Origin: Bacteriovoracaceae bacterium
Lineage (GTDB): Bacteria; Bdellovibrionota; Bacteriovoracia; Bacteriovoracales; Bacteriovoracaceae
NCBI GenBank assembly: GCA_017858255.1
Contig: JAFMBV010000033.1
Coordinates: 1 to 33,918 of the forward strand
Direction of reading: 5' to 3'
Length of the DNA stretch: 33,918 nucleotides
Of this stretch, positions 1-33,918 are shown one piece after another. The position numbers and the translations under genes are program-made. How positions within the stretch are numbered: the first letter of the stretch is position 1; every line of letters starts with the position of its first letter. A model generated the notes under the pieces. It ran no database searches, was not told the DNA's origin, and saw only the letters and a list, made by a program, of their open reading frames with translations.

Positions 1-1
1 A

Positions 2-2536
2 TATCGTCCGACTCACATATTGATGGCCAGGGAGACTGCAGGTGGGTCTTTTCGTAATCAAATGTACACCGAATACAAGGCGAATCGCTCAGAAGCCCCA
101 GAGGATTTGATTCCTCAGTTTGCTTTAATCAAAGAGCTTATTCAAAAGATGGAATTACCTCACGCGGAAGATGATAATTATGAGGCAGACGATATTATCG
201 GAGCAGCTGTAACTCAGTGGAAAAATGATTTCGATGAAATTCTTATCGCTTCAGGTGACAAGGACCTTATGCAGTTTGTAGGGGGCAACATTAAGATGCT
301 CGATACAATGAAGGATAAAATTTACGATGCTCAGGGAGTGTTTGAGAAAATGGGGGTCAAGCCAGATCAAATCGTTGATTACTTATCAATGGTGGGAGAC
401 GCTTCAGATAACATCCCTGGAATGAGAGGGATTGGGGCAAAGGGTGCAGCTAAGCTTCTGGCAGAGCATGGGACTCTTGAGAAATGTATCGAAGTGAAGG
501 AAACGTTTACAGGGAAAAAGTTAACAACGGCTTTTAATGATCATTTGGAAGAGGGGCTTTTAAGTAAAAAGCTTGTTCAGATCGTTACTGATCTAGATCT
601 TGGAAAAAAACCTGAAGAGACTAAGATATCGTTTTATCCAAGTGATGAATTAATTTCTTTTCTAGAAGGTCTAGGTTTTAAGTCGATGGTGAATAAGCTT
701 ATGGACTTAAGAAAGGCTGAGTACGATGCCGAAGGTGGGGCACCTGTTCAAGCAGAGCTTCACACTTTTGACCTTAAAGTGGTTAATAATAAAAAAGAAT
801 TTGAAAAAGTTATTGAGTTGGTTGAGTCAGTTGAAGGCTGCTCCTTTCATACTGAGTATGACTCGGGCGATATTTTTGAAAGAAAAGTCTCTTCATGTAC
901 TCTTTCTATTGATGGGGAGGCCAGCTACTTCATTCCTTTCGATGATAAAAGCACGTTGTCTGACAATGAGCTTAAGAAGCTTTTGAATACAGTTTGGGGT
1001 AGTGAAGACCTTGAAGTGGCTTCTGAACATTGGAAAAGAGACTTCTTCTACGCTCAGGAAAATGATTTAATAATTACCTGTAGATATTTTGATGTTACTC
1101 AGGCCCACTATATTTTAGATCCAGGCACGAGACATGATATTTTGAGTTTATCAAAGAGCTACTTCGACTACGAACTTGGTGCCCGTTCAAAAAAAGATAT
1201 TTATCTGGAAGAGATGAGTCTTGAGGAGAAGTCTAAGTTTTGTGGGGAAAGGGCCGCAATTATATTTAAATTAGTAAATCTCTTTAAAACAGAGCTTAAA
1301 GAGAAAAACCTTTCCTCTGTTTATAATGAGCTTGATGCGCCCATGATTCCGATCCTCTCTGAAATGGAGAGGGCTGGAATCTCTCTCGATAAGTCACAAC
1401 TCTCTATCATGGAAAAAGAGCTTGAAGAAACGATTGGTAATATCGAAGCAGAGATCTTTGAAGTTACAGGAGAGGAAATCAACCTTAATTCACCTAAGCA
1501 AGTCGGAGAGTTATTATTTGATAGGCTTGAGTTACCAGTGATTAAGAAAACTAAAACTGGAAACTCAACGGACTCAAGTGTTTTAGAGGCATTGGATGCT
1601 AAAAACTTGTCACCAATTCCTGGCCTAATACTCAAGCACAGAGAGCTTGGAAAATTACTGTCCACCTATGTTAAAACGTTGCCTGAGCTGGTGCATACAA
1701 AAGATAAGAGACTTCATACTCACTTTAACCAGCATGTTGCAGCAACAGGCAGGCTCTCTTCAAACAATCCAAACCTTCAAAATATTCCAATTCGTACAGA
1801 GCTTGGTAGAAAGGTAAGAAAGGCTTTTGTACCTGAAAAAGGCCACGTGCTTCTCGGAGCTGATTATTCTCAGGTTGAGCTTAGATTGTTGGCGCACTTT
1901 TCTGAAGATCCTACGATGGTAAATGCTTTTAATAATGGGGAAGATATTCACCGACAAACAGCAAGTGAAATTATGGGGATTCCGTTATCTGAAGTAACTT
2001 CGGAAGAGAGGTCAAAAGCTAAAGCCGTTAACTTTGGCCTGATGTATGGCCAAAGCTCTTTTGGTTTAGCAGGTCAGCTTAAGATTTCTCGTAAAGAGGC
2101 GAAAGATTATATAACAAATTATTTTGAGCGCTTTTCTCGTGTTAAGAGCTACCTCGATAGTCTTAAAGAAAAAGCAGAAGAGACGGGCTACGCCATCACA
2201 ATGTCTGGAAGAAAGCGTTTTCTACCCGACATTAAGTCTAAAAATAGAACTGTAAAGTCTATGGCCGAAAGGGTTGCGATTAATAGCCCCATTCAGGGGA
2301 CCGCCGCCGATATGATTAAGATGGCCATGATTGAAATTGACCATCAAATTCGTGAGAGAGGCCTAAAAACCAGAATGATTCTTCAGGTCCATGATGAACT
2401 TATTTTTGAAGTTCCTGAAAATGAAGTGGCCGAAGTTTCAAAACTAGTTAAAGAAGGTATGGAAAACGTTGTAGAACTAAAAGTTCCTTTAATTGTAGAT
2501 ATGGGGACCGGCGATAATTGGTATTCTTTAAAGTAG
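2..2536 (+). CDS. polA: DNA polymerase I, 5' end outside the window
   Basis: DNA polymerase I fills gaps and removes RNA primers in replication and repair. The reading frame is open to the left edge; the first ATG (position 23) is internal, because the residues read before it (RPTHILMARETAGGSFRN) are the 5'-nuclease region just before the conserved YKANR. About 50-60 N-terminal residues are missing. The 5'-3' exonuclease domain shows GDKD and GDASDNIPG plus a helix-hairpin-helix. The polymerase domain is intact: motif A DYSQVELR (from 1862), motif B with K and NFGLMYG (about 2020-2050), motif C QVHDEL (2384). The middle 3'-5' exonuclease domain is degenerate: the first metal Asp is His (848-850, context FHTEYD) and the last Asp is Arg (1250-1252, context FCGERAA), while the second Asp seems kept (1040-1042). 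Proofreading is therefore probably lost, as in several other bacterial Pol I enzymes. The stop is 1 bp from the convergent SGNH gene. Confidence 0.97.
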   Translation, partial: YRPTHILMARETAGGSFRNQMYTEYKANRSEAPEDLIPQFALIKELIQKMELPHAEDDNYEADDIIGAAVTQWKNDFDEILIASGDKDLMQFVGGNIKMLDTMKDKIYDAQGVFEKMGVKPDQIVDYLSMVGDASDNIPGMRGIGAKGAAKLLAEHGTLEKCIEVKETFTGKKLTTAFNDHLEEGLLSKKLVQIVTDLDLGKKPEETKISFYPSDELISFLEGLGFKSMVNKLMDLRKAEYDAEGGAPVQAELHTFDLKVVNNKKEFEKVIELVESVEGCSFHTEYDSGDIFERKVSSCTLSIDGEASYFIPFDDKSTLSDNELKKLLNTVWGSEDLEVASEHWKRDFFYAQENDLIITCRYFDVTQAHYILDPGTRHDILSLSKSYFDYELGARSKKDIYLEEMSLEEKSKFCGERAAIIFKLVNLFKTELKEKNLSSVYNELDAPMIPILSEMERAGISLDKSQLSIMEKELEETIGNIEAEIFEVTGEEINLNSPKQVGELLFDRLELPVIKKTKTGNSTDSSVLEALDAKNLSPIPGLILKHRELGKLLSTYVKTLPELVHTKDKRLHTHFNQHVAATGRLSSNNPNLQNIPIRTELGRKVRKAFVPEKGHVLLGADYSQVELRLLAHFSEDPTMVNAFNNGEDIHRQTASEIMGIPLSEVTSEERSKAKAVNFGLMYGQSSFGLAGQLKISRKEAKDYITNYFERFSRVKSYLDSLKEKAEETGYAITMSGRKRFLPDIKSKNRTVKSMAERVAINSPIQGTAADMIKMAMIEIDHQIRERGLKTRMILQVHDELIFEVPENEVAEVSKLVKEGMENVVELKVPLIVDMGTGDNWYSLK

Positions 2537-2537
2537 C

Positions 2538-3590
2538 TTATTTAAAGTACTTGTCTTCAATGTATTTTGTGAAAATTTTCGTGCCTTTATTATTTAAGTG
2601 AATCTGATCAGCATATAGCTGGTCAGAGTAGGTTTGGAACTTCCCCTCTGTTCTAACGGCGAAATTCTTTCCAACTGAAGTGAAATACTCCTGTCCACTT
2701 GCTAAAAATTCATCCGTCATAACTTCAAAGTACTTTTGAGGAATAGGTGAAAATTCAATAATAACTTCTATATTTGCCTTTGTGAGTAGTTTTACTGTTT
2801 CTTGGAGAAAGTGATTAGAAAAGGGGTGTACAGGAAAAGGGATTTTAGAAAAATAATTCGGTGGGTACACAAAGTCTTTAACTTCTCGATCTACATATTC
2901 GACATGCCCATTAGCTTCATGAAGGCTTGAGTCAATCTTCTCAATTGCCTTGTTAGAATCATATTCTTCCCGAGAAATAAACTTTTTAAAGCGATAATAA
3001 TCGATAATCGAAAGATGATATTTTGAAAGATAGTATTCAAACAAGGCCAGACGGTAGTGACCATCGTTGGATTTGTCACCGAAGAATATACTGAAGGGGA
3101 AATACACCGCTAAGTTTTTAAAGGGATCAAATGGCGAGAATAAAAAAACATTATTTCTCTGCCAAGTTAAAGACTCTCTGATCTCATCAGGAGTGAAAAA
3201 GTTGTAATTAATATTTTGTTCTAAAAAACCATCATCCATAAAATAATTAACAAAACTATATATGAGAAATACTTTCTTAGGTTTTACTTTGGCCTCTGTA
3301 ATACGCTTTGCGAATACATAGCTATCAAAGAGGGTTCCCCCGGGAAGTGCAAGATTATAGATCCTTTCCTGCGTATTTATTAAAGCGGGGTTAAACGCTG
3401 CTTCGGTCGCAGAGTCTCCAAAGACAAGGACGGCATTTTCAAAATCCTTTACTTTAAGTTCTCTAAACTTAAAGCTCCAGCTTAAATACTCTACGCCTTT
3501 TACATAGACGGGGAAGTTTGTCTTAAAAACGATCCATGAGCCAAAAAAGAGGCCGATAAATATTAGAAAATGAGAGATAAACTTTTTCAC
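2538..3590 (-). CDS. SGNH/GDSL-like exported protein, MBOAT partner
   Basis: A 350-residue protein with an N-terminal membrane segment (about residues 4-22), so probably anchored with its domain in the periplasm. SGNH-hydrolase signatures are visible: GDS at 58-60 (VFGDSATEAAF) for the nucleophile Ser, and a C-terminal Asp-x-x-His (ADQIHL, D328 and H331). It starts with GTG at 3590 behind an AGAGG ribosome site, 7 bp after the stop of the MBOAT gene, so the two form one transcription unit. This arrangement matches AlgI/AlgX-AlgJ and DltB/DltD-type pairs, where the MBOAT protein passes an acyl group across the membrane and the SGNH partner attaches it to a surface polymer. The polymer is unknown here, as no polysaccharide synthesis genes lie beside it. 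The SGNH fold is fairly secure; the transferase role is inferred from context. Confidence 0.75.
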   Translation of the reverse strand: MKKFISHFLIFIGLFFGSWIVFKTNFPVYVKGVEYLSWSFKFRELKVKDFENAVLVFGDSATEAAFNPALINTQERIYNLALPGGTLFDSYVFAKRITEAKVKPKKVFLIYSFVNYFMDDGFLEQNINYNFFTPDEIRESLTWQRNNVFLFSPFDPFKNLAVYFPFSIFFGDKSNDGHYRLALFEYYLSKYHLSIIDYYRFKKFISREEYDSNKAIEKIDSSLHEANGHVEYVDREVKDFVYPPNYFSKIPFPVHPFSNHFLQETVKLLTKANIEVIIEFSPIPQKYFEVMTDEFLASGQEYFTSVGKNFAVRTEGKFQTYSDQLYADQIHLNNKGTKIFTKYIEDKYFK

Positions 3591-3597
3591 AAAACCT

Positions 3598-5028
3598 CTA
3601 AAAATAATAATATCTAAAGAGGGGACCAGACTCTTTAGAATATAGGAAGAAACAAATTAACAAGAAGATGATTAGGGCGTTTATTAGCATGGGGCGACTC
3701 TTAAACTTCTCGACACTTAATTTTCTAAAATAAACGGTAAAAGAAAAAACTTCAAAAAGTATCAGGAAGAAAAGACTATATTTTAAATCAAGTTTTAGAC
3801 CATAGGGTATGGCGTTGTAGAAGTTTATGGGCTGAAAGTAACTGAAAGTGAATCCATTGGTGATGAAGTGGAAGGCTTCGCCAATATCAGTGAAAAAGTA
3901 AAAGGGAGTTGTCACCGCAATAAGATGATAATTTAAAATGGAAGAAAGTATTTTAAATCCTTTCGTCTTGGAAAAACTCTTGGTGCTGAGAAAGGGAAAT
4001 ACCAACCCATGATAAAGAAGAATGTAAGTCGCGTTCAGAGCTCCCCAAAAAATGAAGTTCCAATTCGGACCATGCCAAATGCCACTAGCAATAAAGACTA
4101 AGAAAACGGCTATCGTCTTATTGACCTTTTTCTCCCTAAGTGGCTTATAGATGTAGTCCTTAAGCCAGTCATGAAGAGTGATATGCCATTGGCGCCAAAA
4201 GTCTGCGATATTTGTAGTAAAGTTTGGATGAACAAAGTTTGTAGACAATCTGATCCCAAGTAGACCACCAATACCTATGGCCATAATGGAGTAGGCACTA
4301 AAGTCATAATAGAGCCGATAATACATTAAATAGAAGTTTAAAAAGTTTTTAGAGGCATATTCTAATTCAGTTGGATTTTTAATACTGTGTTCAATGATCC
4401 CAAATAATCGATCAGATACGATTGTTTTCTTTGCTAAGCCAATAAGAATAAAGAGGACATACTTTTGTGTTTGAAAATAGTTTAGCTTAAAGGGGGCTGC
4501 AAACTGGCTAATTAGGTTGCCGGCCCTTTCTAGTGGACCAGCAATTAGCTGAGGAAAGAAACAAACAAAGAGAGCAAATTTAAAGAAGTTTTTCTCGGCC
4601 TTAGCGCGGCCTCTGTATATATCAATGGTGTAACCAATAGTTTGAATCGTATAAAAAGAAATACCCACTGGAAAAGCTAGATCGAATAGGGGGAGCTGGG
4701 TACTAAAGTTAAAATAATGAAAGAGTGAGTTTATATTATTGGCCGCGAATGGATAATATTTAAAGAAAAAGAGAACACCTAGATTTAGAAAAAAAGAGAG
4801 CGCCAAGAATATTTTCTTATGTTCAGGTTTACTCTCAATACTGCGACCACAAAAATAATCAATAATTGTGGAAAATAGAATTAAAGGTAAGAAAGCGAGA
4901 TTAATACTTGAATAGAAAATATAACTTCCTACCAATGATAAGGGCAGGCGCAATTTTTCAGGTAAGCTGTGATAGCAAATAAGAAAGGGCACAAAAAAGA
5001 ATAGAAAAGCCAGTGAATCAAATGACAT
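3598..5028 (-). CDS. MBOAT-family membrane O-acyltransferase (AlgI/DltB-like)
   Basis: A 476-residue polytopic membrane protein of the MBOAT family. Family hallmarks: PVGISFYTIQTIGYTIDIYRG-like segment (about 120-140), the DFWRQWHITLHDWLKDYIY block (276-294), and the catalytic His in GIWHG (H319) within a membrane helix. In AlgI, PatA and DltB relatives these residues move acetyl or D-alanyl groups from a cytoplasmic donor to an exported polymer. The family length is normal. The start is ATG at 5028 with only a weak ribosome site. The SGNH-like gene follows after 7 bp and is the likely partner. The ClC gene lies 70 bp upstream on the same strand, but nothing suggests a functional link. A gene symbol is not given, because AlgI and DltB cannot be separated without knowing the substrate. 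Confidence 0.9.
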   Translation of the reverse strand: MSFDSLAFLFFFVPFLICYHSLPEKLRLPLSLVGSYIFYSSINLAFLPLILFSTIIDYFCGRSIESKPEHKKIFLALSFFLNLGVLFFFKYYPFAANNINSLFHYFNFSTQLPLFDLAFPVGISFYTIQTIGYTIDIYRGRAKAEKNFFKFALFVCFFPQLIAGPLERAGNLISQFAAPFKLNYFQTQKYVLFILIGLAKKTIVSDRLFGIIEHSIKNPTELEYASKNFLNFYLMYYRLYYDFSAYSIMAIGIGGLLGIRLSTNFVHPNFTTNIADFWRQWHITLHDWLKDYIYKPLREKKVNKTIAVFLVFIASGIWHGPNWNFIFWGALNATYILLYHGLVFPFLSTKSFSKTKGFKILSSILNYHLIAVTTPFYFFTDIGEAFHFITNGFTFSYFQPINFYNAIPYGLKLDLKYSLFFLILFEVFSFTVYFRKLSVEKFKSRPMLINALIIFLLICFFLYSKESGPLFRYYYF

Positions 5029-5098
5029 TACTGTATATGATAAGGCCTTTAGAGACTTTAGGGGAGTGGAAAGGCTTAATTATTTAAATTTTTTAGAT

Positions 5099-6826
5099 TT
5101 AATCACGCTCTTCAGTAACATGATAGCCAAAGCGGGACACAATATTTTCAGCCGTTATTATGCCAATCATCTTTTTGTCATTAATTCTACTAACTACGGG
5201 CAAGCGAGATACATGAAAGCGATCTAGCTTGTGAAAGGCCACCATAAGAGATTGGTCAGGATAAATGGTAATGACTTTCTTTTCAGCGATTTCCAAAACA
5301 GACTTTTCTTGCTCTTCCTTGGTGATTGCTTGCTTGATATCCGACCTTGCGACCATGCCAACAAGAAGACCATTTTTTAGAATGGGGTAACCAGAGAATG
5401 GCTTTTCTTTAATAAGTTCGTGAGCTTCTTTAACTGACAAGTTAGCACTAATGGAGAATGGAGTCTCAACCATAGCATCTTCAACAATAAGGGACTCCAA
5501 GATTTCATTATCTTCTTTAGTTGGAAGATGAACCCCATCTTGTTCTGAGATAGATTCATAAATAGAGCCATCATGGAGCTTTGAGCTAATGTAGTAGCTA
5601 ACCATGTTTGCAATCATCAGGGGTAATATAATGTGATAGTCCCTCGTCATTTCAAACACCATGATAATGCTTGTAAAGGGAGCACGAATTACAGCAACAA
5701 AATAAGAGCCCATACCAACGAGGGCAAATGCTCCAATATTTAAACCCATGTCAGGAAAGACCAGCTGAAAAACACTTCCACATAAACTACCAAGGGTAGC
5801 ACCCATTAATAGTGTGGGTAGGAATAGGCCACCACTAACTCCAGAGCCATAGCAAATTGTCGTCGCGAAAAACTTTAAAACGAAAAGACTTAGAAGAAAT
5901 CTCCAGTCCTTTAAAAGGTTTAAGAGAGCATCCTCAATAGATCCATGACCACTGCCAAGTACTTCTGGTTGAATATAGGAAATTGCTGCAATAATCAAAA
6001 AGGTGACCATGATAATAGTAAGGCGATGACCCTTAAAAATTTTCATATTGAAGTCACGAGTCCAAAGAACCGACTTTGTCCAAAGAGGTCCCATGATGGC
6101 AGTAGCAAAACCAACCAACACATAAAGAACAAGTTCGAGGGGGTGACCAAGTGTATATTCAAGCGCCTGGAAAGTGGGCCTATTACCCATCATTAGGTGC
6201 GCAGCAATAGAGGCCACAACTGAAGAGATTACAATATTTCCCAGGACCTTAGCGTTAAGGTCTCCAACAATTTCTTCTAGGGTAAAAACAACAGCAGCGA
6301 TTGGAGTATTGAACGCCGCTGCAATACCGCCGGCCGCACCAATAGCAACGAGTGCTTTAACTTTCCTTTTAGAGAGGTGAAAAACTTGGCCAAAGTAAGA
6401 ACCGATCCCCGCTGAAATAGCTGCGGTAGGTCCTTCCCTTCCGAGAGAAAATCCTGAAGATAGAGAGAGCACACTTGTGATAAACTTCATCACTGTTTGG
6501 CCCAGCGTGATCCGGCCATGATAAACGGCGAGACCAACTCTTACTCCCGGGATACCAGATCCTGAGGTGCCGGGAAATTTTCTGGTCGTTATGTATCCAC
6601 TTACTGCGAGAGCAAATCCTCCCCAGAGGAATGCCTTTAGTTCAAAAGGTTTATCTGTTCCAAAAAATGCGACCAAAGCGTGAGTAATCTTATGAAGTCC
6701 GACGGCAATCACTGCTGCAAGCAGGCCAACAATCAGGGTTAAGACAAAATAAGTTCTCTCCTCATTTACTGAGTTTTTAATGAGAAATTTGAGAACGCGG
6801 TTATTCCAAAATTCAGATAGTCCCAA
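5099..6826 (-). CDS. CLC-type chloride channel/antiporter with CBS pair
   Basis: A 575-residue inner-membrane CLC protein. Ion-pathway motifs are present: GSGIP (89-93), GREGP (129-133, with the gating Glu E131), and GSGVSGGLFLP. The cytoplasmic face of the pathway keeps EE (184-185), the position of the E. coli ClC-ec1 proton glutamate, so Cl-/H+ exchange is more likely than a passive channel. After the transmembrane domain, about residues 440-575 form two CBS domains, which in this family bind adenine nucleotides and regulate gating. The start chosen is TTG at 6826, preceded by AAGGA with 9-nt spacing; no ATG lies nearby in frame. The gene is divergent from groES and shares the 229-bp region 6827-7055 with it. 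Possible roles are acid stress and anion homeostasis. Confidence 0.93.
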   Translation of the reverse strand: MGLSEFWNNRVLKFLIKNSVNEERTYFVLTLIVGLLAAVIAVGLHKITHALVAFFGTDKPFELKAFLWGGFALAVSGYITTRKFPGTSGSGIPGVRVGLAVYHGRITLGQTVMKFITSVLSLSSGFSLGREGPTAAISAGIGSYFGQVFHLSKRKVKALVAIGAAGGIAAAFNTPIAAVVFTLEEIVGDLNAKVLGNIVISSVVASIAAHLMMGNRPTFQALEYTLGHPLELVLYVLVGFATAIMGPLWTKSVLWTRDFNMKIFKGHRLTIIMVTFLIIAAISYIQPEVLGSGHGSIEDALLNLLKDWRFLLSLFVLKFFATTICYGSGVSGGLFLPTLLMGATLGSLCGSVFQLVFPDMGLNIGAFALVGMGSYFVAVIRAPFTSIIMVFEMTRDYHIILPLMIANMVSYYISSKLHDGSIYESISEQDGVHLPTKEDNEILESLIVEDAMVETPFSISANLSVKEAHELIKEKPFSGYPILKNGLLVGMVARSDIKQAITKEEQEKSVLEIAEKKVITIYPDQSLMVAFHKLDRFHVSRLPVVSRINDKKMIGIITAENIVSRFGYHVTEERD

Positions 6827-6884
6827 TGGAGCAATTCCTTAAATAGTATAGATGTGAAGACAAGCCTGAATTTACACTAGGTTA

Positions 6885-6927
6885 GGCCCGAATATAAGGT
6901 ATTTCTTACTTTTGGCCCTAAATAAGG
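6885..6927. repeat. Imperfect direct repeat upstream of groESL
   Basis: Two similar blocks, GGCCCGAATATAAGG (6885-6899) and GGCCCTAAATAAGG (6914-6927), sit 29 bp apart in the ClC-groES divergent region. The second is also part of a loose inverted repeat, TTGGCC then GGCAA. They lie about 35-80 bp upstream of the likely groES -35 box, a plausible place for a regulator site. No known operator is recognised, and this could be chance. Confidence 0.3.
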
Positions 6928-6962
6928 CAAAGAAACCTTTAGATTTTTTATGATGGTCACCC

Positions 6963-6990
6963 TTGACACTGATCAAAACGATATTAGATT
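6963..6990 (+). promoter_or_regulatory. Likely housekeeping-type promoter of groESL
   Basis: A perfect TTGACA (6963-6968) is followed, after a 16-bp spacer, by TAGATT (6985-6990), which matches TATAAT in four of six positions. It lies about 65 bp upstream of the groES start. No CIRCE element (TTAGCACTC-N9-GAGTGCTAA) is present between here and groES, so HrcA control of the usual kind is not supported. Confidence 0.6.
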
Positions 6991-7055
6991 GTGTCTCGAA
7001 ACAAATATTAGTGTTTTAAACGCGCTTTGTCGCATTACAGAAAATGGAGGAACGT

Positions 7056-7343
7056 ATGCAAGTAAGACCTTTGCAAGACCGCGTACTCGTCGAAAGACTT
7101 GAAGAAGAAACAAAAACAGCTGGTGGGATCATTATTCCTGACAACAACAAAGAAAAACCAGCACAAGGGAAAATTATCTCTGTTGGTTCTGGTTACAGAA
7201 ATACTGATGGAACTATTCGTGCATTGGACGTTAAGGAAGGCGAGACCATCCTTTTCGGAAAGTATGCTGGTACAGAAGTAAAAGTTGAAGGGAAAGAGCT
7301 TCTTATAATGAGAGAAGACGACATCCTTGGTGTTTTACACTAA
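7056..7343 (+). CDS. groES: Co-chaperonin GroES (Cpn10)
   Basis: GroES caps the GroEL barrel and closes the folding chamber in the cytoplasm. The 95-residue product begins [18 protein letters not shown] and ends with [13 protein letters not shown], the normal Cpn10 start and end. It contains the mobile-loop segment [10 protein letters not shown]. An earlier in-frame ATG at 7044 would add four residues but overlaps the ribosome site; GGAGG at 7046-7050, five bases before ATG 7056, fixes the start. groEL follows 64 bp later with no terminator between, so the pair is one operon, read from the promoter at 6963-6990. Confidence 0.98.
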
Positions 7344-7398
7344 GCCGTTGCGCTGATTGAAAACAACCAAAAATAAAAAAGCTAATTATTTAACATAG

Positions 7399-9063
<1,665 letters not shown>

Positions 9064-9087
9064 TTTTCCACAATATCGCTTAATAGA

Positions 9088-9118
9088 AGGCCTCCTTATA
9101 TGGGAGGCCTTTTTTTTT
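9088..9118 (+). terminator. Intrinsic terminator of groESL
   Basis: AGGCCTCC (9088-9095) and GGAGGCCT (9103-9110) form a perfect 8-bp GC-rich stem with a 7-nt loop, followed directly by eight T (9111-9118). It starts 24 bp after the groEL stop and is the clearest terminator in the window. Confidence 0.93.
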
Positions 9119-9186
9119 GGCAGAGACCTAAGAACTTTGCTATAAATTTATCTATAAAGTATTTAAATTATAAGGAACCTTTATTT

Positions 9187-9924
9187 ATGAATTGGGACAA
9201 AGAAAAAATAAAAAAAGAGATTATTTCTTATATCCTAATATTCTTAGGTGTATTCGGATTCAAGTCGACATTCTTTGAACCTAATCATATTCCCTCGGGC
9301 TCTATGCTTCCCTCCATGGCAATTGGAGATTTCATTCTCGTAAATAAAATGCAGTATGGCCTTAAGCTCCCCTTTTCGGAGTGGTTTGGCGATCCGGTTT
9401 ATCTTACTGACTTTAAAGAACCAAAAAGAGGCGACATTATCGTTTTTGAATTTCCAGATAATCGCAGTGTTCTCTATGTGAAGAGATTGGTTGCTCTCCC
9501 TGGTGACACGATTGAGGTTTTTGATAATCGTGTTTTTATAAATGATAAAGAAATTAAGGGAGAGTCAGTTACTCCTGAAATGAAAAAAGAACTTATCGAG
9601 CTTTATGATTCCAAGGGACGTGAGCTAGATATGAATTTTTATAAAATTCAAAATGGTCCTATAAAACATATTATTGCCCATAATGATCTTAGTCCTATTC
9701 ATATCGGACAAATCAAAATAACTATTCCTGAGGGTAATTACTTTATGATGGGAGATAATAGGGACTTCTCTTCTGACTCTCGTCGCTGGGGATTTGTGCC
9801 TCAATCCCACATTAGGGGGAAGGCCTTATTTGTTTGGTTTAATATGGTCTATCCTTGGTCTCACGAGCCCTTTCATATTCGGCCCCAGAGAATTGGTACA
9901 ACCTTCTTCAACGGTGTTGAATAG
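9187..9924 (+). CDS. lepB: Signal peptidase I
   Basis: Type I signal peptidase removes Sec and Tat signal peptides at the outer face of the inner membrane. The 245-residue product has one N-terminal membrane segment (about 11-28), then IPSGSMLPS with nucleophile Ser39, YVKRLVALPGD with general base Lys99, and the closing box GDNRDFSSDSRRWGFVP. An earlier in-frame ATG at 9100 lies inside the groEL terminator, so translation from it is unlikely. ATG 9187 has AAGGA just upstream and gives the normal N terminus. The 3' end overlaps the start of the next gene by about 11 bp, suggesting coupled translation. Many products of this window carry signal peptides and are presumably its substrates. Confidence 0.96.
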   Translation: MNWDKEKIKKEIISYILIFLGVFGFKSTFFEPNHIPSGSMLPSMAIGDFILVNKMQYGLKLPFSEWFGDPVYLTDFKEPKRGDIIVFEFPDNRSVLYVKRLVALPGDTIEVFDNRVFINDKEIKGESVTPEMKKELIELYDSKGRELDMNFYKIQNGPIKHIIAHNDLSPIHIGQIKITIPEGNYFMMGDNRDFSSDSRRWGFVPQSHIRGKALFVWFNMVYPWSHEPFHIRPQRIGTTFFNGVE

Positions 9925-10579
9925 TTCGCAGATTGAATTTGTCCTCTTTGGGAAGGCCCTTAGACTTGGATCTGTAAAAACTAGACTCTTTCCTGATGAC
10001 CCTGAGAAATGTCTTCTTCTTTATAAAGCCTTTTTTAAGGACTTTCTCAGGCGCTACAGCTCTCATTGCGCTCTTCCCTTAAGACCTCTTATTGATATTG
10101 AAACAGATAAAGAGAAGGAAGATTTAAACGAAATCCTTGAGAGTTCAAAGATCCATAAATTGGATATGTTTGTGCAGATTAAAGATGAGTTCTTCAAACG
10201 ATTGGCCATCGGAGTTTCTCAAATCCAATCTCCTTATTTTTTTCTAACTGGAACAGACCTTCCTCACTTCCCCTTTCATTTTCTTAATGAACTGAAGATG
10301 GAGAGAAATACCGTATATATTGGACCGGATATTGATGGTGGCATTTATTTTGCGGCGGGACCGAAAGAGTCGGCAAGGTGCTTTGACATTGAATCTCCCC
10401 CAGAAAAGGTCTGCCATTCTCTTGTGAGAAACTTTCAGAAGCACGGCCATGAGGTCAAACTTTTGAAAGAGTGGTCAGATATTGACACCATAGAGGATCT
10501 TCTTAAATGCCTAGAGAGATTCGGTCCGGATGAACTTACGTACACTTATGAAGCTTTAAGAGAATTAAAAAAATATTGA
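9914..10579 (+). CDS. TIGR04282/DUF2064 glycosyltransferase-like protein
   Basis: The protein carries the conserved blocks of the DUF2064 (TIGR04282) family, which has a nucleotide-sugar transferase-like GT-A fold: VLFGKALRLGSVKTRLF at the N terminus, TGTDLPHFP (the DxD-like sugar-nucleotide site), GPDIDGGIYFAAG, and SDIDTIEDL near the C terminus. Its reaction is unknown; the family resembles molybdopterin-guanine and cofactor nucleotidyltransferases. The open frame extends upstream to ATG 9794, but those 40 codons merely shadow lepB. GTG 9914 (or TTG 9917) just before the conserved block gives the usual length of about 220 residues. Neither has a clear ribosome site, consistent with coupling to lepB. 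A signal peptidase neighbour does not inform its function. Confidence 0.78.
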   Translation: MLNSSQIEFVLFGKALRLGSVKTRLFPDDPEKCLLLYKAFFKDFLRRYSSHCALPLRPLIDIETDKEKEDLNEILESSKIHKLDMFVQIKDEFFKRLAIGVSQIQSPYFFLTGTDLPHFPFHFLNELKMERNTVYIGPDIDGGIYFAAGPKESARCFDIESPPEKVCHSLVRNFQKHGHEVKLLKEWSDIDTIEDLLKCLERFGPDELTYTYEALRELKKY

Positions 10580-10947
10580 TAAGAATTTTATGTCTGGTCA
10601 GGCTCAGCTATCTGTACTGTTTTGAACAAGTGTTCTTTTTTTAAGTAAGTGAAATATTTAAGTGATAGGGATTGCAAGTTTCACTAAATTTTAGTGAGGG
10701 CGTTTTTTTGACAGAGGGGTTCTCTTTGGCACTCCTCGTAAGTAGTGGGAAGTATTTGTTCATCACTAATATTCCTGATTTTGGTCCTTTATTGATCCTC
10801 CAGAAAATGTCAGACCCACGTATTAAAGGGGCTTTAGCTCCTTTCAGTTTTGGCACGCTTTGTGCTTTATATAAAAGCAGGACAGGTTAGGATGACCAGT
10901 TTTATTAAGTAGTCATGGAAGACATAATTGAAGAAAGGAGCACAAGG
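10580..10947. other. 368-bp gap with weak hairpins, no convincing gene
   Basis: Between the DUF2064 gene and the next exported protein I find no convincing coding sequence. Structures present: GAAC-AAGT-GTTC followed by seven T (10624-10642), a weak terminator candidate for the upstream gene; a perfect inverted repeat TCACTAAA-T-TTTAGTGA (10681-10697) followed five bases later by seven T; and an 8-bp hairpin with one G-U pair, AAAGGGGC-TTTA-GCTCCTTT (10825-10844). A TATATAAAA run at 10868-10876 could belong to a promoter, but no properly spaced -35 box is seen. A small RNA or a decayed gene is possible. Confidence 0.4.
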
Positions 10948-11313
10948 ATGAGGCTTAACTTTCCCACACTGCGAGCAGCTGATGTTAATTCCTCGCTAAT
11001 CAAAATAGGAACGTTTGCCCTTTTCATCTCTCTCTCCGGCAATGTGATGGCAACGACCAATTTCTCTCCTGAATCTTGCAACACAGGATTCAAGGGTGTG
11101 GTAAAAGAAATTAGCGATTCGCGTGCTCCTTTTTCTTCCCTTCCTCAAGAGACAATTCTCTTTGAAGTTACTGAGAAAATTAAAGGTAATCTCAATGATG
11201 ACTTTTCTCTCACAGTCTTAAAGGGTGGTCCCCACCATTTCAAAAAAGGTGAAAGGTTTAGAGTCTATGCTCAAGAAGGACTAGCTTGTTCTTTTGAGCT
11301 TTTAGATAACTAA
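10948..11313 (+). CDS. Small exported protein, TIMP/NTR-like fold suspected
   Basis: A 121-residue protein of unrecognised family. AAGGAG (10935-10940) seven bases before ATG 10948 fixes the start; an upstream in-frame ATG at 10915 lacks such a site. Residues 15-35 form a Sec signal peptide ending SGNVMA, with likely cleavage before TTNFSPES. The mature part has two Cys and a beta-rich pattern: ILFEVTEKIKGNLND, then KKGERFRVYAQEGLACSF. This spacing (cysteine, strand, 'FEV..KG', 'GERFRVYA', cysteine) resembles bacterial proteins with the TIMP/netrin-like (NTR) domain, an inference from pattern only. It sits 58 bp upstream of a matrixin-like metalloprotease on the same strand, which makes a protease-related role attractive but unproven. 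Confidence 0.65.
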   Translation: MRLNFPTLRAADVNSSLIKIGTFALFISLSGNVMATTNFSPESCNTGFKGVVKEISDSRAPFSSLPQETILFEVTEKIKGNLNDDFSLTVLKGGPHHFKKGERFRVYAQEGLACSFELLDN

Positions 11314-11371
11314 GCTTTATTCTATAGACCCTACTTAGGATGAGTCGGGTGGTGAGAACAAGGATGTTAAA

Positions 11372-12157
11372 ATGAAGTCCCTAATTGTTTGGGTTTTCTG
11401 GAGCCTTTGTATCAATTCCTTTGCTTTTAATCTTACGAGTGACTTTAAGGCCGGAATATATTGGTCTGGCCTTCCTGTAAGCGCTCAAAATTTTGCAAGT
11501 AACCAAAGTGAAGGACAAATCTTATCTACTCTTGTCGCCCAGGCGGTTAGCGCCTGGGAAGACGGAGTGGGTAAAGAGATTTGGAACATTCCTAGTAGCG
11601 CGCAAGTTGGTGTAAGTCCCTTTGGAAATGCAATCCGCTGGAGTAATGATTTTGCGGCAGAAACAGGTTTCAATCCAAGTACAACACTTGCTGTAACTGT
11701 TCGCTACAGAACAGGGACCTTTTTCTCTCGCTTTGAAATAATTCTGAATGGTGGAAATACGGCTTTAAGAAATAATTCTTCAAATATCCTCTATCAAACA
11801 ATTCTTCATGAACTAGGCCATGTCATTGGTTTGGATCATTCTGAGTTTAGTAATGCTGTAATGTATGCTTCTCTTCAAGGTAATAATCTCTTAAGTAACG
11901 ATGATACCTCTGGGGCACTTGCCGCAATTGATGAAACCCTGAGGCGCCAAGAGGTTGGCTTCGTCTCTGAGCTTGCAAGAGGACAAGGTGAAGAGACAAA
12001 TGCCTTGGCCTGTGGAAGTGTTGCCTTTGTAAATGGTCGACCTCCTCAAGGACCTGGTGGCGGACCCTTAACTGTTCTTCTTGGGGTGATCTTAGCGTTT
12101 ATTTTAAGAATGATGACATTTGATAGGAAAAAATTGCCGCTTCTAAGGGCCATATAG
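11372..12157 (+). CDS. Exported matrixin-like zinc metalloprotease with C-terminal anchor
   Basis: A 261-residue secreted protease of the metzincin/matrixin type (peptidase M10-like). Residues 1-18 are a signal peptide. The zinc site is complete: HELGHVIGLDH (H146, E147, H150, H156), followed by a Met-turn candidate AVMYASL (M164). The catalytic part has no obvious long pro-domain. The C terminus is unusual: a lone Cys (C214), a Pro/Gly-rich linker ending GPGGG (227-231), a hydrophobic helix (about 232-248) and a basic tail DRKK. This tripartite end resembles GlyGly-CTERM/PEP-CTERM-type sorting tails or a simple membrane anchor. The start ATG has AAGGA about eight bases upstream. Likely extracytoplasmic proteolysis; the substrate is unknown. 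Confidence 0.88.
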   Translation: MKSLIVWVFWSLCINSFAFNLTSDFKAGIYWSGLPVSAQNFASNQSEGQILSTLVAQAVSAWEDGVGKEIWNIPSSAQVGVSPFGNAIRWSNDFAAETGFNPSTTLAVTVRYRTGTFFSRFEIILNGGNTALRNNSSNILYQTILHELGHVIGLDHSEFSNAVMYASLQGNNLLSNDDTSGALAAIDETLRRQEVGFVSELARGQGEETNALACGSVAFVNGRPPQGPGGGPLTVLLGVILAFILRMMTFDRKKLPLLRAI

Positions 12158-12168
12158 GCCGAGCTTGA

Positions 12169-12194
12169 TCGATAAGCTGACCAGTCGATAAGCT
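12169..12194. repeat. 10-bp tandem direct repeat before the 12198 gene
   Basis: TCGATAAGCT occurs at 12169-12178 and again at 12185-12194, a 16-bp period, ending three bases before an ATG. The first copy is also part of a short inverted repeat, AGCTT-GATCGAT-AAGCT (12162-12178). The same 10-mer appears inside an 18-bp palindrome at 15506-15523. It could be an operator for the 12198 gene. Confidence 0.4.
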
Positions 12195-12197
12195 ATT

Positions 12198-12665
12198 ATG
12201 GAAGGCTTTGAGAAATTAGAAGACTATATTCTTTATATTCAATGGACACCAAAACTAGGTGATGATTTTATTCATTTGGCGGCAAGGTTGAGGCAGGTAA
12301 ATATCTCTCTCGTTCCAGTGAAGCCAGGGGAAATTGATTTCTTTTTATCCAAGAGAAAAGTTCCCGTTATCCTCATTACTAAAACAATTGCTCAGTATCA
12401 TAAGTTTCAAGAGTTTAAGAAACGTCATTTTGATTTCTTTTTAAAGTCTGGAAAAATACGTATCCTTCATTTAACTTCCTTTAAAGAAGTTGAAGACTAT
12501 GCTTCATTTAAACCCCGAAAAGACTATATGGTGTTAAGATTGCCTTTAATGGCAGATTTCATTATTTCCCAGGTACTCAAAGAATTCTCCGGTACTGATC
12601 AGGAGAGTGAACGCTGGCCAGGTGGTAGAAGAGCACGACTTCCACAAATGGGAGGGGATTCATGA
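12198..12665 (+). CDS. Hypothetical cytoplasmic protein, pair member 1
   Basis: A 155-residue protein I do not recognise. There is no signal peptide or membrane segment. The first 130 residues alternate short hydrophobic strands and helices (for example PVILITKTIAQY, KIRILHLTSF, KDYMVLRLPLMADFIISQVL), which looks like a small alpha/beta fold similar in outline to a response-regulator or Rossmann-like domain, but no phosphorylation or nucleotide motif is seen. The C-terminal 20 residues are Arg/Gly-rich and probably disordered. No ribosome site is visible before ATG 12198; the repeat 12169-12194 sits directly upstream. The stop overlaps the next start as ATGA (12662-12665), so the two products are probably made together and may interact. 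Confidence 0.7.
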   Translation: MEGFEKLEDYILYIQWTPKLGDDFIHLAARLRQVNISLVPVKPGEIDFFLSKRKVPVILITKTIAQYHKFQEFKKRHFDFFLKSGKIRILHLTSFKEVEDYASFKPRKDYMVLRLPLMADFIISQVLKEFSGTDQESERWPGGRRARLPQMGGDS

Positions 12666-13171
12666 GCGAGAAACAAAGAAAAGATAACGAAGCACTTAAG
12701 ATAATCACGATCCTTCGCCTTGATGCCCAAAGGGTCTTTGAAAGAATAAAGTATCGTGAACCAGAATATATGCAGTACTTTTCTGCAAAGAGAACTCGCG
12801 AACACTTTCCTGAAGTTTTTAAACATCGTTATGATGATGTAACAGTTAGAGACCTGATGAATTGTGGCGAAGAGGTTATTGTGGGCCTCGATCAATTTTA
12901 TGCAAAAGTAGATGATCTAAAATGGTACCTAATGGTTACCAATGATATGCCTGGTACAGTAAACGAACATGTACGCCACACAATCAGAGAATTAGAAGAA
13001 GCTTATGAATTACTTCAGCTTTATATCAGGGCTGAGCTTGATTCATACCGAAAAGAAAAGTCACCTGAAGCGGAGGTCTCTAGTATGTCTGAAAATATAC
13101 CTTCAGATATTGAAGAATTTTCTCTTGAGACTAATGATGAGGACTTCAACTTAAAAGATAACGATTTTTAG
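12662..13171 (+). CDS. Hypothetical cytoplasmic helical protein, pair member 2
   Basis: A 169-residue protein of unknown function, translationally coupled to the preceding gene through an ATGA overlap; GGAGG (12652-12656) lies just before its start. It is mainly helical (residues 1-130, rich in Arg, Glu, Leu and Tyr) with the segment HVRHTIRELEEAYELLQLYIRAELDSY likely to form a long helix. The last 40 residues are strongly acidic (Glu/Asp/Ser/Asn-rich), probably disordered. There is no signal peptide, membrane helix or enzymatic motif. It is likely a lineage-specific protein acting with its partner. Confidence 0.72.
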   Translation: MSEKQRKDNEALKIITILRLDAQRVFERIKYREPEYMQYFSAKRTREHFPEVFKHRYDDVTVRDLMNCGEEVIVGLDQFYAKVDDLKWYLMVTNDMPGTVNEHVRHTIRELEEAYELLQLYIRAELDSYRKEKSPEAEVSSMSENIPSDIEEFSLETNDEDFNLKDNDF

Positions 13172-13240
13172 ACTTTCAAAACAACATCAAGCCTAATTAT
13201 GAAAAAACCATAGTCAATTCATCGGGCACTAACTTCCACC

Positions 13241-13268
13241 TTTAGAAAATTACTAATCCCTTTATAAT
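13241..13268 (+). promoter_or_regulatory. Promoter with -10 directly before an ATG
   Basis: A perfect TATAAT (13263-13268) lies seven bases before the ATG at 13276; TTTAGA (13241-13246) is a weak -35 with 16-bp spacing. Transcription from it would begin at or next to the start codon, giving a leaderless mRNA. No ribosome site is present upstream of that ATG. Confidence 0.5.
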
Positions 13269-13275
13269 AGATATT

Positions 13276-13977
13276 ATGGTGGGCCTAAAATTATTTTCTC
13301 TTGTCGTTTTTCTCTTCCTTGCTGATGCAAGGTCGGCGGTATTAACGCAAGGCCAGACAAAGCGCTTAGGTCTTTTCTCAGGAAGAATTTCTCGTATCAA
13401 CGAAGAAGCTGGTCTCATTCGCCTTAAAATTGATTTTGTAAATATGAAGTATCTTAATAAAAGGGATCAACTTGAGTTTTGGGATGAGAGAGGACCTGAC
13501 TTAAAGTGTAAGGGCTACGTCATTGGCAAATCCAATAACTATTTGCTTTTGAAGGTTCCCGAGTTTGCTTATTGCAAACGCTTTATTTACACGGCCGAGG
13601 GTGGCTACATGATGCTCTTTAGCCAAGATTTGGTTAATAATCTAAAAATGGGGAAAGAGCTTCTTAAAATCCTTTTAAAAAAACGCCTCGCGTTGAATTC
13701 GCGTCTCTTAAAAAATCAGAAGAATTTGGATAATCACATTGAAAAAGTTAACTCCATCAACCTGCGTTATAAAGTGTTGCGGGATAAGCTTGAGGCAGAA
13801 TGGCGCGAGGAGTTAGGAAGCCTCGAAGAGGATCGTTTAACATCTTACCGTAATTACAAAGACCTAGAGGGCCGCATACTCGATATCGATAATAAGCTAG
13901 AGAAGTATCGTATCGATGATAAGAACCTTAAGGATGACCGCTGGGCGCTCGACCCAAGGCTCTATTTTCCAAAATGA
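13276..13977 (+). CDS. Exported protein with C-terminal coiled coil, unknown function
   Basis: A 233-residue protein I do not recognise. Residues 1-21 (MVGLKLFSLVVFLFLADARS) are a signal peptide, which fixes the start even though no ribosome site is seen. Residues about 30-115 look like a beta-rich domain (GLFSGRISRINEEAGLIRLKIDF ... LEFWDERGP ... NNYLLLKVPEF) with two Cys (around 75 and 97) that could pair in the periplasm. From about 125 to 225 the protein is a charged helical coiled coil (KELLKILLKKRLALNSRLLKNQ ... LEEDRLTSYRNYKDLEGRI). This shape suggests a periplasmic scaffold or adaptor, but nothing more specific can be said. It is probably a single-gene unit; 109 bp separate it from the transporter genes. 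Confidence 0.75.
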   Translation: MVGLKLFSLVVFLFLADARSAVLTQGQTKRLGLFSGRISRINEEAGLIRLKIDFVNMKYLNKRDQLEFWDERGPDLKCKGYVIGKSNNYLLLKVPEFAYCKRFIYTAEGGYMMLFSQDLVNNLKMGKELLKILLKKRLALNSRLLKNQKNLDNHIEKVNSINLRYKVLRDKLEAEWREELGSLEEDRLTSYRNYKDLEGRILDIDNKLEKYRIDDKNLKDDRWALDPRLYFPK

Positions 13978-14086
13978 TGGCACTTCAATCAATTTAGGTC
14001 TTTCCTGACCTTTTCCTTCAAATTTTGTCTAATTTCAATTAGTGTAGAGCAGTTTTAAGCATGAAGAATTAACGAGGGATAAGCGT

Positions 14087-15721
14087 ATGAAGTTTAAATT
14101 CGCCTTATTGGTGTCTGTGTTGGCGTCTATGGTTCTAACCATTTCTTGTAATAAGGAAGGTAAAAAGGGCGGTAGTTCTAGCGATACTTTTAACTTTAAT
14201 CTCACTCAACAACCAACAACTCTAAATCCTCTTTCTTCTACTGACTTTTATGCCAGCCAGGTTCAGGGATATATAATTGAAGGTCTTGCTAGCCGAGATG
14301 TTGAAACATACGAATGGAAGCCGGCCCTTGCAACATCTTGGGAAGTCTCAAAAGATGGTTTGGTTTACACTTTTACTCTAAGAGAAGGTGTGTTGTGGCA
14401 TGATGGAAAGCCTTTTACGGCAGAAGATATCAAATTTACTTTTGATGCCATCATGGATCCTGAAAATAAATATAAAACGGCTCACTCTAAGTCTTACTTT
14501 GAAAATATTGAATATTGTAAGGTCCTAGATGGTGGCAAAAGGGTCGAGTTTAAGGCAAAGAAAAAATACTTTGCTAACTTCGATGTTGTTGCCGGTATGG
14601 GCGTTGTTCCTATGCACCTTTATAAAGATCCAAGTGAAGAGCAAGAAAAAGAGCTTAATAAAACTCTTGTTGGAACTGGTCCTTATACTTTTGCAGACTG
14701 GAGTCGTGGAAAGTTTATAGTGCTAGAAAAAAATAAGCAGTGGTGGGGAAATACGACCTATCCTAAAGAGCACAACTTTGCTCGCATTAGAATGCGTTTC
14801 ATTAAGGAAGGCAATATCGCTATTCAACGCCTCGAAAAGGGTGATCTCGATTTTAACTCATTAACTGCTGAAGAATATGTAAAGAAAACGAGTGGTAAGA
14901 AGTGGGGCAAGTCAGTAAAGAAAGTTAAGTACGAAAACTCAGCACCTAAAGGCTATGGTTTTATCGGCTGGAACTTAAAAAATGAGCTTTTTAAATCAAA
15001 AGAAGTTCGTATGGCCCTCTATCATCTTGTCGATCGTAAAAAGATGATTGAAAAGTATGATTACGGTCTTCGTTTACCTGCTACAGGTCCATGGTATCAG
15101 CAATCAATCTATGCTGATCCAAAAGTTAAACCAGTTGCCTTTGATCCTAAAAAAGCCCTCGAGCTTTTGAGAAAAAATGGTTGGAAAGACACTGATGGCG
15201 ATCAAGTTTTAGATAAGGTTATCGCTGGTGTTAAAACTCCATTTCGTTTCACTATTCTTGAGCCGAATAAAGAATTCACTAAATACCTAGTTACCTTTCA
15301 ACAAGATGCGAAGAAATCTGGCATCGATGTCCAGATTAAGGTTGTTGAGTGGAACACGTTCATCACTCTTTTAAATGAGAGAAAATTTGAAGCGGTTAGA
15401 CTTGGCTGGTCTGGTGGGTCTGTTGATTACGATCCAAAGCAAATTTGGCATTCTGACTCAGCTAAAAATAAGGGCTCAAACTTTGTTAGCTATGAAAATA
15501 AAAAAGTCGATAAGCTTATCGACCAGGCCAGAGACACACTTGAAAGAGAAAAGAGAATTCCAATTCTTCGCGAAGCTTTTAGGCTGATTGCAGAAGACGT
15601 TCCTTATGCCTTCCTCTTTAATAGTAAGTTTGGTTTCTATGGCTACAGTGATAGGCTCGAGAGACCAGGTGATACATTTAAATTTGGTGTTGGTATGGAA
15701 TACTGGAAAATCTCTCAGTAG
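14087..15721 (+). CDS. Peptide-type ABC transporter substrate-binding lipoprotein
   Basis: A 544-residue family 5 solute-binding protein (SBP_bac_5; OppA/DppA/YejA type). A lipoprotein signal ends LTISC with Cys21 as the lipidated residue, so it is probably anchored at the membrane. Typical family segments: NPLSSTDFYASQVQGYIIEGL, the VYTFTLREGVLWHDGKPF block, and TGPYTFADWSRG. It binds oligopeptides or similar molecules in the periplasm and delivers them to the permeases encoded next. GAGGG lies about nine bases before ATG 14087. The permease gene starts 19 bp after the stop. Because those permeases are Yej-like, the substrate may be peptides of the YejABEF kind. The 15506-15523 palindrome lies within its 3' part. 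Confidence 0.92.
   Translation: MKFKFALLVSVLASMVLTISCNKEGKKGGSSSDTFNFNLTQQPTTLNPLSSTDFYASQVQGYIIEGLASRDVETYEWKPALATSWEVSKDGLVYTFTLREGVLWHDGKPFTAEDIKFTFDAIMDPENKYKTAHSKSYFENIEYCKVLDGGKRVEFKAKKKYFANFDVVAGMGVVPMHLYKDPSEEQEKELNKTLVGTGPYTFADWSRGKFIVLEKNKQWWGNTTYPKEHNFARIRMRFIKEGNIAIQRLEKGDLDFNSLTAEEYVKKTSGKKWGKSVKKVKYENSAPKGYGFIGWNLKNELFKSKEVRMALYHLVDRKKMIEKYDYGLRLPATGPWYQQSIYADPKVKPVAFDPKKALELLRKNGWKDTDGDQVLDKVIAGVKTPFRFTILEPNKEFTKYLVTFQQDAKKSGIDVQIKVVEWNTFITLLNERKFEAVRLGWSGGSVDYDPKQIWHSDSAKNKGSNFVSYENKKVDKLIDQARDTLEREKRIPILREAFRLIAEDVPYAFLFNSKFGFYGYSDRLERPGDTFKFGVGMEYWKISQ
15506..15523. repeat. 18-bp perfect palindrome inside the binding-protein gene
   Basis: GTCGATAAGCTTATCGAC is a perfect inverted repeat within the substrate-binding protein gene, coding for VDKLID. 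It contains the same TCGATAAGCT 10-mer as the tandem repeat at 12169-12194. Function unknown; it may be chance, since the residues are ordinary for this family region. Confidence 0.35.
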
Positions 15722-15740
15722 ATAATTTAGGAGTAGAGCT

Positions 15741-16781
15741 TTGTTACAGTATATTTTAAGAAGAACCTTGCTGATGGTCCCAACGTTGTTTGGGGTGACG
15801 CTTATTGTGTTTATCATCATCAATCTAGCACCCGGTTCTCCTGTCGAGAGAAAACTACAAGAACTTCAATTTGGCGGCGCTGGCTCCGGTGGAGATGCCG
15901 CTGCAAGTGTAGGAAGCTCAAATGACTCATCTGCGATATCAGAGGAAGTTATTGAGGCCTTAAAGAAGCAGTACGGTTTTGATAAGCCAATTCATATTCG
16001 TTATTGGATTTGGTTAAAAAATCTTGCGAGTCTAGACTTTGGAGAAAGCTTCACTTACGAAGAGCCTGTAACTGACGTTATCATGAGCAAGTTCCCAGTC
16101 TCTCTTCAGTTTGGCTTCATCTCGCTCTTTCTGTCTTATCTGATCTGTATTCCACTGGGTGTCCTAAAAGCCATTTTTAATGGCTCAAAATTTGATTACG
16201 GCTCAAGTTTTCTTATTATGGCCATGTATTCAATCCCAGGGTTTATGTTGGGGATTCTATTGATCGTTTTCTTTTCTGGTGGGCAATTCTTTGATTGGTT
16301 TCCTGCAGGTGAACTTTACTCAGATGATTACACCTACTATGGCTTCTGGGGCAAAGTTGGCGATAGAATTCACCACTTCGTTCTTCCTTGTATTTCCTAC
16401 ATGATTGGTCAATTTACAGTCTTAACAATGCTTCAAAAGAACTCACTACTAGAAGAGATTAAGAAGGATTACATTCGAACGGCCAGAGCAAAGGGTCTCT
16501 CTGAGAAAACTGTTTTTCTAAAACATGCTCTTAGAAATGCCTTGATACCAATTGTCACAGGCATTGGTAGCTTTCTTTCAATCTTTTTTGCAGGATCGCT
16601 TTTGATTGAAACTATTTTTAACCTCGATGGGATGGGGCTACTTGGCTACCAGTCTATTTTAGAGCGTGATTATAATGTCATTATGGGTCTGACCTTTATT
16701 CAATCAATCTTAATGTTGGTTGGTAACTTGATCAGTGACCTGGCCTATGTATTAGTTGACCCAAGGATAGATTTCAAATGA
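15741..16781 (+). CDS. yejB: Peptide ABC transporter permease, YejB-like
   Basis: A 346-residue inner-membrane permease of the OppB/DppB class, with about six membrane helices. Features specific to YejB are visible: the FGGAG Gly/Ser-rich insert after helix 1 (about 40-65), YGFDKPIHIRY, the LLIVFFSGGQFFD...FP loop, and the C terminus DLAYVLVDPRIDF. The EAA loop that contacts the ATPase is YIRTARAKGLSEKTVFLKHALRN. The start is TTG at 15741, supported by AGGAG about seven bases upstream and by the conserved N terminus LQYILRRTLLMVPTLFGV. It overlaps yejE by four bases (ATGA). It forms the channel with YejE; no ATPase gene lies in this cluster. Confidence 0.92.
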   Translation: MLQYILRRTLLMVPTLFGVTLIVFIIINLAPGSPVERKLQELQFGGAGSGGDAAASVGSSNDSSAISEEVIEALKKQYGFDKPIHIRYWIWLKNLASLDFGESFTYEEPVTDVIMSKFPVSLQFGFISLFLSYLICIPLGVLKAIFNGSKFDYGSSFLIMAMYSIPGFMLGILLIVFFSGGQFFDWFPAGELYSDDYTYYGFWGKVGDRIHHFVLPCISYMIGQFTVLTMLQKNSLLEEIKKDYIRTARAKGLSEKTVFLKHALRNALIPIVTGIGSFLSIFFAGSLLIETIFNLDGMGLLGYQSILERDYNVIMGLTFIQSILMLVGNLISDLAYVLVDPRIDFK

Positions 16782-17797
16782 TTGAACGATTTATCTCAAA
16801 TGATTTAACAAGAAAGAGGTGGCGTCGTTTTAAAACACGTAAGTCAGCCTTCTACTCATTAATAGCATTTGTCCTTATGGTCATTGGGACCATTACAGCT
16901 CCGATGTTGTCTAATAACAAACCGCTCTATCTCTCTTATAAGGGAAGTAGTTATTTCCCGGTTTTTGTTGATTATCATCCTCGAGACTTTGGTTTTGAGA
17001 ATACTTTGGTGATGAGCTACAAGAAATTGGAAGTAGGAGAAGGCGACACTATCGTGTGGCCGGTCATTAAGTGGAACCCTTTTGAGTCAAATGAAAGTGT
17101 TTATTCTTACCCATCTCCTCCGACGGCAACCAACATTATGGGGACTGATGAGTCTGGTCGTGATGTTTTTTCAAGGATTCTTTACGGGTTTAAATACTCT
17201 ATTTCATATGCCTTCTTAGTGTGGATTCTAAGTCTTTTCTTTGGTGTGACCTTTGGTGGCATCATGGGCTACTTTGGTGGAAAGGTAGATATGATTGGCC
17301 AGAGAATGGTGGAAGTCTTTAGTACCATTCCTACGTTTTTTCTCCTGTTAATTTTAATCAGTATCTTTACTCCTAATATGTTTCTCTTGGTCGCCATTTC
17401 ATCTATTTTTGGATGGGTGCCTATTAGCTATTATGTAAGGGGAGAGTTCCTAAAAAATAGAAAGAGAGAGTTTGTAGAAGCTGCTAGATCAATGGGTGCC
17501 AGAAATCGTGTGATTATTTTTAAGCACATTCTGCCAAATAGCTTAGTTCCGGTAATTACCTTTGCTCCCTTTGTGATTTCAAATAATGTTATTTCGTTAT
17601 CCATGCTCGATTATCTTGGTTTTGGCCTACCAGTTCCAACTCCCTCTTGGGGCGAACTATTGTCACAGGCCCAAAAACACTTCACGGTAGCCTGGTGGTT
17701 AGCTGTTTATCCTGCAGGTGCTCTATTTACGACACTCACTCTTTTAAATCTAATTGGTGAAGGTGTTAGGGATGCAATGGATCCCAATATGAATTAA
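16778..17797 (+). CDS. yejE: Peptide ABC transporter permease, YejE-like
   Basis: A 339-residue permease of the OppC/DppC class and the partner of YejB. Diagnostic YejE features: after helix 1, NNKPLYLSYKGSSYFPVF and the long periplasmic region to PSPPTATNIMGTDESGRDV, then ILYGFKYS, the EAA loop EFVEAARSMGARNRVIIFKHILPN, LDYLGFGLP and the C terminus EGVRDAMDPN. The start overlaps the yejB stop as ATGA. In YejABEF the complete system also needs the ATPase YejF. None is encoded on either side here, since the next ATPase is BtuD of the B12 operon, so this transporter must use an ATPase from elsewhere. The riboswitch begins only a few bases after the stop. Confidence 0.93.
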   Translation: MIERFISNDLTRKRWRRFKTRKSAFYSLIAFVLMVIGTITAPMLSNNKPLYLSYKGSSYFPVFVDYHPRDFGFENTLVMSYKKLEVGEGDTIVWPVIKWNPFESNESVYSYPSPPTATNIMGTDESGRDVFSRILYGFKYSISYAFLVWILSLFFGVTFGGIMGYFGGKVDMIGQRMVEVFSTIPTFFLLLILISIFTPNMFLLVAISSIFGWVPISYYVRGEFLKNRKREFVEAARSMGARNRVIIFKHILPNSLVPVITFAPFVISNNVISLSMLDYLGFGLPVPTPSWGELLSQAQKHFTVAWWLAVYPAGALFTTLTLLNLIGEGVRDAMDPNMN

Positions 17798-17802
17798 AGA
17801 AA

Positions 17803-17900
17803 GACGAAAAAAGTGAAGTCTGGTGAAAGTCCAGCACTGTCGCGCAACGGTAATTGAGTAACACTCATAAGTCCGAGCCTTTTCTCTGGAAACCAGTCCC
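17803..17900 (+). ncRNA. Cobalamin riboswitch, compact form
   Basis: The B12 box and core are clear: TGGTGAAAGTCCAGCACTG (17821-17839) forms the P3-type stem-loop, CGCGCAACGGTAA (17841-17853) is the conserved B12-box core, and AGTCCGA (17870-17876) is the 3' junction. Only 16 nt, containing the small hairpin GAGT-AAC-ACTC, separate the last two, so the large peripheral arms of many adenosylcobalamin riboswitches are missing. No terminator follows, and the btuB ribosome site (AGGA, 17906-17909) is immediately downstream. Control by hiding the ribosome site is therefore more likely than transcription termination. Bound cobalamin would be expected to repress btuB. Exact ends are approximate. Confidence 0.92.
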
Positions 17901-17914
17901 GCGTCAGGATACTT

Positions 17915-19735
17915 ATGAAAGCTGTTTTTCTCTTGTTTATTTTTTTCATTCAACTAACTTTCCCTCAATTAGTTTTCTCTAGTGAAGAACCAATTATCGT
18001 AACCTCAGAAAGGTTTAAGCGGGATTACTCACTAAGTACCTCAAGTATCTTAAAATATTCTGGTGAAGAAATAGAAAAAAGTGGCTCTACAAATGTCGCT
18101 GATTTCTTGAAAGGAATGGCCGGAATTAATCTTTTTACAAGTGGCGCTTTTGGAAAGGCGAGTTCGCTTTTTTTGCGTGGTACCTCCAATCGCCATACAT
18201 TAATTATGGTTGATGGCGTACGCATCACTGACTTAACGGCCATTGGTGGAGGCTCAAGACTAGAGTTCTTGAATACTCAAAATATCGAGTCTATTGAAGT
18301 GCTTAAGGGCTCTCAAGGGGTTTTGTATGGTGCAGAGGCAATAGGTGGTGTTATTAGAATTACCACGAAAAAGAAGACTCGAAATCAAGTTTTGGCCAAG
18401 GTGGGTTCCTATAAACAGCGCTCCTTGGGTGCCATTACGAATTTAGCTAGAGGTAAGGGACAGGCCGTTTTGTCTGTGTCTTACGATAAGGCCGAGGGCA
18501 TCTCGTCTTTTAATCAAGACAAAGTTTCAGTGGCCCAAGGTGAGGCCGAGAAAGATGGTTATGAAAACTTAAACTTAAGATTGAATGTCGGCCAAAAGCA
18601 TAACGGCCATGCTTATAAGCTTAATGGTCGTTATCAAAAATCTAAATCAGATTTTGACAGTGGAACTGGGGATGTTCTCGGTAATAAATCCAATTACCAG
18701 GCTTCTTCTGTGAGTTTTTCATGGTTAAAGTCTTTCTCCTCTTTAATTAATCCAAACTTCTTATTTGAAGAACGATTCGTTGAAACAGACTCTTCTGTCG
18801 TTTCTTCTAATGTGAACACTCAATATGTATATGAGGGCAGCACTTCACGGGCAGAGATAATTAATAAGGCCTATCTTTCAGAAAAATTGGATTTAATAAG
18901 TGGGTTAAGCTTTGAAAAAGAAAAGGCCAAGGCGCTCGATACTATTCTTCCGGTCGAGAAATCTCGTGAGAGAATTTCAGCATATGGTCACTTTCGCTAT
19001 GATCACTCCTTTGGGGAGAATGAATTATTTGCAGAGGCCGGTGGACGCTACGAAAATATTCAAGATGTAGAAGATGAGGGTCTTTATCGCTTGGCCCTTG
19101 GATTTAGAAAAGACGCCTATACTTTAAAGGTAAACCAATCCACAGGTTTTAAAAGTCCTAGTCTTTATCAGAGTTTTTCTTCTTTCGGCTCTCTTAATCT
19201 AAAAGTGGAGAAATCAAAGTCTCGTGAAATATCTCTCTTTTATAAAAGGTCTAAATTTCAAGGAGAGCTTACTTATTTTGATATCTTCTATTCTAACTAT
19301 ATTGATTTCGATGCTCTACTTAATCGATATGCCAACCTTGGTGCTCAAAACAATAAGGGGATAGAGTTAAGTGCTTCTAGTGTCTGGAAAGATTTGTCGT
19401 GGTCTATAAATGCTAATTTCTTAAGAGCGATTGATCCCACAACTGGGGAGTATGCCCTTAGGAGACCCAGAGAAAAATTTACGGCAAGTGTTGACACTCC
19501 TTTTGGAGAGAAGTTTAACCTTGGGCTTCAGGGCGTTTATATCGGAAGTCGTCAGGATACAGGCCATTTTAGAATGCCTTCCTACTTAAAGTTTGATGCC
19601 TTTGTGGGCTACAATGACAATGTGACTAGAGTGACACTTAATCTCAATAACATTCTAAATAGAAAGTATGAAGAAATTAAAAACTTCGGAACACCAAATA
19701 GAAACTTTTTGCTGTCCTTTGAAAGGACTATTTAA
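17915..19735 (+). CDS. btuB: TonB-dependent outer-membrane receptor, vitamin B12 type
   Basis: A 606-residue outer-membrane receptor that imports cobalamin using TonB energy. Residues 1-23 are a signal peptide; next comes the TonB box EEPIIVTSERF. The plug domain follows with SGEEIEKSGSTNVADFLKGMAG, LFLRGTSNRHTLIMVDGVRI and IESIEVLKGSQGVLYGAEAIGGVI. The remainder forms a 22-strand barrel; the C terminus ends FLLSFERTI rather than the usual terminal aromatic. Length matches BtuB. B12 specificity rests on the riboswitch directly upstream and the btuFDC genes that follow, not on ligand residues. ATG 17915 has AGGA five bases upstream. Its stop overlaps the btuF start by one base (TAATG). Confidence 0.93.
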   Translation: MKAVFLLFIFFIQLTFPQLVFSSEEPIIVTSERFKRDYSLSTSSILKYSGEEIEKSGSTNVADFLKGMAGINLFTSGAFGKASSLFLRGTSNRHTLIMVDGVRITDLTAIGGGSRLEFLNTQNIESIEVLKGSQGVLYGAEAIGGVIRITTKKKTRNQVLAKVGSYKQRSLGAITNLARGKGQAVLSVSYDKAEGISSFNQDKVSVAQGEAEKDGYENLNLRLNVGQKHNGHAYKLNGRYQKSKSDFDSGTGDVLGNKSNYQASSVSFSWLKSFSSLINPNFLFEERFVETDSSVVSSNVNTQYVYEGSTSRAEIINKAYLSEKLDLISGLSFEKEKAKALDTILPVEKSRERISAYGHFRYDHSFGENELFAEAGGRYENIQDVEDEGLYRLALGFRKDAYTLKVNQSTGFKSPSLYQSFSSFGSLNLKVEKSKSREISLFYKRSKFQGELTYFDIFYSNYIDFDALLNRYANLGAQNNKGIELSASSVWKDLSWSINANFLRAIDPTTGEYALRRPREKFTASVDTPFGEKFNLGLQGVYIGSRQDTGHFRMPSYLKFDAFVGYNDNVTRVTLNLNNILNRKYEEIKNFGTPNRNFLLSFERTI

Positions 19736-20544
19736 TGATGATGAAAAGTAAATTCAAGACTTTCTTTGTCTTGATGTTGATTACTGGAAATGCTTATAGT
19801 GCCATTATTTCCATGTCTCCTGCTATCACTGAGATATTATACGCACTTAATTTAAATGAAGAAGTTGTGGGCGTTAGTTCCTATTGTCAATATCCTGAAG
19901 AGGTAAAGAAAATCCCTAGAGTGGGAACACCTTTTTCTCCCCACTATGAAAAAATCGTAAACTTGAAGCCCACTGTTATTATTTCTCAAGATGTTGAAGA
20001 CTCAAAATTTTCTTCCATGATAGGAAAACTTGGCCTTAAATTAAAAAGTTATAAACTGACCACGCTAAAAGACATTAAAGACACCATTAGTATGATGGCA
20101 AAGGAATTAAAAAGTAAGGAATTAGCTAGTATCCAAGAAAGTTTTAAAAAATCAGAAAATGCCTTAAAAGATAAAAAATTAAAGGGCACCTTCTATGCAG
20201 TCATTAGTATAAAGGGCGAAGTTCCTAAGGTTTTGGGTTTTTCGCTTGCCTCAAAAGATACCTATTTAAGTGATATTGTCTCTCTGAGTGGACTCACTAA
20301 TGCGGCTCCTTTTAAGGAGGGTTATAAAGATATTTCCCTTGAAACCTTTCTTCGCCACCCTGCTGATTATCTCTTCATTTTTACTCGTGATAAAGGAGTC
20401 AAAGCTGAGGGGCTTGCGACGTTATTTAAAAAGAATTTCAAAATGAAGAATACCCCAAAAATTTTAGTATTAAAAAATGACTATGCCTTGATTCCTGGCC
20501 CAAGGATTTCTCTTCTTATGAAGGAGATTGCTGATGGACTATAG
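19735..20544 (+). CDS. btuF: Periplasmic cobalamin-binding protein
   Basis: A 269-residue soluble binding protein of the BtuF/FhuD (helical backbone, class III) family. Signal peptide to about residue 22 (GNAYS), with no lipobox Cys, so the protein is free in the periplasm. Family motifs: IISMSPAITEILYAL, VVGVSSYCQYPEEVKKIPRVGTPFSP, and YEKIVNLKPTVIIS. It takes cobalamin from BtuB and passes it to BtuC. Three ATG codons stand in a row (19735, 19738, 19741), any of which could start; AAAGGA (19722-19727) favours the first. The stop lies ten bases beyond the btuD start, showing coupled translation. Confidence 0.92.
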   Translation: MMMKSKFKTFFVLMLITGNAYSAIISMSPAITEILYALNLNEEVVGVSSYCQYPEEVKKIPRVGTPFSPHYEKIVNLKPTVIISQDVEDSKFSSMIGKLGLKLKSYKLTTLKDIKDTISMMAKELKSKELASIQESFKKSENALKDKKLKGTFYAVISIKGEVPKVLGFSLASKDTYLSDIVSLSGLTNAAPFKEGYKDISLETFLRHPADYLFIFTRDKGVKAEGLATLFKKNFKMKNTPKILVLKNDYALIPGPRISLLMKEIADGL

Positions 20545-21334
20545 CAAAAGTAGAATTTGTGGAGAAATAAGAAATCACAATGTTTTGATTGGAAGTTGTC
20601 ACATTGTGAAAAATATCAGCTTCTCTATCACCGCCGGTGAGACATTAGTAATTATGGGCCCCAACGGAAGTGGAAAAAGTACCCTTCTAAATTCAATGGC
20701 AGGCACTCATGCCACAGGTCTCACTATTGAAAATGAAGCATTCGAAATTCAAGGAAAGGATGTCAATTCTCTGGATCTATTTGAGCGTTCTAACCTCTTC
20801 TCTATCGTGCCTCAATTTCCCGAATGGCAATCAGGGCTCTCTGTAGAGAAATATTTCTACTTTAGTCGTTTTAATCATTTAAGGGCAATGGGTGGAGAAG
20901 ACCTTGAACTCTTAGAGGAAATTATCACGGAACTTAAAATCAAAAATTTAATGAAGAGAAAGATGAATGAGCTGAGTGGGGGGGAACTAAAGAGGATCTC
21001 CATTGCCGCAGCTCTCTACCAAAATGTTCCGGTCGTTTTTCTTGATGAGCCATTTCAAGCTCTAGACCCACAAGTTAAAGATAGTTTGGCGAAGTTTTTA
21101 ATTTCTTGGCAAAAAAATAAAGGAACGACCTTTATTATGGCCTCTCATGATTTTTATTGGAGCTATAAGTTGGCCAGTAAGGTGGTTTTCTTAAAAAAAG
21201 GTGAAACTCTTTTTCAAGGAGATTTAGTGGACACCTTTACTTCTGAAAACTTAAAAAGTGTTTATGATATAAATTTTGAATGGGTGAGCACTGCTAATAA
21301 TGAGGGATTCTTTCACCCGGTAGGTTCACTATAA
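20534..21334 (+). CDS. btuD: Cobalamin ABC importer ATPase
   Basis: The ATP-binding subunit powering B12 import, 266 residues. Walker A GPNGSGKST (42-50), signature LSGGELKRISIAAAL, Walker B VVFLDEPFQALD and the H-loop ASHDFYW are all intact, so it should be active. A TTG at 20528 would add two residues, but AAGGAG (20521-20526) seven bases before ATG 20534 marks the start. It overlaps btuF by 11 bp. The stop TAA (21332-21334) shares bases with the proposed ATA start of btuC. Other iron-siderophore type ATPases look similar; operon context supports B12. Confidence 0.94.
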   Translation: MDYSKSRICGEIRNHNVLIGSCHIVKNISFSITAGETLVIMGPNGSGKSTLLNSMAGTHATGLTIENEAFEIQGKDVNSLDLFERSNLFSIVPQFPEWQSGLSVEKYFYFSRFNHLRAMGGEDLELLEEIITELKIKNLMKRKMNELSGGELKRISIAAALYQNVPVVFLDEPFQALDPQVKDSLAKFLISWQKNKGTTFIMASHDFYWSYKLASKVVFLKKGETLFQGDLVDTFTSENLKSVYDINFEWVSTANNEGFFHPVGSL

Positions 21335-22308
21335 AAAAAATATTTTTAACACTTATCCCCATCTTCATTTTTCTTTTAGTCCTGTCTTATGGAAAAGAGG
21401 GCTTTGTGTCTCCTCTTTCTTCTAATGAGCTTGATAAGGTTATTTTCTATCAGTTAAGACTTCCAAGAGTATTACTTGGTCTTATCGCTGGAGCAATATT
21501 GGGAGGGGCTGGACTCGTCTTTCAAAGTCTTTTTCGAAATAATTTGGCCAGCCCTTATACTTTAGGGGTTTCTTCTGGGGCGGCCTTTGGTGCCAGCTTG
21601 GCGATCTCCTTACAGGCATGGCTTGGGCTATCTTTTTCTACGACCATATTGTCTTTTGGATTTCCTGGCCTGATGGCCTTCTTGGGCGCTCTTATAACGA
21701 TTGGCTTTATCTATCTTATTGGTAAGACCAAGCGAAACTTTCATCCGAGCGTTCTTATTCTCTCCGGTGTTGTGGCGAGTTTTTTCTTCTCAAGCTGTAT
21801 TGTCTTTCTTCACTTTATGAATGATTCGTATAATACCAAAAAGATCATTCAATGGACGCTTGGTGATCTTTCAGTACTTGGGTTCGATGTGTTTTGGGTG
21901 ATTATTCCGGTCTTTATATTCTTTACTCTTTATCTTTTGAAAATGAGCCTATCGCTAAATGTGATGGCCATTGGCGATAACTTTGCCATTAGTAGGGGTT
22001 TAAATATTCAGAGATTAAGAATGGAGCTTTTTATTCTAATTAGTCTTTGTGTGAGTATTATAATCTCTTTTACTGGACCGATCTCCTTTGTTGGTCTTAT
22101 TGTTCCCCATATTGTGAAGAAACTTTGGGGCGTGGATTTTAGAGAGAATATTTTCCCAACACTAGTTTTTTCGGGGGTATTTCTTATCTTCTGTGATTTT
22201 ATTGCTCATATCATGGTCCCTTCAATGATCTTACCCGTCGGAGTTATTACTTCGTTCTTGGGTGGGCCTTTCTTTTTGTTACTCATTTTAAAGGGTAAAG
22301 AAATTTAG
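21331..22308 (+). CDS. btuC: Cobalamin ABC importer permease, unusual ATA start
   Basis: The membrane channel of the BtuCD importer (FecCD/BtuC family). Motifs: QLRLPRVLLGLIAGAILGGAG, FRNNLASPYTLGVSSGAAFG, and IVPHIVK near the BtuD-contacting loop. The first conventional start codon in frame is GTG 21406, which would remove the whole first membrane helix. In-frame sequence upstream encodes KKIFLTLIPIFIFLLVLS, exactly the missing helix, but contains no ATG, GTG or TTG before the in-frame stop at 21301-21303. The best start is ATA at 21331 (then AAA AAA ATA TTT), with TAGG six bases upstream, overlapping the btuD stop as ATAA. Starting there gives 325 residues, against 326 for E. coli BtuC. A sequencing error at that base is possible. 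Confidence 0.88.
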   Translation: MKKIFLTLIPIFIFLLVLSYGKEGFVSPLSSNELDKVIFYQLRLPRVLLGLIAGAILGGAGLVFQSLFRNNLASPYTLGVSSGAAFGASLAISLQAWLGLSFSTTILSFGFPGLMAFLGALITIGFIYLIGKTKRNFHPSVLILSGVVASFFFSSCIVFLHFMNDSYNTKKIIQWTLGDLSVLGFDVFWVIIPVFIFFTLYLLKMSLSLNVMAIGDNFAISRGLNIQRLRMELFILISLCVSIIISFTGPISFVGLIVPHIVKKLWGVDFRENIFPTLVFSGVFLIFCDFIAHIMVPSMILPVGVITSFLGGPFFLLLILKGKEI

Positions 22309-22320
22309 TCTTTCTTTTTT
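22297..22320 (+). terminator. Weak AU-rich terminator candidate after btuC
   Basis: AAAGA (22297-22301) and TCTTT (22309-22313) can form a 5-bp hairpin over the btuC stop, followed by C and six T. The stem is short and AU-rich, so activity is doubtful, but it is the only terminator-like element between btuC and the convergent htrA gene. Confidence 0.25.
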
Positions 22321-22334
22321 AAATATAATAACTT

Positions 22335-23444
22335 TTAAATTTCCATTAATTTAAGCTTTGTCTTTTTAAGAGCATTACCGCGCTTGAAGGTTAATTGGAC
22401 AGTGTCTCCAACATTGTAATTATCTAAGACATTAAAGATTTCGTCGTAATTATTGACTTCTTTTCCATCGATTTTAATAATAATGTCACCTAGGAGATAC
22501 TGTCCTCTTTGATTGCGACTCATGCCTTCTAGGCCTGCTTTAGCCGCGGGACTTTTGGGATCAACGTATTTGATGACGATGCCTTTTTCGATACCAAAAT
22601 GGTATTTTAATCTTTCTTCAAGTAGACCAATACCAAGACCAGGTCGTTTTACTTTTCCATGTTTTATTATCTGCGGCACGATATTTTTGATGGTATCAAC
22701 TGGAACAGAAAAACCCACACCTGCTGATGAACCAGAGGCAGAGTAAATCATGGTGTTCATGCCGATTACTTGGCCTTGAGAATCATAGAGTGGCCCGCCA
22801 GAGTTTCCAGGATTAATGGAGCAGTCAGTCTGAATCATGCCACTGATTGTGACATTAGCTATTCCTCGTATTCTTCTGTCGGTTGCAGAAATTATTCCAG
22901 ATGTCATCGTGTGATCTAGACCAAAGGGATTTCCTATCGCCATGGCTTTTTGTCCGACCCTTAAGTTTTTGGAAAGGCCGGGGATTATGGGATAGAGCTT
23001 CTTAGGCTTCTTTTTAAGTTTTAAGACAGCTATATCTTTTTGAGGAAATGCTCCTACAACTTTAGCTTCGTATGTTTCTTTATCTTTATGAAAGGAGATG
23101 ACAAAAGAATCACCATTAGCAATCACGTGGTAGTTCGTAACAATGTGACCTTGATCATCCCAAACAAAACCAGAGCCTGCACCAGCAGGTACTTCCATTT
23201 CTTCACTATGAAACCACCAGCCACTTCTCGCGATGCGTATGTTACTAACGTTAACAACTGATTTAACATTTCGTTCAAAAATACTAACGGTATTTTTTTC
23301 GCTTTCTAATAAAGCGAGCTTTTCGATAATGGCCTGGGCCTCACGGTCGCTCTTATCTTGGTTGTCTCCCATACCGAAAAGGGCAAAGGAATTGAGGGAG
23401 TAAGAAAATAATATTAATACGGGTAACAATTTAATCTTCAGCAT
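22335..23444 (-). CDS. HtrA/Deg-type periplasmic serine protease
   Basis: A 369-residue protein-quality-control protease. Residues 1-21 are a signal peptide (ends NSFA). The trypsin-like catalytic triad is complete: His106 (TNYHVIA), Asp137 (KDIAVLKL) and Ser215 (NPGNSGGPLY). One PDZ domain follows (about 260-365, GLGIGLLEERL ... LGDIIIKIDGKEVNNYDEI). E. coli DegP and DegQ have two PDZ domains; a single PDZ is like DegS or the Deg1/Hho group, but with a cleavable signal peptide rather than an anchor. AAAGGA seven bases before the ATG supports the start. It is divergent from psd, 109 bp away, and convergent with btuC (26 bp gap). Confidence 0.94.
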   Translation of the reverse strand: MLKIKLLPVLILFSYSLNSFALFGMGDNQDKSDREAQAIIEKLALLESEKNTVSIFERNVKSVVNVSNIRIARSGWWFHSEEMEVPAGAGSGFVWDDQGHIVTNYHVIANGDSFVISFHKDKETYEAKVVGAFPQKDIAVLKLKKKPKKLYPIIPGLSKNLRVGQKAMAIGNPFGLDHTMTSGIISATDRRIRGIANVTISGMIQTDCSINPGNSGGPLYDSQGQVIGMNTMIYSASGSSAGVGFSVPVDTIKNIVPQIIKHGKVKRPGLGIGLLEERLKYHFGIEKGIVIKYVDPKSPAAKAGLEGMSRNQRGQYLLGDIIIKIDGKEVNNYDEIFNVLDNYNVGDTVQLTFKRGNALKKTKLKLMEI

Positions 23445-23515
23445 GGTTAATCCTTTGGGACCAATTTGATACAGTGCCTAATGATTTAGGCGGGCCAAAA
23501 AGCCCTTCCTATATG

Positions 23516-23521
23516 TATAAT
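23516..23521 (+). promoter_or_regulatory. Candidate -10 box of psd in the htrA-psd divergent region
   Basis: TATAAT at 23516-23521, directly preceded by TG, is the best -10 in the 109-bp divergent region 23445-23553; no good -35 is visible at 17 bp. A small GGGC-CAAAAA-GCCC inverted repeat (23492-23505) sits just upstream and might bind a regulator. Confidence 0.4.
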
Positions 23522-23553
23522 TTCCTCTGCCAATAAACTCAAGAAAGTAACGT

Positions 23554-24498
23554 GTGAAATATTTGTCAGGTCATAGTAAAAAAGGGGCTAAGCTCTTGGA
23601 AATAAAGTACTTTAATAGAGAACATGAAAAAATTGAAACTGAGAAAGTCTATGGTGATAAGGCCGTACGTTGGCTTTATGAGAGTACTGCTGGAAAGAAA
23701 TTGGCCAAGTACTTGATTAAAAGGCCCGTTAGTATTCTTTACGGTATGGCCCAGGAAAGTTCAATATCCCATAGCAAGGTGGCTCACTTCATTCGCGATT
23801 TTAAAATTAATATTGATGAGTATTTACCTGAAGATGGTCGAAGCGAGAGTGATCCTTATCGCTCCTTTAATAGCTTTTTTATTCGCCGTTTTAGGGAGGG
23901 AGCTAGGCCTTTCGAACCAACTGATTCATTGATGCCAGCATTTTCCGAGGCCAGATACTTTGGTTATGAAAGTTTAGATGCCCAAAAAACTATTCCTGTA
24001 AAAGGGGATCTTTGGGGAGGGGAAGCTCTTCTCGCCAATGAAAAATGGGGAAGTACCTTTCAAGATGGACCGTGCCTTTTGGCGCGCCTTTGTCCTGTTG
24101 ATTATCACCGTTTTCATTTTCCTGATGATGGGGAAATTCTTGATCATTATAGAGTGCCGGGAGTTCTTCATTCGGTTAACCCTTTGGCCCTAAAGTGTAA
24201 CCCTCATATTTTCTCTATTAATGAGCGACAAGTGACGATTTTAGAAACTAAGAACTTTGGAAAGCTTGCCTATGTCGAGGTGGGTGCTATGTGTGTTGGA
24301 AAGATCGTTCAGTCTCGTCCAATGAGTGGTCATTTTAAGAGAGGTGAAGAGAAGGGTTATTTTCTCTTTGGTGGCTCTACAGTTATCGTTCTTGGCGAGC
24401 CTGGTAAATGGAAACCAGATAATACTATTGTTGAAAATACCAACAAAGGTATCGAGGTATATCAGAAAATTGGTACAAGAATCGCTGAAAAGCTTTAG
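23554..24498 (+). CDS. psd: Phosphatidylserine decarboxylase proenzyme
   Basis: Makes phosphatidylethanolamine from phosphatidylserine at the inner membrane, using a pyruvoyl group formed by self-cleavage. The cleavage site is FGGST (residues 272-276, Ser275 becoming pyruvoyl), in the form common to the Clostridium-type branch. The charge-relay histidines lie in LCPVDYHRFHFPDDG and VLHSVNPLAL. The longest start is GTG 23554 with a weak ribosome site; TTG 23596, preceded by GGGG, would give MEIKYFNRE, closer to the usual family N terminus, so the true start is uncertain. The stop overlaps the convergent EEP gene by four bases. Adjacency to htrA is divergent and may reflect an envelope theme. 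Confidence 0.93.
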   Translation: MKYLSGHSKKGAKLLEIKYFNREHEKIETEKVYGDKAVRWLYESTAGKKLAKYLIKRPVSILYGMAQESSISHSKVAHFIRDFKINIDEYLPEDGRSESDPYRSFNSFFIRRFREGARPFEPTDSLMPAFSEARYFGYESLDAQKTIPVKGDLWGGEALLANEKWGSTFQDGPCLLARLCPVDYHRFHFPDDGEILDHYRVPGVLHSVNPLALKCNPHIFSINERQVTILETKNFGKLAYVEVGAMCVGKIVQSRPMSGHFKRGEEKGYFLFGGSTVIVLGEPGKWKPDNTIVENTNKGIEVYQKIGTRIAEKL

Positions 24499-25280
24499 TA
24501 GTCTAAATGGGAGACCACAAAATAGTGGTCAGATGGATAGAGTCCATTGAGATTATCTTTCACTAAATAGATTTCTTTATCTTTAAACGGGGCTTGGTGC
24601 AAAATCCAATCAATCCTCGTGGCCATTCCATCTGGATCAACTCCATCAAATTTATGAAAGCTTGTCTCTTCCGGGAGTTCTTGATTAATCCAGGGATCAA
24701 ATAAGTCTCTCATATTACTTTCGATTATTTTTCTAACGGGACCATTTGGTGAAGTATTAAAATCGCCAGAGAGAATTAAGGGAGTGTCCGAGGAGATAAT
24801 CTTCTTAAGTTCTTGGCATAAAACCTTTGCCTGCTCAATTCTTGTCGCCTCTTCGACATGATCGAGATGGCAGTTAGCATAAGTAAACTTAAGGCCGCTG
24901 CTTTTTTCCAAAATGTTTACAAAAGTACAAAGCCTCGGAAAGGCAGAGTCAAAAGATTTAGAACCAGGAATTGTAGGCGTTTCTGATAGCCAGATATCAC
25001 CACTTTCTAAAACATTAAATCTCTTAGTATCCACAAAGATACAAGGATACATTCGCTCTTCGATCCAATCTCGATGACCATCGATGAGCACAAGCTGTGG
25101 AATTAGACCTTGTAATTCACGCAACTGAGGTTCTCGTCCTTCCTGTGTCCCTAGTAAGGCCGGCGCTTCCCGTTTAATTAAGGAGGCAAGAAACTCTTTC
25201 CTGTTAGGCCAATCATTGTCCCTGTCGTGGGGATTGGCAAAGCGAATATTTGTACTCATAACACAGAGCGTTTTTGGCAT
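24495..25280 (-). CDS. Endonuclease/exonuclease/phosphatase (EEP) family hydrolase
   Basis: A 261-residue metal-dependent phosphoesterase of the EEP (DNase I-like) superfamily. The active-site pattern is complete: MSTNIRF (Asn11), TQEG (Glu47), NCHLDH (His138, Asp140), GDFNTSP (Asp173, Asn175), RIDWIL, and PSDHY near the C terminus (Asp251, His252). There is no signal peptide, so it is cytoplasmic. The superfamily includes nucleases, sphingomyelinases and inositol phosphatases, and the substrate cannot be read from sequence. AAGGAG eight bases before ATG 25280 fixes the start. It converges on psd with a 4-bp 3' overlap and has no operon partner. Confidence 0.9.
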   Translation of the reverse strand: MPKTLCVMSTNIRFANPHDRDNDWPNRKEFLASLIKREAPALLGTQEGREPQLRELQGLIPQLVLIDGHRDWIEERMYPCIFVDTKRFNVLESGDIWLSETPTIPGSKSFDSAFPRLCTFVNILEKSSGLKFTYANCHLDHVEEATRIEQAKVLCQELKKIISSDTPLILSGDFNTSPNGPVRKIIESNMRDLFDPWINQELPEETSFHKFDGVDPDGMATRIDWILHQAPFKDKEIYLVKDNLNGLYPSDHYFVVSHLDY

Positions 25281-25433
25281 TGTTAGGCTCCTTCTAATTC
25301 AGTCCATTTTAGACCAAAAGAGGTGGCTCTCCTAATCGGAATTATCAGAGATTCCAATGACTTGGATTGTCGATTGATTCGGCATCACTTTTGCTGAGTG
25401 CAAATTAGAAATAAACGAATGTTAGGAGGTTTA

Positions 25434-25757
25434 ATGAGTATTTTGCAAAAGGAAACATTGAAGCGCTTTTGTGATTACACCGGAAGAAAAACTTTAGATG
25501 AGTATTCGGTCATGACGGGAATTGAAAGAACGCGATTGTTTCGTCTCATGCACGGGGCAGAAATGAAGTTAAGTGAGTTTGAAATCCTTCAATCCTTTTT
25601 GGCGAAAAAATTTGATGAGGGTATTGATTGGCAGGGAATTATTCAAGAAGCTGAAGAAGACAAGGCCGCGGGTGAGGTAACAAAAGATTTTCGTATCCAG
25701 TGGGAGCGTGAAAGAAGACTAGGTCGTTATTTAGAAGATTCTAAAAAAGCTGCATAA
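25434..25757 (+). CDS. Small putative DNA-binding protein
   Basis: A 107-residue cytoplasmic protein. A strong AGGAGG (25424-25429) four bases before ATG 25434 fixes the start; an earlier in-frame codon at 25398 is not supported. Residues 4-50 read as a helix-turn-helix-like region (TGRKTLDEYSVMTGIERTRLFRLMHGAEMKLSEFEIL), like a Cro/CI-type domain in outline, while the C-terminal half is highly charged and helical (EAEEDKAAGEVTKDF...RERRLGRYLEDSKKAA). It is followed after 13 bp by another small HTH-like gene and probably forms a small operon with it. It is likely a transcription regulator, but targets are unknown. I do not recognise a named family. Confidence 0.65.
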   Translation: MSILQKETLKRFCDYTGRKTLDEYSVMTGIERTRLFRLMHGAEMKLSEFEILQSFLAKKFDEGIDWQGIIQEAEEDKAAGEVTKDFRIQWERERRLGRYLEDSKKAA

Positions 25758-25770
25758 TTAAAGGATATAA

Positions 25771-26274
25771 ATGAAAAAAACAGTATTGATAATAGAGAGA
25801 ATAGTTATTGAATCGTTAGAGAGTAAGGGACGCCATTTAAAAGAATTGGAAGAGTATACAGGCCTAGAGAACTCCCTTTTAAAGGCAGTGTTACATAAGC
25901 TTATTGAACAAGGTGTTCTGACCTATAAATCTGGTGTTTATGAATTAAATTGGCTTCAAAAAGATCAGTGGTTGCCAATGGTCAAGGATAGAGAGGGGAT
26001 GAAGGTTGAAATCAAAGAGCTCTTTTCTTCTCTTGTGAATCTCATCTTTAACAAAGAAGGGAATGCTATGCTGAAAGTAAAAAAGGTATGGTTAGAACCA
26101 CAGGAGCAAGATGAGCTTTCAAGGCGCCTTAAAGAGATCGATCACTTTCTTGAAAGTATTCGTAATCGCCGGACGATAAAACCAGTTAAAGAGTTAACAA
26201 AGGGCAAGCAGGTGCTTTTCTATGGCGTTTCCTCTTATGAGGATTTAGTCGACGGACTGCTAAAAGCTAGTTAA
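25771..26274 (+). CDS. Winged-helix-like protein of unknown function
   Basis: A 167-residue cytoplasmic protein. The N terminus (about 5-60) looks like a winged helix: GRHLKELEEYTGLENSLLKAVLHKLIEQGVLTYKSGVYELN has the recognition-helix and wing pattern of MarR/ArsR-type domains. The remainder contains a helical segment (LEPQEQDELSRRLKEIDHFLESIRNRR) and a short strand-rich end (KQVLFYGVSSYEDLVDGLL). The C-terminal half vaguely resembles the DUF4423/TIGR02147 proteins of Bdellovibrio and Fibrobacter, which is a weak inference. AAGGA lies seven bases before ATG, and 13 bp separate it from the preceding small HTH-like gene, so the two are probably co-transcribed. Confidence 0.68.
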   Translation: MKKTVLIIERIVIESLESKGRHLKELEEYTGLENSLLKAVLHKLIEQGVLTYKSGVYELNWLQKDQWLPMVKDREGMKVEIKELFSSLVNLIFNKEGNAMLKVKKVWLEPQEQDELSRRLKEIDHFLESIRNRRTIKPVKELTKGKQVLFYGVSSYEDLVDGLLKAS

Positions 26275-26283
26275 TCTAGTGTC

Positions 26284-27396
26284 ATGCATATACCTATTAT
26301 CGTTGGTGGAGGAGGTCTCGTTGGTCTCCTCACCATGAGAGAACTCAATATTATATATCCTAATAAGGAGAAGGCCCTTTTAGAAAAAGGCCATTACTTT
26401 GGTGACCTAGCAAGTGGTCGAAATAGTGGTGTCATGCATGCAGGTCTTTACTATCCATTGGATTCACTCAAGAGAGAACTTTGCCTAAAAGGTAATTTAC
26501 TCTGGGAAGATTTAGCAAAAGAGCTCGGTATTTCTTTTAAAAGATGTGGGAAATATCTCGTGGCCGCTACTAAAGAAGAAATACCGGCGTTAGAAGAACT
26601 TTTTCAGCATGCAGAGAATAATGGTGTCAAGGGATTGGCCTGGTGCTCTGAAGAGGAAAAAGAGAAGATCTCTAACTACTGCTATGTAGAGAAGGCTTTC
26701 TTTAGTCCTATGAGTGGATTCATTTCTCCGAGTGAGGCCACGACTAAAATACGTGATGACCTTTATAAGAAAGATATCCCCTTAATGGCCGATTACAATA
26801 TTGAAGAGGTTAAGAAAGAGGGTTCTAAGTTTGTTGTAAAAACCTCTCGTGAAACTTTTACCTGTGATATTTTTGTCAATGCTATGGGGGGATTTGCTCC
26901 AAAGCTTCGTAAAGATTTAGGCCTCTCAAATATTGAGACGTATTGGGTAAAGGGAAATTACGTTAAATTGAATAAGTCCTTTTATAATGAAGCGCTTATT
27001 TATCCTGTTCCACCAAAGAGCTTATTGGGTCTTGGCGTTCATACAAGTTTTGACTTTGACGGTATTATTCGTTTTGGTCCAGATACTGAGGAATGTTCAA
27101 ATGGTTACGAGCACTCACTGTCTGCTGATATTGTGGATAAAATGTATCCTGCTATATCGAATCTTTTCAAGGGAATTGAAAAGACGGACCTTCAGGCAGA
27201 TTACTGTGGAATAAGGTCCAAAATATTGGTAGATGGGAATATTTATACTGACTTTTGGCTTGGAGATCCTTCTATTCACGGTATCCCTGGTTATTATGAA
27301 TATTTGGGAATTGAATCACCTGGTTTAACGGCATCGCCTGCCTTGGCCCAGACTATGGCGAGTCGAATAAGAAGTGATTTTTCAGAAGTTTTTTGA
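26284..27396 (+). CDS. lhgO: FAD-dependent L-2-hydroxyglutarate oxidase-like enzyme
   Basis: A 370-residue flavoenzyme of the D-amino-acid-oxidase (DAO) superfamily, L-2-hydroxyglutarate dehydrogenase/oxidase group. The FAD-binding start is IIVGGGGLVGLLTMREL (dinucleotide motif at 8-14); SGRNSGVMHAGLYY (44-57) is a signature of this group, with the conserved segment KRELCLKGNLLWEDL after it. It ends with GIESPGLTASPALA, the second FAD contact region. The expected reaction is oxidation of L-2-hydroxyglutarate to 2-oxoglutarate, feeding electrons to the quinone pool. The group also includes related hydroxy-acid oxidases, so exact substrate is inferred. No clear ribosome site precedes ATG 26284; it follows the winged-helix gene by nine bases. 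Confidence 0.87.
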   Translation: MHIPIIVGGGGLVGLLTMRELNIIYPNKEKALLEKGHYFGDLASGRNSGVMHAGLYYPLDSLKRELCLKGNLLWEDLAKELGISFKRCGKYLVAATKEEIPALEELFQHAENNGVKGLAWCSEEEKEKISNYCYVEKAFFSPMSGFISPSEATTKIRDDLYKKDIPLMADYNIEEVKKEGSKFVVKTSRETFTCDIFVNAMGGFAPKLRKDLGLSNIETYWVKGNYVKLNKSFYNEALIYPVPPKSLLGLGVHTSFDFDGIIRFGPDTEECSNGYEHSLSADIVDKMYPAISNLFKGIEKTDLQADYCGIRSKILVDGNIYTDFWLGDPSIHGIPGYYEYLGIESPGLTASPALAQTMASRIRSDFSEVF

Positions 27397-27411
27397 GATG
27401 ATTGCCGTTCA

Positions 27412-28173
27412 ATGAAAAAAATAGACTCAACAGTAGAAAATTATCCTTTTGAAAGTAATGATTTTCGCCATTACTTTCAAAATCTTTATCGAGATAGAGG
27501 CATAAAGGCCTTCTATCAATTTCTAAATAGACCTCTTAGAAGGTCTTTCTCTCGCTCTCTCATTAAAAAATATGCTCCAGTGGGTCTAGGCCTTGAGGTT
27601 GGTGTCGGTGAGAGAACCATTGCACCTACAGATCGCACCATTTTAAGTGATGGTTTTGCCGAGCATGGAGTTGGTCAATCAATTGCGAGAGCTTACTTCA
27701 AGGGTGACGATACGCCCTTTGAAGATGAAACCCTCTCTTTTGTTCTTAGCGAACATGTTCTAGAGCACATTCCTAATCCTATAAAGAGTCTAAAAGAATG
27801 GATTCGTATTTTAAAAGTGGGCGGAAAACTTATTATCTTTCTTCCTCACAAGGAAAGAACGAATGATTGTCATCGTTCGGTTACTTCCTTAGAGCATCTG
27901 ATTTCTGATTATGAAAAAGATGTCTCTATTAATGATGACACCCATTTTCAAGATTGGTGGGAAAATGTTGTAGAGAAGGGTTTAATGCCTGAACACTATA
28001 AGCATATCCCAAAGGATGAACTCATCTCAACAGGAAGTGTGCATCATCATGTTTGGACTGAAAAAGAAATAATTGAGCTCTTTGAATATTTAGGTCTTAA
28101 GGTTTTATTTTATGATCCCAAAGTTTACGATCGCAGGGATAGCTTCGCAGTTATCGCAGAAAAAACCTCGTAG
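27412..28173 (+). CDS. SAM-dependent methyltransferase (class I)
   Basis: A 253-residue Rossmann-fold methyltransferase. Motif I LEVGVGE (61-67) binds the methionine part of SAM, and DTPFEDETLSFVLSEHVLEHIPNP (about 100-123) covers the acidic residue and motif IV, as in the Methyltransf_11 family. LKEWIRILKVGGKLIIFLP is the usual post-motif strand. The substrate is unknown; it could be a lipid, a glycan or a small molecule. It starts 16 bp after lhgO and overlaps the downstream GT22 gene by 62 bp, an unusually long but not implausible overlap that suggests tightly linked expression. A membrane-glycan substrate is an inference from that neighbour. Confidence 0.85.
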   Translation: MKKIDSTVENYPFESNDFRHYFQNLYRDRGIKAFYQFLNRPLRRSFSRSLIKKYAPVGLGLEVGVGERTIAPTDRTILSDGFAEHGVGQSIARAYFKGDDTPFEDETLSFVLSEHVLEHIPNPIKSLKEWIRILKVGGKLIIFLPHKERTNDCHRSVTSLEHLISDYEKDVSINDDTHFQDWWENVVEKGLMPEHYKHIPKDELISTGSVHHHVWTEKEIIELFEYLGLKVLFYDPKVYDRRDSFAVIAEKTS

Positions 28174-29569
28174 TCTCTTACTCCTTGGTATTATCTTTGG
28201 GCTTTTTCCTGCTCTCTTTAGTATTGGCTTTCATCATCCAGATGAACAATTCTCTATTCTAGAGCTGATGAATTATAAACTGGGTAATGTCTCAGCCGAT
28301 ATTTTTAATTGGGACTTTCATCTTAAGATTAGACCCTTCTTTCAAGTCGCTATTTATACATCTATTTACAAGTTCTTTGGGGTATTAGGACTCGAGAACC
28401 CTTTTCACTTTAGTGCACTCATTAGATTCTTTAATTACGCTCTTGGGGTCTTCTCTTTTTATTGTCTTATTTTTTCACCCCTTATTACTCTTTCTCAAGA
28501 TCAACGAAAGAAGCTTCTGCTGATCGTTCTGTCGTTATGGTTTGTCCCTTATATAATGGTGAGGACCAGTTCCGAGAGTCTATCGATTAGCCTCTTTCTC
28601 CTTGGGCTGAGCTTCTATACATTAGAGAAGAAGAGTGGGAACTTTTTCATCATGGGTCTTTTAATGGGCCTCTCTTTCGCAACTCGTTTTCAAATGGGTA
28701 TTTCGGCCTTTAGTTTCTTTCTATGGTTAATTTTCATAAAGGGAAAGTCCTTTTGGAGGGCTTCGACCTTTATGTGTGTTGGCGTTGTTTTAGGGGCCGC
28801 TTCTTTAATGCTCTTTGATTATTGGGGTTATGGTGACTTGGTCTTCAGCCCATGGAATTACTTAAGAGAAAATCTCATCAATCAGAAAGTAAATAGCTTT
28901 GGCGTAAAGCCCTTTTATTATTTTTTCACAAAAGGCCTAGTGAAGGGGGGCGTGTTTCCAGCTCTCTTATGCTTAATGGGAGCAATTGTTTTTCTTAGAA
29001 AAAATATTCGAAGTCCATGGCCCTGGATTATGCTTCCTTATCTTGTGGTTCACTCTCTAATCGGGCACAAAGAAGTTCGCTTTCTAAACTTTCTCTATGT
29101 TCTGACACCAATCTTGGCCTATATGAGCTGGGATCATTTTAAATTTAAAGGGCGAGGGATTCTTTTAAAACTAGCGATTGGTATTAATATCATTCTACTT
29201 TTTAGAGTCTTTTTCTTTCCTGTATATAAGCCACTTGTGATTTATCGATATATTTTTGACAATATCCCCAGCACTGAAAAGATCTATACCCCTACATCTT
29301 CTAGCAAAGCGCCTTTAACCTTACAGATGCGCTTTTATACAAAGAGCGAGCGAAAGTTGATAGGGAAGAGCTTCGATGAATTAGGGCAGTACGATAATCC
29401 TTTCCATCTTCTTACTAGTAGATTCGATGAAAGAAGATTTGCCTATAATCTTGGTTGTCATGAACTAGAGTCACTATACCCTAAGTGGGTTTATGAATTT
29501 AATTACTTTAATTGGCTCAAACGTTCAGCAATCTGGACCTTATGGTCTTGTCAAAAATCTACAAATTAG
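28112..29569 (+). CDS. GT22-family glycosyltransferase (PIG-B/ALG9-like)
   Basis: A 485-residue polytopic membrane protein of glycosyltransferase family 22, best known from eukaryotic GPI and N-glycan mannosyltransferases. Motifs: [11 protein letters not shown] near the N terminus (41-51, the catalytic acidic loop), RTSSES (151-156), and HKEVRFL (319-325), the family signature. About ten hydrophobic helices follow. The donor is presumably a polyprenyl-phosphate sugar such as dolichol-phosphate-mannose in eukaryotes; the bacterial acceptor is unknown. No ATG, GTG or TTG nearer the membrane part is available, so ATG 28112 is the start, 62 bp inside the methyltransferase gene. Its 3' end overlaps metH by 11 bp, convergent. 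Confidence 0.85.
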
Positions 29570-32500
29570 GAGAGAGCCATCTCTTCATCTCTTCGACGGT
29601 TTTGCCCTTTCTTAAAGAGTATTCTTCAAGTTGGTCAGATCCTATTGTGCCGAGATTAAAATATTTCGAGTCTGGATACTGCATATAAAAACCAGAAACC
29701 GAGCTGGCAGGATACATCGCAAAATTTTCTGTAAGGATCGCACCCGTATTTTTTTCGGCGTCTAGAAGGCGCCAAATTATCTCTTTTTCTGTGTGATCAG
29801 GACACGCGGGGTAGCCCGGTGCAGGTCTTACTCCACGATATTTTTCTTTAATGAGTTGTTCTTGGGTAAGTTCCTCTTTTAAACCAAACTTCCAGTTATC
29901 ACGAACTTTCTTGTGGAGCATTTCTGCGAGGGCCTCTGCTAAGCGATCACCAATGGCCTTAACCATAATGGAAGAATAGTCATCACCTTGATCTTGAAAG
30001 GTCTTTGAGTAAGACTCGACCTCATCACCCATTGTCACAACAAAGCCACCACAATAGTCGTTATAACCTTTTGGCGCGACAAAGTCGGCCAGCGAGCGAT
30101 AGGGAAGTGATTCATCATTTTGTTTTTGTTGTCTTAGAAAATGTAAAACTTCTAGGGTGTCCCTGCGGTCTTCATCTTTGAAGAGGCGAACATCATCACC
30201 TTCCGAATTAGCAGGCCAAAGTCCCCATACGGCCTTTGGGTTAAAACGATTATTTTTAACGATATCAGAGAGCATTTTTGAGGCATCTTTAAAAAGTTTC
30301 TTCGCTTCAACTCCATACTTCTCTGATTCCAGAATTTTTGGATAAGTTCCTTTCATCTGCCAGGTCCAAAAGAAAGGAGACCAATCAATAAAGGGGACAA
30401 TCTGATCAAGCGGTATTTTATCCCAAGTGCTTAAGCCTGTTTTATCAGGGGCCTCAAGCTTGATTTTCTGCCAGTCAATTGTTGGCGCTTTTTCTCTGGC
30501 CTCATTAAGTGGAAGAAGTTTTCTCTCATCACCTTGATTAAAGCGCTCTCTTAGCTTTTGCTGAGACTCTTTAATTTCTAAGCGGTAATTATCGCTTTCT
30601 TTGTCACTAAGAAGTTTAGAGCAAACATCAACAACAAGGGAAGCGTCTCCTACTTGAACAATTGGTTGAGAGTAATGTTCAGCAATTTTAACGGCAGTGT
30701 GCATTTTTGAAGTTGTCGCCCCACCAATGAGAAGAGGAACTTTTAAGCCTCTCTTTTCCATTTCCTGAGCGTTAAAAATCATTTCATCAAGACTTGGGGT
30801 AATAAGGCCTGAGAGACCAATAATATCGGCATTTATCTCTTCGGCCCTTTTCAATATTTGATCACAGGAGACCATGACACCCATGTCTTCTACTTTGTAG
30901 CCATTGCAGGCAAGAACGACGCCTACAATATTCTTTCCAATATCATGCACATCTCCCTTTACTGTCGCGATAAGAAAAGTTCCTTGCTCTTTTTGATTGG
31001 GGTTCTTTCTTTTTTCCTCATCCATATAGGGTTCGAGGTAGGCCACCGCTTTTTTCATAACACGCGCGGATTTAACAACTTGGGGCAGAAACATTTTTCC
31101 TGCGCCGAAGAGTTCACCAACAACTCTCATACCGGCCATCAATGGACCTTCTATAACATCAAGTGGTCGGCCAAGCCCGCTGCGTGCTTCTTCAGTGTCC
31201 CTTTCAATATATTCCGTAATACCTTGGACAAGTGAGTGAGTGATTCTCTCTTGAAGCTCCATTTCTCGCCAAGAAAGATCATTTCGATCTTTCTTATTGG
31301 ATTGGCCTTTAAATTGTTCGGAGAAATCAATGAGCTCATCAGTTGCTTCTAAACTTTTATTAAAGAGAACATTTTCAACTTTCTCTTTAAGCTCTGGATT
31401 TATACTTTCATAAACTTCAAGCATCCCAGCATTGACGATACCTAGGTCAAGGCCGGCCTCAATTGCGTAGTAGAGAAAACAAGAGTGCATGGCCTCTCTT
31501 ACAATATTATTGCCACGAAAACTAAAGGAGAGGTTTGAAACCCCACCAGAGGTTAGGGCACCTGGGCAAACTTGCTTGATCTCTCTTACTGCTTCCAAAA
31601 AATCGACAGCATAGTTATTGTGCTCTTCCATGCCTGTGGCGACAGTTAAAATATTGGGGTCAAAGATAATGTCACGTGGATCAAAGTCGACTTTTTCGAC
31701 TAAGAGATCATAGGCCCTTTTACAAATGCGAACTTTGTCGTCCTTTTCTGCGGCCTGACCTTTTTCATCAAAGGCCATGACGACAGTTGCGGCACCATAC
31801 TTCTTTACTAATCTAGCTTTTTCTAAGAATGCCTCTTCTCCATCTTTTAAAGAGATGGAGTTAACGATGGCCTTCCCTTGAACACACTTAAGTCCAGCTT
31901 CGATGACTTCCCACTTTGAGGAGTCAATCATGATAGGAACGCGGCTTATATCTGGTTCAGCGGCCACAAGGTTTAGGAAGTGGCTCATGCTCTCCACACC
32001 ATCAATGAGACCTTCATCAAAGTTTATATCAATAATATTGGCGCCATTTTCTACTTGGCTACGGCCAACATCGAGAGCTTCTTCGTATTTCCCTTCTTTT
32101 ATAAGACGAGAAAATTTTGGTGATCCTGTGACGTTGGTTCTTTCACCAACCATAAAGAACTTGGTGACTCTTTCATCAGAAATTGTCAAAGGCTCTAGAC
32201 CTGATAGGCGCATGGCCTCTTTTTGAGGAGGTAGGCTTCTCGGCTTCACAGCTTTAACTTGTTTAACAATGGCCGCAATATGAGCAGGCGTTGTTCCACA
32301 GCACCCGCCGACAATATTGATAAGACCATCTTCAGCGAAATCTTTCATAAGGCCTCCAGTCATATCTGGAGTTTCATCATATCCCGTGGCCGCTAAAGGA
32401 TTAGGCAGACCGGCATTTGGATAGCAAGAAGTATATATGGGTGCAATTCTAGAGAGCTCGGCCATAAATGGACGCATCTCTCTGGCGCCGAGTGCGCAGT

Positions 32501-33245
32501 TGATGCCAATGCTAATAGGATTGGCATGGCGAATGGAGTTCCAACAGGCTTCGACAGTTTGGCCCGATAGAGTTCGTCCTGATTGATCGGTAATCGTGAT
32601 TGAGATCATCACGGGAATATCTAGTCCTAACTCTTCTTTAAGATCTTGGATGGCAAAGAGAGCGGCTTTTAGGTTCAGGGTATCAAACGTCGTTTCTGGC
32701 AGAAGAATATCAGCGCCACCTTCAACTAAGGCCTTTGCTTGTTCGTAGTAGTCTTTTTTAAGTTCATCAAAACTAATCGCGCGAAAAGCGGGATTGTTAA
32801 CATCGGGGCTCATTGAAGCCGTTCTATTTGTTGGTCCCATAGCACCCGCTACAAAACAAACGCGTCCTTCTTCTTTTAGAATTCTTTCACATGCTCTTTT
32901 GGCAATTCTTGCAGATTCGCGGTTAAGCTCAGGCACAACATCTTCAAGCTTGTAATCAGCTTGCGCAATTCTAGTTCCGGAGAAAGTATTGGTTTCAATA
33001 ATATCTGCACCAGCTTTTAAGTATTCATAATGAATTTCCTCAATGATGTCTGGTCTCGTGATACTTAAAAGGTCATTGTTACCTTTTAGGTCATGAGTAT
33101 GATCTTTAAAGCGCTCACCACGAAAGTCTTCTTCATTTAGCTTGTGCTGCTGAATCATCGTTCCCATGGCACCATCCATAAAAACAATACGTTCTTCCAA
33201 TAATGAGTGAAGCTTCTTAAAAGCTTGGTTTTTTTCAAGATTCAT
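29559..33245 (-). CDS. metH: Cobalamin-dependent methionine synthase
   Basis: A complete 1228-residue MetH, transferring a methyl group from methyl-tetrahydrofolate to homocysteine through bound methylcobalamin. All four modules are present: homocysteine-binding domain with zinc ligands Cys250 (GINCALG) and Cys315-Cys316 (GGCCGTTP); methyl-folate (pterin) domain from about 360 ([16 protein letters not shown]); cobalamin domain with DVHDIGKN (765-772, His767 being the cobalt ligand) and SCDQI; and the SAM-dependent reactivation domain from about 900, with [17 protein letters not shown] lies seven bases before ATG 33245. metF lies immediately upstream (17 bp), so the two are probably one unit. 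The product needs the B12 delivered by the btu operon in this same window. Confidence 0.98.
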
Positions 33246-33262
33246 TTTAATACCTTTTGGGT

Positions 33263-33918
33263 TTAGCGGAATTTTTTAACGACCTCTAGAACACTCTCAG
33301 TGTCATTCATAATATAAAAGTGAACGCAAGGAGCTCCACCATTAATTAGGTCTTCCGTTTGTTTTACGGCCCAGTTTATTCCAATCTCTTTTACGTGTTC
33401 GGGATTTTCCATAACTTCGTCGACTAACTCATCAGGGAAGTTAATATAGAAATGTTTTGGGATACTCTGAAGCTGGCGTACGCTCTTTAGGATTTTTAAC
33501 CCTGGAATAATAGGGACATTGATTCCTTCAGCTTTACACTGTTCGACATAGTTCCAGTAGTTCTTATTGTCATAGAACATTTGAGTACCGATATATTCAG
33601 CACCGGCATCGACTTTCTTTTTAAGCCACTGAAGATCAAATTTCATGTTAGGAGATTCAAAGTGCTTCTCTGGATAGCCTGCAACTCCTGTACAAAAGTT
33701 AAGGGGCTCAGCTCCTGTTAACTCATCGAGGAAATTACCTTTTTTCATCTCTTCAATTTGTTCAACAAGGTCAATGGCGTAGCGGTTTACAGAGCGTGCT
33801 TTATCCACTTTCTTTGAGTAGTTAAGACCGTCACCTCTTAAGGCGAGGACATTATGTATCCCTAAGTATTGCAACTCAATTAATGCGTCTTCAGTTTCTT
33901 CTTTTGTAAAACCATTAC
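33263..33918 (-). CDS. metF: Methylenetetrahydrofolate reductase, 5' end outside the window
   Basis: The C-terminal two-thirds of MetF, which reduces methylene-tetrahydrofolate to methyl-tetrahydrofolate for MetH, using FAD. The frame is open to the right edge; the visible part begins [19 protein letters not shown], then NVLALRGD, and continues through [14 protein letters not shown] and [12 protein letters not shown], the core of the TIM barrel. The apparent TTG at 33874 is an internal Leu. The next gene downstream is metH, 17 bp away, so the products supply and use the same methyl group. Regulatory sequence must lie beyond the window. Confidence 0.96.

Follow-up and report, generated by a model that had tools for sequence, protein, structure and literature searches.

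A conserved ATA codon in the btuD-btuC overlap as the putative start of a BtuC-type permease gene in Bacteriovoracaceae

The permease gene of a predicted vitamin B12 uptake operon from a Bacteriovoracaceae bacterium raises the question of where its translation begins. The window, meaning the whole 33,918-nucleotide stretch of DNA that was analysed, carries a btuC frame that is open from a TGA stop at 21301-21303 through a TAG stop at 22306-22308, and its earliest ATG, GTG or TTG is the GTG at 21406. The first hydrophobic helix of the permease, KKIFLTLIPIFIFLLVLS, is positioned 5' of this codon. A reading made from the window alone (the sequence-only reading) had noted the open frame, the lack of a conventional start before the helix and an ATA at 21331 that lies six bases after TAGG and shares bases with the btuD stop codon; the coordinates agree on every point, with TAGG at 21321-21324, AGG at 21322-21324 and 6 nt between AGG and ATA. 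We compared the locus with those of related genomes. The genus comprises seven genomes in the collection; a scan of contigs gave G002, G001 and G005, and the genome of the window is referred to as G000. The features of the locus are as follows.

17792-17914, plus strand: AdoCbl (B12) riboswitch preceding the operon (RF01482, 50.3 bits against a gathering score of 50)
17915-19735, plus strand: btuB-like gene for a TonB-dependent receptor (PF00593 and PF07715)
19735-20544, plus strand: btuF, periplasmic binding protein (PF01497, E 4.6e-17)
20534-21334, plus strand: btuD, ABC transporter ATPase (PF00005, E 2.3e-27)
21319-21325, plus strand: Shine-Dalgarno-like GGUAGGU with a single bulged U, separated from the ATA by 5 nt (6 nt counted from the last G)
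21331-21333, plus strand: ATA, proposed btuC start codon (same codon in G002; at the homologous column G001 has GTG and G005 has ATG)
21331-22308, plus strand: btuC, FecCD-type ABC permease, 325 codons plus stop (PF01032, E 1.5e-76)
21332-21334, plus strand: btuD stop TAA, overlapping the ATA as ATAA with two bases in common (same in G002)
21334-21387, plus strand: first membrane helix of BtuC (peak hydropathy of 2.27 over 19 residues; conserved in G002, G001 and G005)
21406-21408, plus strand: GTG, first conventional in-frame start, rejected as the start (ATC in G002)

The genes follow the riboswitch in the order TonB-dependent receptor, binding protein, ATPase and permease, making btuC the fourth gene of the operon. 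Its product passes the FecCD cut-off (PF01032, 257.8 bits vs 26.5), and solved BtuC chains align with it from residue 6-7 onward. The NCBIfam BtuC equivalog cut-offs were not reached (167 bits vs 461 and 160 vs 334), so the assignment to B12 transport is based on the AdoCbl riboswitch and the operon, and 'btuC' is used here as a functional label. The riboswitch match extends to the base immediately before the btuB ATG, and at its 5' end it overlaps the 3' end of another permease gene, whose stop codon ends at 17797; this placement suggests control of the translation start.

The junction of btuD and btuC was found again in a second species, G002 (L003/L032, MAG JAIPEG01, Bacteriovoracaceae), whose BtuC is 79% identical to that of the window. 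G002 carries an identical 19-nt junction, CCGGTAGGTTCACTATAAA, within a surrounding sequence that reads CCGGTAGGTTCACTATAAAG in G002 and CCGGTAGGTTCACTATAAAA in the window. In both species, the partner subunits are encoded in one operon with a 4-nt stop-start overlap (ATAA, 21331-21334 in the window). Four-fold degenerate sites are near saturation between the two species, with 35% identical in btuD and 39% in btuC; the final five btuD codons, all four-fold degenerate, match exactly. The 19-nt run belongs to the three longest stretches of identity in the 1.8 kb, the two others being 20-nt runs inside the genes, and taken alone it supports selection on the RNA only moderately. The first BtuC helix is conserved as protein in G002, G001 and G005, and the G002 btuC frame has no ATG, GTG or TTG until codon 93. 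The ATA is seen in only two genomes, both of them MAGs of uncultured bacteria. The comparison indicates that the ATA arose before the window and G002 lineages split, and that BtuC has been conserved as a protein since.

The start column itself was taken from a codon-level reading, as gaps distorted a MAFFT alignment of the junction DNA. Read in the btuC frame, the start region is AGG TTC ACT ATA AAA in the window, AGG TTC ACT ATA AAG in G002, AGG TTC TTA GTG AAG in G001 (BtuC 63% identical) and AGG ACT CTA ATG AAA in G005 (BtuC 51% identical), so that the column ATA/ATA/GTG/ATG stands 6 nt after an in-frame AGG in all four. The sequence-only reading had traced the ATA to a single G-to-A change in an ATGA overlap. 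A G at 21333 would indeed give ATGA and leave BtuD unaltered; with GTG at the homologous position of G001, the nearest outgroup, however, an ancestral ATGA is not required. We calculated the duplex between GGUAGGU and the anti-Shine-Dalgarno, for which the bacterial standard was assumed, at -6.9 kcal/mol in G000 and G002 alike. This value is beyond the best decile of random positions (-6.1) and falls in the stronger third of the first-ATG sites sampled in G000. The duplexes of the relatives are stronger, at -12.4 kcal/mol in G001 and -10.3 kcal/mol in G005, so no strengthened Shine-Dalgarno compensates for the AUA.

We evaluated the approach with infC, the IF3 gene, which served as a positive control. 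Its start is the classic ATT in G000, G002 and G005, preceded in G000 and G002 by GGAGG with a Shine-Dalgarno duplex of -13 kcal/mol in both; recovery of this codon indicates that an established non-canonical start can be picked up by reading conserved frames. G000 and G002 have the same initiator tRNA, which is of the standard type (CAU anticodon, C1/A72, GGG/CCC), and an altered initiator tRNA that decodes AUA was rejected on that ground. The stretches read, which cover part of the tRNA genes, showed no tRNA with a UAU anticodon. In sampled sequence of 1.22 Mb from G000 and 1.18 Mb from G002, 334 ortholog pairs showed a coding signature, and ten of them were picked out because conservation seemed to extend upstream of the first conventional start common to the pair. 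On inspection, btuC, the gene of a 259-aa protein with ATT and one doubtful case remained; the rest were judged to be antisense-type ORFs, genes with acceptable starts or alignment artefacts. Only btuC and the one ATT gene are thus clearly without a shared conventional start among the pairs sampled. ATAA or ATAG occurs in the same geometry at ten other sampled gene pairs; in every one of them a conventional start follows 3 to 51 nt later, and btuD-btuC is the exception.

The gene for the 259-aa protein (G000:C207:156514-157293, plus strand; ortholog G002:C24:45365-46141) occurs in each of the seven genomes of the genus. In G000 and G002 the conserved sequence sets in precisely at ATT AGA, with no shared conventional start nearby, and the protein seems to begin with ATT in both species; it gave no Pfam or NCBIfam match. 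A 232-codon frame (G000:C81:13853-14548, minus strand, with an ortholog on G002:C2) shows some conservation before its first ATG (FFLLPSG/FFLLPTG) and has ATC or ATT after an AGG upstream of that ATG. This may reflect a further non-canonical start or else a conserved leader.

Two of the three explanations offered by the sequence-only reading concern the single base at 21333. An error, with a true G at this position, might be suspected in a window that is a single draft contig from a 207-contig assembly, but G002 is an independent assembly that differs at approximately a quarter to a third of the bases in these genes and has the same base within the same 19 nt; we regard an error as virtually inconceivable. 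A recent mutation that impairs or abolishes btuC function in this strain draws on the poor performance of AUA as a start in most reporters. Against it, the ATA is older than the split from G002, a species near saturation at silent sites, both frames are intact with mostly synonymous differences, and the amino-acid identity of 79% contrasts with 35-39% at four-fold sites, making this explanation extremely improbable. Independent errors or recent mutations at one base in both genomes are not credible, and both options are refuted. The third, weak initiation like the infC AUU, is the surviving one, and the infC genes of this lineage do have ATT; the weakness at btuC is a prediction.

The remaining alternatives accept the ATA and place the beginning of BtuC elsewhere. 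GTG is a normal start codon, and translation from GTG 21406 or a conventional codon further in would need nothing unusual; the sequence-only reading had named, as grounds against an ATA start, relatives that begin BtuC at this GTG and lack a first helix. G002 instead has ATC there, and the upstream helix is conserved and aligns with the N-terminus of solved BtuC, leaving such a start exceedingly unlikely. The sole other near-cognate codon common to the window and G002 around the site is a second in-frame ATA at 21340-21342. Initiation there is very unlikely in spite of its conservation, as its distance of 15 nt from the AGG is too great for the Shine-Dalgarno to act, it would lose the two lysines before the helix and it falls in a different column from the GTG and ATG starts of the relatives. 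The main surviving rival is a -1 slippage near the end of btuD that would yield a BtuD-BtuC fusion and make a start codon unnecessary. The btuC frame is in the -1 frame, open before the ATA for 9 codons in G000 and 10 codons in G002, and both protein ends would be cytoplasmic. The overlap has no slippery heptamer in either species, however, and isolated tetramers differ between them; folding of the junction RNA was no better than that of shuffles, with no conserved structure detected (z of -0.01 and -0.65, the G002 stretch ending soon after the junction); and the Shine-Dalgarno-spaced GTG and ATG starts of G001 and G005 favour separate proteins. We consider a fusion unlikely. Transcript slippage on an A run was also rejected, the A8 of the window being AAAGAAAA in G002. 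An AlphaFold model from four sequences had a mean pLDDT of 40 and was excluded from the evidence.

The feature is real and conserved, and the comparison across species is best read as a natural AUA start. In our assessment, btuC very likely starts at the AUA of 21331-21333 with ordinary fMet-tRNA, by the action of ribosomes finishing btuD. A ribosome done with btuD would halt at the UAA of 21332-21334, with GGUAGGU close to its anti-Shine-Dalgarno. After termination, this ribosome or its 30S subunit would move one base back, as in an AUGA overlap, and the CAU anticodon of fMet-tRNA would pair with the A and U of AUA, leaving the third base mismatched. The resulting BtuC would begin with Met and contain the whole of the first helix. 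We expect initiation at this codon to be weaker than at AUG and to drop as IF3 rises; weak, IF3-sensitive initiation is probable, and we infer it from sequence, along with initiation at the AUA and the coupling to btuD. The known transporter is a 2:2 complex in which BtuC and BtuD are needed in equal numbers, and there is thus no obvious reason for a weak btuC start. In Bdellovibrio, a member of the same broader group, an ATG-to-ATA mutant of bd0108 behaves, in some assays, much like the deletion (PMC3818213), indicating that AUA can be close to null. Coupling of translation through 4-nt overlaps by termination-reinitiation is established for ATGA/AUGA overlaps (PMC10666635, PMC6728339). IF3 represses non-canonical starts (PMC5472188), and overproduced IF3 represses reinitiation that lacks a Shine-Dalgarno (PMC2268962). 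A more far-reaching proposal is that the lineage has kept a few conserved AUN starts besides infC (the btuC AUA and the AUU of the 259-aa protein), and that AUA-UAA is a dedicated reinitiation site tying the permease to btuD translation and the IF3 level, a translational valve atop the AdoCbl riboswitch; we hold this to be a doubtful, speculative possibility.

Non-AUG starts, AUA included, and 4-nt overlaps are both known; an AUA within a stop-start overlap looks new, and the AUAA combination was not found in the limited collection of literature searched. Gene callers limited to ATG, GTG and TTG would drop the first helix of the BtuC of the window and about 93 residues in G002, and an intact B12 uptake system could be annotated as defective. 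The conserved AUA is also a natural case in which to ask whether ribosomes that reinitiate tolerate a wider choice of start codons than those initiating afresh.

Several known systems share elements of the junction. IS911 orfB has an AUU start near the end of orfA, a near-cognate codon overlapping the upstream gene; IS911 is a mobile element with a programmed frameshift in the orfA/orfB overlap region, whereas the btuD-btuC junction has no frameshift motif. The closest match in codon is in S. aureus, where infC, ccpN and citZ have natural AUA starts served by the ordinary bacterial initiation machinery, as proposed for btuC; such starts are used and conserved, that of ccpN being described as conserved, and reach about 10-30% of AUG in reporters (PMC13009471). 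The S. aureus sites have extended Shine-Dalgarno motifs and were mapped by ribosome profiling, whereas btuC has a moderate Shine-Dalgarno and a start predicted from sequence; the btuC AUA overlaps the btuD stop, an arrangement not described for the AUA sites of S. aureus in the passages of that report covered here. The AUU of E. coli infC, with IF3 autoregulation (PMC5472188), has a third-base mismatch to the initiator tRNA like that of the btuC AUA, from which IF3 sensitivity is expected, but btuC does not encode a translation factor, and no feedback loop is evident for it. Streptomyces sigR has a conserved, IF3-repressed GTC start in a translationally coupled pair of partner proteins (PMC5472188), much as proposed for btuC; in contrast, the sigR codon is on the upstream gene and was shown experimentally, and btuC is the downstream gene with a start proposed from sequence. 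ATGA overlaps (PMC10666635, PMC6728339) have the same 4-nt geometry and join subunits of one complex in the same operon, as do btuD and btuC, but they combine an AUG start with a UGA stop, where the btuD-btuC junction combines an AUA start with a UAA stop and its coupling is predicted.
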